64,000 nucleotides of DNA from Periweissella cryptocerci (lineage in GTDB: Bacteria > Bacillota > Bacilli > Lactobacillales > Lactobacillaceae). The position numbers and the translations under genes were made by a program. The notes below the pieces were generated by a model that made no database searches, was not told the origin of the DNA, and saw nothing but the letters and a program-made list of their open reading frames with translations. The stretch covers positions 310,001 to 374,000 of the forward strand of contig NZ_CP037940.1 of the NCBI RefSeq assembly GCF_004358325.1, read 5' to 3'. Below, in pieces: positions 1 through 64,000 of the stretch (its first letter is position 1; each line of letters starts with the position of its first letter).

Positions 1-858
1 GAATACGAAACTATTCAATAACGCACTAATAGTATCCCAAATCGTGGTTGAAACAAGTTGTACCCTGGTCGCCGTGAGCTTTAAGTTTTCTGACTCAAAA
101 TTGTGAATCATTCCAGCTGTCACTACGGCAATGATTCCAGAAGTTCCAACATGTTCGGCTAACAAATAAACGACAAATGGTGTCAGCAACGCAATCGGAA
201 TAATTGTCAATTCTGGCGTAACAGCCCGACGATTAAAAAACGTACGAACCGTAACAAGCAAAAATCCTGTAATTGCACCAACAGCAATACCACCAACCGC
301 AACAAACACAAAATGCCCCAAGCCATCCCAGACCGAAATCGAACCCTTTGCCATCACCGATAATGCCAAATCAAGCATCACTAGGCCACTTGCATCGTTG
401 AACAGAGCTTCATATTCTAGCGCATTATCCACTCCCGTATCAATTTTAGATTGAGCAGTAAGCGACTTAACTGCAACCGCATCAGTGGGTGTAACAATTG
501 CCGCCAAAGCAAGCGCCAACGGTAAGGTCCATTGTACCTCTAAGCGATTTGCAAGCATACCAACAATGGCAACCGTCACCACAGCCAATACAACTGCCAA
601 TAAAAATATTGCCCGTACATTTTTCCGAACCCCTTTTAATGAAGTTTTCTGTCCATCATTAAACATCAGCGGCGCAATAATCAGGAGCATAAAATACTCT
701 GGTTCCAACTCAAAATTCCGCATAATCGAAGTCAGCGACAACAATACTCCAATGACTATCAAGACAAATGCGTCCGGAACCTTTGGAAAAACTTCATGGA
801 GCATATTCGCCGCGATTACCCCGACGACTAAGAGTGCTAATAAATAAAAAATAGCCAT
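1..858 (-). CDS. Na+/H+ antiporter, CPA1 (NhaP/NHE) type, C-terminus cut by window edge
   Basis: The minus-strand reading frame is open from an ATG at 858 to the window edge (286 codons) and translates to a very hydrophobic protein beginning MAIFYLLALLVVGVIAANML. It contains the family hallmarks of CPA1 cation/proton exchangers: a PLMFNDGQ segment, then ALAAIVTPTDAVAV and FNDASGLVMLDLALS, which carry the conserved TP-TD-AVAV and FND membrane motifs for ion binding. A ribosome site (AAGGAC) lies about 9 bases before the ATG. The role is exchange of cytoplasmic Na+ (or K+) for external H+ in pH and salt homeostasis; the ion specificity cannot be read from sequence. The C-terminus is outside the window. 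Confidence 0.9.
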   Translation of the reverse strand, partial: MAIFYLLALLVVGVIAANMLHEVFPKVPDAFVLIVIGVLLSLTSIMRNFELEPEYFMLLIIAPLMFNDGQKTSLKGVRKNVRAIFLLAVVLAVVTVAIVGMLANRLEVQWTLPLALALAAIVTPTDAVAVKSLTAQSKIDTGVDNALEYEALFNDASGLVMLDLALSVMAKGSISVWDGLGHFVFVAVGGIAVGAITGFLLVTVRTFFNRRAVTPELTIIPIALLTPFVVYLLAEHVGTSGIIAVVTAGMIHNFESENLKLTATRVQLVSTTIWDTISALLNSFVF

Positions 859-974
859 ATATTACGTGTCCTTTACTTTAGATAATGGCTAATTTTACCA
901 CACGCACCAGGCAGTATTCAGCAATCGACCGTTTATTATTCAAATTTATATTTTATGCTCAAATTCCGCAATTA

Positions 975-1163
975 GGTTCTTTTCTGTCTGACGGGGGATT
1001 GAATAAACTAGTAAAAAAAGTAATAAGGTGTATATTCAAGCAAATCCGTTATCGTTAATTTTGTGATGCGCCCAAACTAGTGCTTAATGCACATTCCGTG
1101 ATAGGTGAGTATTCTTAACCAAAGGTACAGAAATGAGAATCTCACGTTAGCATAAATAGAGCC
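975..1163 (-). mobile_element. Short non-autonomous element with ISL3-like ends (deletion derivative, no RNA core)
   Basis: Read on the minus strand this segment starts GGCTCTATTTATGCTAACGT and ends as the reverse of GGTTCTTTTCTGTCTGACGG, matching the two ends of the larger repeats at 22871-23231 and 38369-38794. Its inner part is clearly related to the left arm of the 38369 copy (shared TTAAGAATACTCAC and CATCACAAAAT blocks), but the structured core is missing. The flanks are CGCAATTA (967-974) and CGCAATTC (1164-1171), a 7/8 match to an 8-bp target duplication, the length typical of ISL3-family insertion. It lies 51 bases before the complete ISL3-like insertion sequence. It is probably an internally deleted copy moved in trans. 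Confidence 0.75.
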
Positions 1164-1222
1164 CGCAATTCTTATTTTCGTCCAACTCACCGCAGCCAAA
1201 ATAAAAAAACACAAATAAAAGG

Positions 1223-2752
1223 GGCTGTATTTTTTTTAGCGTGGGATTTCAATATCTCACGCTTTTTTGGTATTCAAATTTCACAAACTTTTCCCAAAAT
1301 AAAAAGACATACATCGTCTTTCCTTGTTATTCTGAAGTTCTCACACAAACAGAAAAGGAAATACGACATATGCCACTATATTCTATCTTACGTGCCACTG
1401 GATTAACAGACCCAAATTTCAATTTTCACATTACTGATGATGGTGAGTTCAACTATCTTACTCAGAATGACAAACATGATTACGCAACCCTTAATTACGC
1501 CGCTACGCTTGATGTTATGCCTGAATGTTGCCCTTACTGTGCTCATTCAAGTTTGTATCGCCATTCCACGGAATATTCGGTTCACGTATTGCCTTCCACA
1601 AACGGTTATCATCAAGTCCTACATCTCGACAAAAAACGTTATAAGTGTAACGGCTGCGCCCGTACTGTTGTCGCCCAATCCCATGATTTACGGGACAATT
1701 CTAAAATTACACGCCCTTTATTGCTTCAAATACTCGACCTCGCACGATTTGATATCTCAGCCAAGTTGATTTCATATATCCTCAAACTATCACACACTAA
1801 GATTCATAAACTTCTCAACGCCACAGCTGACCGTTACCGGCCAAACTATGAACAACAACTCCCACCAGTTATTTGTATTGATGAAGTTCAATACATGAAA
1901 AATCGCTACGGCTTCGAAATGATCAATGGCTCGAATTCTGATTTTATCGAGATTTTCCCAGAGCGCACGAACGCTAAAGTTAGGGGCTATTTGGCGAATT
2001 TCTCGTTAAAAAATCGTAAATGTGTGAAACTTGTGGTCACTGATATGAACGCCAACTATCAAAACTGTTGTCCGGCGATGTTTCCTAACGCACAGGTCGT
2101 TATCGACCGCTTTCATACTGTCCAACTGGCGATGAAAGCCGTTCAATCTGTCCGAACTGGGTACCAAAACACTGTCGACAACCGTACTCGAATCTACAAA
2201 ATTCTCAAGTCCAACTGGAAACTTTTCTTAACCAACGAGTCAAAGTATGATATTTTCGCATCGCGCTGGTTCAAAGGCATTAATCAATACGCTTTCACCA
2301 TCGACATCCTTGATGAGGTCTATACCCAATGCCCAAACTTGGGCATTGCTTGCGAAATCTATCAGCTTATTTTACGGGCCGTAAACAGCCGCAAGGAAGA
2401 TGAATTCGTCGCGCTACTTAAAAACTATAAAACTACTGGCACGCCCATGGATACGGTCATCAAAACTTATAAGAAATACAGACGTGGCATCATTGAATCG
2501 TTTAGAGTTAAAGCCAGTAACGGGCGTATTGAAGGCATTAATCGACGTATCAAACAAATGAAACGGACCGCCTATGGTTACGCTAAACCCGCTAACTTCT
2601 TCCATCGAATTCGTCTCCAATTATTAAATAAACACGTTTTAACATCACAATTCACTAAATTGATGACAGAATAAAACCCCGAAATCCGTTAAGATTCCAG
2701 GGTTATTTCACAAGCTTAATTTCGCCCAACCCACGTCAGACGGAATAGAGCC
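1223..2752 (+). mobile_element. ISL3-family insertion sequence, apparently complete
   Basis: The element is bounded by imperfect inverted repeats of about 23 bp (left begins GGCTGTATT and ends AGCGTGGG; right, read inwards, begins GGCTCTATTCCGTC and ends ACGTGGG). It is flanked by a perfect 8-bp direct repeat ATAAAAGG at 1215-1222 and 2753-2760. Eight-base duplications and a single long transposase ORF are characteristic of ISL3. The 1530-bp length fits the family. No frameshift was seen, so it could be active. Its ends resemble those of the non-coding repeats at 975, 22871, 29099, 38369 and 41661, making it, or a close relative, the likely source of the transposase that moved them. Confidence 0.93.
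1370..2674 (+). CDS. ISL3-family transposase
   Basis: This is a 434-residue protein if started at the ATG at 1370, which has AAGGAA about 9 bases upstream. An in-frame GTG at 1241 would add 43 residues with no ribosome site and would lie partly in the inverted repeat. The N-terminal third has a zinc-finger-like set of cysteines (ECCPYCAHS, then YKCNGCART), followed by a helix-turn-helix region and the DDE-type catalytic core with CIDEVQYMK, VVTDMNANY, VIDRFH and, near the end, SNGRIEGINRRIKQMKR. These are the standard signatures of ISL3 transposases (transposase_20/12-like fold). It catalyses cut-and-paste movement of the surrounding element. Confidence 0.95.
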   Translation: MPLYSILRATGLTDPNFNFHITDDGEFNYLTQNDKHDYATLNYAATLDVMPECCPYCAHSSLYRHSTEYSVHVLPSTNGYHQVLHLDKKRYKCNGCARTVVAQSHDLRDNSKITRPLLLQILDLARFDISAKLISYILKLSHTKIHKLLNATADRYRPNYEQQLPPVICIDEVQYMKNRYGFEMINGSNSDFIEIFPERTNAKVRGYLANFSLKNRKCVKLVVTDMNANYQNCCPAMFPNAQVVIDRFHTVQLAMKAVQSVRTGYQNTVDNRTRIYKILKSNWKLFLTNESKYDIFASRWFKGINQYAFTIDILDEVYTQCPNLGIACEIYQLILRAVNSRKEDEFVALLKNYKTTGTPMDTVIKTYKKYRRGIIESFRVKASNGRIEGINRRIKQMKRTAYGYAKPANFFHRIRLQLLNKHVLTSQFTKLMTE

Positions 2753-2760
2753 ATAAAAGG

Positions 2761-3119
2761 CCCCTAACTCTCGCGAGCGGGGCTACTTTTATTTAACGGA
2801 AGAATCACGCCAATTCAACGTTTACTTACCCGAGAAATGGACTTCATTAAAACTGTTGGCGTTTCCGCTTGATCAAAACATGGGACGTGGACACCCACAA
2901 GTCTTACGAAACTACTTTGCCTGGCTAATAACTTTATGCACCGAAAACATCCTGTGCTTCATGCTAATCTAACTACGATTAGTTGTCGCTAACTTGGTAA
3001 TCTACCTGGTATTAGTCGAGAGCAAACCTCCAGCAAATCCGGCCACAATCACTCACAACTACTAAACGATTATCTGGTATCGGATTCTTATGGTTCTTCC
3101 TTACAAGATATATAATATC
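2761..3119. other. Intergenic stretch, no intact gene
   Basis: No ORF with a ribosome site was found. A GC-rich hairpin (CCCCTAACTCTCGCGAGCGG) lies at about 2762-2782 and could act as a terminator on the plus strand because it is followed by CTACTTTTATTT. The rest, 2800-3100, gives short interrupted reading on the plus strand and may be an eroded gene remnant, but I could not assign a family. Confidence 0.4.
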
Positions 3120-3134
3120 ATGTAAGCGTTTACA
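3120..3134. promoter_or_regulatory. Perfect catabolite-responsive element (cre)
   Basis: ATGTAAGCGTTTACA matches every defined position of the CcpA cre consensus WTGNAANCGNWNNCW and is almost fully palindromic. It sits 6 bases beyond the stop of kup, a strange place for a promoter operator. It could block read-through, belong to a transcript starting here, or be a relic of a gene lost from 2761-3119. Confidence 0.75.
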
Positions 3135-3140
3135 ACGCAA

Positions 3141-5156
3141 CTATTTTATTTCATTTTCTGATATATTGTCTTCTCGCTCAATTGGACGCAACTTAATGTG
3201 CTTCCTGAATCCCAATTGCAATGGTACGGTTTCATCAACCACATCACTATAATCCAACCCGTACCACGTTTTTTGCGAACTTGAGACGCGTTCCAACCAG
3301 AACCGAGATTGAATCACCCATTTATCAAACCACTTCAATTCAGACTCTGGCGATAACTCTTCATGAATTAAAATAAACATAAAGTCACCCACCTGGCGAT
3401 TCGGAATTGTTGTGTATTTTTGCGGTTGCTTATGCACGATTTTATTTTTCATCAAATCATTCACAATCTGTCGCAAATAAATATTGATACTTTGATTGCG
3501 CCGGAAGCCGAGATTGATATTGATTAACATGACATGTTCACCAAATTTTTCATATGAATATTCCGCCGTATCAGGATAATCTGTAACATTAACTGATACA
3601 AACCAATATATATCCGCGCGCTTTGGCCGTTTATCCAGAATTGAGTACATAATTTCTTTTTTGATGTCTGTATTATTTTTGACATTCACTAAGAAAATCA
3701 AATTTTGAGCATAGACATCATAGTTGTTATCTTCGGCTAATTTGTTCAATTGATCTTTGTATGCATATAAGGAAGCGTACTCAACTGAATAATCTTCTGA
3801 TTCCCGTAAGTACTTACCATGGTGCCAAATGAACATTACTAATAGAATAACGCCTGCGATAATTACAGTGACGTACCCACCATGGATAAACTTAACTAAT
3901 GAAGCAATAAAGAACAGCGTTTCCAACGTTCCAAAGAACCCAACTAAACCAATGGCAAATACACGCTTCACGTTCTGCATCCGTAAATATTGATATAGCA
4001 GAATTGTCGTCATTAACATCGTCACCGTAATTGCCAGTCCATAGGCAGCTTCCATGTGCGCCGAAGTTTGGAAGAAAGCAACAATTGACAAAGTCACAGC
4101 CGCAATAATCCAATTAATCGAAGGCATGTAGAGTTGACCACGATGTTGGGTTGGATAGAGCACCTTGAAGCGTGGTAAAATCTTGAGCCGCATTGCCTCG
4201 GCAACCAATGTAAACGAACCCGAAATCAATGCTTGTGAAGCAATAATGGCTGCCACAGTTGCCAAGATAATCGCTGGAAAGCGAATTGGTGCTGGTACGA
4301 TTTCAAAAAACGGATTCAAATTTGCAATTGTGGCCGTGCGATTATTGATTATCCAAGCTCCTTGACCCAAATAGTTCAACGTCAATGTTAAGAAGACAAA
4401 TGGCCACGTGTTATAGATATTAAACCGGCCGACATGCCCGAGATCCGAATACAACGCTTCAGCCCCGGTTGTCGCCAAGAACACACTACCCAAAATGAAT
4501 ATTCCGACTTTGTTATCTGGACTAAACAAGACATGAATCGCATAATATGGATTCAATGCTTGGAGAATTTCAATATTACCCGCGATATTCAGGATGCCAA
4601 TCACGCCAAGAAAACTAAACCAAACGAACATGGCTGGTCCAAACGATTTGCCAATCCATTCAGAGCCAAACCGTTGAATACTGAACAATGCCAGTAACAC
4701 GACCATGGTTACAATCACAACTTCGGACTGAGCACTAATCGGTATGATCGAACCAAAATGCATGCCTTTAAGGCCTTCAACTGCCGTTGTGACAGTCACG
4801 GCTGGCGTCAGCGTTCCATCAGCTAGTAATGCTGCGCCACCAATCAACGCTGGAACTATTAACCAACGTTTACGTTTACGAACCAAAGTGTAAAGAGCAA
4901 AAATCCCCCCTTCACCGCGGTTATCCGCCTTTAATGCAATCACCACATACTTTATGGTCGTCAATAACATAATCGTCCAAAAAATTAATGAGATTGCACC
5001 AAAAATCAAATCACGTGACACACTTGCCAGACCGCCGTTGTCTTCTACAATTGTTTTCATCGTATATAGTGGTGATGTACCAATATCTCCGTAAACAATT
5101 CCAAGTGTCACTAAAAGACCGGCCGCCGTTACGCGTTGCCTTGTTTTCGCATTCAT
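3141..5156 (-). CDS. kup: Potassium uptake protein Kup
   Basis: This 671-residue KUP/HAK/KT potassium permease imports K+ together with H+ across the cytoplasmic membrane. The N-terminus LGIVYGDIGTSPLYTMKTIV is the family signature, followed by about twelve membrane segments to around residue 460 and a soluble C-terminal domain. Family knowledge links K+ uptake by Kup proteins in lactic acid bacteria to cyclic-di-AMP control, but nothing in the sequence shows this directly. I chose the ATG at 5156 because GAGGA lies 6 bases upstream; an ATG at 5174 lies before that ribosome site. It appears monocistronic, separated from nox by a terminator. Confidence 0.95.
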   Translation of the reverse strand: MNAKTRQRVTAAGLLVTLGIVYGDIGTSPLYTMKTIVEDNGGLASVSRDLIFGAISLIFWTIMLLTTIKYVVIALKADNRGEGGIFALYTLVRKRKRWLIVPALIGGAALLADGTLTPAVTVTTAVEGLKGMHFGSIIPISAQSEVVIVTMVVLLALFSIQRFGSEWIGKSFGPAMFVWFSFLGVIGILNIAGNIEILQALNPYYAIHVLFSPDNKVGIFILGSVFLATTGAEALYSDLGHVGRFNIYNTWPFVFLTLTLNYLGQGAWIINNRTATIANLNPFFEIVPAPIRFPAIILATVAAIIASQALISGSFTLVAEAMRLKILPRFKVLYPTQHRGQLYMPSINWIIAAVTLSIVAFFQTSAHMEAAYGLAITVTMLMTTILLYQYLRMQNVKRVFAIGLVGFFGTLETLFFIASLVKFIHGGYVTVIIAGVILLVMFIWHHGKYLRESEDYSVEYASLYAYKDQLNKLAEDNNYDVYAQNLIFLVNVKNNTDIKKEIMYSILDKRPKRADIYWFVSVNVTDYPDTAEYSYEKFGEHVMLININLGFRRNQSINIYLRQIVNDLMKNKIVHKQPQKYTTIPNRQVGDFMFILIHEELSPESELKWFDKWVIQSRFWLERVSSSQKTWYGLDYSDVVDETVPLQLGFRKHIKLRPIEREDNISENEIK

Positions 5157-5246
5157 TTCCATTCCTCGATACATATTTTTCTTATAAACAAAATCAGTAT
5201 ATCACCTAAATCAATTAAAGCTAGTGTAGCGAATTACAAATTCAAA

Positions 5247-5286
5247 AAAGTTCTAACCCGTTAACATCAACAGGTTAGAACCTTGA
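5247..5286 (-). terminator. Rho-independent terminator of nox
   Basis: Read on the minus strand, a GGTTCTAACC stem, a 14-base loop and GGGTTAGAACTTTTTT give a strong hairpin followed by six T. It lies about 80 bases after the nox stop and before kup. Confidence 0.85.
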
Positions 5287-5365
5287 TCAAAATACTATTA
5301 ACAGTACTTGTCCCCTAGTAATTAAATGCCACCACTTGTAAGCTCCCACCGTCGCTTATCTGTTC

Positions 5366-6703
5366 TTATTTTCCGGCTTTTGCTACCGCAGCTTGGCCCA
5401 AAATGTTCAAGTAGTTAAATGGACGGTCAAACCAAGGTTGGAATAACATATCAACCATGGCTAATTGCTCAATCGTAAAGTTTGCTTGGATTGCAATTGA
5501 AACGGCATTGGCTGATTGCGAGATGTCGTATTCACTAACTAATTGGGCACCGACAATCCGGTGGGTCTTAGTTTCCCAAACTAATGTCATCAAAACTGGA
5601 GTTGTTGATGACATAAATTCAGGGCGGAAGTTATCTTCAACTGTAACACTTTGGACGTCCATATCTTGCATTTCGGCAGCTTCCTTCGTCAATCCAGAAG
5701 CAGCAAAGTTCAAGTCATACAATTTCAAACCAGAACTTGCTTGCGTCCCCATATATTCAAGGGTTGGTTCAACAATGTTCATACCAACTAATGTACCTTG
5801 ACGCACGGCATTCGTTGCCAATGGAATATAAGCGTTATCATGAGTTGGGTTGTAGTGCACTGCCACTGAATCCCCAGCACCAAAAATATCAGGGTTTGAA
5901 GTTTGCATGTAGTTGTTGGTCATAATGGCACCGTTTGGCAACATGTCAACTTGGCCCTTCAACAAGGCAGTGTTTGGCTTGAAACCAATTGAAAGAATTG
6001 CAATATCAGCAGTATATTCACCACCATCAGTTGTAACTATAACTTGTTTGTCACCACTAAAGCCCTTGACCATTTCACCGGTCACAACTTTAACACCGTG
6101 TTCTTCAAATTGCTTGGTAGCTTTATCCGTAAATGCTGCGTCGAAATACTTGTTCATAATCCGTGGCATGCCGTCAATTACAGTGACCTTCTTACCACGT
6201 TTTTCAAATGCTTCAACTAATTCAACCCCAATGTATCCCGCTCCGATAACAATCACTGATTCAATATCATCGGCTTTGGCAAAGAGTGTTTGGGCGTCGT
6301 GATAGTTTTTGCACAAGTAGATATTGTCATTTTTGATACCATCGATTGGTGGCACAATTGGCAATGAACCAGTCGTCATAATAAGTTTGTCATACGTATC
6401 AGTAATTTCAGTACCAGTGGCTAAATCACGAACTTGCACAGTCTTATTGGCTGCATCAATTTTCAAGACTTCGTGACCCATTTTCAAATTAGCACCTAAA
6501 CTAGCCAATTCTTCAGGACTTGAATAGAACAAGCCGTTGACATCTTTCACTTCACCTTGTAAATACAAAGCAATCCCACATGACAAGAATGAAACATTAT
6601 CATTTTTTTCATAAACAGTAATATCTGTATCTGGATAATTTGTGAGCGTTTGCTTGATGGCAGCCGTTCCCGCGTGTGTACTTCCTACTACAATAACTTT
6701 CAT
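5366..6703 (-). CDS. nox: NADH oxidase (water-forming type), FAD-dependent
   Basis: This is a 445-residue member of the pyridine nucleotide-disulfide oxidoreductase family. It has an N-terminal FAD-binding VVGSTHAGTAA motif at residues 5-15, the single redox cysteine Cys42 in SFLSCGIAL, a second Rossmann motif VIVIGAGYIGVELVEAF for NADH, a GAGDS FAD motif, and the C-terminal dimerisation domain ending in FNYLNILGQAA. Single-cysteine enzymes of this length reduce O2 to water with NADH, regenerating NAD+ for heterofermentative sugar use under air. The gene follows the LytTR regulator on the same strand; the 109 bases between them hold direct repeats of the AgrA/LytTR type (6754-6803), so regulation by that protein is plausible. 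Peroxide-forming or CoA-disulfide reductase relatives are less likely. Confidence 0.93.
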   Translation of the reverse strand: MKVIVVGSTHAGTAAIKQTLTNYPDTDITVYEKNDNVSFLSCGIALYLQGEVKDVNGLFYSSPEELASLGANLKMGHEVLKIDAANKTVQVRDLATGTEITDTYDKLIMTTGSLPIVPPIDGIKNDNIYLCKNYHDAQTLFAKADDIESVIVIGAGYIGVELVEAFEKRGKKVTVIDGMPRIMNKYFDAAFTDKATKQFEEHGVKVVTGEMVKGFSGDKQVIVTTDGGEYTADIAILSIGFKPNTALLKGQVDMLPNGAIMTNNYMQTSNPDIFGAGDSVAVHYNPTHDNAYIPLATNAVRQGTLVGMNIVEPTLEYMGTQASSGLKLYDLNFAASGLTKEAAEMQDMDVQSVTVEDNFRPEFMSSTTPVLMTLVWETKTHRIVGAQLVSEYDISQSANAVSIAIQANFTIEQLAMVDMLFQPWFDRPFNYLNILGQAAVAKAGK

Positions 6704-6753
6704 GTTAATCTCCTTTTAACTTCCGTATGTGAAGAATTATACAACTCAAAAAG

Positions 6754-6803
6754 ACCGTTTAGGCTCCACTTTCCTAAACGGTCTTTCAAACGTCCTAAAC
6801 GGT
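6754..6803 (-). promoter_or_regulatory. LytTR/AgrA-type operator repeats overlapping a terminator hairpin
   Basis: On the minus strand ACCGTTTAGG occurs at 6803-6794 and again at 6782-6773, exactly 21 bp apart (9-base sites with a 12-base gap), the spacing used by LytTR-domain regulators. The site matches the AgrA/ComE-type box. A third, inverted copy at 6763-6754 pairs with the second copy to form a near-perfect 14-bp hairpin followed by TTTTT, so the same DNA also looks like the terminator of the LytTR gene. It lies 51-100 bases upstream of the nox start. Confidence 0.65.
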
Positions 6804-6812
6804 TATTAAATG

Positions 6813-7541
6813 CTAAAATCGTTCCGTCATTGTTTTCATCATGTTACGTGCAACTGGCAAGGTTTCACCATTACTTACCTCTAATAAATGCTCCGTTTTG
6901 TTAAAGGCGCTAATTTTGGCCGGATTAACCAGACATGCTCGGTGACAACGCACTAGCTCAGTATTTTGTTCAGCCAGCTCACTTAATTTCCCATAAAACT
7001 CAACAACTCCATCATCAGTAACTAGGCGTAATTGATGCGGAACCGGGGTTGTTTCTATATACAATATCTTATCAAATGGCACTTTATGTTGTTGTGCCTT
7101 TCCATCAAGTACTAAGTTTTCTGCGGGTGTAATCTGGGCTGAGCGCTTGGCTTGATAGTTAATTGTATATGCCAACCGTTGTCGCAACTCATCAACTGGG
7201 AGACGTTTATCAATATAATCAAATGCTGCTACCCGATATTCAAACGTTACTGGTGCAAATTTTTCAAAACTGGAAATAAATGAAATTGTCCCAAATGGAT
7301 CGTGTTGCCGTAACTTACTAGCGACTTCCAAGCCACGTAGCTTGACCCCGTGGACATCAACGTCAATGAAATACACGTTATTTTCACCGGAGTGATTATG
7401 AACAGCAGCCGTAAAATCCGCCAATTTTGTAAACACTTCCACAACACAATTTGTGATTTTTTGAGCTCTTTTTATTTCTTTAGCCAATTGCCCAATTTGT
7501 GTGGCGGTGGCTAACTGATCATCAACGACATATATATTCAT
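6813..7541 (-). CDS. Orphan response regulator, AgrA-like with LytTR DNA-binding domain
   Basis: This is a 242-residue protein. The N-terminal receiver domain has acidic residues Asp7-Asp8 (VVDDQ), probable phospho-acceptor Asp60 in VYFIDVDVHG, and the AgrA-like stretch LRQHDPFGTISFISSF followed by FEYRVAAFDYIDK. The C-terminal LytTR domain (about 140-242) contains IETTPVPHQLRL, EFYGKLSEL and VRCHRACLVNPAKI, typical of AgrA/PlnC/ComE-type regulators. The start at 7541 is set by GGGGGA about 9 bases upstream; the reading frame further upstream is not expected to be translated. No histidine kinase or peptide precursor lies nearby, so it is an orphan here. The adjacent 6754-6803 repeats suggest it controls nox and perhaps itself. 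Confidence 0.9.
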   Translation of the reverse strand: MNIYVVDDQLATATQIGQLAKEIKRAQKITNCVVEVFTKLADFTAAVHNHSGENNVYFIDVDVHGVKLRGLEVASKLRQHDPFGTISFISSFEKFAPVTFEYRVAAFDYIDKRLPVDELRQRLAYTINYQAKRSAQITPAENLVLDGKAQQHKVPFDKILYIETTPVPHQLRLVTDDGVVEFYGKLSELAEQNTELVRCHRACLVNPAKISAFNKTEHLLEVSNGETLPVARNMMKTMTERF

Positions 7542-7605
7542 TACGACCCATCCCCCTTCGATTACGATTTCAACTATAACTAATTTTAGCATATTAGGGA
7601 CAAAT

Positions 7606-7636
7606 AAAAAAAGAGTGTCCCAAAAGAACACCCTTA
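7606..7636 (-). terminator. Terminator after gldA
   Basis: On the minus strand GGGTGTTCTTTTGGGACACTC followed by seven T forms a short stem and U-tract 12 bases past the gldA stop. It separates gldA from the LytTR gene. Confidence 0.75.
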
Positions 7637-7647
7637 ATACACAAGCT

Positions 7648-8760
7648 TTAGTTCAAGCCACGTACAGCTTTCCAGTTTCGGACATAGCCATCAACACCTT
7701 TTAGTGCACTGACAACATCATCAGCGGTTACTTCATATGGCATTTGTTTGATAGTTTCACCTGCAGCCGTTGCTTGCTGACCGACAAGTAACAAGTCTTC
7801 ATCAGAAGCGTCTGCAAGATGTAAATCCGCCAAAGTAGTTGGTAAACCTAATGAATAAATGAACTCGAGATATTTTTCAAACGTTGCTTCATCAGCCCCA
7901 TCAAGAAATAGTTCCGTTAAAATTCCATACGCAACTTTTTCACCATGTGTTAAGTGGTGAATATCGCCCTTCAACGCTGTGAAACCATTGTGAATTGAGT
8001 GAGCTGCTGCGAGACCACCACTTTCAAAACCGAGGCCCGAAAGTAATGTATTCGCTTCGACGATTTTTTCCAATGCTGGTGTAACAGCGTGGACTTTGTT
8101 AGATTCGATTGCCGCATGCCCATATGCAAACAAGGTATCTTCGGCCATTTGGCCAATCGCAATTGAAGCTAAAGTTTGCTTTGCGCCTAACATCGTATCA
8201 CCATATGCAGTTTGGACATCGCGTACTTCGACAAAGGTTGCCAAAGCATCGGCAATTCCTGAAGCCAACATCCGCACTGGGGCATTCGCAATCACACGGG
8301 TATCAACGAGCACTAATTCAGGATTTTTTTGATAGAATTCATAACGATCAAAATTTCCTTCATCAGTATACAGCACTGACAACCGTGATGTTGGTGCATC
8401 AGTTGAAGCAATCGTTGGCACAATTACAACAGGTGTTCCCAAGATATCGGCAATTGATTTTGCTGAATCGATCGCCTTACCACCACCAACCCCGATGACA
8501 ACTTCGGCACCGGCAGCTTTACCAATTTGGGCAATGCGGTTGATTTCATTATCGGATGCTTCCCCTTGGAAATCCGCCACATTAACCTTAAAACCATTGG
8601 CTTCCAGATTAGCAATCAGCGTGTTACCTGCGTATTTCTTCGCAGAACCACCCGCCAACATCAGCACGTTCTTACCAAATTTTTCGATATATTGCGAACC
8701 TTCGTTTAAAACGTCTTTACCTTGAATATAAGTTGATGGACTAGCAAAAATTTGTGTCAT
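7648..8760 (-). CDS. gldA: Glycerol dehydrogenase
   Basis: This is a 370-residue iron/zinc-containing alcohol dehydrogenase of the GldA group that oxidises glycerol to dihydroxyacetone with NAD+. Family marks are the NAD-binding GVGGGKAIDSAK segment at about 91-102, VPTIASTDAPTSRLSVLY, the metal ligands Asp in SGIADALATFVE and the two histidines in AAAHSIHNGF and HHLTHGEKVAYG, in the usual order and spacing. A GAGGA ribosome site precedes the ATG. A near-perfect cre at 8812-8826 lies about 50 bases upstream, implying CcpA control by preferred sugars. The gene stands alone; no dihydroxyacetone kinase is adjacent. Confidence 0.95.
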   Translation of the reverse strand: MTQIFASPSTYIQGKDVLNEGSQYIEKFGKNVLMLAGGSAKKYAGNTLIANLEANGFKVNVADFQGEASDNEINRIAQIGKAAGAEVVIGVGGGKAIDSAKSIADILGTPVVIVPTIASTDAPTSRLSVLYTDEGNFDRYEFYQKNPELVLVDTRVIANAPVRMLASGIADALATFVEVRDVQTAYGDTMLGAKQTLASIAIGQMAEDTLFAYGHAAIESNKVHAVTPALEKIVEANTLLSGLGFESGGLAAAHSIHNGFTALKGDIHHLTHGEKVAYGILTELFLDGADEATFEKYLEFIYSLGLPTTLADLHLADASDEDLLLVGQQATAAGETIKQMPYEVTADDVVSALKGVDGYVRNWKAVRGLN

Positions 8761-8811
8761 TTGAACTTCCTCATGTGTCGTGAATTTAATATGTTAATTA
8801 TATCACAAAAC

Positions 8812-8826
8812 ATGTAAGCGTTTCCG
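8812..8826. promoter_or_regulatory. cre site upstream of gldA
   Basis: ATGTAAGCGTTTCCG agrees with 14 of 15 positions of the CcpA cre consensus. It lies 52-66 bases upstream of the gldA start, a position overlapping or next to a promoter, so carbon catabolite repression of gldA is likely. Confidence 0.75.
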
Positions 8827-8860
8827 CCGTGAACACTTATCACACACGGTTCTGCCAAAA

Positions 8861-9745
8861 TCACTTAACAAAATTCAATGTCACTACCGTTTTAGATTTT
8901 TTCTTATCGACTCCCGTGACAATCATTTTTGCACCGTGCTTAACCAAAAATTCATCTTCACTTTGATAATCTGACAGTGGCGCAATTGCAGCCCCGTATT
9001 TACCGGCAGGCAATTGAATTTTCAAAATTGCATCACTATTGAAGGAGTTTGCAATTTCACGATCAAATGACGTCGACATATATGCTTGGTCTGAATAACG
9101 CGCTCCAACCTTAATCTGACCACCTTTGACCCCATAACCGATTGATTGCACGCTAGTGCCACGCCATACCGTCACATTGAGTGGCATCGCGAATTTATTC
9201 AAACCGCGGTCAATCTTGCCCACTTCGCCCTTTACTTGCTTAGTTCCAGGAATCAAATTCCGGAGGTAACTATTAATATCTTTATAGCCATCCGATGTGT
9301 AATGATAGATGGCTTTCTTTTGTGGTTTTGTTAATTTTTTGGCCCATTTGTGACTGGCTTGCAAAACTAAAGCATGCTGCTTTGCTGTCAAATTAGTCGT
9401 TTTCGTATCATACGTAAATTGTTTTGCTGGTGTCACATACATTTGTGAAGCCTTTAACGTTTTAGATTTAATGATAATTCGGTGCCCATTTAGTGCTTTG
9501 ACCTTCGCCCCAACCTTAACAACCGAATTCTTTGACAATTTGAAAGTTTTCACTACTTTCTGATTACTCTTCTTAACTTGGTAAACTTTAATCGTCTTAG
9601 CAGTTACTTGTAGCTTATGCCCCTTTTTAACCGCCTTACCCAAATTAGCCTGTGACATACCATCCGCATGGACGCTGACCCCAACACCCATCGCCAACGT
9701 TGCAACCCCCAACGTCGTAATTCCAAACTTCTTCATTCCATTCAT
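8861..9745 (-). CDS. Secreted ADP-ribosyltransferase-like protein (R-S-ExE class)
   Basis: This is a 294-residue protein. The start at 9745 has GGGGAG 9 bases upstream. Residues 1-27 are a classical signal peptide ending VHA|DG. Residues about 40-110 are Lys/Tyr/Val-rich and resemble the SH3-like modules of the lysozyme at 32489 and the protease at 59329. The C-terminal half matches the fold of binary-toxin/C3-like ADP-ribosyltransferases: AIYHYTSDGYKDINSYLR (145-162), catalytic Arg195 in VTVWRGTS, the STS motif at 224-226 in AYMSTSFD, and the ARTT loop with Glu263-Asp-Glu265 in SEDEFLVKHGAKM. In characterised relatives an ExE pair directs ADP-ribose transfer to arginine. No binding partner or immunity gene is adjacent. 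Target and host range are unknown; activity is inferred from intact catalytic residues. Confidence 0.85.
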   Translation of the reverse strand: MNGMKKFGITTLGVATLAMGVGVSVHADGMSQANLGKAVKKGHKLQVTAKTIKVYQVKKSNQKVVKTFKLSKNSVVKVGAKVKALNGHRIIIKSKTLKASQMYVTPAKQFTYDTKTTNLTAKQHALVLQASHKWAKKLTKPQKKAIYHYTSDGYKDINSYLRNLIPGTKQVKGEVGKIDRGLNKFAMPLNVTVWRGTSVQSIGYGVKGGQIKVGARYSDQAYMSTSFDREIANSFNSDAILKIQLPAGKYGAAIAPLSDYQSEDEFLVKHGAKMIVTGVDKKKSKTVVTLNFVK

Positions 9746-9800
9746 TATGCATTTCTCCCCAAAATAAATTGTATTGTCGTCATGTAACAAAAATAAATGT

Positions 9801-9817
9801 AACATTACCGTAATGTT
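9801..9817. promoter_or_regulatory. Perfect palindrome upstream of the ADP-ribosyltransferase gene
   Basis: AACATTACCGTAATGTT is an 8+1+8 perfect inverted repeat 56-72 bases before the gene start. It lacks a T-tract, so it is more likely a repressor or activator site than a terminator. The regulator is unknown. Confidence 0.5.
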
Positions 9818-10018
9818 TCTTCAACTACTTTTTAAATTTGGCACATTTACCCCGGTCAACGCCTAAAATCACAAAAAAAATTTGACAATTAAAATGGCAA
9901 TCGTCAAGTTAATTCCTAATAATGAGTCATATCACTGGTATTAATCTAAAAAAGGTCTATCGTTAGAAGAGTAGATTGCATTCTACAAAAATTTAGTTCG
10001 ACGAAAGAGGCTTATACC

Positions 10019-10162
10019 ATGGTAAAAAAGCACAGTAAAGAAGAACGTAAAGCATTGATTGAAGCAGAAATGGCTGCTCGCGATAAGGACCCAAAGGATA
10101 CTAGTAAAGAATCTGGCTTCGATAAACTTCGCGATCAAGAAGCTAAGTTAAACCAAGCATAG
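10019..10162 (+). CDS. Small charged protein, 47 residues
   Basis: The ATG at 10019 has AAAGAGG 8 bases upstream and encodes MVKKHSKEERKALIEAEMAA followed by a hydrophilic tail to DQEAKLNQA. It is rich in Lys, Glu, Asp and Ala with no membrane segment and would be a soluble, probably helical or disordered protein. A terminator follows directly, so it is a single-gene unit. I do not recognise the family. Small proteins of this composition occur in many Lactobacillales and could be stress- or stationary-phase-associated, but that is inference. Confidence 0.75.
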   Translation: MVKKHSKEERKALIEAEMAARDKDPKDTSKESGFDKLRDQEAKLNQA

Positions 10163-10197
10163 TAACTAGTTTACAACGCATATATTCGATTAAACTT

Positions 10198-10233
10198 AAA
10201 ACGTGTCGTCTATTAATGGCGCCACGTTTTTTT
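10198..10233 (+). terminator. Terminator of the 47-residue protein gene
   Basis: AAAACGTG and CACGTTTT form an 8-bp stem around a 17-base loop, followed by further T residues, 35 bases after the stop at 10162. Confidence 0.75.
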
Positions 10234-10428
10234 CGTTCACTAAAAGCGAGTTTGTCTTGCCGGTAAATAATCTCATTACAGCATTGCGTCATTTATTACA
10301 ATAGTGTAACATTGAGTTTTATCGATGGTTGTCACTTGCTTTATTAATGTATTAGCTATCATCCACATGCAATGCCTTCAAAATCAAGCACATATCATTT
10401 ATTACTAGAACTATAAGGGAGTTTTATC

Positions 10429-12318
10429 ATGGGGGAAACACATCTACACCGCCGCTATATTAGTGGCTTTGACGGGGTTCGCGCGATTGCCGTGCTCGCT
10501 GTTATTTTATATCATATTTTTCCAAACGCATTACCTGGGGGTTATTTGGGGGTGCCAATTTTCTTTGTAGTTTCCGGTTATTTAATTACCGATTTACTAC
10601 GACAAGAGCTCGCCAATACCAATAAAATTAATCTTCGGAGTTTTTATGAACGCCGGATTAAGCGACTCTACCCGGCACTACTAGTTATGCTTGTCTTAAC
10701 TGCAGCCTACATTACTTTGTTTGACCGTGGGGCACTGTTGGGATTACGGGCAACCATCTTAACTAATCTGGTTTACGTCTATAATTTCTGGGAAATTAAT
10801 CACGGGCAATCGTATTTTCAACAATTTACCGCCCCATCACCTTTTACCCACCTCTGGTCATTATCGATTGAAGGTCAATTTTATTTAGTGTGGCCGGTAT
10901 TAGTATGGTTACTTGCTAAATTTAAACTGCGAGCCAGTAATATCTTCAAAGGTCTTATGATTCTAGCGTTTGTTTCCGCAGCCCTAATGGCGCTAAAATA
11001 TAACCCCGAAAATATTAATCGTGTTTATTACGGGACTGATACGCGCCTCTTCACCATTATTTTCGGTGCTGCTCTAGCTTATATCTGGCCATCAACCCAT
11101 TTGAGCGAAACTTTGAATGCTACAAGTAAAAAGTTTTTAAATTACCTCAGCTTTGGCGCATTGGGACTTATTTTATTAGGATTCTTCGTCCTAAATGGAC
11201 AAGCATCACTGACCTACTATGGTGGGATGTTTGTCTTTGGTTTTGTCGCAATGATTTTTGTCGGGACAATTGCTCACCCAAGTGCTTTTCTCGCAAAGCC
11301 TTTGAGTAATCGTGTCTTTCGTTGGATTGGTACCCGTTCATATGGTATTTATTTGTATCAGTACCCCGTGCTCGTTTTCTTTGAACATGCGGTACCAAAT
11401 TATCAAAGCCACCATATTCTCTACGGACTTGTCGAACTAATTATCATTGGTGTAATTAGTGAACTTAGCTACCGCTACCTCGAACGACCTTTACAACACA
11501 TTAATGTTGCCAAAACAAAAACGGTCTACGGGCGCTTCATGCATAACGATCGGCACGTCTTAATTGCGACCGGGGTTGCGATTGTCGTTATTGCCATTTT
11601 TAGTTTCGGTCTATTTCAACCGCAAGCTGCTACTGGTTATCAATCACCCTTACAGGTCCAATTGGCCAAACGGGAACGGGAAGCTAAACGTGCCAATAAA
11701 GTCGTTACCGAAGCACAAGCGGCAAAATTAAAACAACCAAAAAGCAAAACAAAAAAAGAAGCAACCACCGCACCTACAAAAACGCACCTAAGTGCCAAAC
11801 AGCGACGCATTGCTCGTACTTATAACTTGTCTTACCCAGCTGCACAAACATTAGTAAACACACAAATCACTGCTATTGGTGACTCAATGCTTATCAACGT
11901 TGGCCCAAGCCTGCAAAAAATCGTCCCAACTGTGATTGACGGTCAAATTGGTCGCCAACCTGGGGTGGCGCCTGACTTACTTCACCAACGTAAATTAATG
12001 CCCAATATTTTAGTCATGCTTGGTACAAACGGCCTAGTTAATCAGCTAACCATCGACCAAGTAATGAAGCTGGCGGGTACTAAACGCCAAGTGTTCTGGG
12101 TCAATAATTTTGTCGCCAATAAATCATGGATTGCGCCAAATGTGAAAATACTCGCCAAGCAGCATCAAGCTAATTTCCACTTGATAAATTGGCATGCCCT
12201 AGTTCGCACGCACCAAGATTGGTTAGGTCCGGATGGCATCCACCCGAATACGGTTGGCGATATCCACTTAACTAACCTGATTGCCAGTGAAGTTGCCCGC
12301 GTTAACGCAAAGGGATAA
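10429..12318 (+). CDS. oatA: Peptidoglycan O-acetyltransferase, OatA type
   Basis: This 629-residue two-domain membrane enzyme has an N-terminal acyltransferase-3 domain (about 1-400) with roughly ten or eleven membrane segments and the motifs ISGFDGVRAIAVLAVILYH, FFVVSGYLIT and FYERRIKRLYPAL. A Lys-rich linker follows (about 405-470), then an extracytoplasmic SGNH-hydrolase-like domain with catalytic blocks TAIGDSML, VMLGTNG and DGIHPN. In Gram-positive bacteria such proteins O-acetylate MurNAc and give resistance to lysozyme. The 265 bases before it hold no gene. It is monocistronic, with a terminator right after it. Acylation of another surface polymer is possible, but the fused SGNH domain favours OatA. 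Confidence 0.9.
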   Translation: MGETHLHRRYISGFDGVRAIAVLAVILYHIFPNALPGGYLGVPIFFVVSGYLITDLLRQELANTNKINLRSFYERRIKRLYPALLVMLVLTAAYITLFDRGALLGLRATILTNLVYVYNFWEINHGQSYFQQFTAPSPFTHLWSLSIEGQFYLVWPVLVWLLAKFKLRASNIFKGLMILAFVSAALMALKYNPENINRVYYGTDTRLFTIIFGAALAYIWPSTHLSETLNATSKKFLNYLSFGALGLILLGFFVLNGQASLTYYGGMFVFGFVAMIFVGTIAHPSAFLAKPLSNRVFRWIGTRSYGIYLYQYPVLVFFEHAVPNYQSHHILYGLVELIIIGVISELSYRYLERPLQHINVAKTKTVYGRFMHNDRHVLIATGVAIVVIAIFSFGLFQPQAATGYQSPLQVQLAKREREAKRANKVVTEAQAAKLKQPKSKTKKEATTAPTKTHLSAKQRRIARTYNLSYPAAQTLVNTQITAIGDSMLINVGPSLQKIVPTVIDGQIGRQPGVAPDLLHQRKLMPNILVMLGTNGLVNQLTIDQVMKLAGTKRQVFWVNNFVANKSWIAPNVKILAKQHQANFHLINWHALVRTHQDWLGPDGIHPNTVGDIHLTNLIASEVARVNAKG

Positions 12319-12331
12319 GGCAATAACTACT

Positions 12332-12367
12332 GAGTACGTTTCTAGTAATAGAAGCGTACTCTTTTTT
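12332..12367 (+). terminator. Terminator of the oatA-like gene
   Basis: GAGTACG and CGTACTC form the outer stem with a CT/AG inner extension, followed by six T, 14 bases after the stop. Confidence 0.85.
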
Positions 12368-12507
12368 GTCCCATTTACAACAAATTCCTTAATGTAGGTG
12401 TCACCTCAACGAATCTTAAATAGTCACTTCACAGACGTTACAAGACAAATTTGCAAAAAAAGTCCGACAATTAATTAAATAACGATTAAAATAATTAAAA
12501 TCGTCCA

Positions 12508-12536
12508 TTGACTTTTAATCAATTTGCCATTATTCT
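12508..12536 (+). promoter_or_regulatory. Sigma-A type promoter for the T-box operon
   Basis: A -35 TTGACT at 12508 and -10 TATTCT at 12531 are separated by 17 bases. The last part of this promoter (ATTTGCCATTATTCT) recurs upstream of the third peptide-binding gene at 17038-17066. Confidence 0.75.
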
Positions 12537-12540
12537 GTAG

Positions 12541-12839
12541 TTACGCAATTGAATGAAAATAAACAAGTTGATCAGGAAAGTAATTATGTGGCGCTCGCCC
12601 AGAAAGTTCACGTTGATGGAAGTGAACCCTGCCTAGCATAATGAAAATGGCCTGTGATTGGTATAGTTGAACCTCGTTTACGAGTTTAAAACTATAACGG
12701 GGTGGTTACCGTTATCACAACACACGGATTGCTATATCATAACAGTCCGTTGCTAAGGATGATCGAGCAATCTATCATCAAAAGATAGAATGGTAACACG
12801 ACAAGCTCGTTTCTAAATTAATTAGGAATGAGTTTTTTT
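12541..12839 (+). promoter_or_regulatory. T-box riboswitch, probable methionine specifier
   Basis: The leader has a stem I with basal CAGG/CCTG pairing and a specifier loop with the loop-E parts AAGTA on the 5' side and GAA on the 3' side. Next come an ATTATG/CATAAT helix, a variant T-box TGGTAACACG at 12791-12800, and a terminator built from CTCGTTTCTAA and TTAGGAATGAG followed by seven T (12806-12839). In the specifier loop the triplet after GAA-N is ATG (12647-12649), followed by a purine, pointing to tRNA-Met. TGGT in the T-box would pair with an ACCA acceptor end, as elongator tRNA-Met has. Uncharged tRNA-Met would thus switch on the peptide-binding genes. Confidence 0.82.
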
Positions 12840-12903
12840 GCATTCATTGCGTACTGCGTTTAATATATTCGAGCATTGCTCATGAATTGGGGAAGATTAG
12901 GTT

Positions 12904-12942
12904 ATGAGAATCAAGCGAATTACGATTTGTAGCGCCACATAA
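12904..12942 (+). other. Possible 12-codon leader ORF
   Basis: An ATG at 12904 with GGGGA about 10 bases upstream reads MRIKRITICSAT and stops at TAA, between the T-box terminator and the first peptide-binding gene. It could be a translated leader peptide or chance. No Met codons beyond the start are present, so it is not an attenuator of the usual type. Confidence 0.25.
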
Positions 12943-13026
12943 TAGCACCAGGGGGAGTGCCACAATGATGTAGGCACGCAATCTCGCATCAATTGCCACA
13001 GTAACCAAATTGGAGATATAGACACT

Positions 13027-14811
13027 ATGGGAAAGAAACTCACTTACACACTTAGTACCATCGCGGTTCTTGCAGTAATCGCTGGTGCCGTTGCGCTCTT
13101 GCACAAACCGAGTGCTAACACCAAACCAAAAGCCGATGCTAAAATTGGTGATTTCAAAGTAACTTATACAAACAAGGCCAAACCGATTAAAGATGGCACT
13201 TTAAAAATTGGCCTCGCTCAGGCTTTTACCGGTGTATTTGCGCCGGAGCTAGTTACCCAACAAGTTGATAGTCTCATTGCCCAACCATTAGGTACTGGTT
13301 TACTCAAAAATAACTCATCGTACCAAGTCGTCGATGGTGGGGCTGCTAACTTTAAGCTCGATAAGGCAACTAAAACCGCTACGATTACGTTGCACAAAGG
13401 TTTAACGTGGTCAGATGGTAAACCAGTCATCGCCAAGGACTTAGAGTTTGCTTATGAAATTGTTGGTAATTTAGCTTACGGTGGTATTACGTACACTGAT
13501 TCATTAGAAAATATTAAAGGTATGGCCGCGTTTCACAAAGGTCGCGCAAAATCGATTAGTGGGATCACCTATCCAGATGGCGAAAACGGTAATTCAATTA
13601 AATTGGCCTTTAACAAACTTTCACCAGGCTTAACACAAGCGGGATCAGGTGATTATCTATCCACCGCCGAACCATACCACTACTTGAAAGACATTAAACC
13701 TGCCAAGCTCGCTGGGTCAAAGCAAATTCGTCAAGCCCCCCTTTCATGGGGTCCATTTAAAGTTGAAAAAGTCCTCACGGGTCAAAACATCACCTATGTT
13801 CGAAACCCCTACTACTACGCAGCCAAGGCGAAATTAGCCAAAATTGACTTACAAGTAGTTGCGAGTTCATCAATTGTGGAAGGTCTAAAAACCAAACAAT
13901 ATGATATTGCGTATCAAGTGCCAACGACTTCATACCCGGCTGTCAAAAAATTACCAGATTATGTCCAAACTGGCCGGCAGTCATTATCATTTTCTGCAAC
14001 TTACTTTAACTTAGGTCACTTTGACGCAAAGCAAGGCGTTAATGTGCAAGACCGGAAAACAATTCTGCAAAATAAAAGTATTCGGCAAGCTTTGGGGTAT
14101 GCATTGAATACTGATCAAGTTAACAAGAAATTCAATAATGGGCTTCAAACCTTTGCAAATTCAACGGTGCCACCGGTTTACAGTGGTTACAACGATAAAG
14201 CAGTCAAAGGCTTCCCCTTGGATATTAAAAAAGCCAATGCAATCCTCGATAAAGCTGGTTTCAAATGGGACGCAAAGCATGAATACCGGCTGAATCCGGA
14301 TGGCAAGCCATTTTCTTTAACCTACTTGGCGCAAAACGCCGGGGCGATTTCTACGACCTTAGCGCAAAATAATTTACAACAATGGAAATCCGTTGGCCTT
14401 AATGTGCACTTATATAAGAATCGCTTAATCGATTTTAATAGCTGGGTCCAAAAAGTTACGACTAACTCGAATGATTGGGACATTACGAATGCGACCTGGA
14501 GCTTAAATCCTGACCCGTCACAATCTGACCTCTTCTCAGCTTCTGCTCAATACAACTTGGGGCACTATGTATCACCTGAACTGACCAAAATCATTAACAA
14601 TATTGATTCTGAAAAGTCATTGGATACAACTTACCGGAAAGCCCAATTTGCCGCCTATCAGCAATACATTCAGGACGAAGCTGTCGTGATTCCCCAAAGT
14701 TTCAGCATTAGTTGGACACCAATTAACAGACGTGTCATTGGTTGGAGTAAAGATGTTGGCGTTTATAATATGTACGGGAACTTAGCTGTTTCAGCGGATT
14801 CACCAGAATAA
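13027..14811 (+). CDS. Peptide ABC transporter substrate-binding protein (OppA family), copy 1
   Basis: This is a 594-residue extracytoplasmic solute-binding protein of family 5 (SBP_bac_5). It has the ITLHKGLTWSDGKPVIAKDLEFAYE block near residue 120-145, PLSWGPFKVEKVLTG, ATYFNLGHF and IRQALGYALNTDQVN, which are the usual peptide-binding signatures. The N-terminus MGKKLTYTLSTIAVLAVIAG continues into GAVALLHKPS and lacks the lipobox cysteine of ordinary OppA lipoproteins, so it may stay tethered by an uncleaved membrane helix. The ribosome site GGAG is 11 bases before the ATG. It is first in the T-box-controlled unit, and the next copy begins 59 bases later. No permease or ATPase genes are linked, so it must use a transporter encoded elsewhere. 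Confidence 0.93.
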   Translation: MGKKLTYTLSTIAVLAVIAGAVALLHKPSANTKPKADAKIGDFKVTYTNKAKPIKDGTLKIGLAQAFTGVFAPELVTQQVDSLIAQPLGTGLLKNNSSYQVVDGGAANFKLDKATKTATITLHKGLTWSDGKPVIAKDLEFAYEIVGNLAYGGITYTDSLENIKGMAAFHKGRAKSISGITYPDGENGNSIKLAFNKLSPGLTQAGSGDYLSTAEPYHYLKDIKPAKLAGSKQIRQAPLSWGPFKVEKVLTGQNITYVRNPYYYAAKAKLAKIDLQVVASSSIVEGLKTKQYDIAYQVPTTSYPAVKKLPDYVQTGRQSLSFSATYFNLGHFDAKQGVNVQDRKTILQNKSIRQALGYALNTDQVNKKFNNGLQTFANSTVPPVYSGYNDKAVKGFPLDIKKANAILDKAGFKWDAKHEYRLNPDGKPFSLTYLAQNAGAISTTLAQNNLQQWKSVGLNVHLYKNRLIDFNSWVQKVTTNSNDWDITNATWSLNPDPSQSDLFSASAQYNLGHYVSPELTKIINNIDSEKSLDTTYRKAQFAAYQQYIQDEAVVIPQSFSISWTPINRRVIGWSKDVGVYNMYGNLAVSADSPE

Positions 14812-14870
14812 CTCGTGACACTCAAATTTGGAATTTACCAAGATACAGAGTTAATAGGAGATTATATATT

Positions 14871-16658
14871 ATGGGAAAGAAAACAATTTATACAGTAGGC
14901 ACGGTTGCCGTTGTCGTAATCGCTGCCGGTGCATTTGCAATATTACACCACCCAACTAAAGCACAGACCCACAAAGATGCTACCGTTGGTGATTTTAAAA
15001 TTTCATATACTAACAACGCTAAACCAATTAAGGACGGTACCCTTAAAATTGGTTTGTTTCAAGATGAACCCTTCACCGGAATTTTCGCACCAGATTTAAT
15101 TTCCCAGACGGTTGATGGTTTCCTAACCGGACCACTGGGGAGTGGGCTCTTCAAAAACGATGAGTCTTACAAAATTGTTGATGGTGGTGCCGCTAACTTC
15201 AAGCTTGATAAGGCAACGAAATCTGCCACAATTACTTTGCGTAAAGGTGTCACGTGGTCAGATGGTAAGCCTGTAACTGCCAAAGATTTGGAATTTGCCT
15301 ACGAAATCGTAGCCAATCAAGCGTACGGTGGCATTACCTATACTGATACGTTAGCCAATATTAAAGGCATGGCTGCTTATCACGCTGGCAAAGCAAAAAC
15401 CATTAGCGGTATCACTTATCCAAACGGTGAAACTGGTAATTCCATTAAGTTACAATTTGGCCGCTTGACCCCCAGTATGGAACAAACTGGTTCAGGTAAT
15501 TTCTTGGAATCCGCTGAACCATATCACTATATGAAAGACATCGCCCCCGCCAAGTTAGCTGGTTCAAAAGCCGTCCGCCAAGCACCACTTTCATGGGGCC
15601 CTTTCAAAGTTGAAAAAATTATCGCTGGGCAATCAGTCCAATACGTCCGGAACCCATACTACTATGGTCCCAAAGCGAAACTAGCTAGGATAGATACCCA
15701 AGTATCCTCTAGTGCAAGTGCTGCAGCGGCCTTGAAAGCCAAAAAATTTGACATTGCTTACGGTCAATCCTCGACTGCTTATCCCAAGATTAAGGCACTC
15801 ACTGATTATGTCCAAACTGGGAAGAAAGCATTGTCATTTTCAGCAACATACTTTAACTTAGGGCACTATGATACTAAAAAAGGCGTGAACGTCCAAGATC
15901 GGAAAACCCCTTTGCAAAATACGGCACTTCGACAAGCATTAGGGTATGCCTTAAATATTGAACAAGTTAACAAAAAGTTCAGTAATGGCCTTAAAACCCG
16001 TGCTAACTCGACGATTCCAACCGCAATTAAAGGAGCCAATGATAAATCAGTCAAAGGGTTCCCCTTGGATGTTAAAAAAGCTAATTCGTTACTCGATAAG
16101 GCCGGCTTTAAATGGGATGCGAAGCACGAATATCGGTTGAATACCGATGGTAAGCCATTCCAATTGACTTACATGGCGCAAAACTCAACCGCTAACTCGG
16201 AACCAATTGCCCAGAACAACATCCAACAATGGAAAGCTGTTGGGGTTAAAGTGCATCTCTACAAAGACCGATTAACGGACTTTAACAGTTGGGCTCAAGT
16301 TGTCACTAGTGGCACCGGCGATTGGGATATCACTGATGGTAGTTGGTCGATTAATCCCGACCCTTCACCAGCAGACCTTTTCTCAGTCGGCGCTCAGTAC
16401 AACTTAGGCCACTATGTTTCACCCGAACTTACGAAAATTCTTACTAATATTGATTCAACCAAAGCATTGGATCCAACTTACCGGAAAGCACAAGTCAATG
16501 CTTACCAGCAATACGTCCAAAAAGAAGCCGTGGTTATTCCACAAAGCTTCGGCATTGGCTGGATTCCAGTTAACAAACGGGTAATTGGCTGGACAAATGA
16601 AGCCAATAGCTACAATGATTACGCTACTTTAGCCGTTTCAGCTAATTCACCTGAGTAA
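14871..16658 (+). CDS. Peptide ABC transporter substrate-binding protein (OppA family), copy 2
   Basis: This 595-residue paralogue of the preceding gene is similar along its whole length (for example DGGAANFKLDKATKSATITL and PLSWGPFKVEKI). It has the same unusual N-terminus: MGKKTIYTVGTVAVVVIAAG then AFAILHHP, with no lipobox cysteine. Its ribosome site is AGGAG before ATTATATATT-ATG. It lies 59 bases after copy 1 with no terminator between, so both are probably one transcript under the methionine-type T-box. Differences cluster around the ligand-contact region in the middle (for example SSASAAAALKAKKFDIAYG), suggesting different peptide preferences after duplication. Confidence 0.93.
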   Translation: MGKKTIYTVGTVAVVVIAAGAFAILHHPTKAQTHKDATVGDFKISYTNNAKPIKDGTLKIGLFQDEPFTGIFAPDLISQTVDGFLTGPLGSGLFKNDESYKIVDGGAANFKLDKATKSATITLRKGVTWSDGKPVTAKDLEFAYEIVANQAYGGITYTDTLANIKGMAAYHAGKAKTISGITYPNGETGNSIKLQFGRLTPSMEQTGSGNFLESAEPYHYMKDIAPAKLAGSKAVRQAPLSWGPFKVEKIIAGQSVQYVRNPYYYGPKAKLARIDTQVSSSASAAAALKAKKFDIAYGQSSTAYPKIKALTDYVQTGKKALSFSATYFNLGHYDTKKGVNVQDRKTPLQNTALRQALGYALNIEQVNKKFSNGLKTRANSTIPTAIKGANDKSVKGFPLDVKKANSLLDKAGFKWDAKHEYRLNTDGKPFQLTYMAQNSTANSEPIAQNNIQQWKAVGVKVHLYKDRLTDFNSWAQVVTSGTGDWDITDGSWSINPDPSPADLFSVGAQYNLGHYVSPELTKILTNIDSTKALDPTYRKAQVNAYQQYVQKEAVVIPQSFGIGWIPVNKRVIGWTNEANSYNDYATLAVSANSPE

Positions 16659-16682
16659 TTCTTATTCTAACTACTACCTTGC

Positions 16683-16946
16683 TCAATTTTATTCGGGTAC
16701 CAGAACAGGCACCCGATGATTATGGGAAACTGAACCTGGATAAGTTGGATGTAATCCCCGTTTACATCGGTTTACCAGTGTTCGTCGATTTCCCACCATT
16801 AATGTCCAAATGGTTTTAATTATGAAAGTAATGTAACTGAGAATTGCATTGCACTCACACTTTGGGGGGTGCGACATCACACCCCCCAAACCCCTACGAA
16901 GGCACGATTTCTCCTTATCTGATATAAGGAAGTAATCGTGCCTTTT
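16683..16946 (+). ncRNA. Structured 3' region with terminator, related to 18950-19161
   Basis: This stretch holds several potential stems: CGGGTACC/GGCACCCG at about 16694-16715, GGGAA/TTCCC enclosing a multi-hairpin segment (16723-16795), a 10-bp TTTGGGGGGT/ACCCCCCAAA hairpin at 16861-16890, and a final AAGGCACGATT/AATCGTGCCTT terminator at 16899-16946. The order GATTATGGGAA, TTCCC, CCATTA, TGTAACTGAGAATT and CCCTAC-terminator recurs after copy 3, so the two regions are duplicated along with the genes. They could be 3' untranslated RNA, a small RNA or a leader for the next gene. The function is unknown. Confidence 0.45.
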
Positions 16947-17037
16947 AATGTGGAACAAAAACCCGTTTTATTGCTGATAATCCTTCCCTTAATATTATAT
17001 TTACAATATACAATAATGTTAATGTGATATTTATTTA

Positions 17038-17066
17038 TTGACAACGCCAATATTTGCCATTATTCT
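17038..17066 (+). promoter_or_regulatory. Promoter of peptide-binding copy 3
   Basis: TTGACA at 17038 and TATTCT at 17061 are separated by 17 bases. The ATTTGCCATTATTCT part is identical to the promoter before the T-box, so this promoter was duplicated with the gene but without the T-box leader. AT-rich tracts precede it. Confidence 0.75.
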
Positions 17067-17150
17067 ATAAACACACATTTAAATAACGAACTAGTTTAGG
17101 AGCGTTCACGTGTTCTACTATTTTTTGTTAGCAAGAGGGAGATATGTATT

Positions 17151-18935
17151 ATGGGAAAGAAAAAAGGCTACACAATTGGTGCCATTGCTATCATAGCGGT
17201 TGCGGGTGGAGCGTACGCAATCAGTCATCATACCAGTAACAACACACAAGTCGCAGATGCCCAGGTGGGCGATTTTAAATTAGCCTACACGAATCATGCC
17301 AAGCCCCTTAAAGATGGCACTTTGAACGTTGGTTTAACTCTCGATCAGCCCTTCACCGGTATGTTTGCACAAGAACTCGCAACTTCAACCACCGATACAA
17401 TTCTCGCTGAACCATTGGGAAACGACATTTTCAAGTCCGATGATTCATTCAAAATTGTTGATGGTGGAGCCGCCAACTTCAAGCTTGATAAGGCAACAAA
17501 AACCGCCACGATTACCTTGCGTAAGGGCTTAACTTGGTCCGATGGTCATCCGGTTGTCGCTAAGGATCTTGAATTTCCTTACGAAATTGTTGGTAATCCA
17601 GCTTATGGTGGCACAACTTATGCGGATGCAACTGCCAATATCAAGGGAATGGATGCTTTTCATACTGGTAAAGCCAAAACTATTAGTGGCATTACCTACC
17701 CGGATGGTCAAAACGGGCAAGCTATTAAGATTCAATTCACTAAACTCACACCTAGTTTGACCCAAATTGGCTCAGGCAATTACATGCAAACAGTTGCCCC
17801 CTACCATTACTATAAGAACATTAAGCCGGCTGATTTTTCTGGATCTAAACAAGTTCGCCAAGCGCCACTTTCATGGGGACCTTTCAAAGTCACTAAAGTG
17901 GTTGCCGGTCAAGCAGTTGAATATGCCCGTAACCCTTACTACTATGGTGCCAAACCCAAGCTAGCTAAAATTAATCTGCAAGTTGTTTCAACAACTAGTA
18001 TCGCAGCCGCACTAAAAGCCAAGAAGTTTGCTGTGGCCTATTTAGTACCAGGGAACGCATATCCTACAATAAAAAATTTGGCAGATTTTGTTCAAACTGG
18101 TCAATCCGCATTACAAATTAGTGCGACCTACTTCAACCTGGGACATTTTGATCAGCAAAAAGACCGTAACATCCAAGATCGTAAAACACCGCTGCAAAAC
18201 AAAGCTTTACGCGCAGCCATGGGCTATGCCTTAAATACTGATCAAGTTAACAAGAAATTTAATCACGGTTTACAAACACGGGCCAATACAATGATTCCAA
18301 CGGCCTTCGAAGGATATAATGACAAGGCTGTTAAAGGTTTCCCATTTGACGTTAAAAAGGCTGATAGTTTACTTGATGCGGCCGGCTTTAAATGGGATGC
18401 CAAACATGAATAGCGGTTGAATACGGATGGCAAGCCATTCCAGTTAACTTACTTAGTCGCTGACAAAAATGCTAATACAAAAGTAATAGCACAAAATAAT
18501 ATTCAGCAATGGAAAGCTATTGGAATCAATGTTGCGTTGTATAAAGATCGCCTAACTGACTTCAACACTTGGGCACAGATTGTTTTGGGGAATTCCGGCG
18601 ATTGGGATATCACTGAAGGAGGTTGGTCATTGAACCAAGACCCTTCACCAAAATTATTTATTCCAACCACGCCATATAATCTCGGTCACTTCACCTCACC
18701 TGAATTAACAAAAATCATCGCCAATATTGATTCAGAGAAATCTTTTGATACGAACTACCGGAAAACACAATTTAATGCTTTCCAGGAATATATGCAACGC
18801 GAAGCTGCCGTAATTCCACTGAATTTCTCAATTGATTGGAAGCCGGTCAACAAACGCGTGATTGGTTGGAACAATGCGGCCAGTGCGTATAATAACTACG
18901 GTAATTTAGCCGTTTCAGCCACTTCACCTAAATAA
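17151..18935 (+). pseudogene. Peptide-binding protein (OppA family), copy 3, interrupted by an in-frame TAG
   Basis: The frame runs 595 codons like copies 1 and 2 but contains TAG at 18411-18413 (codon 421), exactly where the paralogues have Tyr in KHEYRLN. A single base change (TAT or TAC to TAG) explains it, and no bases are gained or lost. The downstream part, residues 422-594, remains intact and conserved, with LYKDRLTDFNTWAQ and the same C-terminus as copies 1 and 2. The start has GAGGGAGA upstream and its own promoter. It probably makes a 420-residue truncated protein lacking part of lobe I/II closure, unless suppressed. The intact remainder suggests a recent mutation or a sequencing error. 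Its N-terminus also lacks a lipobox cysteine. Confidence 0.85.
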
Positions 18936-18949
18936 TCTTTGTTTTAGCA

Positions 18950-19161
18950 GTCATCCCATTAGCTAGCCACTTCAGTCAAATGGGTTGCAAATTTTAATGA
19001 GGTCACTGCGGTGGCCTTTGATTATGGGAAGAAATGAGTAGTTGTGCTTGCTTAGCTCTTCCCGCCGTAATAACCCCCATTATTCTTTCCTGGTGTAACT
19101 GAGAATTACACCCGCATCCCTACAAAAGGTCACCCTTACGTTAGTGTAAGCGTGACCTTTT
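18950..19161 (+). ncRNA. Structured 3' region with terminator, related to 16683-16946
   Basis: Potential stems are CCCATT/AATGGG (18957-18984), GGTCAC/GTGGCC (19001-19017), GGGAAG/CTTCCC (about 19027-19061), GTAA/TTAC around CTGAGA (19094-19109), and the terminator AAAAGGTCAC/GTGACCTTTT with an inner CTTAC/GTAAG hairpin (19124-19161). The block order matches the region after copy 2 (GATTATGGGAA, TTCCC/CTTCCC, TGTAACTGAGAATT). It is possibly a conserved RNA element or simply the duplicated 3' end of the gene unit. Confidence 0.45.
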
Positions 19162-19439
19162 GTCGTTACATCTTTATCGGCGGTAACTAAATTTTATGAT
19201 TGCCCAGTATTTCGTATCAGCTACGATACATTTTGTGTTAGTTTGTTTGCCCTGTTTTGTCTAACTTACCGCACATACTAGACAAGCCGTCGAAATGTTT
19301 TCGCAACATTTTTGTCATAAATGCTTCATTTTTACTTTCATTTAACCTTGGCAAGTGTATAATAACACTATCATCTAAACTGATGGTTTGGGGAACTCGT
19401 AAGCACTGGCTTGCATAAAAAAATATAGGAGGGTTAATT

Positions 19440-19604
19440 ATGTTTAATTTAATCAATATTCTGATCTTTGCGTTCATTTTAATTGCTGCTGGCCTTAAGT
19501 TAGCACGTAAAGCACTTGACCTGCTCACTGATCAAAATGCCCGTCCCGCCTTAGCCCCTATTGTGACTAAAGACGACGTGCAACAACACCGTAACCAAAA
19601 CTAA
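19440..19604 (+). CDS. Small membrane protein, 54 residues
   Basis: The ATG at 19440 has AGGAGG 8 bases upstream and encodes MFNLINILIFAFILIAAGLK followed by a basic, then hydrophilic, tail ending in HRNQN. One N-terminal membrane helix (about 4-22) with positive residues after it suggests an N-out/C-in or small anchor protein. A terminator at 19657 closes the unit. No family is recognised; the strong ribosome site and clean bounds make it a likely real gene. Confidence 0.7.
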   Translation: MFNLINILIFAFILIAAGLKLARKALDLLTDQNARPALAPIVTKDDVQQHRNQN

Positions 19605-19656
19605 CTAGCCAATATTCCGTCTTTATGTAGATGGATACTTGGCCTACCAGCTATAC

Positions 19657-19699
19657 AAAAAGTGCCCTTGCCAGTCATTTGATTGGTAAGGCACTTTTT
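19657..19699 (+). terminator. Terminator of the 54-residue membrane protein gene
   Basis: AAAAAGTGCCCTTGCC pairs with GGTAAGGCACTTTTT; the hairpin has A and T tails on both sides, so it can act in either direction. Confidence 0.85.
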
Positions 19700-19801
19700 G
19701 TATTGGTTGCAGAATTTTGTATTGGATCTTCTCAAAAAAGTAAATAATTAACTAACGCAGTGACAGTAAATCAGAAATATTTTTATATTATGCTTGACCA
19801 T

Positions 19802-19816
19802 AAATGAATAATCATT
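19802..19816. promoter_or_regulatory. TetR operator 1
   Basis: AAATGAATAATCATT (palindromic core ATGA-ATAA-TCAT) sits 13 bases before the tetR start. Its near-identical partner AATGAGTATTCATTT, the same site reversed with one change, lies before the neighbouring SDR gene at 20436-20450. This points to autoregulation and co-control by the TetR at 19829. Confidence 0.65.
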
Positions 19817-19828
19817 TATTATTACCTC

Positions 19829-20407
19829 ATGCGAACACGAGATGAAAATAAAATAAAAGCTATTTCGACGGCGGTTTTTGAAATCACTTTGCATGAAGGA
19901 CTCGCCCACCTCTCCATTGGTAAGATTGCCAAAGCCGCTGGTGTTAGTCCTGCAACAGCCTACATCTACTATGCTGACAAAACTGACATGTTAAGTCAAA
20001 TTTTCCTTGAAGTCAAAGTCTTGATGGATACCGGTTTGGCTGAAAGCCTCTTGTCACAACATGATTTACGTCAACAAGTAGCAGCAGCGTTACGGCACTT
20101 TGGCCACCGTTTCATTCAATACCCCTTGGAAGCTAACTTCATGCAAGCTGTTCAAGCTAATCCGGATGAAATCAATGCTAAAGCATATGAACAGTCATTT
20201 GCACTGGCCCAACCGCTAACTGATTTATTGACGAAGGCGCTAGCAACTGAAACCTTGCGAACCAACGATGTGGACAAGATTATTGCGTTGACGTTTGGCG
20301 CCATGACGACTTACTTGCAACAAAAATTTCAAAACAAACAACCCGTTAGTGATGCCGATCTTGATGATTTAATCAACCTCACATTGCATGCTGTTTTTGC
20401 CGATTAA
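19829..20407 (+). CDS. TetR-family transcriptional regulator
   Basis: This 192-residue protein has an N-terminal TetR helix-turn-helix (about 9-55): FEITLHEGLAHLSIGKIAKA then GVSPATAYIYYADKTDMLSQIF. A helical ligand-binding domain fills the rest. The AAATGAATAnTCATT operator in front of it and in front of the SDR gene 105 bases downstream suggests it represses both. The start is at the first ATG, very close to its promoter; no strong ribosome site is visible (CCTCATGCG), so it may be a short-leader mRNA. The inducer is unknown. Confidence 0.88.
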   Translation: MRTRDENKIKAISTAVFEITLHEGLAHLSIGKIAKAAGVSPATAYIYYADKTDMLSQIFLEVKVLMDTGLAESLLSQHDLRQQVAAALRHFGHRFIQYPLEANFMQAVQANPDEINAKAYEQSFALAQPLTDLLTKALATETLRTNDVDKIIALTFGAMTTYLQQKFQNKQPVSDADLDDLINLTLHAVFAD

Positions 20408-20435
20408 GTTCGGCATTTATTTTCATCATTAAGTG

Positions 20436-20450
20436 AATGAGTATTCATTT
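20436..20450. promoter_or_regulatory. TetR operator 2
   Basis: AATGAGTATTCATTT is the inverted match of the operator at 19802-19816 with one base changed. It lies 63-77 bases before the SDR start at 20513. Confidence 0.65.
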
Positions 20451-20512
20451 AATTAACTACTACGCGTAACTCACACTAACTCTAACCACACAAAAGGAAT
20501 AGGAATAATAAC

Positions 20513-21346
20513 ATGACCAAACAAGTTGTAATCATTACTGGAATTAGTTCAGGCATGGGCCGCGCTGCCGCCCTCTTATTCAATCAGCGCAATTGGATTG
20601 TCTATGGTGGGGCACGGCGAATTGATCAAATGGCCGATTTAGCCGCGGCGGGGATTCACGTTCAAGCACTTGATGTCACCGATGAAGCATCAACTCAAGC
20701 CATTGTTAATCGTGTTATTGCTGACCAAGGCCGGATTGATGTGCTTATTAACAATGCTGGTTACGGCGAATATGGTGCACTTGAAGAAGTTACAATGGCG
20801 AAAGCCAAAGCACAATTTGACGTGAATGTCTTCGGCCTCGCCAATATGACACAACTGGTTTTACCAACCATGCGTGCACAACATTCGGGCCGAATTATCA
20901 ATAACTCTTCGATTGGTGGCCGTGTCTATATGCCAATTGGTGGCTGGTATCACGCCTCAAAGCATGCGTTAGAAGTTTATTCAGACGTTTTACGCATGGA
21001 AGTCCAAGAATTTGGGATTAATGTTTCGGTCATCGAACCTGGTGGAACTGCCACCGAATGGGCCGATGTCGCCATGAAAGCCGGAAAAGCTTCCACCGCT
21101 AACACCTCTCCTTATGCAAAATACATGACCGCCTTCGACCAAGTCACTACCGGTAACACATCAGTTCCATTAGCCACACCAGAAAAGATTGCTGAACTAA
21201 TGTGGCAAGCTGCGACTGCCAAGAAACCCAAGCTACGCTACTTACCTGGGTTCTTTGAACGGGCGATGGTATTTGCCGCCCGTCACCTCCCAGTTCGCAC
21301 GTACCAAGCTCTCACCATGAGTACGTTTAAACGCATGATGAAATAA
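20513..21346 (+). CDS. Short-chain dehydrogenase/reductase (classical SDR)
   Basis: This 277-residue NAD(P)-dependent oxidoreductase has a TGISSGMGRAAALLF cofactor motif (residues 10-24), NNAG at about 82, the catalytic Ser in NNSSIGGR and YxxxK in YHASKHALEVYSD, and VIEPGGTATEWADV after it. The substrate cannot be told; the 277-residue form resembles proteins named oxidoreductase or KDSR-like SDR in lactic acid bacteria. AAAGGAATAGG gives the ribosome site. It is most likely regulated by the TetR protein upstream via a shared operator. Confidence 0.92.
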   Translation: MTKQVVIITGISSGMGRAAALLFNQRNWIVYGGARRIDQMADLAAAGIHVQALDVTDEASTQAIVNRVIADQGRIDVLINNAGYGEYGALEEVTMAKAKAQFDVNVFGLANMTQLVLPTMRAQHSGRIINNSSIGGRVYMPIGGWYHASKHALEVYSDVLRMEVQEFGINVSVIEPGGTATEWADVAMKAGKASTANTSPYAKYMTAFDQVTTGNTSVPLATPEKIAELMWQAATAKKPKLRYLPGFFERAMVFAARHLPVRTYQALTMSTFKRMMK

Positions 21347-21351
21347 TCACG

Positions 21352-21391
21352 AAAAATCCTAGTCGCCAACTTTAAGGCGGCTAGGATTTTT
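21352..21391. terminator. Bidirectional terminator between SDR and MarR genes
   Basis: AAAAATCCTAGTCGCC pairs with GGCGGCTAGGATTTTT around a 7-base loop; A/T tails on both sides serve the convergent genes. Confidence 0.9.
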
Positions 21392-21398
21392 GTCTATT

Positions 21399-22007
21399 TT
21401 AAAACAAAATTTCCAGTAAACCCGCGACTTTATTTAAGTCTGTGGCGTTTAACTGATTAATTTTTTGGTGAACTTGTTGGGCAATTTGATCTTTTGCTGA
21501 CAAGTCTGGTACTGCTGCTTCAGTATCCAGCCACGACCGCGTAGCAACTTGCCGTAAGAAATGATTAATTAACTGCAACTCATTATCATCAAAGGATTGT
21601 AGATACATCGTCAAATTTTGTTCGATACGGCGATGCAATGCGGCATGTTGCGTGTCGATTGCGATTCCTTTCGCCGTTAACGCGAATAAAACTTCTTTCT
21701 TATTATTTGGCATTGATTCAGCTACGACCAGTCCAAGTGCAATTAAACTCTTAGTCGTCTTCGAAACCGTTCCCTTGGGAATGGCAGTTGTTTGCGCAAT
21801 CAACGTCCCATTGGCTGGTTGTAACTGACCAATCGCCGCTAACACGTGTAATTTCAAAGTGCTTAACTGTTCAAACACATCACCCAACGTCGCGTCGTGT
21901 ATCTGTGCTTGTAACCATTTTTGTTCATCATCTTGCTCTGCTTGTAGCCGTTTTTCCAATGCATAGAAATTTTCAAGTACATCGGTAATAACTAATTCGT
22001 TTTGCAT
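21399..22007 (-). CDS. MarR-like winged-helix regulator
   Basis: This 202-residue protein has a winged-helix DNA-binding region around residues 45-110: LHVLAAIGQLQPANGTLIAQ then TTAIPKGTVSKTTKSLIALGLV and the wing NNKKEVLFALTAKG. This is MarR-type architecture. The start at 22007 follows GAAAGG 8 bases upstream. It is divergent from the azoreductase-like gene at 22167, and palindromic TTTCTCGAGAAA with a related TTTCAAGAAA lies in the gap, so it likely represses both and responds to quinones or electrophiles as related regulators do. Confidence 0.85.
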   Translation of the reverse strand: MQNELVITDVLENFYALEKRLQAEQDDEQKWLQAQIHDATLGDVFEQLSTLKLHVLAAIGQLQPANGTLIAQTTAIPKGTVSKTTKSLIALGLVVAESMPNNKKEVLFALTAKGIAIDTQHAALHRRIEQNLTMYLQSFDDNELQLINHFLRQVATRSWLDTEAAVPDLSAKDQIAQQVHQKINQLNATDLNKVAGLLEILF

Positions 22008-22058
22008 AATAGTTACCTTTCTTTTTTGTTTTTCAAGAAACATTAATTTTAATTTTGT

Positions 22059-22070
22059 TTTCTCGAGAAA
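22059..22070. promoter_or_regulatory. Palindromic operator TTTCTCGAGAAA, with a half-related site at 22031-22040
   Basis: TTTCTCGAGAAA is a perfect 12-bp palindrome, and TTTCAAGAAA 19 bases to its left is a similar motif. Both lie between the divergent MarR and azoreductase genes, the expected place for the MarR binding sites. Confidence 0.55.
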
Positions 22071-22166
22071 TAATATTTGACTTTATTGTTACATTGTACT
22101 ATATTATTCCACAGCAACCAAATAGTTGCAAATGAAACAATATTAAAATTGGAGATAATTATTAAC

Positions 22167-22814
22167 ATGAAAACTTTACTTTACGTCGATGCTCACCCAC
22201 TTACCGCTGCTGAATCAAAAACTTTACAAGTTGCTGATGCCTTTGTCGCGGCTTGGCAAACGGCTAACCCTACTGGTCACATTGAAACTTTAAAATTATC
22301 AGAAGCTAACATTCCAACTTTAGATAAGGATGTTTTTGGTACGTGGTTGAAGCAAAAGAAGATTGGTTTAGGCGCACCGCTTGCAATGTCAGCGGATGAA
22401 AACGCCTTATTGAGCCAATTCAACACGTTGATTGACCAATTTGTTAACGCTGATGTTGTCGTCTTCGCTAACCCAATGTGGAACCACTTCTTGCCCGCTA
22501 TTTTGAAGCAATATTTGGATGATGTCCTACAAGCTGGTGTCGCCTTCAAATACACTGCACATGGTCCAGTCGGGTTACTTAGTGATAAGCAAATCATCCA
22601 CATTCAATCAGCTGGCGGTGTTTACGATCACACTTCAATGCGCGCAGACTTTGGTGATGCTTACTTGCAAGCAATGGTCGAATTTATCGGTTTGAGTATT
22701 GATGATGAATACCACACTATTTTTATCGAAGGAGCAGACTCTAATCCAGCGCAACGTGATGCCATCATCACAGCTGCCAAAACGGAAGCTCAAAATTTGG
22801 CGGTAACTTTATAA
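22167..22814 (+). CDS. FMN-dependent NADH:quinone/azo reductase (AzoR-like flavodoxin fold)
   Basis: This 215-residue protein begins MKTLLYVDAHPLTAAESKTL, the phosphate-binding start typical of the AzoR/NAD(P)H dehydrogenase flavodoxin-like family, followed by FANPMWNHFLPAILKQYLDDVLQAGVAFKYT and LLSDKQIIHIQSAGGVYD, both standard in AzoR. The enzyme uses NAD(P)H and FMN for two-electron reduction of quinones and azo bonds. The ATG at 22167 with TTGGAGATAATT upstream is the start. Its divergent neighbour is a MarR regulator, a common arrangement for quinone stress. Confidence 0.92.
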   Translation: MKTLLYVDAHPLTAAESKTLQVADAFVAAWQTANPTGHIETLKLSEANIPTLDKDVFGTWLKQKKIGLGAPLAMSADENALLSQFNTLIDQFVNADVVVFANPMWNHFLPAILKQYLDDVLQAGVAFKYTAHGPVGLLSDKQIIHIQSAGGVYDHTSMRADFGDAYLQAMVEFIGLSIDDEYHTIFIEGADSNPAQRDAIITAAKTEAQNLAVTL

Positions 22815-22835
22815 GCTAGCGGGCATTAAGAAAAT

Positions 22836-22872
22836 AAAAGGACGAATCGATAATCCGATTCGTCCTTTTTTT
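22836..22872 (+). terminator. Terminator of the azoreductase gene
   Basis: AAAAGGACGAATCG pairs with CGATTCGTCCTTTTTTT around a 5-6 base loop. The following repeat element begins in or right after its T-tract. Confidence 0.9.
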
Positions 22873-23231
22873 CTCTATTTTTATTCTAGTGTAGAATTCT
22901 CATTTCTGTACTTTTGTCCAAGGTATATTCATTTACCATGGAATATACTTTGGACACTAGTCTGAGAATTATTACTAACTAGCGGAGCGCCGGTAAATTG
23001 CTTGGCGGGCGCAGCCTTTACACCACGACTGGGGTGATATGTGTGCAACACATATCGCCGCTGAGGATGAGATGAGGAGTCTTAGGAATTTATTCCTTAG
23101 AGTCCCAGCTTATCCGAACCTCCCAAGACCGCACTTTGGCTTGGGAGGTTGCTTCCAGCGTGGTGCGCCAAGCAATTTACTGGCGCGTAGTGGTCAAGTC
23201 TATTCAATCCCACGCCAGGCGGAATAAAGCC
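22871..23231 (+). mobile_element. Non-coding structured repeat with ISL3-like ends, copy A (about 361 bp)
   Basis: The left end TTCTCTATTTTTATTCTAG and right end CCACGCCAGGCGGAATAAAGCC resemble the terminal repeats of the ISL3 element at 1223-2752. Inside are a hairpin GTCCAAGGTATATTC/GGAATATACTTTGGAC (22918-22956) and a large fold closed by a 21-bp stem, 22987-23007 with 23166-23186 (one G-U pair). This encloses GCCTTTACACC, a GATATGTGTG/CACATATC hairpin, GCTGAGGATGAGATGAGGAG with a TCTTAGGAA/TTCCTTAGA hairpin, and a 9-bp CCTCCCAAG/CTTGGGAGG hairpin (23118-23153). A 62-codon ORF inside is judged not coding. No clear target duplication remains. Confidence 0.8.
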
Positions 23232-23253
23232 TATTTTCACATTTCCTACCTGA

Positions 23254-24537
23254 TTACGATCCAGCAAAAATACTATTATATGCTTGCGGGGTAATATCGT
23301 TTGAGTAGAAACCACGTACTCCATTGCTATGCAAAGCTTTTAACTGATTAATGTCATCAATGGTATGCGTATAAACTACCACGTTATTTTTCACTAATGA
23401 GTATAAATACTTATCAAGACGCGCCTTGGGTACGGTGACTGTGTTGATTTCGGGGTGTGCTTTTACAAAATCAACCACTTGCCATTCCAAATCTTTTGAA
23501 CGATATAACGTGTAAATGACTGACGGAAACTTGTGGACACTCGTCATCACAGGATACATCTGTTCATTGTAAATTTGGGGAATCACGCGATCGAGCACAT
23601 CGGGACTATATTGCTTAGCGGCATCAACCATATCACGGAATTGCTCTTTGATTTGAGCATTCGTATATTCAAATGATTTACTATCCGTGATGATATACAA
23701 GTCTTTGTTCATTTCCATTAACTTAAATACATCATCAAGTAACATCGGTTGATAGTGGATTCCGTCCTGAGGATTACGAACGCCATCTTTCATCCATTCG
23801 GCTGCCGTGGGAGCTTTGGCATACCCTGCATCTTGCCAGTCGTGCACCAACGCTAATTTACCATCACTCGTTAAACACATGTCGAGTTCAATTGTCCGAT
23901 AACCTAAGTTATAGCTTTGGACCATTGCATCATAGGAATTCGTATAACTCAATGTCTTCCCATCCTTACGCAATGCACCACCCGCGTGTGCAATCACTGA
24001 CTGTGAACGCCATGACGTCGTTGTATGACTAATATCAGCGACGGTTGGTTGCCCATAATTGGCGGTAATCACCTTGTTGATGATTGGTGCAAGCGCGTCG
24101 GTTTGCATGTAGTATGCACCGTTTTCTTGCTTGATTTTATCCTTAATTTCGTAGTTAAATGGTCCCTTATGTGCTTGGCCGGTTGCTTGATCAAACACAA
24201 TATCTTCGTTGACACCATGTTCACTCTTCAAGTACTTTAACTGTTTTGGGTTTTCAGTTGTTCCCACTTGATACCCGGCTAATTTCATAACCGTATCTAA
24301 ATTTACAAAGCCGGTATTAGCCAAAACTTTAGCCGCTTGGAATTGCTTAGCCTTCAATGCCCGCTTGGCCTCTTGTTGGCGAGCAGCGGTGGCATTCGCG
24401 CGATAGTCGATTGTGCCTAAGACAACTAGCGCAATTACTAACAAAATTCCCGCTATCCGAAAACTCCAGTTCATTCTTTTACGCTGCAATACTTTCCGTT
24501 TTGCTTCTAATTCTTGATGGTTCATTTCCCGATTCAA
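23254..24537 (-). CDS. Membrane-anchored glycerophosphodiester phosphodiesterase
   Basis: This is a 427-residue protein. A TTG at 24537 with GGAGG 9 bases upstream is the preferred start; the next ATG (24525) is too far from it. Residues 28-45 form a signal-anchor helix, and about 60-155 is an Ala/Lys-rich stalk region. From about 175 the GDPD barrel begins: SVIAHAGGALRKDGK, GYRTIELDMCLTSDGKLALVHD with the metal-binding Glu-Asp pair and His, and LYIITDSKSFEYTNAQIK later. It should hydrolyse glycerophosphodiesters outside the membrane, perhaps from lipid or teichoic acid turnover. The HAGG in place of the usual HRG is a conservative deviation seen in some family members. Confidence 0.88.
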   Translation of the reverse strand: MNREMNHQELEAKRKVLQRKRMNWSFRIAGILLVIALVVLGTIDYRANATAARQQEAKRALKAKQFQAAKVLANTGFVNLDTVMKLAGYQVGTTENPKQLKYLKSEHGVNEDIVFDQATGQAHKGPFNYEIKDKIKQENGAYYMQTDALAPIINKVITANYGQPTVADISHTTTSWRSQSVIAHAGGALRKDGKTLSYTNSYDAMVQSYNLGYRTIELDMCLTSDGKLALVHDWQDAGYAKAPTAAEWMKDGVRNPQDGIHYQPMLLDDVFKLMEMNKDLYIITDSKSFEYTNAQIKEQFRDMVDAAKQYSPDVLDRVIPQIYNEQMYPVMTSVHKFPSVIYTLYRSKDLEWQVVDFVKAHPEINTVTVPKARLDKYLYSLVKNNVVVYTHTIDDINQLKALHSNGVRGFYSNDITPQAYNSIFAGS

Positions 24538-24856
24538 ATGTGCCTACCTCCTCGTATTCCATCAATGATGATATCCACACCCTCATAATTTCCCTAATAC
24601 TAAATATTTTACAATAATTTTTCGTTCTTTGTGTTTCAGTTTAGCACAATCTTCATTACGAAATGTGGTCAGATGCTTGCCGGTTTTAATGAGAGCGCTT
24701 CATGTTTCCTGGTATGCCAAATACACAATTGACTTACCACAATAATCTCCATTTTTATGCCGATTTCTTCACATTAAAAAGTTATGCTAGATACATATTA
24801 CTTTAGGTATTCCAAGTAATTATCATGTAATAAAATTTGGAAGGAGGATTAGTCTC
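24538..24856. other. Divergent promoter region, no gene
   Basis: This 319-base gap lies between divergent genes. AT-rich promoter-like stretches are visible (TTGACT at about 24731 and TTCACA near 24767 with TA-rich -10 candidates), but no conserved operator or RNA structure was recognised. Confidence 0.4.
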
Positions 24857-25216
24857 ATGGCAGACATTAATATTACTGTGAACAGCGGAACTGGTGGCGA
24901 AATGAAACACGGTCGCAATTCATTTTTCGATGGTGGCGTTGTTTCGCTCATTGGCTGGTACATTCTCGGCTTTTTTGTGACTGCATTGACCTTGGGAATT
25001 TGTTATCCGTGGTCAATCACAATGGTCTATGGCTGGAAAATAAATCATACCGTTATTGATGGCCATCGCATGCACTTTAGCGGCTCTGCGGTTGGTTTAT
25101 TCGGTAATTGGATTAAATGGTTATTACTCAGTATCATCACTATTGGCATTTACCTTTTCTGGGTCCAAATTAAACTGGAAGACTGGAAAGCTAAGAACAC
25201 CACTTTCAGCAATTAA
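24857..25216 (+). CDS. DUF898 (YjgN-like) small membrane protein
   Basis: This 119-residue protein with GGAAGGAGG upstream has the DUF898-type pattern: FDGGVVSLIGWYILGFFVTA then TLGICYPWSITMVYGWKINHTVIDGHRMHFSG, and a second hydrophobic half (about 80-105) ending FWVQIKLEDWKAKNT. It has two or three membrane segments. The biochemical function of this family is unknown. It stands alone with a strong terminator. Confidence 0.85.
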   Translation: MADINITVNSGTGGEMKHGRNSFFDGGVVSLIGWYILGFFVTALTLGICYPWSITMVYGWKINHTVIDGHRMHFSGSAVGLFGNWIKWLLLSIITIGIYLFWVQIKLEDWKAKNTTFSN

Positions 25217-25233
25217 CCTTCTTATGTCTCCCT

Positions 25234-25275
25234 AAAAATGACGACTCACTAATTTTCTAGTGAGCCGTCATTTTT
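25234..25275. terminator. Bidirectional terminator
   Basis: AAAAATGACG-CTCACTA pairs with TAGTGAG-CGTCATTTTT; it serves the DUF898 gene and the convergent NAD(P)-binding protein gene. Confidence 0.9.
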
Positions 25276-25282
25276 AGCATAT

Positions 25283-25897
25283 TTATTTGCCACTTAATGA
25301 AATTGATCCACGTTGGTGTTGTGTTAAATTATTAACTAAATCACTGACAAAGTGGCCGACCGTTTTACGGCTGATGGCCCCATCTGGTAATTCAGTCCCA
25401 AATTGCGCAATGATGACCGCTTGGACTTGATCATCATTGGTTAACCAATTCGGGCGAATAATCGTATAATCCAAGTCACTCGCCATAATTAATTTAACCG
25501 CAGCTGCTTGATCACCCATGTAAGATGTTGGATCATCGGTAGTGCCTAACATCTTCGCTGCGTTAGCTTGGTGGCTGACAGGTAGTTCATCATGAACCCC
25601 CGCTGTCGCTGTCCAAATCAACCGGGTCACACCAGTTGCGTGCATTGCATCCATAACAGCTTGCGCAAAAACAGGCATGTTTGTTGGTCCAAGGTTGGCA
25701 TACACTACATCAACTCCCGTCATGGCCTCCTTAAGTGCAACTACATCGGCTGCATCCCCTTGAATTACGTTCAAAGATTGGCGCAATTTGCTTGGCGTCC
25801 GCACAAACTGAATTACGTCCGTGCCATTCGCATGCATGAACTTCACTGCGTGTTGTGCAATTGTCCCTGTCGCACCCAATACTAGTACTTTTGTCAT
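25283..25897 (-). CDS. NAD(P)-binding protein, NmrA/SDR-a5-like
   Basis: This 204-residue protein starts at 25897 (GAGGA 9 bases upstream). The N-terminal MTKVLVLGATGTIAQHAVKF is a GATGxIG-type dinucleotide-binding motif, followed by GVDVVYANLGPTN, LIWTATAGVHDE and YTIIRPNWLTND. These match the atypical SDR group called NAD(P)H-binding or YwnB/BVR-B-like. Such proteins act as reductases for small molecules or as redox sensors; the substrate is not predictable. It is a single gene. Confidence 0.85.
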   Translation of the reverse strand: MTKVLVLGATGTIAQHAVKFMHANGTDVIQFVRTPSKLRQSLNVIQGDAADVVALKEAMTGVDVVYANLGPTNMPVFAQAVMDAMHATGVTRLIWTATAGVHDELPVSHQANAAKMLGTTDDPTSYMGDQAAAVKLIMASDLDYTIIRPNWLTNDDQVQAVIIAQFGTELPDGAISRKTVGHFVSDLVNNLTQHQRGSISLSGK

Positions 25898-26068
25898 ATT
25901 ATGATTTCCTCGTTTCATTCTGAAGTTTCAATGATAGCACTTTGCTTACTAATAGTGAATACATAAAATGGCCGCTACTGGAGACTAGTTCCCAAAAATG
26001 AAATTATGGGTGTTGTGAAAGTTTGGCCGTGGAATCAACATGCCACTAATATTAAGTACTCCATTACG

Positions 26069-26106
26069 AAAAAGCACCGATCCTATGACAGAATCGGTGC
26101 TTTTTT
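26069..26106. terminator. Terminator of the glycerate kinase operon
   Basis: AAAAAGCACCGAT pairs with ATCGGTGCTTTTTT; on the minus strand it lies 35 bases past the glycerate kinase stop. Confidence 0.88.
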
Positions 26107-26140
26107 GGCTTAAGATACAATGTACCCCAGCATTAATAAA

Positions 26141-27271
26141 CTATTTAATTAATCGTGCAATATTTTCAGCTGTCCGTTCGAGGTTGGCTTCACCAGTTGT
26201 CATGGCTTTTTTCAAGTCCATTGCACTAGGCACAATCCCAAAGATTGCATCAATGCCAAGATCGTACAACACGTCAATACCTTCACCAACATAACCGGCT
26301 AAACCAATGACTTTGGCGTTTGCACTGGCCTGTTTAATCGCCTTGGCTGAACCAATTGGCGTTTTACCGTATTGCGTTTGGAAATCAATTCCACCTTCAC
26401 CAACGAAAGCATAATCGGCGTCCTTAGCTTTAGCAACTAAACCTGTCGCTTCGACAACGATTTGAATCCCAGGTTCGAGGTTGGCATTTGTAAATGCTAA
26501 CAAACCAGCACCCAAGCCGCCGGCAGCACCGGCACCAGGATAATCAGCCAAGTCCTTGCCGAGTTGTTCCTTGATAACTTGCGCATAGTGCGTCAAGTTG
26601 GCGTCCAACGTTGCTACCATTGCTGGGGTTGCACCCTTTTGGGGACCAAAGACGTATGATGCACCCTTTTCACCAACCAAGGGATTCGTCACATCAGAGG
26701 CAATCCGAATGTTCACGTTCGCAAGACGCGCATCAACCGCACTCATATCAATGGTAACTAAGCGATTAAGATCACCACCACCACGTTTAATTGGTTCACC
26801 TGCGGCATCGAGGAATTTAACCCCCAATGCTTCAGCCATCCCTTGACCACCATCGTTAGTCGCTGAGCCACCAATACCAATAATGATTTCTTGCATGCCA
26901 TCATCAAGAGCTGCCTTAATCAATTGACCAGTCCCGTAAGTCGTTGCAATTAATGGGTTAGCCGTGTTTTCGTCAATGAATTGGATTCCTGAGGCTGCTG
27001 CCATTTCGATAGCGGCTGTCGTGCCATTTCCTAAAATACCGTATTCGGCACTCACCATTTCACCGAGTGGATTCATCACAGTAGCAGTTTTCAAAACCCC
27101 ATCAGTGGAATCAACCAATGATTGAACCGTTCCTTCACCACCATCAGCCATGGGAACAAGTTCGTATTCGGCGTTAGGGAAAACTTTGAGCAAACCACGT
27201 TTAATGGCATTAGCTGCTTCCTTAGCCGTCATGCTTTGTTTAAAGGAATCCGGCGCAATTACAAATTTCAT
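26141..27271 (-). CDS. Glycerate kinase (GarK/GlxK family)
   Basis: This 376-residue protein begins MKFVIAPDSFKQSMTAKEAA, the signature of the type-1 glycerate kinase family, with VPMADGGEGTVQSL, IIGIGGSATNDGGQGMAEALG and GPQKGATPAMV following in order. It phosphorylates D-glycerate (to 2- or 3-phosphoglycerate) with ATP, feeding lower glycolysis. It lies 33 bases after a GntP-family permease gene on the same strand, so the pair forms a glycerate (or related sugar-acid) uptake and use operon. Confidence 0.93.
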   Translation of the reverse strand: MKFVIAPDSFKQSMTAKEAANAIKRGLLKVFPNAEYELVPMADGGEGTVQSLVDSTDGVLKTATVMNPLGEMVSAEYGILGNGTTAAIEMAAASGIQFIDENTANPLIATTYGTGQLIKAALDDGMQEIIIGIGGSATNDGGQGMAEALGVKFLDAAGEPIKRGGGDLNRLVTIDMSAVDARLANVNIRIASDVTNPLVGEKGASYVFGPQKGATPAMVATLDANLTHYAQVIKEQLGKDLADYPGAGAAGGLGAGLLAFTNANLEPGIQIVVEATGLVAKAKDADYAFVGEGGIDFQTQYGKTPIGSAKAIKQASANAKVIGLAGYVGEGIDVLYDLGIDAIFGIVPSAMDLKKAMTTGEANLERTAENIARLIK

Positions 27272-27304
27272 CGTTTTTCACCTCATATTTGATAAAGTAA
27301 TTTC

Positions 27305-28603
27305 CTACTTCATTAAGTAACCGTACATAATCGTACCGACAATTGTCATCGTTAACCCAACAATTGCTTCATATGGAATAACGCGTAAACGTTGTTTGAT
27401 ATCCATGTGCATCGCGTTACCAGTAACGTGGAAATAGTTCCCATGTGGTAATTCATCAATCACAGTGGCACCAGTGTGCATCATTACGGCAGCACCAACT
27501 GGTGAAACCCCAAATGACAAGATAGTTTTACCAAATGAACCAGTTCCCAAGATAACCCCAGTTGAAGTTGAGGCAGTTGCTGCAGCCATCAAAATACCAG
27601 CAATTGGTGCTAATAAGGTACCAGAAATACCTGCTTCATTGATTAATTTAACAATTTCAACTGACAAGTTTGATGATGAAATCAAGCCACCAATGGCTCC
27701 GGCACCAATCAAAATTAAGACCACATCAGTCATGCGCATCAAACCGGCACGCGTGTAGTCCATAATGTGTTTACCTTGCTTCATTGCCAAGATACCGACA
27801 ATCCCTGCAAATGGCAAAATATACATCGCGTCAACTTGGAAAGCTTCTAACGCATGCACGTGGAGGATTTCACCAATCGGATTAATCAATAATAAGACAA
27901 TTGCCACTACGGGAGCGACAAATGATGCACCAACACTTGGGTGATTTTGATTTTCTTCTTCTTTTTCAACAATATCACGATCAGTTGGCATTTCCCCTTT
28001 GTTCCGGAGAAGTGACGCAACCAAGACAGCCATTGCCAAACCAAACAAGGCAGGAACAAAGTCGGCAATCATCAATGCGCTTGTTTCAATGTGGAAACCA
28101 CTTGCTGCAGCAATCGTGTTGGGATTAGGTGAAATAATATTCCCTGCTTTACCACCACCAGACAAGGCTACCAGTAAGGCAAGCTTCGAAATATTCAGCT
28201 TTTTCCCAACTGCCATCGCAATTGGTGCAACAATAATGATTGAAACCGTGATGAACACACCAACGGAGGTAATCAACATTGTCGCCAGTGCTAAGGCAAA
28301 GATTGCCATGTTATCGCCGAGTTTATTAACAATTGTCCGCGCAATCACATCAGCGGCACCACTTTCCATCATTGCACCAGCCAAAACACCGGCAGCAATC
28401 ACACGAACTACTGTCCCCATGACACTTTGTGAACCAGTGATAACAATTTGTGTGGTCTGAACTAAATTAGCCCCACCAACAAGCGAACCAATCACGGCTC
28501 CTAACAACAATGCATAGACGGGATTGAGACGTCGTAAAATAAGAATAATTGCTAAAGCCAAGCCGACTAAAGCGCCAATCCAGCTAACTGAGACACCAGG
28601 CAT
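27305..28603 (-). CDS. GntP-family permease, probable glycerate transporter
   Basis: This 432-residue, very hydrophobic protein of about 12 membrane segments has the GntP-family features GLALAIILILRRLNPVYALL, SGGGKAGNIISPNPNTIAAA and TGVILGTGSFGKTILSFGVS. Family members import gluconate, idonate or glycerate with protons. Pairing with glycerate kinase 33 bases downstream makes glycerate the most likely substrate. The ATG at 28603 has GGAGG 9 bases upstream. A 24-bp palindrome at 28644-28667 lies just ahead of the gene. Confidence 0.88.
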   Translation of the reverse strand: MPGVSVSWIGALVGLALAIILILRRLNPVYALLLGAVIGSLVGGANLVQTTQIVITGSQSVMGTVVRVIAAGVLAGAMMESGAADVIARTIVNKLGDNMAIFALALATMLITSVGVFITVSIIIVAPIAMAVGKKLNISKLALLVALSGGGKAGNIISPNPNTIAAASGFHIETSALMIADFVPALFGLAMAVLVASLLRNKGEMPTDRDIVEKEEENQNHPSVGASFVAPVVAIVLLLINPIGEILHVHALEAFQVDAMYILPFAGIVGILAMKQGKHIMDYTRAGLMRMTDVVLILIGAGAIGGLISSSNLSVEIVKLINEAGISGTLLAPIAGILMAAATASTSTGVILGTGSFGKTILSFGVSPVGAAVMMHTGATVIDELPHGNYFHVTGNAMHMDIKQRLRVIPYEAIVGLTMTIVGTIMYGYLMK

Positions 28604-28643
28604 CTTTGAATTCCTCCAATAAAATATATAATAGTAATGATAA

Positions 28644-28667
28644 GTTAAGTAAAACGTTTAACTTAAC
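28644..28667. promoter_or_regulatory. Palindromic operator before the glycerate operon
   Basis: GTTAAG begins and CTTAAC ends a 24-bp inverted repeat centred on AAACGTTT, with only one mismatched position per arm. It is 41-64 bases before the GntP start. The AACGTT core also resembles LacI/CcpA sites but does not fit cre well. The regulator is not encoded nearby. Confidence 0.6.
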
Positions 28668-28803
28668 GACTTTTCCAATTATACTCTGTGGATTCAAAAT
28701 TGCACGTATTTTGTTGTTATATTTTTCACATGTGTGCCAATTTTCCACAATTATGTGTCTAAGCAGCTCCCATATTCGTTCAATATCCTCAATTGAACAT
28801 ACT

Positions 28804-28830
28804 AAAAAAGGCCCGACAAAATGTCCAGCC
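28804..28830 (-). terminator. Terminator of the 52-residue membrane protein gene
   Basis: On the minus strand GGCTGGACATTTTGTCGGGCC followed by six T forms the hairpin 9 bases beyond the stop at 28840. Confidence 0.75.
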
Positions 28831-28839
28831 CATGACCTG

Positions 28840-28998
28840 TTAATTAAAATGCAAATATAGCGCAAACAAGATTACGATAATCACTAGAAAGCCCGCCGAA
28901 ACCCAAATAATTTTTGGGTTATGGTGATCTTTACCAAAAAACAATAGCAAAAAACCAACAATTAGTAAAATAGTTAAAAATATTAGCATGTTTTTCAT
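28840..28998 (-). CDS. Small two-helix membrane protein, 52 residues
   Basis: The ATG at 28998 follows GGAGGGGG very closely; a second in-frame ATG nine bases on has better spacing. The protein reads MKNMLIFLTILLIVGFLLLF then a charged loop GKDHHNPK and a second membrane helix ending in LYLHFN. It has its own terminator. I recognise no family. It is a probable small hydrophobic protein of the kind common in lactic acid bacteria. Confidence 0.65.
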   Translation of the reverse strand: MKNMLIFLTILLIVGFLLLFFGKDHHNPKIIWVSAGFLVIIVILFALYLHFN

Positions 28999-29098
28999 CC
29001 CCCTCCGTTAACTCTAACACACTAACTACTTAGAATACTATTAGTCAGCTATTCGTGTAACGTTTTGGCCGCCGCCAATACTTGGGGCAATGAAAAAT

Positions 29099-29330
29099 GA
29101 CTAAAATTTTTCTAGCGCGGAATTTAGATATGTGTCTCAGATTGATTCCCACTACGAGGCTGGAACCAGTCTGGACACCGTGATGGAAGACAAGCATTTG
29201 AAGCCACAGTGCGGTCTTCAAATATTTGCGAAGCTTGGTTCGCTAACGCGCTAACCATCTTCACAAATCCATAACCAGTAACGAAACCCGTTACTGATTA
29301 TGCCATCACGGTGCGAGCTAAAGTCCAGCC
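29099..29330 (+). mobile_element. Non-coding structured repeat with ISL3-like left end, truncated copy D
   Basis: The left end GACTAAAATTTTTCTAGCG and the following 230 bases are about 90% identical to the left third of the 705-bp copy at 41661. It contains the multibranched fold with ACCGTGATGG/CCATCACGGT, CATTTGAAG/CTTCAAATA, GCGAA/TTCGC and CAGTAAC/GTTACTG hairpins. It stops right after GTCCAGCC, losing the outer 3' strand, the second RNA fold and the right terminal repeat. It is therefore a truncated element. Confidence 0.75.
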
Positions 29331-29336
29331 CGCAAA

Positions 29337-29384
29337 ATAAGCCGAATTTCTCCTTATCTTAGTAAGGTAGAAATTCGGCTTATT
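29337..29384. terminator. Hairpin with inner CTTA/TAAG stem
   Basis: AATAAGCCGAATTTC pairs with GAAATTCGGCTTATT; inside, CCTTAtcttagTAAGG forms a second stem. A close relative lies next to the other copy of the same repeat at 41602-41642. It could act as a terminator, but it has no strong T-tract. Confidence 0.5.
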
Positions 29385-29391
29385 AACGAAT

Positions 29392-29500
29392 AAAAGGCTG
29401 CAATCGTTGATATAACTCACTTAATTCATCACCACGCTCGCTTTGCTCGCTATCGCTGACGAATTAAGTTTCATTATATCAAGGTTGCAGATCGCCTTTT
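29392..29500 (-). terminator. Very long hairpin after the 596-residue membrane protein gene
   Basis: AAAAGGC, TGCAA, TTGATATAA and ACTTAATTC on one side pair in order with GAATTAAGT, TTATATCAA, TTGCAG and GCCTTTT on the other, around a loop containing repeated GCTCGCT. On the minus strand it ends in CCTTTTAT and lies 22 bases past the stop at 29522, so it may be an elaborate terminator or a small palindromic repeat. Confidence 0.6.
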
Positions 29501-29521
29501 GTCCCACTTCCCTTGCCATAA

Positions 29522-31312
29522 TTACTTATTAAAATTCTTAATCTCTATTGTATCAATAGTTGCGACCTTGGTGTCATCGAGGACATCGGCCTTGAAACTC
29601 ACTTCATCACCAGCTTGTAAGAACAACGCATCTGGGGCGTTGGCAGTATTCACGTTGAACACGGTTGGACGACCAGCCAATACGAAACTGACAATTGTTT
29701 GTTTTGTATCACTAACAGTTGCCGTCCGATAAACCTTACCCGTAATGTCTTTCATTTGCGTTGGGTCAGTTGAGTGGTTATTGCTACCCTTAGTTGCCAA
29801 CTCATTGCGATAGCCATCGAGTGCTTCTTGGGCCGAGTCACCATCAATTACAATATCATTATCAATCGCATTAATGTAAACGTACTTTTTGAAAATTCCC
29901 TTTGAATCAAGTAATGAGATAATCCACGTTGGCACGCCATCGATGTTATACAAGATTGGCATCTTCGCTTCCCATTTCTTTTCCGGATAAATTTTATCAG
30001 CAATCGAAATTGCCCCATCGGAATCCATAATCCCAGAATTGGCATCACGGTAATATGTTAATTTACCTGTCCGAGCGTTGATTAAGCTGTACCCTAGTGC
30101 TGAATCTTGTTCCGAATTACCACTTGTGAAATCGGTGAAGTACATCAATTGGCCCTTCGTATCTAATAATGGGGTCAATTTACCACCTTCATAGATACCA
30201 TTGTCAGTTGGAATTTTCACGCCACGTTTGGCACCAAATGATGTTTGGTTCCACCAACCTTTACCATAACGACCGAAATATTCATTCATATCATTCGCGG
30301 CAGCACTAGTGATTGGCGCATCAACAAACTTCGGTGCTTTATTTGCATCATACAATTTCACTTGGCCAGTGGTAGCATTTAAAATAGCGGTCTTAAATTC
30401 ATTAAAATGCATCCGACCTGAAACACCATATTCTTTGTAAAGTGTTTGCACGTAGTATGGGGTTCCCTGATCATCGAGTTCTAAATTCAACGCACCCGTG
30501 CTTGCATATGTTGGGAATGCTGCATAAATTCGCCGGGCAGCATCATAATTTAAATATGCTGAAGGTGAATATTTCAACGGCTTTTGAATAAATTCCGGTT
30601 GTGCGTCGACATCAGTCGCACTAATAATGAAGTATCCTGGGACATCACGATTCTTCAACCAGCGCCAGAACCCGTTAAATTCAACGGTTGCGACATACAC
30701 GTATTTGCCTTGATACACTTGTGCGGTAATTCCACCCAGTGAGTACATGTTCGAGTTAGGGATTACACTGAATTTTTGTTGCATTTTACGTTTTGCAGTA
30801 TCTGGTGCAATCGCAATTGGCATGTCCCGCGCCGACGTTAAGAGTTCTGATTTATTTTCAGTTTTGCTTGGTAGCGTGTCATAGACATTATTAATGCTCG
30901 TTACCCGTGTGACTGATTGTGTTGCCACTAAGACAATTCCCAAAAGCACGAACAAAACGGTGATTAAAATGTATTTTTTCGCAAAACCACTCGGCGTGTG
31001 CTTGCGATTTTTGTGATTACTATTGGCCCGATCCATGAGTGATTCAAGCATGCTAGCTAGTGAGTCACCCACTGACAAACTCATCAAGTTGATAACGCTT
31101 GCCATAAAGCCCAAGAACAAGTTCACCGCAAGCAACGTTGAGAGGTTTTTAGCGGGCAATGAAACATACAAGAACGCCATGATTACAACCAGCTCAATCA
31201 CGGTTGAGCCGATAAACCACTTCCACTTACGACTATAGAATAACGCAATCAGGTTAGCTAGTAACAAGCCACCCCCAAAAACGACGGTAACATTAAGTAA
31301 ATTTAAAAGCAT
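29522..31312 (-). CDS. Large membrane-anchored protein of unknown function
   Basis: This 596-residue protein has four predicted membrane helices in the first 135 residues (about 8-25, 32-52, 58-82 and 112-132), then one extracytoplasmic domain of about 460 residues. That domain holds beta-rich repeated units such as GTPYYVQTLYKEYG followed by AILNATTGQVKLYD, and a later SLINARTGKLTYYRD, which look like PepSY-like or CvpA-linked repeats reading out-and-back strands. I do not recognise a named family. It is a single gene with its promoter upstream, beyond a terminator-flanked GNAT gene. The AIAPDTAKRKMQQKFSVIPN region is followed by an aromatic-rich segment suited to binding a surface polymer, but that is speculation. 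Confidence 0.75.
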   Translation of the reverse strand: MLLNLLNVTVVFGGGLLLANLIALFYSRKWKWFIGSTVIELVVIMAFLYVSLPAKNLSTLLAVNLFLGFMASVINLMSLSVGDSLASMLESLMDRANSNHKNRKHTPSGFAKKYILITVLFVLLGIVLVATQSVTRVTSINNVYDTLPSKTENKSELLTSARDMPIAIAPDTAKRKMQQKFSVIPNSNMYSLGGITAQVYQGKYVYVATVEFNGFWRWLKNRDVPGYFIISATDVDAQPEFIQKPLKYSPSAYLNYDAARRIYAAFPTYASTGALNLELDDQGTPYYVQTLYKEYGVSGRMHFNEFKTAILNATTGQVKLYDANKAPKFVDAPITSAAANDMNEYFGRYGKGWWNQTSFGAKRGVKIPTDNGIYEGGKLTPLLDTKGQLMYFTDFTSGNSEQDSALGYSLINARTGKLTYYRDANSGIMDSDGAISIADKIYPEKKWEAKMPILYNIDGVPTWIISLLDSKGIFKKYVYINAIDNDIVIDGDSAQEALDGYRNELATKGSNNHSTDPTQMKDITGKVYRTATVSDTKQTIVSFVLAGRPTVFNVNTANAPDALFLQAGDEVSFKADVLDDTKVATIDTIEIKNFNK

Positions 31313-31352
31313 TTATTATTCCTTTCGATTTGCATAATATATTCATTATACT

Positions 31353-31389
31353 AAAAAATGCCTCGAGCCGCAGTAATCCTCGAGACATT
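31353..31389 (-). terminator. Terminator of the RimJ/RimL-type gene
   Basis: AAAAAATGCCTCGAG pairs with CTCGAGACATT around a 11-base loop; on the minus strand the T-tract follows, 8 bases past the stop at 31397. Confidence 0.85.
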
Positions 31390-31396
31390 CGTTATT

Positions 31397-31957
31397 TTAC
31401 ATTAATTTGTAATTAGCATACATTTCATCAGTAATAGCATATTGCACCGTATCACTAACGATGCCTTTGACAATCAACGACTTTAAAGCAATTCCTTCGC
31501 GTTGCATGCCTATTTTAATCATTACGCGACCAGACTTGGGGTTAAGGACATCGTGTTCCGCATGGATGCGCACTAAATTCAACTTCTCAAAACCAAGTTG
31601 CACGATTGCATTAGCAGCTTCCGGCATAATTCCTTGTCCCCAGTACGCTTGATTCAAAACATATCCGATTTCGGCAGACCGATTATTATCATCCAGCCGT
31701 AAATCAATTGTTCCTACCAATTTACCAGCATACTCAATCCCCCACTTTCCCAATGGATTGAGCATGAAGTAACTCTTAATACTATTTTCGATTACATCCT
31801 CAATTGATTTAGCCGGCGGTACAGAAATAAATTTGACGGTTTCTTCGTCGCGTAAGTACGCATAAATATCTGCCGCATCGGCTAACGTTACTGGTCGTAA
31901 AGTTAACCGTTCCGTTGTAATTGTCGTATATGCCGCTAACTGTGCTTTCAAAGTCAT
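31397..31957 (-). CDS. GNAT acetyltransferase, RimJ/RimL type
   Basis: This 186-residue protein begins with TERLTLRPVTLADAADIYAYL, the RimJ/RimL start, and has the acetyl-CoA region EIGYVLNQAYWGQGIMPEAANAIVQLGFEKL then HAEHDVLNPKSGRVMIKIGM. Such enzymes N-acetylate ribosomal or other protein N-termini or small amines; the target is not predictable. It is a single gene with its own terminator. Confidence 0.9.
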   Translation of the reverse strand: MTLKAQLAAYTTITTERLTLRPVTLADAADIYAYLRDEETVKFISVPPAKSIEDVIENSIKSYFMLNPLGKWGIEYAGKLVGTIDLRLDDNNRSAEIGYVLNQAYWGQGIMPEAANAIVQLGFEKLNLVRIHAEHDVLNPKSGRVMIKIGMQREGIALKSLIVKGIVSDTVQYAITDEMYANYKLM

Positions 31958-32170
31958 TTGTCTACCTCATCTATTTCCCAAAACGCTTAGCTTACGCCAT
32001 ACCAATATCTGAAATTTGGCGTGCTTCAATTAGTCTGATTATACAGTATCCACATTAGAAAATGGGCACCAATATTAAAATAAAATTAGAATAATAACAC
32101 TTTTCATTTTTTCATTAACCCATTTGTATGTTACTATAATATATATTCAATACATTTAAAGGGAGAACCA

Positions 32171-32383
32171 ATGCACAATATAGTCAACAAACTGTTAACC
32201 ATGCAAAATGTCAGCATCCTTGTACTTGTTACTATCATTCTGACAATCGTAGGTATGACTTGGGGGGAACCATTCACTAACGCAAACATTATCGCGGTAA
32301 TGCTATTAGTTTTTGCGGCAGCTTTATATCTGGTTGTTTCATACCGGACACGCTTTAGTGATACGCAACGCCGCATAAAATAA
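32171..32383 (+). CDS. Small membrane protein, 70 residues
   Basis: The ATG at 32171 follows GGGAGAACC. The protein has two hydrophobic segments, about 17-32 (ILVLVTIILTIVGMTW) and 38-58 (ANIIAVMLLVFAAALYLVVS), and a basic tail RRIK. No family is recognised. A strong bidirectional terminator follows 53 bases after the stop. Confidence 0.7.
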   Translation: MHNIVNKLLTMQNVSILVLVTIILTIVGMTWGEPFTNANIIAVMLLVFAAALYLVVSYRTRFSDTQRRIK

Positions 32384-32435
32384 CAGATTCGCCGTGGCAA
32401 AAAACACACTATTATTTATGTGACCTTACAATATC

Positions 32436-32476
32436 AAAAGCACAGCTGACAATTCGTTTGCCGGCTGTGCTTTTTT
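32436..32476. terminator. Bidirectional terminator
   Basis: AAAAGCACAGC pairs with GCTGTGCTTTTTT; it lies between the small membrane protein gene and the convergent lysozyme gene. Confidence 0.88.
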
Positions 32477-32488
32477 AGTATGATTTAA

Positions 32489-33715
32489 TTAAAACCATTG
32501 ATTAGCTTTGTTACTCATTAATACACTTTCATCGACCTTAGTTGGTACCCCACCAAGCGTACTGCTTTCGCTGAATTGCCATAGATCAACAGGTTGACCG
32601 TTTGTTTGGAGGGTGGCATTGGCTGAATAATTGGCAATCCACGCCCCACTGAACTTGCTGTAATTAATCTTATTGTCTAATACATATGACTGAAACGTAA
32701 ACAAAACAATTGGCTTTTTCGTGTACTTACGTAACTGCGTATAATACGCATTCAACATCGCCGTTTCAGAGGCATTGGCTTGCTGGCGGTATTCATCATC
32801 GACTGCATAGAATTTTGCCGCTGGATCCATTTTAGTGCCGTCGCTACCCTTAGCAAAGTCATCAGCTTCTTTTTTAGCATCCGCAACACTGCCAAACGCC
32901 ACGACCTTGTATTGGGCAAATGCAATTCCGTACTTTTTGGCTTGGGCAACATTGTTGTTACTTTGTGTATCGGATTTCGCGTCGTGTTGCATCCGAATAA
33001 TTGCCAGACGGGTCGTTGGCTTTAGCTGCGCCCAATTGATGGTATTTTGAAATTCCGAAACATCAATGATACGTTTGTATTGTCCACTCGTTAAGTAACT
33101 GGCTTTAACATACCCTTTTACTTTGGTGTTATTAGTCGTTACATAATAATATTTATTAGTTTTCGTCCCTTCAACTACCTTCAGTTGCTTGGTAACATTG
33201 TAGGTTCTAGTTGCATTATTAGCATTGGTGAGTTTAGCGACCGTTTTAAGCTGCATGTTAGCCGTCTTACCGGTTTGCTTGCCTTTGAACGTGTAGATGG
33301 TCCCTTGTGCTAACTTTGCGTGATACGCCTTCTTAGCCACCTTCTTGCTCGATGTAACATATTTCGCTACTGGTCCACCTTTTTTGAGTACGCTAGTCTT
33401 CACATAACCTTTTAAATTACTAACATAATAGTATTTAGTTGTCTTATGACCTTTTTTCAAATTAAGCGTCTTAGTGACCGTTAGTTTTTTATGATAGTAA
33501 TTCTTTAGCACCCGCTTAGCTTTCAATGTCCGAGCTTTTTTCGACCCGCCAAGGCGGTAAATGACTCCGCTAGCTTTTTTAGCATGGTACGTCGCCTTTT
33601 TTACCTTTTTTTGACTCGTTTGGACATACTTAGTGCTGGCATCAACTTGTGGCGTGGCTACCATACCACCAAGTGCCACGACCGACAACATTGCCACTAA
33701 CAAACCTTTTTTCAT
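32489..33715 (-). CDS. Secreted GH25 muramidase (lysozyme) with SH3-like repeats
   Basis: This is a 408-residue protein; the start at 33715 has GAGGTGG 6 bases upstream. The signal peptide is MKKGLLVAMLSVVALGGMVA with cleavage near DAS. Two Lys/Tyr-rich repeat modules of about 85 residues follow (about 28-115 and 115-200), each ending like GYVKTSVLKKGG and GYVKASYLTSG and resembling SH3b/SLAP-type wall-binding units. The C-terminal GH25 domain (about 205-408) has IDVSEFQNTINWAQL, IIRMQHDAKSD and the catalytic Asp-x-Glu in FYAVDDEY. It hydrolyses MurNAc-GlcNAc bonds in peptidoglycan, as an autolysin or against competitors. Confidence 0.92.
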   Translation of the reverse strand: MKKGLLVAMLSVVALGGMVATPQVDASTKYVQTSQKKVKKATYHAKKASGVIYRLGGSKKARTLKAKRVLKNYYHKKLTVTKTLNLKKGHKTTKYYYVSNLKGYVKTSVLKKGGPVAKYVTSSKKVAKKAYHAKLAQGTIYTFKGKQTGKTANMQLKTVAKLTNANNATRTYNVTKQLKVVEGTKTNKYYYVTTNNTKVKGYVKASYLTSGQYKRIIDVSEFQNTINWAQLKPTTRLAIIRMQHDAKSDTQSNNNVAQAKKYGIAFAQYKVVAFGSVADAKKEADDFAKGSDGTKMDPAAKFYAVDDEYRQQANASETAMLNAYYTQLRKYTKKPIVLFTFQSYVLDNKINYSKFSGAWIANYSANATLQTNGQPVDLWQFSESSTLGGVPTKVDESVLMSNKANQWF

Positions 33716-33837
33716 TCTTCCCACCTCTTTTTTCAAATGTAATAGCGTAATTTCATGAATTTATTAGTTACCCGACAAATTGGATTAGCAAAGGCAACAA
33801 AATTACGATTCATACCTCAGGTTGAGAAATACCGGAC

Positions 33838-34323
33838 CTAGTAGTTATTGCCACCTGCCAGCTCCAAATAAGTCATCGCAGCACTCGCAATTAATGCCGC
33901 TAATATATCATCCAAATAGACGTTAACTGAATCCGTGCGATCATTGATTTCACCAATTAAGCCTGGCTTTTGATCATCTAGCAAACCATAGTGCACCGTA
34001 GCCGCGGCCGAAAATTGTTGCGTAATCCCGATGGCCATCAATTCGTCAACATTGTGACCATTGGCATCACGTGCCAAGCGCGCTTTGAGTGGGTTACTAT
34101 CAGACATCGTTTCAGCCTGTTCATCAATGTACAATGCTGTCAAAATAATATCGGCAACTTCATCCTTATGTAGCACCTTAGTAACCGCTTCACTCAAGCG
34201 CACCGCCTCGACAGTCAAATGATACTTAGGCTCCAAAAATGCGCGTGTCCCCGCCTCAATATCGCTAATTGCAACCCCACGTTGCGCTAATCGATCAATA
34301 CTTGCTTGTTGTAATTGTTCCAT
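33838..34323 (-). CDS. Phosphatidylglycerophosphatase A-related protein (YutG-like)
   Basis: This 161-residue protein matches the Firmicutes PgpA-like/YutG group: AQRGVAISDIEAGTRAFLEPKY near the start, LTALYIDEQAE, LIGEINDRTDSVNVYLDDILAALIASAAMTYLEL near the end. Unlike true E. coli PgpA it lacks several membrane helices, so a role in removing phosphate from phosphatidylglycerophosphate is only inferred by family name. It is a single gene. Confidence 0.85.
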   Translation of the reverse strand: MEQLQQASIDRLAQRGVAISDIEAGTRAFLEPKYHLTVEAVRLSEAVTKVLHKDEVADIILTALYIDEQAETMSDSNPLKARLARDANGHNVDELMAIGITQQFSAAATVHYGLLDDQKPGLIGEINDRTDSVNVYLDDILAALIASAAMTYLELAGGNNY

Positions 34324-34414
34324 TATCTATGCCCTCATAGTTTCCCTATTTTTTACAACGTATAAATAACCCGCCACACTTCGTATAATAATTGCCATTA
34401 TACGCTGTTAGCAT

Positions 34415-34455
34415 AAAAAAACCGAACTCAATTAAGAATTCGGTTCGGCTTTTTC
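34415..34455 (-). terminator. Terminator of the SDR/122-residue protein operon
   Basis: AACCGAA and TTCGGTT form a stem around a 12-base loop; on the minus strand it ends in TTTTTTT, about 93 bases past the stop at 34548. Confidence 0.75.
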
Positions 34456-34547
34456 ACCATAATATTATGCGTGAGTAAGTGCTACTGCGCGCCCAAATAA
34501 AAAATTGACGTAGTAGCTTTCGGCCACATAAAACCTAGCCGGCAATT

Positions 34548-34916
34548 TTATTTTGTATCTGGGTAGATTTTTACAATCAAACCCGCACCATCAAAAACAT
34601 GTTCAGCAATCAACCCGTGGGCTTTACCGATGATAACTTCATTCGGTTGGACCAAACTGGCTTTATAAGCGTTGTAGAAATTGATTGAACCCCAATCCAT
34701 CCCATGTTCAAACGCCATGAATGTGGTGCCATACGCTTTGGCTTTTGGATCAGTCGCCGAAATAGTAATCATAGTTACTTCATCACCTGTCAGGGTTAAA
34801 TCAAGAGTTTCTTCACCATTTGAAACGTGTGCGGTAGGTTCATTTGGTAATCGCAAGTTCGCTAAAGCATGCGCATTGTATCCAATTGCTAGTTCTTGAT
34901 AAGTTGTTAATTTCAT
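34548..34916 (-). CDS. Conserved protein of unknown function, 122 residues
   Basis: This 122-residue soluble protein begins MKLTTYQELAIGYNAHALAN; it has no signal or membrane segment. It overlaps the SDR stop codon by one base (TAATG), so the two are translationally coupled and probably act together. The sequence is mixed alpha/beta with a FMAFEHGMDWGSINFYNAYK segment. I recognise no family. Its link to a TetR-controlled SDR suggests an accessory role in the same detoxification or metabolic step. Confidence 0.7.
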   Translation of the reverse strand: MKLTTYQELAIGYNAHALANLRLPNEPTAHVSNGEETLDLTLTGDEVTMITISATDPKAKAYGTTFMAFEHGMDWGSINFYNAYKASLVQPNEVIIGKAHGLIAEHVFDGAGLIVKIYPDTK

Positions 34917-35650
34917 TACATTTCTTCCTTCAATAAGTAATTAGCTTCATAGTCCATCGCAACGCCGTATTCGTTCACGACTTGTCCTTGACGATGTTTA
35001 CCATCTGTTAAAAGATCTACAATCACCTTACCGCCTTCGGGTAACGTCTTCATGAAGCTCCCCTCCGCATTACCATTCAGATCAGTCGTAACCCCACCCG
35101 GCATCACACCAAAAATTTCAACTGCAATGTTCCTTTGCGTATACTCCATACCAAATGCTTGAATCATTGCATTCAACGGTGCCTTACTCGTCATGTACGC
35201 AAAGGGATGGAAATAAGGACTGGCAACCGTTGGTATACTCAAATTCAAAATCCGCCCGTTATTTGCTTGTAAAATTGGTGTGAAGGCTTTAATCATTTCA
35301 AAGTTTCCAAAGAAATTGACATCCACAACTTCACGTAATTCAGCCGTAGTAAAATCTAATGGTGATTTTTGCATGTCACCAGGGATGCCTGCATTATTAA
35401 TCAAGACATTCAAGTCAGCATGATTTGTTTTAATGTAGTCTGCTGCTTGCTGAATTGTCGCAACTGCATTCAAATCAAGTTCAATCCATTCAGCCGTGAT
35501 TCCAGCTTGCTGTAATTCAGCAACCGCAGCCAAACCACGTTCTTCATTGCGGGCACCAAGTAAAATTGACCACCCTAATTCACCTAATTGTCGTGCCGTT
35601 TCAAAACCAATTCCTTTATTTGCGCCAGTAATCAATACTTTGTTTGTCAT
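34916..35650 (-). CDS. Short-chain dehydrogenase/reductase (classical SDR)
   Basis: This is a 244-residue protein; the start at 35650 has AAGGTG 9 bases upstream. Cofactor motif TGANKGIGFETARQLG (7-22), NNAG at about 86-89, YxxxK in YMTSKAPLN with the catalytic Ser in LNLSIPT, and VMPGGVTTDLNGNA after it. It resembles carbonyl reductase-type SDRs. It is divergent from a TetR regulator (35828), and two GTTAC-N14-GTAAC sites lie between, so repression is likely. It is coupled to the 122-residue gene. Confidence 0.92.
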   Translation of the reverse strand: MTNKVLITGANKGIGFETARQLGELGWSILLGARNEERGLAAVAELQQAGITAEWIELDLNAVATIQQAADYIKTNHADLNVLINNAGIPGDMQKSPLDFTTAELREVVDVNFFGNFEMIKAFTPILQANNGRILNLSIPTVASPYFHPFAYMTSKAPLNAMIQAFGMEYTQRNIAVEIFGVMPGGVTTDLNGNAEGSFMKTLPEGGKVIVDLLTDGKHRQGQVVNEYGVAMDYEANYLLKEEM

Positions 35651-35687
35651 AATTTTCTTCACCTTTAATAGTTAATTGTGTTCTTGA

Positions 35688-35711
35688 GTTACATTTTCCA
35701 CTTTTTGTAAC
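35688..35711. promoter_or_regulatory. Inverted repeat GTTAC-N14-GTAAC, site 1
   Basis: GTTAC at 35688-35692 and GTAAC at 35707-35711 enclose 14 bases, the same layout as the site at 35739-35762. Both lie between the divergent SDR and TetR genes and are the likely TetR operators. Confidence 0.6.
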
Positions 35712-35738
35712 TTGGTGTTTTATACTATAAACGCTCTG

Positions 35739-35762
35739 GTTACAAAAATCAACAACTGTAAC
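35739..35762. promoter_or_regulatory. Inverted repeat GTTAC-N14-GTAAC, site 2
   Basis: GTTAC at 35739-35743 and GTAAC at 35758-35762 enclose 14 bases, 51 bp away from site 1 (about five helical turns), consistent with two regulator dimers on one face of the DNA. Confidence 0.6.
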
Positions 35763-35827
35763 TAATTTTCTTGAAATATTATTTTAAAAGCCTTAAACTA
35801 AGCATTAAGGAACGAGGTGAATCGCAA

Positions 35828-36391
35828 ATGGCAACACTAACACGCGCTTCAATACTTACTGCGGCCAAAGCCGTCGTCGAAGAACTAGGCATGGAAAAAG
35901 CGCGGGTTTCCGATGTGGCAAAACGCCTAGGAACCACCCATGCAGCGCTATATAAACATTTCAAAAATAAAGATGATTTATTTGAGGAACTAACTAAACA
36001 ATGGTTATTGACGACTGAAGCACCAATTCTCGAGTATCATACTGCTGAACCCAATGTAATCGCCGCTCATGATTGGCTGTTCCTACTCGCAAAAACGAAG
36101 CAAGCCAATTTTAAACGGGATCCAAAAATGTTCATGTTGTATACTACAAACGTTGCCAAATCGGCGCCCTTGTCCACATGGTTGTTCAATCGTCTCTGGG
36201 CGAAAGCCGAAGAAGTCCTAGGTGTCGACAGTCCTAATCATCAAGTCGGACACGCATTAATCACAGCATTCGATAGCTTCCATAACCCAGCATTATCATT
36301 TGCCTGGGCAAATCAAGATTTACCGACAGAGTTTGAACAAGTTTGGCAACTAGTGTCCCCAGCCTTAAATGAGCTCACGAAAAAGAACTGA
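35828..36391 (+). CDS. TetR-family regulator with WHG-type C-domain
   Basis: This is a 187-residue protein; the start at 35828 has GAGGTG 9 bases upstream. The helix-turn-helix covers about 8-50: ILTAAKAVVEELGMEKARVS then AKRLGTTHAALYKHFKNKDDLFE. The C-terminal part with DWLFLLAKTKQANFKRDPKMF and FDSFHNPALSFAWANQ resembles TetR proteins with the WHG-like ligand domain. It is divergent from the SDR it most likely represses. The inducer is unknown. Confidence 0.88.
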   Translation: MATLTRASILTAAKAVVEELGMEKARVSDVAKRLGTTHAALYKHFKNKDDLFEELTKQWLLTTEAPILEYHTAEPNVIAAHDWLFLLAKTKQANFKRDPKMFMLYTTNVAKSAPLSTWLFNRLWAKAEEVLGVDSPNHQVGHALITAFDSFHNPALSFAWANQDLPTEFEQVWQLVSPALNELTKKN

Positions 36392-36411
36392 GTTTAAAAA
36401 CTAATGCACCT

Positions 36412-36453
36412 AAAAAGCCCCATTTCCATAAACTAATGGAAACGGGGCTTTTT
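36412..36453. terminator. Bidirectional terminator
   Basis: AAAAAGCCCC-TTTCCAT pairs with ATGGAAA-GGGGCTTTTT; it serves the TetR gene and the convergent PEBP gene. Confidence 0.9.
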
Positions 36454-36489
36454 ATAGGTGGAATGAAGTATGTCTCAACCTCATCAATT

Positions 36490-37053
36490 CTACTTTGTTT
36501 CGGCGGTCCCAATAAAGTGATTCTTGGCCAATACGTGTCCTTGCAAATCTGGAAGTAACGCACTGAACGAGTCATACTCACCGGCCTGATACTCTTTGTC
36601 TAATGCAATTAACCAGAAATAATAGCGATGTTCACCATGTCCAGCTAACGGCCGTGGTCCGAAATAACCAATTCGCCCCTTACGCCCAGCAATAAAATCA
36701 AGTTCAGGATTCTTGGCAATCATGCCACCAACGGGAATCTTTGTCATGATTGGATCAAGCATCGCTGCCATGTGAATAGTTGGTTCCGCGAACGGGGCAT
36801 CAACATCTTCAACCACAATCAATAATTGTTCGCTTCCAACCGGCACGCGACTCCAGTGAAGTTCTGGTGACAAGTTCGGATTTTCCTTCTCAGCCCGGTT
36901 AGTAAACGGGATAATTCCGCCATCCTTAAACGAGTCACTCGCAAACCGCATTTTTCCGGTAGTTATAAGTTCTCGGCGATTAACTAGCGCCAAATTAAAG
37001 TCCGCCCGACGTTTATGCATTAACCGCCCGACTAATTTTTCAACATTATTCAT
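36490..37053 (-). CDS. YbhB/YbcL (PEBP) family protein, copy 1
   Basis: This 187-residue phosphatidylethanolamine-binding-protein homologue has an N-terminal extension, then FKDGGIIPFTNRAEKENPNL, SPELHWSRVPVGSEQLLIVVEDVDAP (the DPDAP-like box), and YFGPRPLAGHGEHRYYFWLIALD (the GPRPP-x-GxHRY box of the ligand pocket), ending LAKNHFIGTAETK. The function of bacterial PEBP proteins is poorly known. A second family member lies at 37788, with an AlkD-like gene between them on the same strand. Confidence 0.88.
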   Translation of the reverse strand: MNNVEKLVGRLMHKRRADFNLALVNRRELITTGKMRFASDSFKDGGIIPFTNRAEKENPNLSPELHWSRVPVGSEQLLIVVEDVDAPFAEPTIHMAAMLDPIMTKIPVGGMIAKNPELDFIAGRKGRIGYFGPRPLAGHGEHRYYFWLIALDKEYQAGEYDSFSALLPDLQGHVLAKNHFIGTAETK

Positions 37054-37114
37054 TTTTCACATTCTGCCTCATATATAAGTATAATGATTATACGTCATAT
37101 CAAGCTAAGTTGCA

Positions 37115-37762
37115 TTACTTATTCGCATTCTTCAGCGCTTCACGTACCGCCAAATTAGACATACTTGGATGATTAGCGATAAATGTCGTTACCCAGTCAG
37201 GATTGTCTTTGAACACCTCACGCAGTGCCCACCCAATCGCCTTTTGAACGAAAAATTCATCCGTGTGCAAATCATTTTCAATTGCCGTAACTAAATAGTC
37301 GAGATTAGTCGCTTCGTGAAATTGGAGCTGTAAAGTAATTGCGACCCGGCGACTCCAAAATGATGCATGCTTTAAATAATACTGCGACCATTCTGCCCAT
37401 AATTCGGGCTTATTGCGTAAAATCAAACCAATTGTCTTGCGCAAAGTATCCACTGAATCCCACCATGGGTGATTTTCAACTAATTCACTCATATATAACA
37501 GCGTTGCCGCCCCACTACGTTTATAGTTTTTTTCGAGTAAATCCATGGCAACATATTGATACTCACGGGTTGGCTTTTCCCAATAATATTTAACTTGTTT
37601 CAGCAATTCAGGTTCGTCCCATTGTCTACTTTCCTTAAAAAGCTCGCGCTCCAATTGGCGTAACTCTGGTTTCTTAACGCCCTGATACTTAAATAGGTGC
37701 TTCATGTACGCTTCCATTGCGGCAATGTTTTCTGGATGCGTTGGTAAGATTAATTCTGTCAT
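37115..37762 (-). CDS. DNA alkylation repair enzyme, AlkD/AlkC-like HEAT repeat protein
   Basis: This is a 215-residue protein; I prefer the ATG at 37762 (AAGGA upstream) to an in-frame GTG at 37795. Features are YMKHLFKYQGVKKPELRQLERELF, REYQYVAMDLLEKN, WSRRVAITLQLQFHEATNLD and FVQKAIGWALREVFKDNPDWVTTF, all typical of the AlkD HEAT-repeat DNA glycosylase family that removes N3- and N7-alkyl purines. It lies between two PEBP genes with small gaps, probably one transcript. Confidence 0.92.
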   Translation of the reverse strand: MTELILPTHPENIAAMEAYMKHLFKYQGVKKPELRQLERELFKESRQWDEPELLKQVKYYWEKPTREYQYVAMDLLEKNYKRSGAATLLYMSELVENHPWWDSVDTLRKTIGLILRNKPELWAEWSQYYLKHASFWSRRVAITLQLQFHEATNLDYLVTAIENDLHTDEFFVQKAIGWALREVFKDNPDWVTTFIANHPSMSNLAVREALKNANK

Positions 37763-37787
37763 ATTATTCCTTGTTAGTTTTGTTTGT

Positions 37788-38297
37788 TTAGGCACGTGAA
37801 GTAATCGCGATATTGGTTTCAGCTAAAACTTTCCCCGCCATTGCATGGTAAAGCGCATTCAAATAATAACCATCCGGCAAATCCAATTCCGCGTCCAAAG
37901 CATAAACCGTCAGCGTGTAGTCGTGATCTTGGTCTGGCGGAACCGGACCAGAATAACCAATCGTAAGGGCTGGATCAATCCCGCCCACGAATTTTGACAT
38001 ATTACTATTGGCACCTTGAACGACTGGTGCAACTGCCTGCCGGCTAAAATCTGCGGGGATTGTCGTCATCGTTACCGGCACATTAGCAACTACCCAGTGA
38101 ATCCAGGAAAAACCAGCAACTGGAATCGCATCGTGATCAATCAGTGTGAATGCCAAACTCTTGGCCTCGGCGGGCACGTCACTGATATTAAATGGAAATG
38201 ATACAACAGGTTCACCTTGATAGCGGTCCTGTTCATCGGCATACTTACCGTATTTATCAGGCATTTTAGTTGGGTCAAATGGTGTCGTAATTTTCAT
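37788..38297 (-). CDS. YbhB/YbcL (PEBP) family protein, copy 2
   Basis: This 169-residue PEBP homologue has KSLAFTLIDHDAIPVAGFSWIHWVVANVP (the D-x-DAP and H-W-V box), GGIDPALTIGYSGPVPPDQDHDYTLTVYALD and a C-terminal LAETNIAITSRA. The fold is the standard bacterial PEBP type; the physiological ligand is unknown. It begins the run PEBP2-AlkD-PEBP1 on the minus strand. Confidence 0.9.
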   Translation of the reverse strand: MKITTPFDPTKMPDKYGKYADEQDRYQGEPVVSFPFNISDVPAEAKSLAFTLIDHDAIPVAGFSWIHWVVANVPVTMTTIPADFSRQAVAPVVQGANSNMSKFVGGIDPALTIGYSGPVPPDQDHDYTLTVYALDAELDLPDGYYLNALYHAMAGKVLAETNIAITSRA

Positions 38298-38368
38298 TGT
38301 TTTTTCCTCCGTTAATCTTCATTAGCCTTATTATACCGAAATGTCCGCCCCATGCGTTAAATTTTACG

Positions 38369-38794
38369 ATTCCATTTATTCTAGCGTAGGATTCGCATTT
38401 CTGGACTTTTGTTTAAGAATACTCACGCACCACAGAATATATCTTAGGTACTAGTTTGAGTCCATCACAAAATCAGTGGTAGCTGATTTGATTGAATCTA
38501 CCCCCAGCGACTGTTTTTTGCCAGTTTGAGAATTATTACTAACTAACGGAGTGCCGGTAAATTACTTGGCGGGCGTAGCCTTTACACCGCGACTGGGGGA
38601 ATATGTGTGTAGCACATATTTCCGCTGAGGATAAGATGAGGAGTCTTAGGAATTTATTCCTTAGACCCCCAGCTTATCCGAGTTTGCCAAGACCGCACTT
38701 TGGCTTGGCAATGTGCTTCCAGCGTGGTGCGTCAAGTAATTTGCCGGCACGTAGTGGCAAGTGTATTCAATCCCACGTCAGACGGAATAGAGAC
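38369..38794 (+). mobile_element. Non-coding structured repeat with ISL3-like ends, copy B (about 426 bp)
   Basis: The right end CCCACGTCAGACGGAATAGA matches the right end of the ISL3 element; the left end TCCATTTATTCTAGCGTAGG is a degenerate left terminal repeat. The left arm is related to 975-1163. The core fold is the same as in copy A: a 21-bp closing stem (38551-38571 with 38730-38750), ATATGTGTG/CACATAT, TCTTAGGAA/TTCCTTAGA and TTGCCAAG/CTTGGCAA hairpins. Several stem positions differ from copy A on both strands, keeping the pairing. No protein-coding gene is supported. Confidence 0.8.
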
Positions 38795-38826
38795 AAAAAA
38801 CCACCAATCTAAAACGACTGGTGGTT
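38795..38826 (-). terminator. Terminator of the 243-residue secreted protein gene
   Basis: AAAAAACCACCA and TGGTGGTT form a hairpin followed on the minus strand by six T, 15 bases past the stop at 38841. Confidence 0.85.
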
Positions 38827-38840
38827 CAACATTTAAATTA

Positions 38841-39572
38841 TTATTTTGGTTCAACAGTGCTGAAATATTTTTGGTATAACTTATCAGCATTTTTTAAATC
38901 GTAAGTTTGTGGGAATGACGTGTAGTACTTGAACGTCATTAAGTTGCCCTTCTTAGTCGCAACTAACAAGGCAAAATGTTTAACTTTGTTAACTGTAATT
39001 GGAACGCGGTGGACGTATTGAATGTTGTCAATCCGTTGACCATCGCTAATGACGTACACACCTTTTTCAACGTTACCGGCACGCGTGATGACGTTTTTGC
39101 CACCCTTTTGACCAAGGAAGTTATTGCCTTTTTCGTTAAATGAAAGGCCGTCCTTGTCGATGGTTTGCTTGTACCAAGCACCGTCAGCCGTTTGTGTCCA
39201 CCAATCACCACGAATTGTGCTTGGGACTACGTTATAGAGTGGTTTCGTCAACGTAAACTTTTCAGTTGTTGCGAAGCCATGCTTCTTAGCCGTTACTGTC
39301 AAAACTTTTGAATTTTGGTCAGTAGGTACTTTAACTGAGAAGTCATGATTTTTAGCATTTGCTTTGCCGCTTACTAATTTTTTACCAGCCGCATCTTTGA
39401 CGATGATTGTGGCACCCTTATCAGTTTTCCCATGAATGTACGTGTGGGCGGTATAAAAGGCTTTATCGATTTTCAATTCTGGTTTGAGAGCTTTATACCC
39501 TGCAAATAAGATAATAACAATGGCTAATGCCACTTCGAGCGTACTAAATAATTTTGCGTTGTCTTTTTTCAT
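38841..39572 (-). CDS. Membrane-anchored extracellular protein with Ig-like N-domain, unknown function
   Basis: This is a 243-residue protein. Residues about 8-28 (LFSTLEVALAIVIILFAGYK) are a signal anchor. Residues 40-110 look like a bacterial Ig-like unit (GKTDKGATIIVKDAAGKKLVSG, then FSVKVPTD and LTVTAKKHG). The C-terminal 130 residues, with STIRGDWWTQTADGAWYKQTI and KKGNLMTFKYYTSFP, form a beta-rich domain I cannot name. A TATA-rich promoter region and gap to menG precede it. It is a probable cell-surface protein. Confidence 0.75.
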   Translation of the reverse strand: MKKDNAKLFSTLEVALAIVIILFAGYKALKPELKIDKAFYTAHTYIHGKTDKGATIIVKDAAGKKLVSGKANAKNHDFSVKVPTDQNSKVLTVTAKKHGFATTEKFTLTKPLYNVVPSTIRGDWWTQTADGAWYKQTIDKDGLSFNEKGNNFLGQKGGKNVITRAGNVEKGVYVISDGQRIDNIQYVHRVPITVNKVKHFALLVATKKGNLMTFKYYTSFPQTYDLKNADKLYQKYFSTVEPK

Positions 39573-39754
39573 GATATCCCTATCTCCATTAATATTTCAC
39601 AAAATAGTATATTATGCCAATCTGCCACTTAAAGCAACTAGATTAGCTCAATTCTTAGCATAATATTAGAAAAAAGACGTCGCACAAAAATACTTTCAAA
39701 ACTTGCACCGTTATTTTTCAGCTTGAAATAGCCATTTTCTCACGGCATGTGCGT

Positions 39755-40456
39755 CTATTTTGTACCATAGTGCGCCGCTGCAGCTCCTAGGTTAAACCGT
39801 TGGAAGTACACAGCTCTAAATCCAACTGTTTTCATTGCGGTAATTAATTCATCATAAGTCATGAATGCTTGCGTGGTTTCTTCAAGATATTCATATTCTT
39901 GTTTTTGTTGAGCGACAACTTTGCCTAGCCATGGCATCACGTTAGTAAAGTACCATTTCCACGCCGGCACAATGAGCTTACTATCTGGTTGTGATGTTTC
40001 TAGAATAATCACATGCCCACCAGGTTTTAAAACTCGGTACATCTCTTGAAGTCCTGCTAGCTTATCTGGCAAGTTCCGCAAACCAAAGCCAATCGTCACG
40101 AAATCAAAACTATTGTCAGGATAAGGCGTGTGCATTGCATCCCCTTGTACCAAAGTAACTTCCTTGGCAACGCCGGCTGCAATGACTTTTTTATCAGCCA
40201 GTTCTAACATGTTCGCACTAAAGTCTAAACCAATCACATGCCCAGTTTTACCCACACTTTGCGCATGCATAATCGTCCAATCGCCGGTACCACAACATAA
40301 ATCAAGCACCCGGCTGCCCACTGGAATCGGTTCTGTCGCTTGAATTTTGCGCCGCCATTGCCAGTGCGTCCCCAAACTGATTACATTATTCATTTGATCA
40401 TAATTGGGCGCAATTTTGTCGAACAACTCTTGCACTGTTTGTTTTGAATTAGCCAT
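39755..40456 (-). CDS. menG: Demethylmenaquinone methyltransferase (MenG/UbiE)
   Basis: This is a 233-residue protein; the start at 40456 has AGGA 7 bases upstream. FDKIAPNYDQMNNVISLGTHWQWRRKI is the MenG/UbiE signature, followed by the SAM-binding VLDLCCGTGDWTIM, GLDFSANMLELA and TIGFGLRNLPDKLAGLQEMYRVLKPGGHV. It methylates demethylmenaquinone to menaquinone. Its presence suggests a menaquinone or related quinone pathway, although no other men genes are in the window; in several lactic acid bacteria only part of the pathway is kept. Confidence 0.92.
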   Translation of the reverse strand: MANSKQTVQELFDKIAPNYDQMNNVISLGTHWQWRRKIQATEPIPVGSRVLDLCCGTGDWTIMHAQSVGKTGHVIGLDFSANMLELADKKVIAAGVAKEVTLVQGDAMHTPYPDNSFDFVTIGFGLRNLPDKLAGLQEMYRVLKPGGHVIILETSQPDSKLIVPAWKWYFTNVMPWLGKVVAQQKQEYEYLEETTQAFMTYDELITAMKTVGFRAVYFQRFNLGAAAAHYGTK

Positions 40457-40585
40457 GCCATCTTCCTGCTTCCTATCAATCAGGTGGGCAGTAATCACTT
40501 GCGCAACGTTTCCCACCTTCAACGTCAATTATTATTTTAATTATCCCATTTTGCCCGGTAAGTTGCCAATGCAGATACTTACGAT

Positions 40586-40606
40586 TTTTGCGAAATTATC
40601 GCAAAA
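40586..40606. promoter_or_regulatory. Palindrome TTTTGCGA-N5-TCGCAAAA
   Basis: TTTTGCGA and TCGCAAAA are perfect inverted arms around 5 bases in the gap between menG and the DUF915 gene, about 90 bases before the latter. It has no T-tract position typical of termination, so it is a candidate operator for an unknown regulator. Confidence 0.45.
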
Positions 40607-40696
40607 TACGTGTAGAATGGACTCATACATAATGTGTGAAATGTGCTAGTTTTGCTAATCTCAAAATGACATTTTACACAAGATAGGAGCATCACC

Positions 40697-41488
40697 ATGC
40701 TAAAGAAAAAATGGATTAAAATCGGCCTGGGGGTTATCATCCTTGCTTTAGCCGGCTTTTTGGCGATACAAATATATTTTTTCGCGCAAAAACAACAGCT
40801 TAAAAATTTCAAAGTCAGTTACCAGAACGAAATTCCAACTATTTACCTACCTGGATTGTATGGCACAGATATGACTTGGGGTGGCTTTATTCAACGTTAC
40901 CAAGAATTTGGTCAAAGCAAACTTGGATACGTCGTCAACGTCGCCAAAAATGGGCAATTTACTGAAAAAAAAGTTGCCGGTATGCACGATAACCCAGCCA
41001 TTCAAATGATTTTCGCACAAAATGCTCAACCAAAAATTGAAGCGCGCCAACTATACAAATATTTACAATACTTGAAAGCAAAACGCGGTGTGAAAACCGT
41101 TTATCTAGTTGGTCATTCCAGTGGTGCGACGATGGGCTATGACATGCTTGTCGCCCACCCAAACGATTCGACGATACCTAGAGTACAAAAATTTGTTAGC
41201 CTCGCTGGTGATTTCCCAGTACATGTCACGCAAGCGGCTCGTGCCAAAGTTAACAATATTTCACCATCATTGCAGGTACTAAACGTTGGCGGTAAGTTGT
41301 GGCACCTATCTTCCGATGGCCTTGTCAAATTAAAAGAAGTCACCATCTTACGTGATTATTTGCCACGTAAAACCGCTTATCAGTTGGTCATCATTAAAGG
41401 TGGCCCACTCAAAGCGTTCCATAGTACGTTGCACGAAAACGTCGCTGTCGATAAACTAGTAGCGCAATTTCTTTATCCGGTTCACTAA
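40697..41488 (+). CDS. DUF915-family alpha/beta hydrolase, membrane-anchored
   Basis: This 263-residue protein has a signal anchor at 9-28 (IGLGVIILALAGFLAIQIYF) and an extracytoplasmic hydrolase domain: IPTIYLPGLYGTDMTWGGFI, YLVGHSSGATMGYDML with nucleophile Ser in GHSSG, FVSLAGDFP, and the late His in KAFHSTLHENV. This matches the DUF915 cell-surface hydrolases common in Lactobacillaceae. The substrate is unknown, perhaps an ester in the envelope. A hairpin at 41497-41546 probably terminates transcription. Confidence 0.9.
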   Translation: MLKKKWIKIGLGVIILALAGFLAIQIYFFAQKQQLKNFKVSYQNEIPTIYLPGLYGTDMTWGGFIQRYQEFGQSKLGYVVNVAKNGQFTEKKVAGMHDNPAIQMIFAQNAQPKIEARQLYKYLQYLKAKRGVKTVYLVGHSSGATMGYDMLVAHPNDSTIPRVQKFVSLAGDFPVHVTQAARAKVNNISPSLQVLNVGGKLWHLSSDGLVKLKEVTILRDYLPRKTAYQLVIIKGGPLKAFHSTLHENVAVDKLVAQFLYPVH

Positions 41489-41496
41489 GTATTCAG

Positions 41497-41546
41497 TTGA
41501 CAAGTCTCATAAATAAATTGGATGCTACGTAAGCACCCTTTGACTT
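41497..41546 (+). terminator. Probable terminator of the DUF915 gene
   Basis: TGACAAGTC and GACTTGTCA are a perfect 9-bp pair enclosing about 31 bases, followed by CTACTTTTTG. Confidence 0.6.
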
Positions 41547-41601
41547 GTCACTACTTTTTGTTATATACAAATACGTTTATATACCCCATTCAGAACAATA
41601 A

Positions 41602-41642
41602 AATAAGCCCGATTTCTCTTTATTGCAGAAATCAGGCTTATT
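41602..41642. terminator. Hairpin related to the one at 29337
   Basis: AATAAGCC-GATTTCT pairs with AGAAATC-GGCTTATT. It is nearly the same hairpin as at 29337-29384, and both lie next to copies of the same structured repeat (here before it, there after it). Confidence 0.5.
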
Positions 41643-41660
41643 AACGTGCGGCAAATATCT

Positions 41661-42365
41661 GGCTAAATTTTTTCTAGCGTGGAATTTGGATATGTGTCTC
41701 AGATTGATTCCCACTACGAGGCTGGAACCAGTCTGGACACCGTGATGGGAGACAAGCATTTGAAGCCACAGTGCGGTCTTCAAATGTTTGCGAAGCTTGG
41801 TTCGCTAACGCGGTAACCATCTTCACAAATCCATAATCAGTAACCAAACCCGTTACTGATTATGCCATCACGGTGCGAGCTAAAGTCCAGCCTGGTTCCG
41901 GCCTCTTCGTTAGTTTGCGTAGGCATTCTGACTAGTAATATGCCGTAATCCTTGTCGCTGTGGGTTTAGCGGTAATCAATAGTTCAACGCTCATCTAGCG
42001 GAGTGACTGAAAATCACATTGTGGCCGCCAGGCTTTACACCGAAATGGGACAAACGTGACACCACGTGTCGGGTTTGTCGCTGAGGGTAGATGAGCAGTC
42101 TTTTGGCTTTAGCCATTAGACTGCCAGCTATCCCGAATTGCCCAAGACAGACATCCAGCCTGCAAGGCTAATCTAATCGCGTTAGGATTAGATTCAGTAT
42201 TTTGTGAAACAAAATGCTGGGATGTTTTGCGTTGCCGGTTCACAGGCATAAGCAAGCAGCTTGGGCATGTGCTTCCATCTCGGTGCACAATGTGATTTTC
42301 AGGCACGCAGTGGCATCATACATCTCATCACATTTTATAAATTCCACGTCAGACGGAATAGAGCC
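41661..42365 (+). mobile_element. Full-length non-autonomous transposon carrying two structured RNA modules, copy C (705 bp)
   Basis: The ends are GGCTAAATTTTTTCTAGCGT and the reverse of GGCTCTATTCCGTCTGACGT, as in the ISL3 element, and AAATATCT is repeated exactly on both sides (41653-41660 and 42366-42373), the 8-bp duplication expected for ISL3. Module 1 is closed by a 21-base stem (41718-41738 with 41885-41905) and holds ACCGTGATGG/CCATCACGGT, CATTTGAAG/CTTCAAATG, GCGAA/TTCGC and a 13-bp hairpin (41832-41844 with 41852-41864). Module 2 is closed by 42003-42023 with 42286-42306 and holds the CTTTACACC, GCTGAGG and AGTCTT/AGACT blocks of copies A and B, with about 110 extra bases of hairpins in its TTGCCCAAG/CTTGGGCA arm. 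No ORF with a ribosome site spans it. Confidence 0.88.
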
Positions 42366-42390
42366 AAATATCTGAATTAACTTTGCGAGC

Positions 42391-43128
42391 TTATTTTTCA
42401 ATAATCGCAATTTCCGTCCAACCAATTTGAAAGCCAGCGCGAATCGCAACGTTGATTGATTTGGTATGTGTAAAGGCAGTCGTATAATACGGCACGATTT
42501 GCCCATCAGTATCAGCAATAATTCGTTGCTTCAACGCATCTACCAATTTTGTGGCCAAGCCTTGGTGCTTGTTAGCTTGAACAATTTCGATACCGATTTC
42601 CCACAAATACTTACCATTCGGATTAGCTCCGGCCATCGCTAGGATTTCGCCATCCTCAATATATGCGACTCCAATTTTGTCTGGATCCGCCTGCGAAAAT
42701 GCAAACGACTGACTGAAACGCGAATCACCCCGGAATTGTTTAATTTCAATTGGGTCATACCATTGCAAATGTTCATCTACCACTGCGACTGTATTATCAA
42801 GATCCGTTCGCGGAATAAAATTCGGGTAATACTCATTAATCTCATACCCGTATTCCGTCAAAATTTTGATTAACTGATTCATGTAACGCACTTCACCAAG
42901 CCATTCACCAGCTAAGTCTTGCCAAACTGCACGTAGCGCATTAGTTAGCGCTTCATTTTCCGAGCGTACAATCACCTTATTATTAATGCAAATAATTGTT
43001 ACTGGCTTTTTGGCATAGTTTCGTGCTCTCCACCCTGCTTGCCCCGTAATAAATACATTGGCCGTTGAGCGAATATCACCAATCGAACACCCTAAATCAA
43101 TTGCAAGTTGTTCTTCAACTAATGACAT
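42391..43128 (-). CDS. GNAT-family acetyltransferase, long form
   Basis: This is a 245-residue protein; the start at 43128 has GGAGG 5 bases upstream. The first 100 residues form a helper domain (VRSENEALTNALRAVWQDLAGEWLGEVRYMNQLIKI), followed by a GNAT domain with YIEDGEILAMAGANPNGKYLWEIGIEI and the acetyl-CoA loop NKHQGLATKLVDALKQRIIAD, then TTAFTHTKSINVAIRAGFQIGW. It resembles uncharacterised GNAT proteins of Bacilli annotated as putative acetyltransferases. The substrate is unknown. Confidence 0.88.
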   Translation of the reverse strand: MSLVEEQLAIDLGCSIGDIRSTANVFITGQAGWRARNYAKKPVTIICINNKVIVRSENEALTNALRAVWQDLAGEWLGEVRYMNQLIKILTEYGYEINEYYPNFIPRTDLDNTVAVVDEHLQWYDPIEIKQFRGDSRFSQSFAFSQADPDKIGVAYIEDGEILAMAGANPNGKYLWEIGIEIVQANKHQGLATKLVDALKQRIIADTDGQIVPYYTTAFTHTKSINVAIRAGFQIGWTEIAIIEK

Positions 43129-43203
43129 TTCATCCTCCATATTAAGCAAAAATAGCCGAAGCAAAGTTAACTGTCACTTTACTCCGACTATTAATAATAA
43201 ATG

Positions 43204-43404
43204 TTACTTTTCAACTTCGATTTTATCTTCTTGAACACTGTTGAATAATTCGATAAACGTCAACATTTGTTCACGCGATGCCAAACTTTCAACGTATTCC
43301 TTTGATTGGCGGAATAATTTCGTTGGCGCGTCTTCTTCTAATGGCTTTTGCGCATCTTTAAATGCTTTCAAGGCCTTCTTCTTAGTGATTGGTTTTTTTG
43401 CCAT
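43204..43404 (-). CDS. Small conserved protein, 66 residues (tandem paralogue 2)
   Basis: MAKKPITKKKALKAFKDAQK begins a basic, then acidic, helical protein. Its second half, EYVESLASREQMLTFIELFN, parallels EYANTEEVLALIATFNARED of the gene just upstream (43408), so the two appear to be tandem duplicates. It lies 3 bases after it and is probably cotranscribed. No family is recognised, but the pattern resembles small uncharacterised cytosolic proteins of lactic acid bacteria. Confidence 0.7.
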   Translation of the reverse strand: MAKKPITKKKALKAFKDAQKPLEEDAPTKLFRQSKEYVESLASREQMLTFIELFNSVQEDKIEVEK

Positions 43405-43407
43405 GGT

Positions 43408-43647
43408 TTATTCCCCTTCTACAGTTTCGTTACTTGCAGATGCGATAATCGTGTTAGTTACCTTAATTGCTTCAACATCTTCACGTGCGTTGAATGTCGC
43501 AATTAACGCTAACACTTCTTCAGTATTGGCATATTCACGGATAAACTTCTTTGTGGCCCGCTTGCCAGTTTCCCGTACATCTTCGTCGAGTTTACGTTGT
43601 GCAAACTTAACATTATTGTGCTTTTGACGATCATCAATTTGATACAT
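43408..43647 (-). CDS. Small conserved protein, 79 residues (tandem paralogue 1)
   Basis: It starts MYQIDDRQKHNNVKFAQRKL with AAGGAG upstream and contains KKFIREYANTEEVLALIATF, related to the following gene. It is soluble, highly charged and helix-prone, and it is first in a two-gene unit. No function is recognised. Confidence 0.7.
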   Translation of the reverse strand: MYQIDDRQKHNNVKFAQRKLDEDVRETGKRATKKFIREYANTEEVLALIATFNAREDVEAIKVTNTIIASASNETVEGE

Positions 43648-43892
43648 ATTGTTGCTCCTTCTTTGTTTTGACTATATTCAGATAACCCTTATCATAAAAT
43701 AAATGCGCTCCGGACACACTTAACTCCCTTAGAACTCAGAAGTTGTCGACTTTGTAGCGCTTTAAAACGTGCCTACTTCATTCGTTATCCTACTTAAATT
43801 CAGCATAAAAATCATGAGACTAGCTATTCTATTTTCGTGACCAATTGCCGCTGTTGTCATTAACTTAAATCATTGTACCGTACCTAGTTGAA
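43648..43892. other. Intergenic, nothing recognised
   Basis: This 245-base gap holds a weak TA-rich promoter area for the 79-residue gene and no conserved structure or ORF. Confidence 0.4.
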
Positions 43893-44408
43893 CTAGCCAA
43901 CAAATACATCGACCCAAACTTCTTTTTCTAACACATAGGTTGGAACTGCCACCCCGTCGATTTTAAAATCTTCCAAATACTGGGTAATTACAAAGGCATT
44001 TTTTTGCCAGAACTTTAAGCCGTTTTCATTTTCCTTGGCTGCAGCTAAGCGTAATTTATTAGCACCTTGCTTACGTGCAAAGTTCGATAACATCGCAAAG
44101 GCCTGCCGTCCGATACCTGCACCACGTTCTTCAGGTGTGATAAAAAACAATCCAATGTACCAGGTGTGCGGACGTGGATACCCACTAATCAAATCAATAA
44201 AGCCAACTGGTTCATCATCAGCCATAATAAAGAAAGTATGCTTATCAGTATTTTCTTTGCCAGCAGGTAATTTTGTGAAAAACTCGCCAACATTTGCTGC
44301 CGTCACCGGTCCACCCCCAAATTCAGCAAAAAAATCTGCGGATGCTTGTGCTAATTGCAATACCTCAGCTTGCTGTTCAGTTGTGATTGCTTTTAATGTC
44401 ACTACCAT
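43893..44408 (-). CDS. GNAT-family acetyltransferase
   Basis: This is a 171-residue protein; the start at 44408 is one base after the stop of the upstream gene, with AAGGA 7 bases before it inside that gene's end. The acetyl-CoA site is LFFITPEERGAGIGRQAFAMLSNFARKQG, and the late LKFWQKNAFVIT is typical. The substrate is unknown. It is tightly coupled to the 92-residue gene. Confidence 0.9.
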   Translation of the reverse strand: MVVTLKAITTEQQAEVLQLAQASADFFAEFGGGPVTAANVGEFFTKLPAGKENTDKHTFFIMADDEPVGFIDLISGYPRPHTWYIGLFFITPEERGAGIGRQAFAMLSNFARKQGANKLRLAAAKENENGLKFWQKNAFVITQYLEDFKIDGVAVPTYVLEKEVWVDVFVG

Positions 44409-44409
44409 T

Positions 44410-44688
44410 TTATTGTCCTTCATCTTGGCGCACTAATTTTTGCAGTAAATCTGACGCCATCATTTGTTCCAATTTTTCATTTTTTTGTAACTGACTAACA
44501 TAGTACTTATGCTTGATAACGACATCCAATTCAACGTCGGGATCATCCAATTTAACTGGCACATAATCAACAATAAATTGCTGATTTTCATCTTTGCCGT
44601 AAATCGCCCAAACTGCTTCATCACCAAATTCTTTCAAATCTGCATCCAATTCATCAATAATTTTAGTTGAGTCATATGATTCTTTCAT
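44410..44688 (-). CDS. Small acidic protein, 92 residues, unknown
   Basis: The start at 44688 has GAGGTG 6 bases upstream. MKESYDSTKIIDELDADLKE is followed by EAVWAIYGKDENQQFIVDYV and a coiled, charged C-terminus. It has no signal peptide or membrane segment. It is coupled to the GNAT gene by a one-base gap. No family is recognised. Confidence 0.7.
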   Translation of the reverse strand: MKESYDSTKIIDELDADLKEFGDEAVWAIYGKDENQQFIVDYVPVKLDDPDVELDVVIKHKYYVSQLQKNEKLEQMMASDLLQKLVRQDEGQ

Positions 44689-44760
44689 TTGTTGCACCTC
44701 ATTTGTGTTCAGTATGTAGTATAATCATACCAGACAATATAAGTAGATGGGGTAACAGAC

Positions 44761-45219
44761 ATGTTTGATAATGCAAAAAAGAGTGTTGAACAACAAAATA
44801 AAACCTTCCAATTGGTTAAAGACCGTTACAACTGGTTGCGTTTAGATACACACGAATTGAACGAAGTTGCTGGCACTGTGACTAATTCAATGGACGATAC
44901 TAACGTTTTCAACTACGTAACTACAATGAGTGCACCTTTCGTTCAAGCTGAATTCAAAAAACTTGGTTTAGAACCAGAAGACGTCTATTATGAACAAGTT
45001 GTGCCTTCAAAAAGCCAACCCGATTTTCTCGAGATCGAAGTACTCGATGATACAACTTTCAAACAAGTAACGGTTTTGGTCCCTGTTCATAGTGAATTTG
45101 ATCCTGAAAAAGGTTTAGTCGATGATGGTGAATTCCAAACGCTGATGCAACACTTATTCACGGCTAATAAAGAATCCGTTGAAACTTACAACGATAATCT
45201 TGATGATTTTAATGATTAA
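44761..45219 (+). CDS. Acidic cytosolic protein, 152 residues, unknown
   Basis: MFDNAKKSVEQQNKTFQLVK begins a soluble acidic protein ending NDNLDDFND. GGGGTAACAGAC before the ATG gives a ribosome site (GGGG). It is divergent from the 92-residue gene and closed by a strong terminator. No family was recognised; the composition suggests an alpha/beta protein of unknown role. Confidence 0.7.
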   Translation: MFDNAKKSVEQQNKTFQLVKDRYNWLRLDTHELNEVAGTVTNSMDDTNVFNYVTTMSAPFVQAEFKKLGLEPEDVYYEQVVPSKSQPDFLEIEVLDDTTFKQVTVLVPVHSEFDPEKGLVDDGEFQTLMQHLFTANKESVETYNDNLDDFND

Positions 45220-45225
45220 TAACTT

Positions 45226-45263
45226 AAAAATGGTAGCCTAGAAATTCTGGGCTACCATTTTTT
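45226..45263. terminator. Bidirectional terminator
   Basis: AAAAATGGTAGCC pairs with GGCTACCATTTTTT with a CTAGAAATTCTGG apex, 7 bases past the stop at 45219. Confidence 0.9.
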
Positions 45264-45351
45264 CGTGAATATTTATCAAACAAAAACGCCTTATGCAGTC
45301 TGGCTAAGCTAGAATTTTATAAAACAAATTCCTAGGTACTAGCAACCTAAA

Positions 45352-46479
45352 TTAGTTTTCTGGCAACCAATATCCCGCCTCAATTGTATCTACCAATTTC
45401 ACTAACTGTTGGGTTTCTGTAACTTCGTGCACTCGTAAAATTTTACCGCCACGCAAATACATTATTGTTTCGGCAATCAATGTTGCTGGTAGTCGTTCTT
45501 CACGCGGTAAGTTAAATAACGTTTTGGCGAAACCCTTGTTAGAAATCGCCGTCATGATTGGGCGCCCGAATTGCTTTAGTTCATTAATATTGCGCATCAT
45601 TGCGAAATCTTCCAAGGCATCGGCGGCCTTGTTATAACCAATTCCTTGGTCAAGAGCAATCCGTTCACGCGCTATACCTGCTGCTTCGAGGTCTGCAAGA
45701 TTTTCAGTGAAAAATTCAACCATGCTTGTCGTTAAATTTCGATACTCCTTTTCACGAGCACTATGCATTGTCAGCAAGCCAACGTTTGCATTAGCCAATA
45801 ACGCCAATTTACGCGAATCGTCGGTGAACCCATTCACATCATTGATGATATCAACTCCAGCCGCTATGACTGCTTGCATGACGGGATACTTGTATGTGTC
45901 AATCGCAATGGCGGCATTTGGAACGGCCGCTTTTACAGCTTCAATAAACGGCACCACCCGCTCAATTTCAACGCTGGGATCAATCGCCGTAAAACCAGGA
46001 CGCGTTGTTTGCCCGCCAATTTCAATCACATTGGCTCCGGCTGCGACCATCGCTTGTGCCCGACTAACAACATCTGCCAACGTATTCGTATACCGGTCAC
46101 CATCGTAAAATGAATCCGGACTCGTGTTCAAAATACCATAAATAATTGCTTGTTTATTCGTATCAAATGTAAATCGCCCAGCTTGCCAAATTTGAGCGTA
46201 CTCGTCGATGATTGCTTGGACACTCTTCGCCGCGCTTGAATCGATTTTTGCCACCTGTTCTTGTAATAATGGTAACGCCGCTCGCGTTAACAGTACTTGA
46301 ACATTATCAGCTTGTTGCACAATTGTCGCATCAAATTTGGCTAACAATGTAATTAATTGGCGATTCACGGGACTAATTTCCAGTGCGACATAATCATTTT
46401 TAACAATTTGTTGGCCAACTGCTTTTTGAGCAAAGTCATTGGCATTGATAAATTCTGCCGAAATATTCTTTATTTGCAT
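45352..46479 (-). CDS. folP: Dihydropteroate synthase
   Basis: This is a 375-residue protein; the start at 46479 has GAGGGG 6 bases upstream. Residues 1-105 are an N-terminal extension also seen in other Lactobacillales FolP proteins. The catalytic barrel begins at GILNTSPDSFYDGDRY, with ANVIEIGGQTTRPGF (the pterin/pABA loop), AIAIDTYKYPVMQ, IINDVNGFTDD and RILRVHEVTET near the end. The enzyme joins dihydropterin pyrophosphate to p-aminobenzoate and is the sulfonamide target. It is last in the folate cluster, 10 bases after the HAM1 gene. Confidence 0.93.
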   Translation of the reverse strand: MQIKNISAEFINANDFAQKAVGQQIVKNDYVALEISPVNRQLITLLAKFDATIVQQADNVQVLLTRAALPLLQEQVAKIDSSAAKSVQAIIDEYAQIWQAGRFTFDTNKQAIIYGILNTSPDSFYDGDRYTNTLADVVSRAQAMVAAGANVIEIGGQTTRPGFTAIDPSVEIERVVPFIEAVKAAVPNAAIAIDTYKYPVMQAVIAAGVDIINDVNGFTDDSRKLALLANANVGLLTMHSAREKEYRNLTTSMVEFFTENLADLEAAGIARERIALDQGIGYNKAADALEDFAMMRNINELKQFGRPIMTAISNKGFAKTLFNLPREERLPATLIAETIMYLRGGKILRVHEVTETQQLVKLVDTIEAGYWLPEN

Positions 46480-46489
46480 CTTGTTCCCC

Positions 46490-47077
46490 TCATCGTCCAT
46501 TTAATTGAGCCACTAAGTCTTGGGCTGCTCGACCGCGATGTGCATACGGTAACCGCTGCTTAATTGGTAGTTCAGCTAACGTTTTACCAGTTTCAGTTTC
46601 AAAAATATCATCAAGTCCATGCGAATAGCTCCCACGTGGTGCAGATGCAACTTGGACACCGCCGCGCCCAACGCTTTGCAAATAACCATTGGGCGTCACC
46701 AACGCAAAATCAGCTTGCAAATAGCCCCGTCGATTGCTGTGCTGCGCTAGTAATCCCAATACGTAATTGTTCACTGCATCATCATCATACGCGTCGTGAG
46801 CAATAAATTCGCGCATTGTCACTGCCCCAAAATGCTCAGGCAGCGCTGTAATAAACATTCCAGAATCATCGCCTAATACATATTCGTCCGGTAACATTTT
46901 GGCGATAAACGCTGCTTTTTGTAACGCATTGGCCGCCATATCATCAGTTGTTTCGTCTGGAAAAACTTGTTGCGGTAATACATCACGATAGTTAAGCACC
47001 GTAATTCCTAATTGAGCAAAAAATGCGGCAATTTCCGTCGTTTTCGCAGTGTTATTCGATGCTAAAATAATACGCAT
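46490..47077 (-). CDS. HAM1/RdgB-like nucleotide pyrophosphatase in folate cluster
   Basis: This 195-residue protein opens with MRIILASNNTAKTTEIAAFF, the SNN-x-K-x-E motif of the ITP/XTP pyrophosphatase family, then YVLGDDSGMFITALP and LPIKQRLPYAHRGRAAQ. The standard role is hydrolysis of non-canonical purine triphosphates, but in lactic acid bacterial folate clusters a HAM1-like gene between folE and folP has been suggested to remove pyrophosphate from dihydroneopterin triphosphate. Its position here fits that second role. Confidence 0.88.
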   Translation of the reverse strand: MRIILASNNTAKTTEIAAFFAQLGITVLNYRDVLPQQVFPDETTDDMAANALQKAAFIAKMLPDEYVLGDDSGMFITALPEHFGAVTMREFIAHDAYDDDAVNNYVLGLLAQHSNRRGYLQADFALVTPNGYLQSVGRGGVQVASAPRGSYSHGLDDIFETETGKTLAELPIKQRLPYAHRGRAAQDLVAQLNGR

Positions 47078-47090
47078 GTCGCTACCTCAC

Positions 47091-47681
47091 TTATTTGTCC
47101 AATTGCGCTAACACACCACTATTCAAGAGAAATTCAAGGCGACTATTTGCGTCGTCTTTGAATTTGCCGAGGTAGTAGTTTGTCACCGTTTGATCACCCG
47201 GTTGATTAATGCCCCGCATTTCCATGCACATGTGGCGGGCTTTCACGTAAATTGCAATCCCCGCGGGGTTTAAGATTCGTTGTAACTCATCACCAATCAT
47301 CGTGGTTATATTTTCTTGAACTTGCGGACGGCGTGCTACCCAATCAACTAATCGGGGCACCTTGCTCAAGCCAATAATTTCTCCAGTCGGAATGTATGCC
47401 ACATCAACTGTACCAAAAAATGGTAATAAATGATGTTCGCACATTGAATAAAACGGAATATCGCGAATCACAACCATATCAGCATTTTTTTCGGCCGGAA
47501 ATAACTTATAATTCGTAAATTCCGTCTCACCAGTGTGTGCAAAAATTTCAGCATATGCTTGGGCTACCCGTCCCGGTGTTTCAATGACACCACTGCGGTT
47601 AACATCATCGCCAATCACTTGCAATAAATCCGTCGTTCCGTGCGCTAGCGTAGTTAATTGTTCTTCATTAAATTCTTTCAT
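47091..47681 (-). CDS. folE: GTP cyclohydrolase I
   Basis: This 196-residue FolE1-type enzyme has GVIETPGRVAQAYAEIFAHTGE, the zinc Cys and His in MCEHHLLPFFG, GLSKVPRLVDWVARRPQVQE and the third zinc Cys in ARHMCMEMRG. It converts GTP to 7,8-dihydroneopterin triphosphate, the first step of folate synthesis. It lies 13 bases before the HAM1 gene, and a 101-base gap separates it from folK, leaving room for a second promoter. Confidence 0.95.
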   Translation of the reverse strand: MKEFNEEQLTTLAHGTTDLLQVIGDDVNRSGVIETPGRVAQAYAEIFAHTGETEFTNYKLFPAEKNADMVVIRDIPFYSMCEHHLLPFFGTVDVAYIPTGEIIGLSKVPRLVDWVARRPQVQENITTMIGDELQRILNPAGIAIYVKARHMCMEMRGINQPGDQTVTNYYLGKFKDDANSRLEFLLNSGVLAQLDK

Positions 47682-47782
47682 CTCAGCCTACCTTTACGTA
47701 TTCTCAACTCCCGACATGATGTGGTAATTCACCTTAACTAAGGCATTAGGCAAATTAACTCATATTGCCAAAACGTGGTTAT

Positions 47783-48277
47783 TTATGCTTCCTTTTTTAC
47801 CCAATTTTGGTCAGTCGTCTGTTCAAGCAGTTTTGTAACTTTAGCGTGAAACTCCGTATCATCAGCACTAACTTCCAACAACGGTACTAGCACAAATCGG
47901 CGGTTAGCCATTTCAGGATGCGGTACTTTTAATTCGGCCGTATCACTGATGAACCCAGGAATATCCACAATGTCCAAGTCAATCGTCCGTGGTCCCCAAT
48001 GAATTAAGCGTTCGCGATGAAGTTGTTGTTCGATAGCTTGTAGTGTATGCAGTAACTCAACGGGCGTTAGTGTAGTAATCACCAAGACACCTTGGTTTAA
48101 AAAATCATCCTGTACGACCCCACCCACTGGTTCAGAGGCATAAAAACTCGACACGCGCACTTCAATGATGCCGGCCGCTTGGCGCAATAGATTCATAGCT
48201 GCTTCGAGCTGTTCGCGCGGATTGCCCATGTTAGCGCCAATACTTAAGTAAGCTCGCGATACCTTATTTTGTGTCAT
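47783..48277 (-). CDS. folK: 2-Amino-4-hydroxy-6-hydroxymethyldihydropteridine pyrophosphokinase
   Basis: This 164-residue HPPK has AYLSIGANMGNPREQLEAAM at the start, SSFYASEPVGGVVQDDFLNQ, HWGPRTIDLDIVDI (the R-T-x-D-L-D-I motif that binds Mg2+) and VPHPEMANRRFVLVPLLEV. It transfers pyrophosphate from ATP to hydroxymethyldihydropterin. Its start overlaps the end of folB by 14 bases, so the two are translationally coupled. Confidence 0.95.
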   Translation of the reverse strand: MTQNKVSRAYLSIGANMGNPREQLEAAMNLLRQAAGIIEVRVSSFYASEPVGGVVQDDFLNQGVLVITTLTPVELLHTLQAIEQQLHRERLIHWGPRTIDLDIVDIPGFISDTAELKVPHPEMANRRFVLVPLLEVSADDTEFHAKVTKLLEQTTDQNWVKKEA

Positions 48278-48638
48278 GTTGATTTACTCCGCTAACCTCA
48301 ATTTCCATATTGTCAAAAATACCGGCAATTGGGACGCCAACTTTTCGAATACGGACCGTCATTGCTTCGGCCATTGGATACTTTGCCAATAACAATTGTA
48401 ATAAGCCGTTGGCGACAGATTCAATCAAATTAAAGTTAAATTCGTTCACAAAATTGGCCACATCATCATACACATCGGCATAACTAATCGTCGTTGTTAA
48501 ATCATCATCGTGCACTTGCGTTTCAATTGGGTATTGGATTTCAACGTCAATTTGAATCCGTTGGCCAATCTTTTTTTCCTCAACTAGCACGCCATTATAC
48601 GTATGAAACTGCATATTATTTAACTTAATTTTTCCCAT
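48264..48638 (-). CDS. folB: Dihydroneopterin aldolase
   Basis: This 124-residue FolB starts MGKIKLNNMQFHTYNGVLVE, with TYNGVLVEEKKIGQRIQIDVEIQ and DVANFVNEFNFNLIESVAN holding the active-site residues. It cleaves dihydroneopterin to hydroxymethyldihydropterin and glycolaldehyde. It is first in the cluster folB-folK-folE-HAM1-folP. folC is absent from this window. Confidence 0.93.
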   Translation of the reverse strand: MGKIKLNNMQFHTYNGVLVEEKKIGQRIQIDVEIQYPIETQVHDDDLTTTISYADVYDDVANFVNEFNFNLIESVANGLLQLLLAKYPMAEAMTVRIRKVGVPIAGIFDNMEIEVSGVNQHDTK

Positions 48639-48716
48639 GTCCGTACGCCCTTTACATAATTTAATTATTGTTTATTTTAGCATATTCTAATAAGAGTATG
48701 GAACTAAGTGTCGCAA

Positions 48717-48743
48717 AAAAACGGTAGCCAACTGACTACCGTT
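48717..48743 (-). terminator. Terminator overlapping the MFS-1 stop codon
   Basis: AACGGTAG and CTACCGTT form the stem, followed on the minus strand by seven T. The stop codon TAG of the MFS gene at 48736 is part of the stem. Confidence 0.88.
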
Positions 48744-49941
48744 CTACTGTGATTTTTTTATATTGTTTATTGACCAAGTCATAAATCAAAGTACCAAATG
48801 CAATTAATGCCATCAATGCTCCTAGCACTTCAAACGGTGCTGCTAATGCCGTTGTACCTTCAAGAATACCAATTCCTTTGAGTAAAAATGGTGTCACAAA
48901 CGAGCCACCATTCAAACCGACAATCATCATTGAAGATGCGAATGCTTGCGATTTTTTCGGTGCAAGCCTAGGTAATGCATTGAACATATATGGAATCACT
49001 AATGATGGTGGTACTCCATTGATGAAGTACGCGAGCACTAATACGATAAAATTATGGCCGGAAAATGCCATCATAAAGTTTGATAGGATTAGTAGTCCTA
49101 ATCCCAGGTAAAAGGTCATTTTCCCCAATTTACGATTCAACCAGCCAAAGAGCACCCCAAACACGATTCCAAATAATGGCATAATTGCCAATAAATTCGA
49201 GGCATTAAAGTTTTCACCCATGATTTGAGCAGCCAATTGCGGGAACCGGATGTTCAATGAAACCACATTACCAATTAACAACAAGCTAAAGATTGCAAAT
49301 AACCAAATAAGTGGGGACATTTTTTGCGGGTATGGCGTCGTGTCAACAGTCGCCCCCTGCATCACTTCAGTTACCGTTGGTTCACCCGCATGATCAAGAT
49401 CAGGTGAACTCAGTAAGAAGAAAATTAATATAGGAAAAGCAATCAAGTAAACCGCATATGATAAATGCCAGCTAATCGCCATCAACAAACCGGCGACAAC
49501 CGTCATCATTGCCTGTCCAAGTGGCTCAGCGGCATTCCGAAATCCGAGCATCGATGCGCGCGTATTACCTGCATACATTTCTTGAATAATCGCAACCGCA
49601 ATTGAGTTGAACAATCCCAACCCCGCTCCCAACGCAATTCGCGAGAGCATAAATGGGACATAGGTATTCAGAAATATTGGTAATGAACCTGCTATCCCCG
49701 TCAAAATTAGCCCTAAAACGATTGTCCGCTTCGTGCCCAGTAATTTAGCGATTGTCGTACTAGCTAAGACCATAATCACTACCGACAAGGAAGATACGGT
49801 TAATAGTGATTCTCCTTGGGCGACAGTTAAATGCATGGATTCTTTCATCAGTGGTAGTGTTCCATTCATCGCATTAACACTTGTTAACAGCAATGAAATC
49901 GACAGGATTGCCAATTTAGCTGTAATTTTATTCTTATTCAT
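48736..49941 (-). CDS. MFS transporter, paralogue 1
   Basis: This 401-residue, 12-helix major facilitator has the start at 49941 (CGGGAAAACA upstream). Family marks are LLGTKRTIVLGLILTG between helices 2 and 3, RIALGAGLGLFNSIAVAIIQ and GFRNAAEPLGQAMMTVVAGL. It closely resembles the transporter at 50363 and drug/metabolite exporters of the DHA1 type in lactic acid bacteria. The substrate is unknown. It has its own terminator overlapping its stop codon. Confidence 0.88.
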   Translation of the reverse strand: MNKNKITAKLAILSISLLLTSVNAMNGTLPLMKESMHLTVAQGESLLTVSSLSVVIMVLASTTIAKLLGTKRTIVLGLILTGIAGSLPIFLNTYVPFMLSRIALGAGLGLFNSIAVAIIQEMYAGNTRASMLGFRNAAEPLGQAMMTVVAGLLMAISWHLSYAVYLIAFPILIFFLLSSPDLDHAGEPTVTEVMQGATVDTTPYPQKMSPLIWLFAIFSLLLIGNVVSLNIRFPQLAAQIMGENFNASNLLAIMPLFGIVFGVLFGWLNRKLGKMTFYLGLGLLILSNFMMAFSGHNFIVLVLAYFINGVPPSLVIPYMFNALPRLAPKKSQAFASSMMIVGLNGGSFVTPFLLKGIGILEGTTALAAPFEVLGALMALIAFGTLIYDLVNKQYKKITVER

Positions 49942-50078
49942 TGTTTTCCCGATTCCCTCACAATATGTATACCTATTTAACTTATTGTAGCGTATCATGC
50001 GCCAATACTTAAGCCCCAATTAATAATCTCTTTAGATATAATGTTAAATACTAACGGAATAGTGGAACCTACAGTAAA

Positions 50079-50123
50079 ACAGCTCACTTCCTACCTTATT
50101 TGGATAAGGCAAAAGTGAGCTGT
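50079..50123 (-). terminator. Terminator of the MFS-2 and 60-residue gene unit
   Basis: ACAGCTCACTT pairs with AAGTGAGCTGT, with an inner CCTTAT/ATAAGG stem; on the minus strand it ends TTTTAC, 37 bases past the stop at 50161. Confidence 0.65.
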
Positions 50124-50160
50124 GTCTGGGTTGGGAACAATTATTTCCTAACCACTAATA

Positions 50161-50343
50161 TTATTGAATTTCTTTACCATTGGCTTTGCGTTCGGCCAAT
50201 TCAAGTTGTTGGAGTTCGCGTTTTAGGCCAGCTTCCATCATAATTCCAGAAAAACCTAATTTTGCGGGTTCAACTTGATGCATTTCAGTCAATTTGGCAT
50301 TAATTTCAGCCGTTCGTGCGGCGCGTTGTTCACTATCAGTCAT
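50161..50343 (-). CDS. Small helical protein, 60 residues
   Basis: MTDSEQRAARTAEINAKLTE opens a soluble, highly charged helical protein ending ERKANGKEIQ. GAGGAAA is its ribosome site. It begins 19 bases after the MFS-2 stop and is probably cotranscribed. No family is recognised. Confidence 0.7.
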   Translation of the reverse strand: MTDSEQRAARTAEINAKLTEMHQVEPAKLGFSGIMMEAGLKRELQQLELAERKANGKEIQ

Positions 50344-50362
50344 CGTAATTTTTCCTCTATGC

Positions 50363-51541
50363 CTACTTTACCATACGTGCGCCAATCACACTACCTAAGC
50401 CGATTACTAACATCAGCCCCGCTAAGAAACTAAATGGTGCCGTTAACACAGTTGAACCTAAGACGATTTCAATTCCACGTAAGAAAAATGGAGTGAGAAA
50501 TGAACCGATATTAAAGCCGACAATCATCATTGAAGCCGCAAATGCTTGGGCTTTTTTTGGTGCGTATTTTGGTAATGAATTGAAAATAAATGGAATGATT
50601 AATGAACCTGGAATTCCTGACAAGAAGAATCCGATGGTGAGCATCCCGAAATTTCCTGCAGAAAACGCTACCAGTAAATCAGCCAGCACAAAAATAATAA
50701 TTCCTAGGTAAAAAGTTCCTTTACCCAGATGTTTATTCACCCAGCCAAACAACATGCCGGCAATAATTCCTAAGATTGGCATCACGGCTAAAATATTCGA
50801 TGAGTTAAACTGGGTTCCCATAATTCCTGCGGTAATCTGAGGGAAACGAACATTCATCGCCACAATGTTACTCATCAAAATAATACAAAACGCAACAAAC
50901 AGCCAAACTAGTGGACTCGTCTTAGCTGGATAGTGGTGCGTATCCACGGGTGCACCTTGCATGATGTCTTTTGGATCTTCTTTTTGAAAATGATCAACGT
51001 CGGGAGCTTTCTTCCAGAACAAGAACAAGATTGGAAAAGCGATTAGATACACCGCAAAACTCATATGCCAACTGATCATCATCAGGAGCCCAGCAATAAT
51101 TGTCATCACCGCTTGACCAACTGGTTCTGCTGAACTACGGAAACCTAACATCGACGCCCGTGTGTTACCTGAATACAAAACTTGAATCATCGACACCGCT
51201 AATGAATTAAAAATCCCAAAACCAGCTCCTAACGCAACCCGGGAAACTAGTATTAACTCATAGTTGCTAACAAACATCGGTACAATCCCAGCCACCCCAA
51301 CTAACAACAGACCTAGTGCAACTGTGCGTTTGGTACCGATAACCCGCGCAATCGTTGCACTCAGTAGTACCATGATTACCACGGCAATTGATGAGATTGT
51401 CGTAATTAGCTCACTTTGCGTGGCTGATAAATGCATTGCCTTTTTCATCATTGGCAATGCTCCATTAACGGCATTAGCGCTCGTTAATAGCAGCGAAATT
51501 GAAAGTAACGCTAACTTCGCTGTCGTCTTATTTTCGTTCAT
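50363..51541 (-). CDS. MFS transporter, paralogue 2
   Basis: This 392-residue transporter is clearly duplicated with the gene at 48736: MNENKTTAKLALLSISLLLT versus MNKNKITAKLAILSISLLLT, then IGTKRTVALGLLLVG and RVALGAGFGIFNSLAVSMIQ. It has about 12 helices and probably exports or exchanges a small compound. The 60-residue gene follows in the same unit. No local regulator is encoded. Confidence 0.88.
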   Translation of the reverse strand: MNENKTTAKLALLSISLLLTSANAVNGALPMMKKAMHLSATQSELITTISSIAVVIMVLLSATIARVIGTKRTVALGLLLVGVAGIVPMFVSNYELILVSRVALGAGFGIFNSLAVSMIQVLYSGNTRASMLGFRSSAEPVGQAVMTIIAGLLMMISWHMSFAVYLIAFPILFLFWKKAPDVDHFQKEDPKDIMQGAPVDTHHYPAKTSPLVWLFVAFCIILMSNIVAMNVRFPQITAGIMGTQFNSSNILAVMPILGIIAGMLFGWVNKHLGKGTFYLGIIIFVLADLLVAFSAGNFGMLTIGFFLSGIPGSLIIPFIFNSLPKYAPKKAQAFAASMMIVGFNIGSFLTPFFLRGIEIVLGSTVLTAPFSFLAGLMLVIGLGSVIGARMVK

Positions 51542-51616
51542 TATTCAAACCCTCTTCTATATCCATAATCTATACATTGTACACTAAACAGCATTTATTA
51601 GCTTCATGCAAAACTC

Positions 51617-51662
51617 AAAAACTCGATTTCACCTTTTTCCATCAGGTAGAAATCGAGTTTTT
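51617..51662. terminator. Terminator between ogt and MFS-2
   Basis: AAAAACTCGATTTC pairs with GAAATCGAGTTTTT with an 18-base interior; on the minus strand it lies 34 bases past the ogt stop. Confidence 0.85.
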
Positions 51663-51695
51663 GTGAGTACCCCAGAGTTTGCCGGCGCCATGAAA

Positions 51696-52181
51696 TTAGG
51701 CGAACAAACTTAATTGTCGTGATTTTTGTTCATGTAATGCTAACCGTTTTTTGATGTCCAAGCCATATTCACTGTTACCAAAAAAACCAGTTAACTTGCC
51801 ATTAGCGCCCATAATCCGGTGGCACGGATAAACGAACGGCAACGGATTACGTTTGGCGGCTTGCCCGACCGCTTGTTGAGCTTTGGGTGAGCCAATTAGC
51901 GTGGCAATTTCTTTATACGTCCGGGTTTCGCCATATGGGATTGTCTGCATTGCTTGCCAAACTTGCTTCTGAAATGCCGTCCCATACGGAAATTCGGTGT
52001 TCAATTCGAAATGGTCACGTGCACCAGCCAAATATTCTGTCACCTGCATGGCAAACGCGTCACCACCAGGAAAGTGTGCTTGCCCACCAGTTAACTCTGT
52101 GAACGAAATCTGCGTAATCGTATCGTCAACACCAGCCACCCACACCGGACAAAATTCAGTTTCAATTCTCATTACGCTCAT
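51696..52181 (-). CDS. ogt: Methylated-DNA--protein-cysteine methyltransferase
   Basis: This 161-residue protein has PYGETRTYKEIATLIGSPKA and the active-site PCHRIM motif with the alkyl-accepting Cys, then GKLTGFFGNSEYGLDIKKRL. The length and lack of an N-terminal Ada domain fit Ogt. It repairs O6-alkylguanine by suicide transfer to Cys. GAGGAT lies 6 bases before the ATG. Confidence 0.93.
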   Translation of the reverse strand: MSVMRIETEFCPVWVAGVDDTITQISFTELTGGQAHFPGGDAFAMQVTEYLAGARDHFELNTEFPYGTAFQKQVWQAMQTIPYGETRTYKEIATLIGSPKAQQAVGQAAKRNPLPFVYPCHRIMGANGKLTGFFGNSEYGLDIKKRLALHEQKSRQLSLFA

Positions 52182-52605
52182 TCACTTATCCTCATTAACC
52201 AATATTTCTTAATATTATACCATATCTTGTAACATACAATTTCCATTAAACTTGCTTTTATATAGTTACACTACCCATGAACCCTGCAAATACTAGCATG
52301 GTTTTGTAAACTTCTTATTACTGATACAGTAAATTATTACCTGCAATCAAACAAATATTGCGCTCGCAAAATTATGAAAGTAATAAAATGCGTCATTTCC
52401 GTACATTCCTGCTGAACACAATTGTGAGTATCCACAATAAGATTATTCCCCTTCTGATGAACTGAATTATTCAAAAGAGCTGCAGAAGCCTTCATTTTAC
52501 ACATACTTTTAGTTCACAAGTATAATGAGAGTAAGGAAAGCGTTAAAGCGAATGCCTTATTAGGTACATACAATCCTAATAGCATTTAAAACATAAATAA
52601 CCAAA
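52182..52605. other. Intergenic, no gene recognised
   Basis: This 424-base gap lies before the IS30-like element and is AT-rich. An inverted pair TATTAGG/CCTAATA lies at about 52557-52582. Before the insertion it would have joined directly to the DNA at 53877, upstream of the 115-residue gene. Confidence 0.4.
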
Positions 52606-52614
52606 ATAAAATTG

Positions 52615-53876
52615 TTCGCGAATTTTATAATGAACTGCACCACCTGTAAAGCCTGACCAACAAAAAGGCCATGGAAGACCTATACTTAAAGTTCACAACA
52701 ACAAAAGTATAAGGAGAATCCATGACCCAAGCCAAGAGTACCACGAATTCAAATCCTAATCACGGTAAACATCTCACTCAAATTCAACGAGGTGAAATTT
52801 ACGTGTTCAAATCTCAAGGAATGTCCAATCGGCAAATTGCGTTAAAAATTGGCATCAATCACACAACTATCGGTCGCGAACTTTACCGTGGAATGACTAC
52901 ACAAAAGAAAATTGTGAATCAACATACGGTTTACACCGTGCAGTATTTTCCTGAGACGGGTCAAGCTGCTTATGAAGATAACCGGGCACAATCAGTATCA
53001 TATGGCTTAGATAGTTATTCACAGCTCTTCTGGCAGGAGTTAACGGTCGCGTTGAAGGCTAAACCACGCGTTGAGAGTGTGGATTCATTCGTTCATTTCT
53101 TCAAGACCCAACACCCAACTTTAAAGGCGCCTTGTAGGGAGACCGTTTACCGCTACATCGACTTAGGTGTACTCGAAGTGAAGAATATTGATTTACCGCA
53201 TAAATCAAGCCGCGTACTAAAAAAGAAGTTTCAAAGCCTAAAGGCACCAACACCAAAAATCTTGGTCGCAGCATTTCCACACGCCCAGAATCCATTCTTA
53301 ATCGTGAAGAATTTGGTCATTGGGAAGCTGATTTAGTTAAGGGTAAGAAAACCGCTGATCAACCAGCCTTATTAGTGATGACCGAACGTAAGACTAGGTT
53401 CGAATTACTTTTAAAGTTACCAAATTTCCTAGCTGACACTTGTATCGGTGGCATTACGGATTTGATTCATCGGGTTGGTTATGACTGCTTCAAAAGTATA
53501 TCATTCGATAATGGTGCTGAATTCAGTACGATGTCAGCCCTTGAGCACAACGATTTAAAGGTTTACTTCTGTCACGCATATAGTTCATGGGAACGTGGAT
53601 CAAACGAGAATCAGAACAAGCTCCTGCGGGAGTACATTCCTAAAGGACATTCGTTAGCGAACTACTCTGATGACGATATTCAATCGTTTGAAGAGGCACT
53701 GAGCAGTAAACATCGTAAACTTTTAGGATATACCTCAGCAGAAGAAATTTTTGAAGACAGCCTAGTCATACTGTAAAAATTTTCGGCAGGCGGGGCTTGT
53801 GTGTCACTTCGTTCCACCCTCGCCCCACAACTTTAAGTATTAGAAAAGTGGTGCAGTTGATTTGACAATTCGCGAA
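52615..53876 (+). mobile_element. IS30-like insertion sequence, probably inactive
   Basis: The terminal inverted repeats of about 28-30 bp begin TTCGCGAATT and share AACTGCACCAC at both ends. The element is flanked by a perfect 9-bp direct repeat ATAAAATTG (52606-52614 and 53877-53885). Its single transposase frame is broken by one base, so it is likely immobile unless helped. It separates the 115-residue gene from its original upstream DNA. Length is 1262 bp. Confidence 0.85.
52722..53776 (+). pseudogene. IS30-family transposase, frameshifted
   Basis: The first frame (52722-53336) has the IS30 N-terminal helix-turn-helix: LTQIQRGEIYVFKSQGMSNR, then IALKIGINHTTIGRELYRG. The DDE core continues in another frame: GRSISTRPESILNREEFGHWEADLVKGKK, FDNGAEFSTMSALEH and SSWERGSNENQNKLLREYIPKG, ending at 53776. 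The switch occurs at a run of five A at about 53257 (CCAAAAATC); six A would restore the frame, so one A was lost. The two parts are 53.2 kb and 53.3 kb onwards of one original ORF. Confidence 0.9.
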
Positions 53877-53947
53877 ATAAAATTGTTTATCAATAATTCA
53901 CAATTACGAACCACACCTAAATCACGCAAATTAAGGCGGTGAGTATC

Positions 53948-54295
53948 ATGCGTAAAGTAATCACAATTATCATAATTATTTTAGCTTTATGTAGTATCGG
54001 ACGCGCGATTAACGTAGCCAACCTGCATAGCACAATTAGCGTTGCTGAAGCTAAAACATTAGTAATTAAAAAAGTTGAAAAAAAGTACAAGGACAAGGAC
54101 GTTCAAGACGCCAAAATTGGCACTAGTTTTCTAGTTGGTAACGTCAAGACCTCATTTTGGGGATCGACATACACAATGGAATGGACTGTTAACGGTGTTA
54201 AGGATAGCAAAACCCAAGTAACTTGGGGTACAGGTGGTACTGCAAGCGTTGGGCGAAACAAAATTGTTAAGTTAGTCCAAAAATGGACGACGTGA
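53948..54295 (+). CDS. Membrane-anchored or secreted small protein, 115 residues
   Basis: The start at 53948 has AAGGCGG 8 bases upstream. MRKVITIIIIILALCSIGRA is a signal peptide or anchor, followed by SVAEAKTLVIKKVEKKYKDK and a beta-rich C-terminus with VKTSFWGSTYTMEWTVNG. The IS30-like element now lies 62 bases upstream, so its native promoter region may be displaced. No family is recognised. Confidence 0.7.
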   Translation: MRKVITIIIIILALCSIGRAINVANLHSTISVAEAKTLVIKKVEKKYKDKDVQDAKIGTSFLVGNVKTSFWGSTYTMEWTVNGVKDSKTQVTWGTGGTASVGRNKIVKLVQKWTT

Positions 54296-54336
54296 CAAAA
54301 TGCCCGAAACGTTAGTATTTTAACGGTATTACTATC

Positions 54337-54386
54337 AAAAAGGAAGTGAAACAAAGGGCAGTTGCCTTTTATCTCACTTCCTTTTT
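54337..54386. terminator. Bidirectional terminator
   Basis: AAAAAGGAAGTGA pairs with TCACTTCCTTTTT, with an inner GGCA/TGCC stem; it serves the 115-residue gene and the convergent C39-like gene. Confidence 0.88.
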
Positions 54387-54389
54387 ATT

Positions 54390-55244
54390 TTAGTAATTTG
54401 ATTTAATCATCTTGCCGTTAGCATCAACTGCTTTATAAGCAACTGCCTTGTACGTCCAAGCGACCTTCTTTTTATTTGACAAACCTTCTGTCAAAAACTT
54501 ACCATTTTGTTTTTGGTATGAATCAACCACGTGAATTGCTTGACCATACTTGAATGTGTTCTTGCTAGTCCCCTTCATGCTCAAAAGCGTCGTCGCATGA
54601 TTGGCAGCATCCGAATTACCAGTGGCACGAGTCATGATTACAATGAAGTAGCCTTTTTTGCGCCAAGCACTTAATTGCTTAGCGACTTTTTTACCTTTTT
54701 TAGCTGACTTACTGTAACCAAAGTACTTAGACGCAACTGGTGTAAATGATTCTTTGCCTTCAAGCACATCAACGTTTTTATTAGCTTTCTTCATCACTGA
54801 CTTAATCTTTGGCATTGAGATAGCCCGCGTGTAGCCGTTATAACCTAGTGATTGCTGGTTGTTGCTAACGTTTTTACGTGGGCCTTTACCCGTTTGTACT
54901 TGCCATAAAGCAACTGCATAGTTTTGAGCATCTTGTTGCGTTTGAATCACGCCACTCAACCGCATTGCGTTGGCTAAAGCATTTTCAGTACAACCCACGG
55001 CTGAAAAATCATGCACGTAGCTATCACGCTTAGCTTGCTTTGGAATCGCAAAGTTGTACACTTTACCATCAACTTTAAGGTTATTGTTCCATTTTGCACC
55101 AGTTAGAAATTGTGCTGAAAAAGCCATTGGTTCGGCGGTTGTGCTTGGTGTTGTCGTTGCTGCACTAGCAACAATTGGCGCCAAGCTACCTATTGCAATT
55201 ACGACTGTTGCGATTAACGCACTTAATTTATGATTTTTTTTCAT
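54390..55244 (-). CDS. Secreted C39-like peptidase-fold protein
   Basis: This is a 284-residue protein. The signal peptide is KKNHKLSALIATVVIAIGSL with cleavage near SAATT. The mature part has a C39/papain-like core: DFSAVGCTENALANAMRLSG, where the Cys after VG is the likely nucleophile, KKGYFIVIMTRATG, and a His in ANHATTLLSMKG as the probable base. The fold resembles YvpB-like C39 peptidases of Gram-positive surfaces. A Lys-rich patch (KSAKKGKKVAKQL) may bind the wall. The substrate is unknown. Confidence 0.82.
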   Translation of the reverse strand: MKKNHKLSALIATVVIAIGSLAPIVASAATTTPSTTAEPMAFSAQFLTGAKWNNNLKVDGKVYNFAIPKQAKRDSYVHDFSAVGCTENALANAMRLSGVIQTQQDAQNYAVALWQVQTGKGPRKNVSNNQQSLGYNGYTRAISMPKIKSVMKKANKNVDVLEGKESFTPVASKYFGYSKSAKKGKKVAKQLSAWRKKGYFIVIMTRATGNSDAANHATTLLSMKGTSKNTFKYGQAIHVVDSYQKQNGKFLTEGLSNKKKVAWTYKAVAYKAVDANGKMIKSNY

Positions 55245-55419
55245 GTCTACTCCTATGTGTTTTTAATATATCTAGTATGACAAACCAATACAACAACAGG
55301 GCAACAGCACAGTTACGGTTTGGTAACAGGATTATTTCTAAAACAAATTGGGGTAATATGAACCTCCCCTGCATGCCGATACATCGGTTAGTAGCTATGG
55401 TGGACCTAGTGATACACCA

Positions 55420-55465
55420 AAAAAGCCATCCTAATGTAACTAACTACATCTGGATGGCTTCTACT
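55420..55465 (-). terminator. Terminator of the SPFH/NfeD unit
   Basis: AAAAGCCATCC and GGATGGCTT enclose about 20 bases; on the minus strand the arm ends in CTTTTTTGG, 14 bases after the stop at 55479. Confidence 0.8.
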
Positions 55466-55478
55466 TACTATTTAATTA

Positions 55479-56351
55479 CTAATCTTTTTTACTCTTTAAC
55501 AATTCACCAACGGCTGGTAATGAGCCAAGCGAATCGATTGACGTACTTGGTAAGACCACCGTATTAGTCATTGAATTGGCTAATTCACGGAAGGCTTCAA
55601 TATTTTGGGCAGCCAAGTATTTTTCATCAACACCAACCAAGGCATTGTTTTCCTTTTGCACACGGTAGGCTTCGGCATCTGCTTTGGCCCGGGTCGCATT
55701 AGCTTGGGCTTCCGCAGTAGCGACCAAGGCATCATTCTTAGCCTTAGTCGTCAACTCGATTGAACGGGCTTCCCCTTCGGCCTTTGCAATCGCTGCTTCA
55801 CGTTCCCGCGTTGCGTTGATTTGCTTGTTCATTGATTCTTGAATTGCTGGTGTTGGTTGAATTGTGTCGATATTAATACGATCAACATTAACCCCATAAG
55901 CATCAGTAATTGAATCAAGTTCCTTTGATAATTGGGCATTGATACTTTCTGTCCCGTTCAAAACATCATTCAAATCCATTGTTCCGATAATACCACGCAA
56001 GTGTGCCCGTGATTGTTGAATCATTGACTCAACTGAATCCGCATTCTCAAAAACAAATTTGTATTCGTCAGTCACATGGTAGTTCAATGACAATGACACA
56101 ATAACTTCGGCGTTATCTTTTGAAATAACTGATTGTTCTTTCAACTTGATTGGCATTTGCGCCAAATCAACCCGATCAACGGTCGAAATAAATGGAATGA
56201 CAAAGTTCATCCCCGCAGGAATCTTACGAGAATACTTACCTAAAACCGAAACCATTCCCACTTGATTTTGTGGGATAATCCGGATTCCTGTAAATAATCC
56301 AATCAATACCAGAGCGATAATAATAACTAAAACGATAACTAAAATAACCAT
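55479..56351 (-). CDS. SPFH-domain (stomatin/QmcA-like) membrane protein
   Basis: This 290-residue protein has an N-terminal helix (4-22) then the SPFH domain: RIIPQNQVGMVSVLGKYSRK, FVIPFISTVDRVDLAQMPIKL and IISLSLNYHVTDEYKFVFEN-type strand, RAHLRGIIGTMDLNDVLNG. A coiled Ala/Glu region EREAAIAKAEGEARSIEL and AEAQANATRAKADAEAYRVQ follows. It is the stomatin/HflK/QmcA group that scaffolds functional membrane microdomains. It lies 3 bases after a small NfeD-like gene, the usual partner. Confidence 0.92.
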   Translation of the reverse strand: MVILVIVLVIIIALVLIGLFTGIRIIPQNQVGMVSVLGKYSRKIPAGMNFVIPFISTVDRVDLAQMPIKLKEQSVISKDNAEVIVSLSLNYHVTDEYKFVFENADSVESMIQQSRAHLRGIIGTMDLNDVLNGTESINAQLSKELDSITDAYGVNVDRINIDTIQPTPAIQESMNKQINATREREAAIAKAEGEARSIELTTKAKNDALVATAEAQANATRAKADAEAYRVQKENNALVGVDEKYLAAQNIEAFRELANSMTNTVVLPSTSIDSLGSLPAVGELLKSKKD

Positions 56352-56354
56352 ACT

Positions 56355-56561
56355 TTAAATTCCCCCATCAATATTTATTAATTGCAATACATTACCAGCA
56401 ACGTTGGCAATCACGACCTTAGTATCTGGCAGCAACGGTGTGTCGTCAATATTTACAAACCGATAATAAATTCCGTTAAAACGAACTTGATCATTTGCCA
56501 GTTCGTTTGCAGTTATTACAAACTCTTCGCCAACTAATCGTTTATCAAAATTGTCACTCAA
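56355..56561 (-). CDS. Short NfeD-like OB-fold protein
   Basis: A TTG at 56561 has GAGGTG 6 bases upstream and is the most credible start, giving 68 residues; upstream ATGs lack ribosome sites or overlap this one. The sequence FDKRLVGEEFVITANELAND then GIYYRFVNIDDTPLLPDTKVV matches the C-terminal OB-fold of NfeD proteins, but it lacks the membrane and protease parts. It precedes an SPFH gene by 3 bases, as in NfeD-stomatin operons. Confidence 0.78.
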   Translation of the reverse strand: MSDNFDKRLVGEEFVITANELANDQVRFNGIYYRFVNIDDTPLLPDTKVVIANVAGNVLQLINIDGGI

Positions 56562-56855
56562 CGCCATCACCTCATTACTTGTACTAATCTTACTATGCCG
56601 TAACGCTATTGTCATTTATTGTAACACATTTGCAATTATCATACGATTATTTCTAATTTATTTTTCTGGTGCGATGCGCAGATACTACTTGCCTTAATTT
56701 CGTCCCTGAAGTAACTAATTATTTTATAATGCCAAGCGATTTATATTCACCAAACAGCTTCCAGTCTACAAAACCAAGTGTCATTTCACAAATTCTTCAA
56801 CATAGTTCGTTAAAGTAAAAATTGTTAATATTTACATGAAATGGAGATTAGATTA

Positions 56856-59171
56856 TTGAATCAAGAAACGAAACACCATTATAAAATGTACAAACGGGGT
56901 AAACAGTGGATTTATGCCAGCTTGGCCACAGTTACCTTACTGAGTGGTTTGGGTGCAACACCCAGTATTTTGGCCGCAGAGGTAACGGATTCGACAACGG
57001 AGCCCTCGACTAGCGTGCTAGATACAGATAGTCAGGTGCCTTCAAATGAGGATGCTGCACCCGAACTTCCAGTCATTACTGCACCAGATGCGTTACCAGC
57101 GGTTGACCTACATGCTGTGACAGTGCCAGACAAAGTTACAGCTAAAGCGCCAAATCAGGCACCAACGAAAAAAGTTGCCGCTTCAACGAATACGTCGACC
57201 GCAAAAGTTACCAACTCCAAAACAGATGCTAAACAAACCGTTGTGCCTGAAGAAAAAAAAGTATCTACTACAAAGGCTAAAGCACCACGTGATGGGGTTG
57301 CCCATACTTTTACAATAGGTGATTTAAATATGGCTACACTTCCATTTCAACCTGGTTATAACGCATTCCAAGGATTTTCCGATAATTTCATAAATAACTA
57401 CTACCCAACTTGGGATGGTGCGCTTAATTTTCCTGCCGGAGTGGGCTTAGAAACTGTTGGTCACGTAAATTCAGGTGCATGGGATGGGACTAAGGGTCGT
57501 CCTCAAAACAGAATAACCAGCGTTGACTTCAGTACTTTAGTTGGTTTGAGTTACTTCAGTCCCAACGTATTTGGGGATCATCCTTCATCACTTAACCATA
57601 TTACGGTCCCTAAATTGCCCAATCTAACCGCTGCTAGTATTTATGCCGGTGCTTTCATAGACGTTGCACCGGGTGGAATCGTCACACCAAAAACAGCTGA
57701 TGCCGTCGCAACCGCACAATTGTTTGTTGATAACATCAACAATGGTAATAACTTCACTGGTGTCAATCGGTGGAACATCAGCGGTTCAATGACTTATAAA
57801 TATGTGGATGAAAACAATACTGAAATTGCCACGGCGGTTACTGAAGATGGACTCCTTGGCGATTCTTATACTGCCCCTGCTACACCATCTGTACCAGGCT
57901 ATGGTAATCCCCAACTGGCAGCTGGTTCATCAGCAACTGGCAATCTAACTGGCGGACCACAAGAAACAACTTACCAATATCAAACCAAAACCAAACCGTT
58001 TACGATTAGTTATGTCGATATCCACGGTCAAACGATTTCAAATCCACTGACCACTAGCGGTGTCATTGACGACATTACCGTTGCTGATCCGTACATTAGC
58101 GACGCATTTGATTTACCACAAGAAACAATCACCGATGATCCAGACTTAGCAAATTACGTGTACAAAGAATTACAACGTAGCACGGATGATGGTGGCTGGG
58201 AATCGATTATGCCTGCTAATTTACCAGCGACGTATGCCGAAAACGATGGTCACAACTATCGCTTTGTGTATTCTGAATTAAGTACCGTGACGCAAATGTA
58301 TCTCGATGAAGCTGGTAACCAAATTCAAGTGGACAGCGACCACCGCACAATTCGTGATGAAAACGGCACGGCGTATGATTACACATTTGCCGCAGATACC
58401 GATGATTTTTATGCTAACGGTGCCCCTAAATTAACTGGCTACGATGAACCAGAGCTTACGGCAAATTCAGCACCAGTAACTGGTAACATTGTTTACACTG
58501 AGCAAAAAATTGTCATTTATCAGTACAAGACGATTGCTAAGCCCGGCATGATTTATCGCGTTGATACCAACGGTCAAGAAATTGCGGATCCCGAACCGAT
58601 TGCCGGACATATTACCGATTCCTTGACATTGCGGTCCGCCGTCGATGGTTATACTCTCAAAGAACTCTACTTCGGTGACACTGCTGCCACTACTAAATCG
58701 CGGAAAGTTCCAACCCTCAATTGGCAACGGAACGACGCGTTAGCCGACACGACATTTTCACTTGGCACTAACGCTGGTCACAGTTACAAGTTAGTGTACG
58801 CCAAGAATACGCCTGGCAATAACAGTGATAAAACAAATACTGGTGATATCACGCCACCTGCTAAAACAGAAACACCAAATGATAATAATGGCACGACCCC
58901 ACCACCAGTTAGTGATGGTGGCGGTAGCACGGCTACTGCTCAAACCGGTAAGCCATCAAAGAAGCCGACACCATCAGCGCTGCCAGCTTCTGGTGGCAAT
59001 AACAGCAACCCGAACACCACTAGCACCACCAGTGCTCCCAAAACTGCGGAGAAACACACCACGCTTCCTAAATCTGGGAAAATTACTAATTATGTAATTA
59101 CGGTCCTCGGTATGCTGGTACTCGTTGGCGCATTCGGGATGGCTTGGTTTAATAAGAAACGTAAGTCATAA
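56856..59171 (+). CDS. Wall-anchored adhesin with KxYKxGKxW signal and MucBP-like repeats
   Basis: This is a 771-residue protein, probably starting at TTG 56856 with GGAG 9 bases upstream. The signal is HHYKMYKRGKQWIYASLATV, the KxYKxGKxW type associated with accessory SecA2 secretion in lactic acid bacteria. A disordered Pro/Thr/Ala region leads to a leucine-rich/beta N-domain (about 150-300), then MucBP-like repeats: GSMTYKYVDENNTEIAT, TISYVDIHGQTISN, TQMYLDEAGNQIQVD and MIYRVDTNGQEIADPEP. A Ser/Thr/Pro-rich stalk ends in LPKSG, a hydrophobic stretch and KKRKS, a sortase anchor. It likely binds host mucin or other surfaces. Confidence 0.9.
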   Translation: MNQETKHHYKMYKRGKQWIYASLATVTLLSGLGATPSILAAEVTDSTTEPSTSVLDTDSQVPSNEDAAPELPVITAPDALPAVDLHAVTVPDKVTAKAPNQAPTKKVAASTNTSTAKVTNSKTDAKQTVVPEEKKVSTTKAKAPRDGVAHTFTIGDLNMATLPFQPGYNAFQGFSDNFINNYYPTWDGALNFPAGVGLETVGHVNSGAWDGTKGRPQNRITSVDFSTLVGLSYFSPNVFGDHPSSLNHITVPKLPNLTAASIYAGAFIDVAPGGIVTPKTADAVATAQLFVDNINNGNNFTGVNRWNISGSMTYKYVDENNTEIATAVTEDGLLGDSYTAPATPSVPGYGNPQLAAGSSATGNLTGGPQETTYQYQTKTKPFTISYVDIHGQTISNPLTTSGVIDDITVADPYISDAFDLPQETITDDPDLANYVYKELQRSTDDGGWESIMPANLPATYAENDGHNYRFVYSELSTVTQMYLDEAGNQIQVDSDHRTIRDENGTAYDYTFAADTDDFYANGAPKLTGYDEPELTANSAPVTGNIVYTEQKIVIYQYKTIAKPGMIYRVDTNGQEIADPEPIAGHITDSLTLRSAVDGYTLKELYFGDTAATTKSRKVPTLNWQRNDALADTTFSLGTNAGHSYKLVYAKNTPGNNSDKTNTGDITPPAKTETPNDNNGTTPPPVSDGGGSTATAQTGKPSKKPTPSALPASGGNNSNPNTTSTTSAPKTAEKHTTLPKSGKITNYVITVLGMLVLVGAFGMAWFNKKRKS

Positions 59172-59210
59172 ATTCGTAACGAACTCAAATAATATAGGCC
59201 AATCACTACA

Positions 59211-59262
59211 AAAAGACCACTTGAAATTCCTTGTACTAATAGGATTTCAAGTGGTCTTTATT
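59211..59262. terminator. Bidirectional terminator
   Basis: AAAAAGACCACTTGAAAT pairs with ATTTCAAGTGGTCTTT; it lies between the adhesin and the convergent metalloprotease gene. Confidence 0.9.
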
Positions 59263-59328
59263 TTCATTAGTATAATCCCATTGCTACATTGCTTCCCCTG
59301 TAATTACTACCAAGATCCCAATTATTTA

Positions 59329-60552
59329 TCAATTACCATATGCTAGTTTCACCCAATTGGCAATTTCTTCAGCCACATATTTATTTTGTGGCGTAACTGC
59401 GCCGAGACGGTAACTTGCATAAGATTCAGCAAACTCGTCCGCATCACTTGTATATCCATATGCGCTAATTCCAGCCGCATAATCAGCTGCCGTTTTACTA
59501 GTAGCGGCAATATATTTATTTCTCATCGAAGTAATTACTTTCGTAAAATTGTAATCCCCTGTTGCGGTCATATAAATAAATTGCAGTAAGTGGCCAAACT
59601 CATGTGTTGTTACATAAATCGGTAACATCTTCGCGGACACATGAACACTATAAGTTGTGTACAGCGACACACCATCTGAAAATTTAAACGTACGGTATGT
59701 GTTGCTCTCAGCTGCCATTGTGTCCATTTCGCTAGCTACATTATCAGAAATAAATGAGTCCGGATTAAGCTGTATCGTAATTGTTTTATTAGCGGCGCCA
59801 AAATTCGTGATGGTTTGCGCCTCAGTATCATTCGACTCAAATGTGCTACTATCGGGCGCTTCAACTCTGATGGTGCCACCATCAGCAATGAATTTTTGCG
59901 CCAATGCTTCTTGCTTAACTAGCGTCTCCAAATGTTGTAAATTTAACCCCAGTAACTTGATATCGAGCTTTGCCAATGATTTTGTATCCATTGAAAATCC
60001 TTCGCTATTCATCTGCGTCATCTGGGCTTGCAATTGTGCGGCCGTTTTAATTGGAGCCGCATTAATCACGTTCATCGCCGTCTGCGCAGCATCACTAATG
60101 ATTACGGGCGGGTCAACCGGGGTGGGCTGCACTGTCGGTTTCTTGGGTGGTGCAACGTAGCCACCACTTTTTAGATTTTTAGCTAACACATACCCTTTCA
60201 TTCCACTGAAATAATACAGCTTAACTTGTTGGCCCTTCTTATTGCGCAAAATCACTTGTTTGCGCGTCGTGATTGTCCGTTTTCCCCAGGCACCATTCAC
60301 CCGCTTACCAACTGGTTTATACTGGTACACGTTATGCTTATGATGTTTTTTACCGACCCGTGATTTAACAATTTTGTATTTATGAATATTTGAACCGTGA
60401 AGCCACAAATGATATTTGGTTGCCTTCGTTTTTATGACTTGGGCAGTGACATACTTGGTCGTCGTGGCGGCACTAACCGAATTACCAACGTCGGCAAACA
60501 GCATCGCCAACATTAGGAAAGCCACCACGTAAATTCTAACTTTTTTAAACAT
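59329..60552 (-). CDS. Secreted zinc metallopeptidase with HEFGH motif, lethal-factor/PPEP-like
   Basis: This is a 407-residue protein; the start at 60552 has AGGGAA 9 bases upstream. The signal peptide is about residues 1-28 (ending SVSAAT). An SH3-like Lys/Tyr-rich region (33-131) ends LYYFSGMKGYVLAKNLKSGG, then a Pro-rich linker (133-150). The C-terminal domain (about 220-407) has the zinc motif HEFGH at 317-321 (VTTHEFGHLLQ) and a downstream glutamate in DADEFAESYASYRLG (370-384), the gluzincin layout also found in anthrax lethal factor-type (M34) and PPEP proteins. It is probably an active secreted protease with an unknown substrate. The lethal-factor link is based on motifs only. Confidence 0.82.
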   Translation of the reverse strand: MFKKVRIYVVAFLMLAMLFADVGNSVSAATTTKYVTAQVIKTKATKYHLWLHGSNIHKYKIVKSRVGKKHHKHNVYQYKPVGKRVNGAWGKRTITTRKQVILRNKKGQQVKLYYFSGMKGYVLAKNLKSGGYVAPPKKPTVQPTPVDPPVIISDAAQTAMNVINAAPIKTAAQLQAQMTQMNSEGFSMDTKSLAKLDIKLLGLNLQHLETLVKQEALAQKFIADGGTIRVEAPDSSTFESNDTEAQTITNFGAANKTITIQLNPDSFISDNVASEMDTMAAESNTYRTFKFSDGVSLYTTYSVHVSAKMLPIYVTTHEFGHLLQFIYMTATGDYNFTKVITSMRNKYIAATSKTAADYAAGISAYGYTSDADEFAESYASYRLGAVTPQNKYVAEEIANWVKLAYGN

Positions 60553-60762
60553 AAGACTCACTTCCCTTTCTCAACTTCCACCAATAAGTTAGTCGTTATT
60601 GCCCATTAAAAATTGCAAAAAACGCCAACTGAAAGCATTACCAATTTGGCAACATCCTCCCGTTGACGTTAAACATTTTAATATTTATTCCCTATGCTTA
60701 TTGTAACAAATCACTCAAATTGTGTGGGACATTCTGACCTGTGAAAGGTTATTTACGGCATT

Positions 60763-61467
60763 CTAAGAATCCCCGTGCACAAACCGCTGAAAATTATCAG
60801 CCAGAATCAACTCTAATTCATTTACCCCAATACCGTGTAGCGCGGCAAGATATTGATAGCTGGCTTGCAAGGTCGCAACGTAATCAACATTTTCAACGGC
60901 TATATTTTGCGCCCAAGCGATTGCGTCGATGCCATCAGATTCTACCAAGACACGTTGCAGTGGCACTTGTTGGGCAACTTTCTGAACTGCTTTATCCGTG
61001 AAAACATCAGGCCCGGCGGTAAAATACGTATCTAATGCTAGATATTCTGCTAAATAATCTGGAGTGGCATACCAATGAATTAAGTAGCGATTAGGATAAT
61101 TACGGATTAACGCAAGGATTTCCCGTTCTTGGCCTTTGGTATGGAGCACAACTGGCTTGTGTTGTTTAACCGCAATTGCCAGTTGCTGTTCAAAGACATC
61201 CTGTTGCACCGCTAAATCGACCTGTGTCCAGACACTATCCATACCAATTTCACCGATAATTGCGACCGAGGCTAATAGCGCTGCCAAATCAGCTGGAACT
61301 TGCTCTGCTTTCCATGGGTGAATACCAAAACTAATGTAATTTTGATTATTGGCACGATTATACTCTAATTCTTCTAAGGAATCACTGTTCACAATTCCTT
61401 GAATGTGGTTTAGGTGCTGTAATGGCAATAAACCTACACTATTGTGAAAATGAGCATCAATTAGCAT
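60763..61467 (-). CDS. TatD-family metal-dependent hydrolase
   Basis: This 234-residue TIM-barrel hydrolase starts MLIDAHFHNSVGLLPLQHLN with the metal-binding His-x-His, then FGIHPWKAEQV, IIGEIGMDSVW with the metal Glu, VVLHTKGQEREI, LIHWYATPDYLA and VLVESDGIDAIAW with the catalytic Asp. TatD enzymes are metal-dependent DNases or related phosphoesterases used in DNA repair. It lies alone between surface-protein genes. The 200 bases after it contain no gene. Confidence 0.88.
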   Translation of the reverse strand: MLIDAHFHNSVGLLPLQHLNHIQGIVNSDSLEELEYNRANNQNYISFGIHPWKAEQVPADLAALLASVAIIGEIGMDSVWTQVDLAVQQDVFEQQLAIAVKQHKPVVLHTKGQEREILALIRNYPNRYLIHWYATPDYLAEYLALDTYFTAGPDVFTDKAVQKVAQQVPLQRVLVESDGIDAIAWAQNIAVENVDYVATLQASYQYLAALHGIGVNELELILADNFQRFVHGDS

Positions 61468-61765
61468 TTGGATTTTCCCTTCATGTTCTCATTTGCTGTT
61501 TTTATCTATTCGCACAGCAGTCGCTTGCGGTTATCTGCTTAATTTCTGTGTCGTAATTTTTACGCGCCACACCTAATTATAGCCTATCTGCCATAGCGAC
61601 ATCCTTAATCTCAAATCCTTTGTTTTATGCGCCCAATATCTTAGTTACAGCACCGCAACCTTATTCATGTTTCACATCATTCTCTAATCGAGCACATAGT
61701 TCCTTCGTATTTTATCCATACAATAGATATATTGATTGTCTAAATAAAATATTGGAGTGAATTAT

Positions 61766-64000
61766 ATGAAAACTGAAATGACACCACACTACAAAATGTA
61801 CAAACACGGCAAACAATGGGTTTACGCTAGTTTGACGACCGTTACCCTGCTTAGCGGGTTCGGTGCAACACCAGTTGTTCTCGCTGAAGAACTGGCCACC
61901 GAACGCACTGAAGTCTCTAAGCAAAGTGAACCAGATGCAGAACCAACCCCGAATGTGACCGACCCTACTTTACCACTACCAGCCCCTGAGTTGAGTCCTG
62001 AACCTACGACAGTTGAATACTCGTCAGACGTGAAAGTGACTACTGAAAATAACCTACCGTCTGAAGTTCAAGTAAATAACGCACCAGAAGTTACTTCACT
62101 CGACAGCACAAAGACACAACAAGAAAATACCACCAAAGCTGCATCACCAGTAAAAGAAAAAGGCCCTCGAAACGGTAGCGGTGATGTCCATCATGGCGCT
62201 TTCACCAAAGCTGACTTTACCTTTGATAGTGCTGGGACAACGATTACTGGTTTCAGTTCAACATTTACCAGCGGTGATTATAAAAACTGGGATGGTGTAT
62301 TAACATTCGCACCGGAATTATCAGACGTTATCGGAATTGGTGCGAGTGCCTTTGCCTCAAAAGCTATCGACTCGGTTGATTTTTCCAATCTAACTGAATT
62401 ACAAAAAATGGGTGATTCCGCTTTTGCTGGAACTAGCATCGAGACTCTTAATTTACGACCATTACGTAATCTACAGACTATTGGTGATGGTGCCTTTGTT
62501 ATTACTAATTTGACCAATGTTTTATTTGATAATCCAAACTTAACTTCGATTGGTAACAACGCATTTTATAATGCCACAAATCTGACCACCATTGATTTTA
62601 GTTCTCTCATTAGCTTGCAACAAATTGGCAGATCAGCCTTTTTCAACTGTACAAACCTACAATCCGTTATTTTTGACGATTTGCCTGCACTTACATCGAT
62701 TGGGCTCCAAGCCTTTTCTCAGTGTATTAATTTAGAAACTTTTAAATTTGATAATTTGGATACTTTAACAACAATTAGTGATAATGCTTTTTTTCAATGT
62801 AAAAAACTTAACACGCCAAATTTTGATAATTTACAAGCCTTAGTCTCGATTGGTAAAGAGGCCTTTAATCAATGTAATGCGTTCAAAACAATTAAACTAG
62901 AACACCTTCAAAGCCTAACTAGTATCGGAATTAATGCATTTGCTTCTTGTACTAGTATGGAAAGTATCCAGATTATTGATTTACCTAAACTAACAACGCT
63001 GGCGGCACAAGCTTTTAATAATAATCCGAATGTAAAATCAATTGAAGTCGATAACCTCCCATTATTAACTTCAATTCCAAATGATGTTTTCTATGGTTGT
63101 ACTAGTGCGGAAAGCTTGACACTGACCAACATGCCGGCTTTATTAAGTATTGGGAATCACGCATTTTATAACTTCCATGCTTTAACACAGATTAACGTCG
63201 ATGACCTTAATGCTAGTTTGAATATTAATTCAACTGCATTCGATTCAGTTAAAAATAACGGGATTGTACGGCCAACAAATATCGGTAATGCTTTAATCAC
63301 TGCGCAAAAATTCGTCGATTCTATCAACAGTTGGAATGGCTACTATCAAAATGATAGTACTTGGAAAATTGCCGGTACCGTGTCGCACAAATATCTCGAT
63401 CAATTTGACCATGAAATCACAGTAGATATTAATAACGAGCCCATTACACCATGGACTCAATGGGGGTTAATTAATGATCAATACGACGCCCCAAGTGCAC
63501 CGCTGATTGCTGGATATGGTGAACCTGTGTTAGAATCTGGTACGCTAAATGGCGCCATGACTGGTGGCCCCCAAGAAATTATCTACCGTTACCAAGCTTT
63601 ACCGCTCGCTGCTCAAACCGTTACGATTTATCGGGTTGACACTAACGGTGTTGAAATTGAGGATCCCGAAACTATTGATGGAACTGTTGATGATGACCTC
63701 GACTTAACTCCCAAAGGCTATGACAACTATGATTTCACAGAACTGTATGGCAGTGATTTGCCCGGTACCAGCGCACGCCTTGTTCCCGATTTAAACTGGC
63801 TCCGTGCTGATGAGTTAGCAAATACAACGCTCAAGCTTGGCGCTAACAACGGTCGCAGTTACAAATTTGTCTACACAGCCAAGTCAACTGGCGGCGATAC
63901 TACCCCTGGTACTGGCCCGAACATCATTCCTGGCGACAACACGGATACCTCGACCCCAGACGGCAAACCAACGCCGACACCGGACAATACTACGCCCGAG
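61766..64000 (+). CDS. BspA-like LRR and MucBP adhesin, C-terminus outside the window
   Basis: The frame is open from an ATG at 61766 (GGAGTG 8 bases upstream) to the window end, 745 codons. The KxYKxGKxW signal HYKMYKHGKQWVYASLTTVT nearly copies that of the gene at 56856. After a Pro/Glu/Thr-rich stretch come about ten LRR_5/BspA-type repeats of some 23 residues from about residue 190 to 480 (pattern LTSIGxxAFxxCxxLxxIxFDNL). MucBP-like units follow, such as TVSHKYLDQFDHEITVDINN and VTIYRVDTNGVEIEDPETID, then a Thr/Pro-rich stalk. A sortase motif is expected beyond the edge. It is a likely surface adhesin. Confidence 0.88.
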   Translation, partial: MKTEMTPHYKMYKHGKQWVYASLTTVTLLSGFGATPVVLAEELATERTEVSKQSEPDAEPTPNVTDPTLPLPAPELSPEPTTVEYSSDVKVTTENNLPSEVQVNNAPEVTSLDSTKTQQENTTKAASPVKEKGPRNGSGDVHHGAFTKADFTFDSAGTTITGFSSTFTSGDYKNWDGVLTFAPELSDVIGIGASAFASKAIDSVDFSNLTELQKMGDSAFAGTSIETLNLRPLRNLQTIGDGAFVITNLTNVLFDNPNLTSIGNNAFYNATNLTTIDFSSLISLQQIGRSAFFNCTNLQSVIFDDLPALTSIGLQAFSQCINLETFKFDNLDTLTTISDNAFFQCKKLNTPNFDNLQALVSIGKEAFNQCNAFKTIKLEHLQSLTSIGINAFASCTSMESIQIIDLPKLTTLAAQAFNNNPNVKSIEVDNLPLLTSIPNDVFYGCTSAESLTLTNMPALLSIGNHAFYNFHALTQINVDDLNASLNINSTAFDSVKNNGIVRPTNIGNALITAQKFVDSINSWNGYYQNDSTWKIAGTVSHKYLDQFDHEITVDINNEPITPWTQWGLINDQYDAPSAPLIAGYGEPVLESGTLNGAMTGGPQEIIYRYQALPLAAQTVTIYRVDTNGVEIEDPETIDGTVDDDLDLTPKGYDNYDFTELYGSDLPGTSARLVPDLNWLRADELANTTLKLGANNGRSYKFVYTAKSTGGDTTPGTGPNIIPGDNTDTSTPDGKPTPTPDNTTPE

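Follow-up and report, generated by a model that had tools for sequence, protein, structure and literature searches.

The element lies at positions 41661-42365 of the window, by which we mean the whole 64,000-nucleotide stretch of Periweissella cryptocerci DNA that was analysed. It is 705 bp long and is flanked by perfect 8-bp direct repeats (AAATATCT/AAATATCT), recognised by sequence comparison as target duplications at 41653..41660 on the left and 42366..42373 on the right. The left terminal repeat (GGCTAAATTTTTTCTAGCGTGGAATTT, 41661..41687, + strand) and the right terminal repeat (reverse complement GGCTCTATTCCGTCTGACGTGGAATTT, 42339..42365, + strand) agree at 20 of 27 positions when compared as inverted ends, and the outer 22 bases of the right end are as in the ISL3 insertion sequence described below.

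Two branched domains make up the interior. Domain 1 (41718..41905, + strand), defined by folding and by a match to the covariance model R1 (see below), has a 21-base closing stem in which 41718-41738 and 41885-41905 match at 19 of 21 positions, and this stem encloses three internal hairpins. The core of hairpin A (GAAGCCACAGTGCGGTCTTC, 41762..41781, + strand) has a 7-nt loop and a bulged T; hairpins B (41790..41805, + strand) and C (41833..41863, + strand) were placed by folding. Domain 2 (42003..42306, - strand) is a module of the same kind, inverted, and its own 21-base closing stem (42003-42023 with 42286-42306) matches at 20 of 21 positions, so that the two long-stemmed domains expected from the original prediction were both found. 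Inside hairpin A of domain 2 lies a multi-hairpin arm (42149..42258, - strand). Folding of the whole element gave -319.2 kcal/mol for the + strand (shuffled mean -206.5, z = -19.2) and -293.6 kcal/mol for the minus strand (z = -13.9), and none of the 20 dinucleotide shuffles made per strand equalled the native value on either.

The original prediction had also held that the element carries no credible open reading frame, and comparison of 23 copies of at least 670 nt agreed with this: no reading frame was preserved across them, the mean longest being 59 aa as against 70 aa in mononucleotide shuffles, and a protein-coding cargo was rejected. A search of the window against Rfam, as had been proposed, returned no family at the gathering threshold and three weak matches (SL1, SNORD108 and sR33), all far below their cut-offs, at E up to 10. 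Neither GOLLD, ROOL nor HEARO matched in the window even at that level, and identity with these RNAs was rejected.

Copies, candidate transposase and placement

The element is not unique, as about ninety copies are present in its own genome. A 23-base left-end pattern was found at 89 places in the 3.02-Mb genome at up to 3 mismatches (reversed control, 0), and a right-end pattern at 55 places. The end pattern CACGTCAGACGRAATAGAGCC had no match in the genome_contigs database, in which the P. cryptocerci genome is possibly not included. Flanks were taken for the 89 left ends, and 79 of these could be joined to a right end when up to 9 mismatches were tolerated, so that some pairings may be wrong; the 8-bp repeats were perfect in 24 of these 79 two-ended copies and had at most 1 mismatch in 27. 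By blastn, 57 matching pieces came from the 40 of 296 candidates that were scored. The other four genomes in the genus gave no match to the element. A vacant insertion site was sought in those genomes and abandoned, the flanking gene having only weak matches there (27-28% identity). The genomes of these four relatives measure 1.8-2.0 Mb, as against 3.02 Mb here.

Copies range up to 745 bp and many are shorter. Alignment of 78 of them to a 744-nt copy showed blocks with recurrent break points and whole arms missing. Most of the missing blocks are probably deletions, but an arm of about 97 nt in domain 2 may have been gained, as may a 38-nt piece. The domain-2 arm at 42149..42258 was absent from nine blastn-matched copies, two of which (L026 and L028) show a short hairpin A in its place. 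Altogether there is little doubt about the anatomy: a gene-less element with ISL3-type ends, present in about 90 copies and holding a head-to-head inverted pair of branched domains.

The window contains a truncated second copy consisting of a left end and domain 1 (29099..29320, + strand; model match 29172-29320, 37.7 bits). It also shows a second gene-less family with related ISL3-type ends and the same kind of domain at about 22890-23231 and about 38450-38796 (bounds set by eye), with the domain at 23013..23170 (- strand, 28.2 bits) in the former and as a partial match at 38639..38711 (- strand, 27.1 bits) in the latter. A short palindromic repeat, AATAAGCC(C/T)GATTTCT...AGAAATC(A/G)GGCTTATTAACG, occurs at 41604-41643, near 29390 and beside several copies of the element; from its sequence it looks like a separate, bidirectional terminator-type repeat.

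A candidate source of transposase lies in the same window. An ISL3-family insertion sequence with 8-bp repeats (ATAAAAGG), recognised by its matching ends, spans 1223..2752 (+ strand) and contains a 477-aa transposase ORF at 1241..2674 (+ strand). This insertion sequence, of about 1.53 kb, is present at six places in the genome with direct repeats matching at 8 of 8 positions and with ends like those of the element: CCACGTCAGACGGAATAGAGCC is common to the right ends, and TAGCGTGG with some flanking letters to the left ends. Together with the perfect 8-bp repeats of the element, the matching ends of this full-length insertion sequence bear out the original prediction of a segment with ISL3-like ends that moved as a unit. 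The transposase frame runs for at least 489 codons without a stop in three of the six copies (L032, L034 and L035) and is shorter or interrupted in the others; the translation from copy L127 is an ISL3 transposase, with 244 bits against NF033550 (cut-off 180). The 477-aa frame in the window departs from the L127 translation in two short segments, in the manner of paired frame shifts, and the activity of the window copy is therefore not assured. The element is a non-autonomous, MITE-like transposon of the ISL3 family, and we infer from the shared ends that an ISL3 transposase probably mobilises it in trans. A second ISL3 insertion sequence family with other ends (GGCTCTGTGTCAAATTC) was seen in seven further stretches (L031, L033, L036, L038, L039, L041 and L045), where some transposase frames contain stops.

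Copies of the element are placed with a fixed polarity. Judged by GC skew and gene strands, the replication origin lies near 1.6 Mb of the record, which corrects a first reading of the element as running with replication: the + strand of the window runs against it. The strand corresponding to the window + strand opposes replication in 85 of the 89 copies (p = 8e-21 for an expectation of one half; p = 4e-4 when the expectation is 82.6%, the co-oriented share of coding bases in the fetched stretches), and the rule is obeyed by 15 of the 17 copies that lie between convergent genes on simple ORF calls. In 24 of 79 copies the right end is abutted by an intrinsic terminator (hairpin and T-tract), as against 4 of 79 for the left end; among intergenic positions drawn at random from the same stretches the count was 127 of 4860, a control whose positions overlap one another and are unmatched as to location behind genes. 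With the strict terminator finder, a single copy of the six ISL3 insertion sequences was positive. In the window copy itself, inspection by eye showed no terminator at the right end, the nearest hairpin being on the left. Orientation biases of transposons relative to replication are known and have been linked to the beta clamp (PMC5371812); a description of terminator placement for ISL3 elements did not surface in searches of the open-licence literature.

Relatives of the branched domain in other Lactobacillaceae

When either A or C was allowed in the loop, the hairpin A pattern matched 50 stretches of genome_contigs, every one of them from Levilactobacillus or Lactiplantibacillus; the exact loop pattern gave no match among IMG/VR viral contigs. 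Sixteen Levilactobacillus stretches could be aligned to a branched fold of 54 pairs, 33 of which showed two-sided changes, and as these stretches were chosen by the exact hairpin A pattern, the invariance of hairpin A among them is built in. From these 16 sequences only we built R1, a covariance model of 165 positions and 54 pairs. At the gathering threshold of Rfam, a set of 16 relative loci gave a tRNA and nothing else.

With nine candidates scored per genome and stricter filters, R1 matched in 82 of 301 Lactobacillaceae genomes and 11 of 40 genera, the P. cryptocerci genome included; the other 219 genomes, among them four of the same genus, gave no match with the filters used. Across the order, 15 of 295 genomes matched, comprising 12 Lactobacillaceae and three weak matches in other families (26-33.5 bits). 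One genome (G299, of genus g38) stood out with nine matches at 120-144 bits. These scores are on a level with Levilactobacillus, clearly exceed those of the remaining g38 genomes listed and suggest a transfer between genera.

R1 matched four places in the window, one of them domain 1 (41734-41882; 39.4 bits, E = 3.7e-9). Hairpin A with its 7-nt loop and bulged T is exact at 41762-41781, and the folds of domain 1 show three hairpins within a long closing stem. These shared features show that domain 1 is related, through hairpin A and the general layout, to structured repeats of other Lactobacillaceae. In the alignment to R1, helix P2 (GCTGTGGG/CCCACGGC, beside an asymmetric GGAAC loop) is deleted, being absent from domain 1, and the score comes largely from hairpin A; because P2 is missing, domain 1 is a divergent relative and no standard member of the R1 family. 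Domain 2 of the window copy fell below the R1 threshold. When the window and 14 of 80 own-genome stretches were searched, a second, weak match (21-26 bits) was seen in the domain-2 region of six copies (L050, L069, L093, L098, L101 and L105), always opposite to domain 1. It is from these six copies and from sequence comparison of the two domains that we conclude that domain 2 of the window copy is inverted.

The repeat was followed in one strain of L. brevis, which had supplied 4 of the 16 model sequences. Its chromosome gave 54 matches (E up to 0.01) in 20 stretches of 20 kb, 400 kb in all, or about one per 7.5 kb, which extrapolates to about 400 places in this genome; one match of 63 nt was dropped from later counts. 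Grouped by hand, the matches formed 39 groups; in 12 of these, two or three domains lie together and one or more pairs are in opposite orientation. After shorter overlapping ORFs had been discarded, no group overlapped an ORF of at least 750 nt. The conserved part in L. brevis runs from CTGGCCGCCT to CGGCTAC, and no clear target duplication was seen at 15 multi-domain groups. In Lactiplantibacillus, units of about 230-400 bp that end in ACGCTTGGTGCTAGTTG contain the domain singly or paired, inverted pairs included. Seven of 19 distinct end pairs less than 500 bp apart had exact abutting repeats of 7-9 bp, and two genomes had 125 and 107 matches to ends of this type. No autonomous element with ACGCTTGG ends was among the matches listed. 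Ends of at least two kinds thus appear to carry the module, ISL3-type here and ACGCTTGGTGCTAGTTG in the Lactiplantibacillus units.

A Y1 transposase was considered as a partner of the bare domain and rejected: the P. cryptocerci genome had no match to PF01797 among the 4 candidates scored, and of five Y1 genes in L. brevis one had a domain within 1.5 kb and none was flanked on both sides. By titles and abstract openings, we recognised no description of the repeat in the open-licence literature. The family, which has no Rfam match, is apparently undescribed so far.

Covariation and strand signals

A model built from copies in related genomes had been proposed as a check, and relatives of the module aligned to the Levilactobacillus-built R1 covaried strongly across genomes. 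Among 116 aligned matches (E up to 1e-8), 94.9% of 5981 cells were paired and two-sided changes were seen in 50 of 54 pairs (1336 cells), in an alignment that is fitted to R1 and so favours pairing and in which cells count sequences, not events. The covariation score was 0.577, compared with 0.153 for shuffled and at most 0.098 for slid partners, and 0 of 500 shuffles reached it. The 7-nt loop and one-base bulge of hairpin A were kept in 96 of 116 rows, 92 of them with identical flanking letters; the loop letters vary, AAAGTGC being present in 27 rows. Copies within P. cryptocerci behaved differently from the strongly covarying relatives: their stems showed 45 compensated cells compared with 95 G-T, 85 A-C and 150 other changes, and look mostly decayed. 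One divergent copy (e1456670) had 15 compensated pairs compared with 8 G-T, 3 A-C and 11 others, and copy e1789396 had 9 compared with 21, 9 and 43.

Mismatches gave conflicting signals as to the strand. On the loop-sense strand, 40 variable pairs (picked after a first look at the data) had 117 A-C and 47 G-T, whilst in the remaining 14 pairs, which belong mainly to P2 and the foot of P1, the counts were 6 and 214; the rare mismatch types were balanced (25 to 22, A-C to G-T). A strand call made from the A-C excess was withdrawn, as all 54 pairs pooled favour G-T (261 to 123), and strand assignment was abandoned because the mismatch types conflict between helices. In L. brevis, the A-C:G-T ratio over the 40 pairs was 25:6 for leading and 24:4 for lagging copies, and these near-equal ratios exclude a simple replication bias there. 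Folds limited to Watson-Crick pairs gave A-C to G-T counts on the loop-sense strand of 65 to 25 in 50 relatives and 160 to 99 in 72 own-genome copies. Whole-element energies, an ambiguous test of strand, were better for the + strand in 50 of 72 copies.

Interpretation and comparison with known systems

We consider it probable, with moderate confidence, that in this element an ISL3 mini-transposon has captured a structured, REPIN-like repeat. The transposon half of this reading is supported by the 89 left ends, the perfect repeats in 24 of 79 copies, the matching insertion sequence, the orientation rule and the excess of terminators. The repeat half is supported by the R1 matches, the covariation in 50 of 54 pairs, the kept bulge and the opposite domain pairs. 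The structured domain would be an older repeat, spreading separately and working like a very large REPIN, of which ISL3 ends would have captured a pair. ISL3 transposase would then move the whole element in trans and insert it in a constant orientation, in many cases within or next to the T-tract of an intrinsic terminator. A protein may recognise the domain as a folded single strand of ssDNA or RNA, mainly via hairpin A. We put the narrower claim that the branched domain is a selfish repeat recognised as a single strand, with strand and RNA or ssDNA left unspecified, at a little short of an even chance. The preferred reading is weakened by the negative searches for a mobilising protein of the bare domain and for clear target duplications and by the conflicting strand signals; the missing P2 of domain 1, its score drawn largely from hairpin A and the decay pattern in its own genome weaken it further.

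It is possible, though we doubt it, that the domain instead acts as RNA near the 3' ends of genes, as a branched transcript that binds a protein or protects or processes mRNA. The covarying structure would suit such a role, and the conserved T-G pairs of P2 on the loop-sense strand would be wobble pairs in RNA; in the variable helices there is little wobble (47 G-T of 4448 cells), with A-C exceeding G-T. Gene context in L. brevis points both ways. Among 38 groups, 27 lay between tandem, 10 between convergent and 1 between divergent genes, compared with 224, 46 and 41 of 311 gene pairs, and a count by single domain with another ORF filter gave 37, 11 and 4 of 52; the scarcity between divergent genes and the frequency between convergent ones favour an RNA. 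Set against this are the absence of any Rfam match and of a preferred orientation to the genes in the tandem cases (20 to 17 of 37), where inverted pairs cancel by construction.

A less likely account gives the domain no function of its own: template-switch correction of quasi-palindromes would keep the stems alike, and the spread would be hitch-hiking on transposons. The decay-like changes among own-genome copies, the deletions that remove whole arms and the carriage of the domain by at least two kinds of transposon ends agree with it. Correction alone is insufficient, because it would erase bulges, yet 96 of 116 rows retain the one in hairpin A; the 15 compensated pairs of e1456670 also speak against it, although correction could make these too.

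It is somewhat less probable still that the repeat works as duplex DNA or a cruciform in chromosome organisation, which would explain its being chromosomal and absent from plasmids. Against the 54 matches in 400 kb of L. brevis chromosome, the four other contigs of the strain (104,245 of 106,304 bases) had none at E up to 1, where 13.8 were expected from 53. Blastn of plasmid records with the window element and two relatives, and of phage records with one relative, likewise gave no match; such absences are odd for a promiscuous mobile element and count against the preferred reading. The near-perfect Watson-Crick pairing of the variable stems and the fixed orientation in P. cryptocerci fit a duplex role as well, but the L. 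brevis repeats show no polarity (loop-sense strand leading in 20 and lagging in 23 of 43 strong matches) and 219 of 301 family genomes, four of the same genus included, had no match under the filters used. The single ornate RNA of about 700 nt that was originally predicted is very improbable, the stability of the whole-element fold notwithstanding, because the two domains are mutually inverted, copies without whole arms are common, relatives occur singly or as inverted pairs and no Rfam family matches.

A broader proposal, which we offer tentatively as improbable but worth stating, is that the branched domain represents a new functional class acting as a folded strand (RNA or ssDNA). Some lactic-acid bacteria would maintain it by the hundred on their chromosomes and not on plasmids, and unrelated mini-transposons would have acquired it on more than one occasion (ISL3-type here, ACGCTTGG-ended in Lactiplantibacillus, with no recognised ends in Levilactobacillus). 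The chromosome-only occurrence, seen in one strain, would, if general, separate host function from plain selfishness. A covarying structure of 54 pairs with about 400 extrapolated copies in L. brevis and outside Rfam amounts to a large unexplained share of the genome in food bacteria, and the form in which cells perceive dispersed structured repeats (RNA, ssDNA or duplex) can now be tested directly. To judge from the ISL3 element, such a module may be the sole cargo of a DDE mini-transposon, which would place it with fixed polarity and often beside terminators.

Several known systems resemble parts of this arrangement. GOLLD, ROOL and HEARO share the large branched fold without an ORF, but the modules of our element are inverted and repeated and match nothing in Rfam. 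The BOX, RUP and SPRITE elements of pneumococcus, likened here by their descriptions, are also dispersed structured repeats in a genome of the Lactobacillales, and RUP moves in trans. SPRITE is terminator-like (PMC10969869). ISL3 insertion sequences and their MITE-like derivatives agree with the element in their ends, 8-bp repeats, gene-less interior, many shorter derivatives and the ISL3 insertion sequence in the genome; the differences lie in an interior made of a pair of conserved branched modules, in the polar placement, often beside terminators, and in a length of 705 bp, up to 745 bp, compared with less than 500 bp usual for MITEs (PMC10969869). REP sequences and REPINs are likewise high-copy, intergenic, palindromic repeats that often form inverted pairs, and their GTAG tag may have a counterpart in L. 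brevis, where 13 of 13 single copies listed finish with CGGCTAC, which gives GTAG on the opposite strand. They have RAYT (Y1) transposases, to which the P. cryptocerci genome has no PF01797 match, and are 20-40-bp palindromes (PMC3733652), whereas the R1 repeat has five helices in about 170-190 nt and the module here is carried within DDE-type ends with target duplications.
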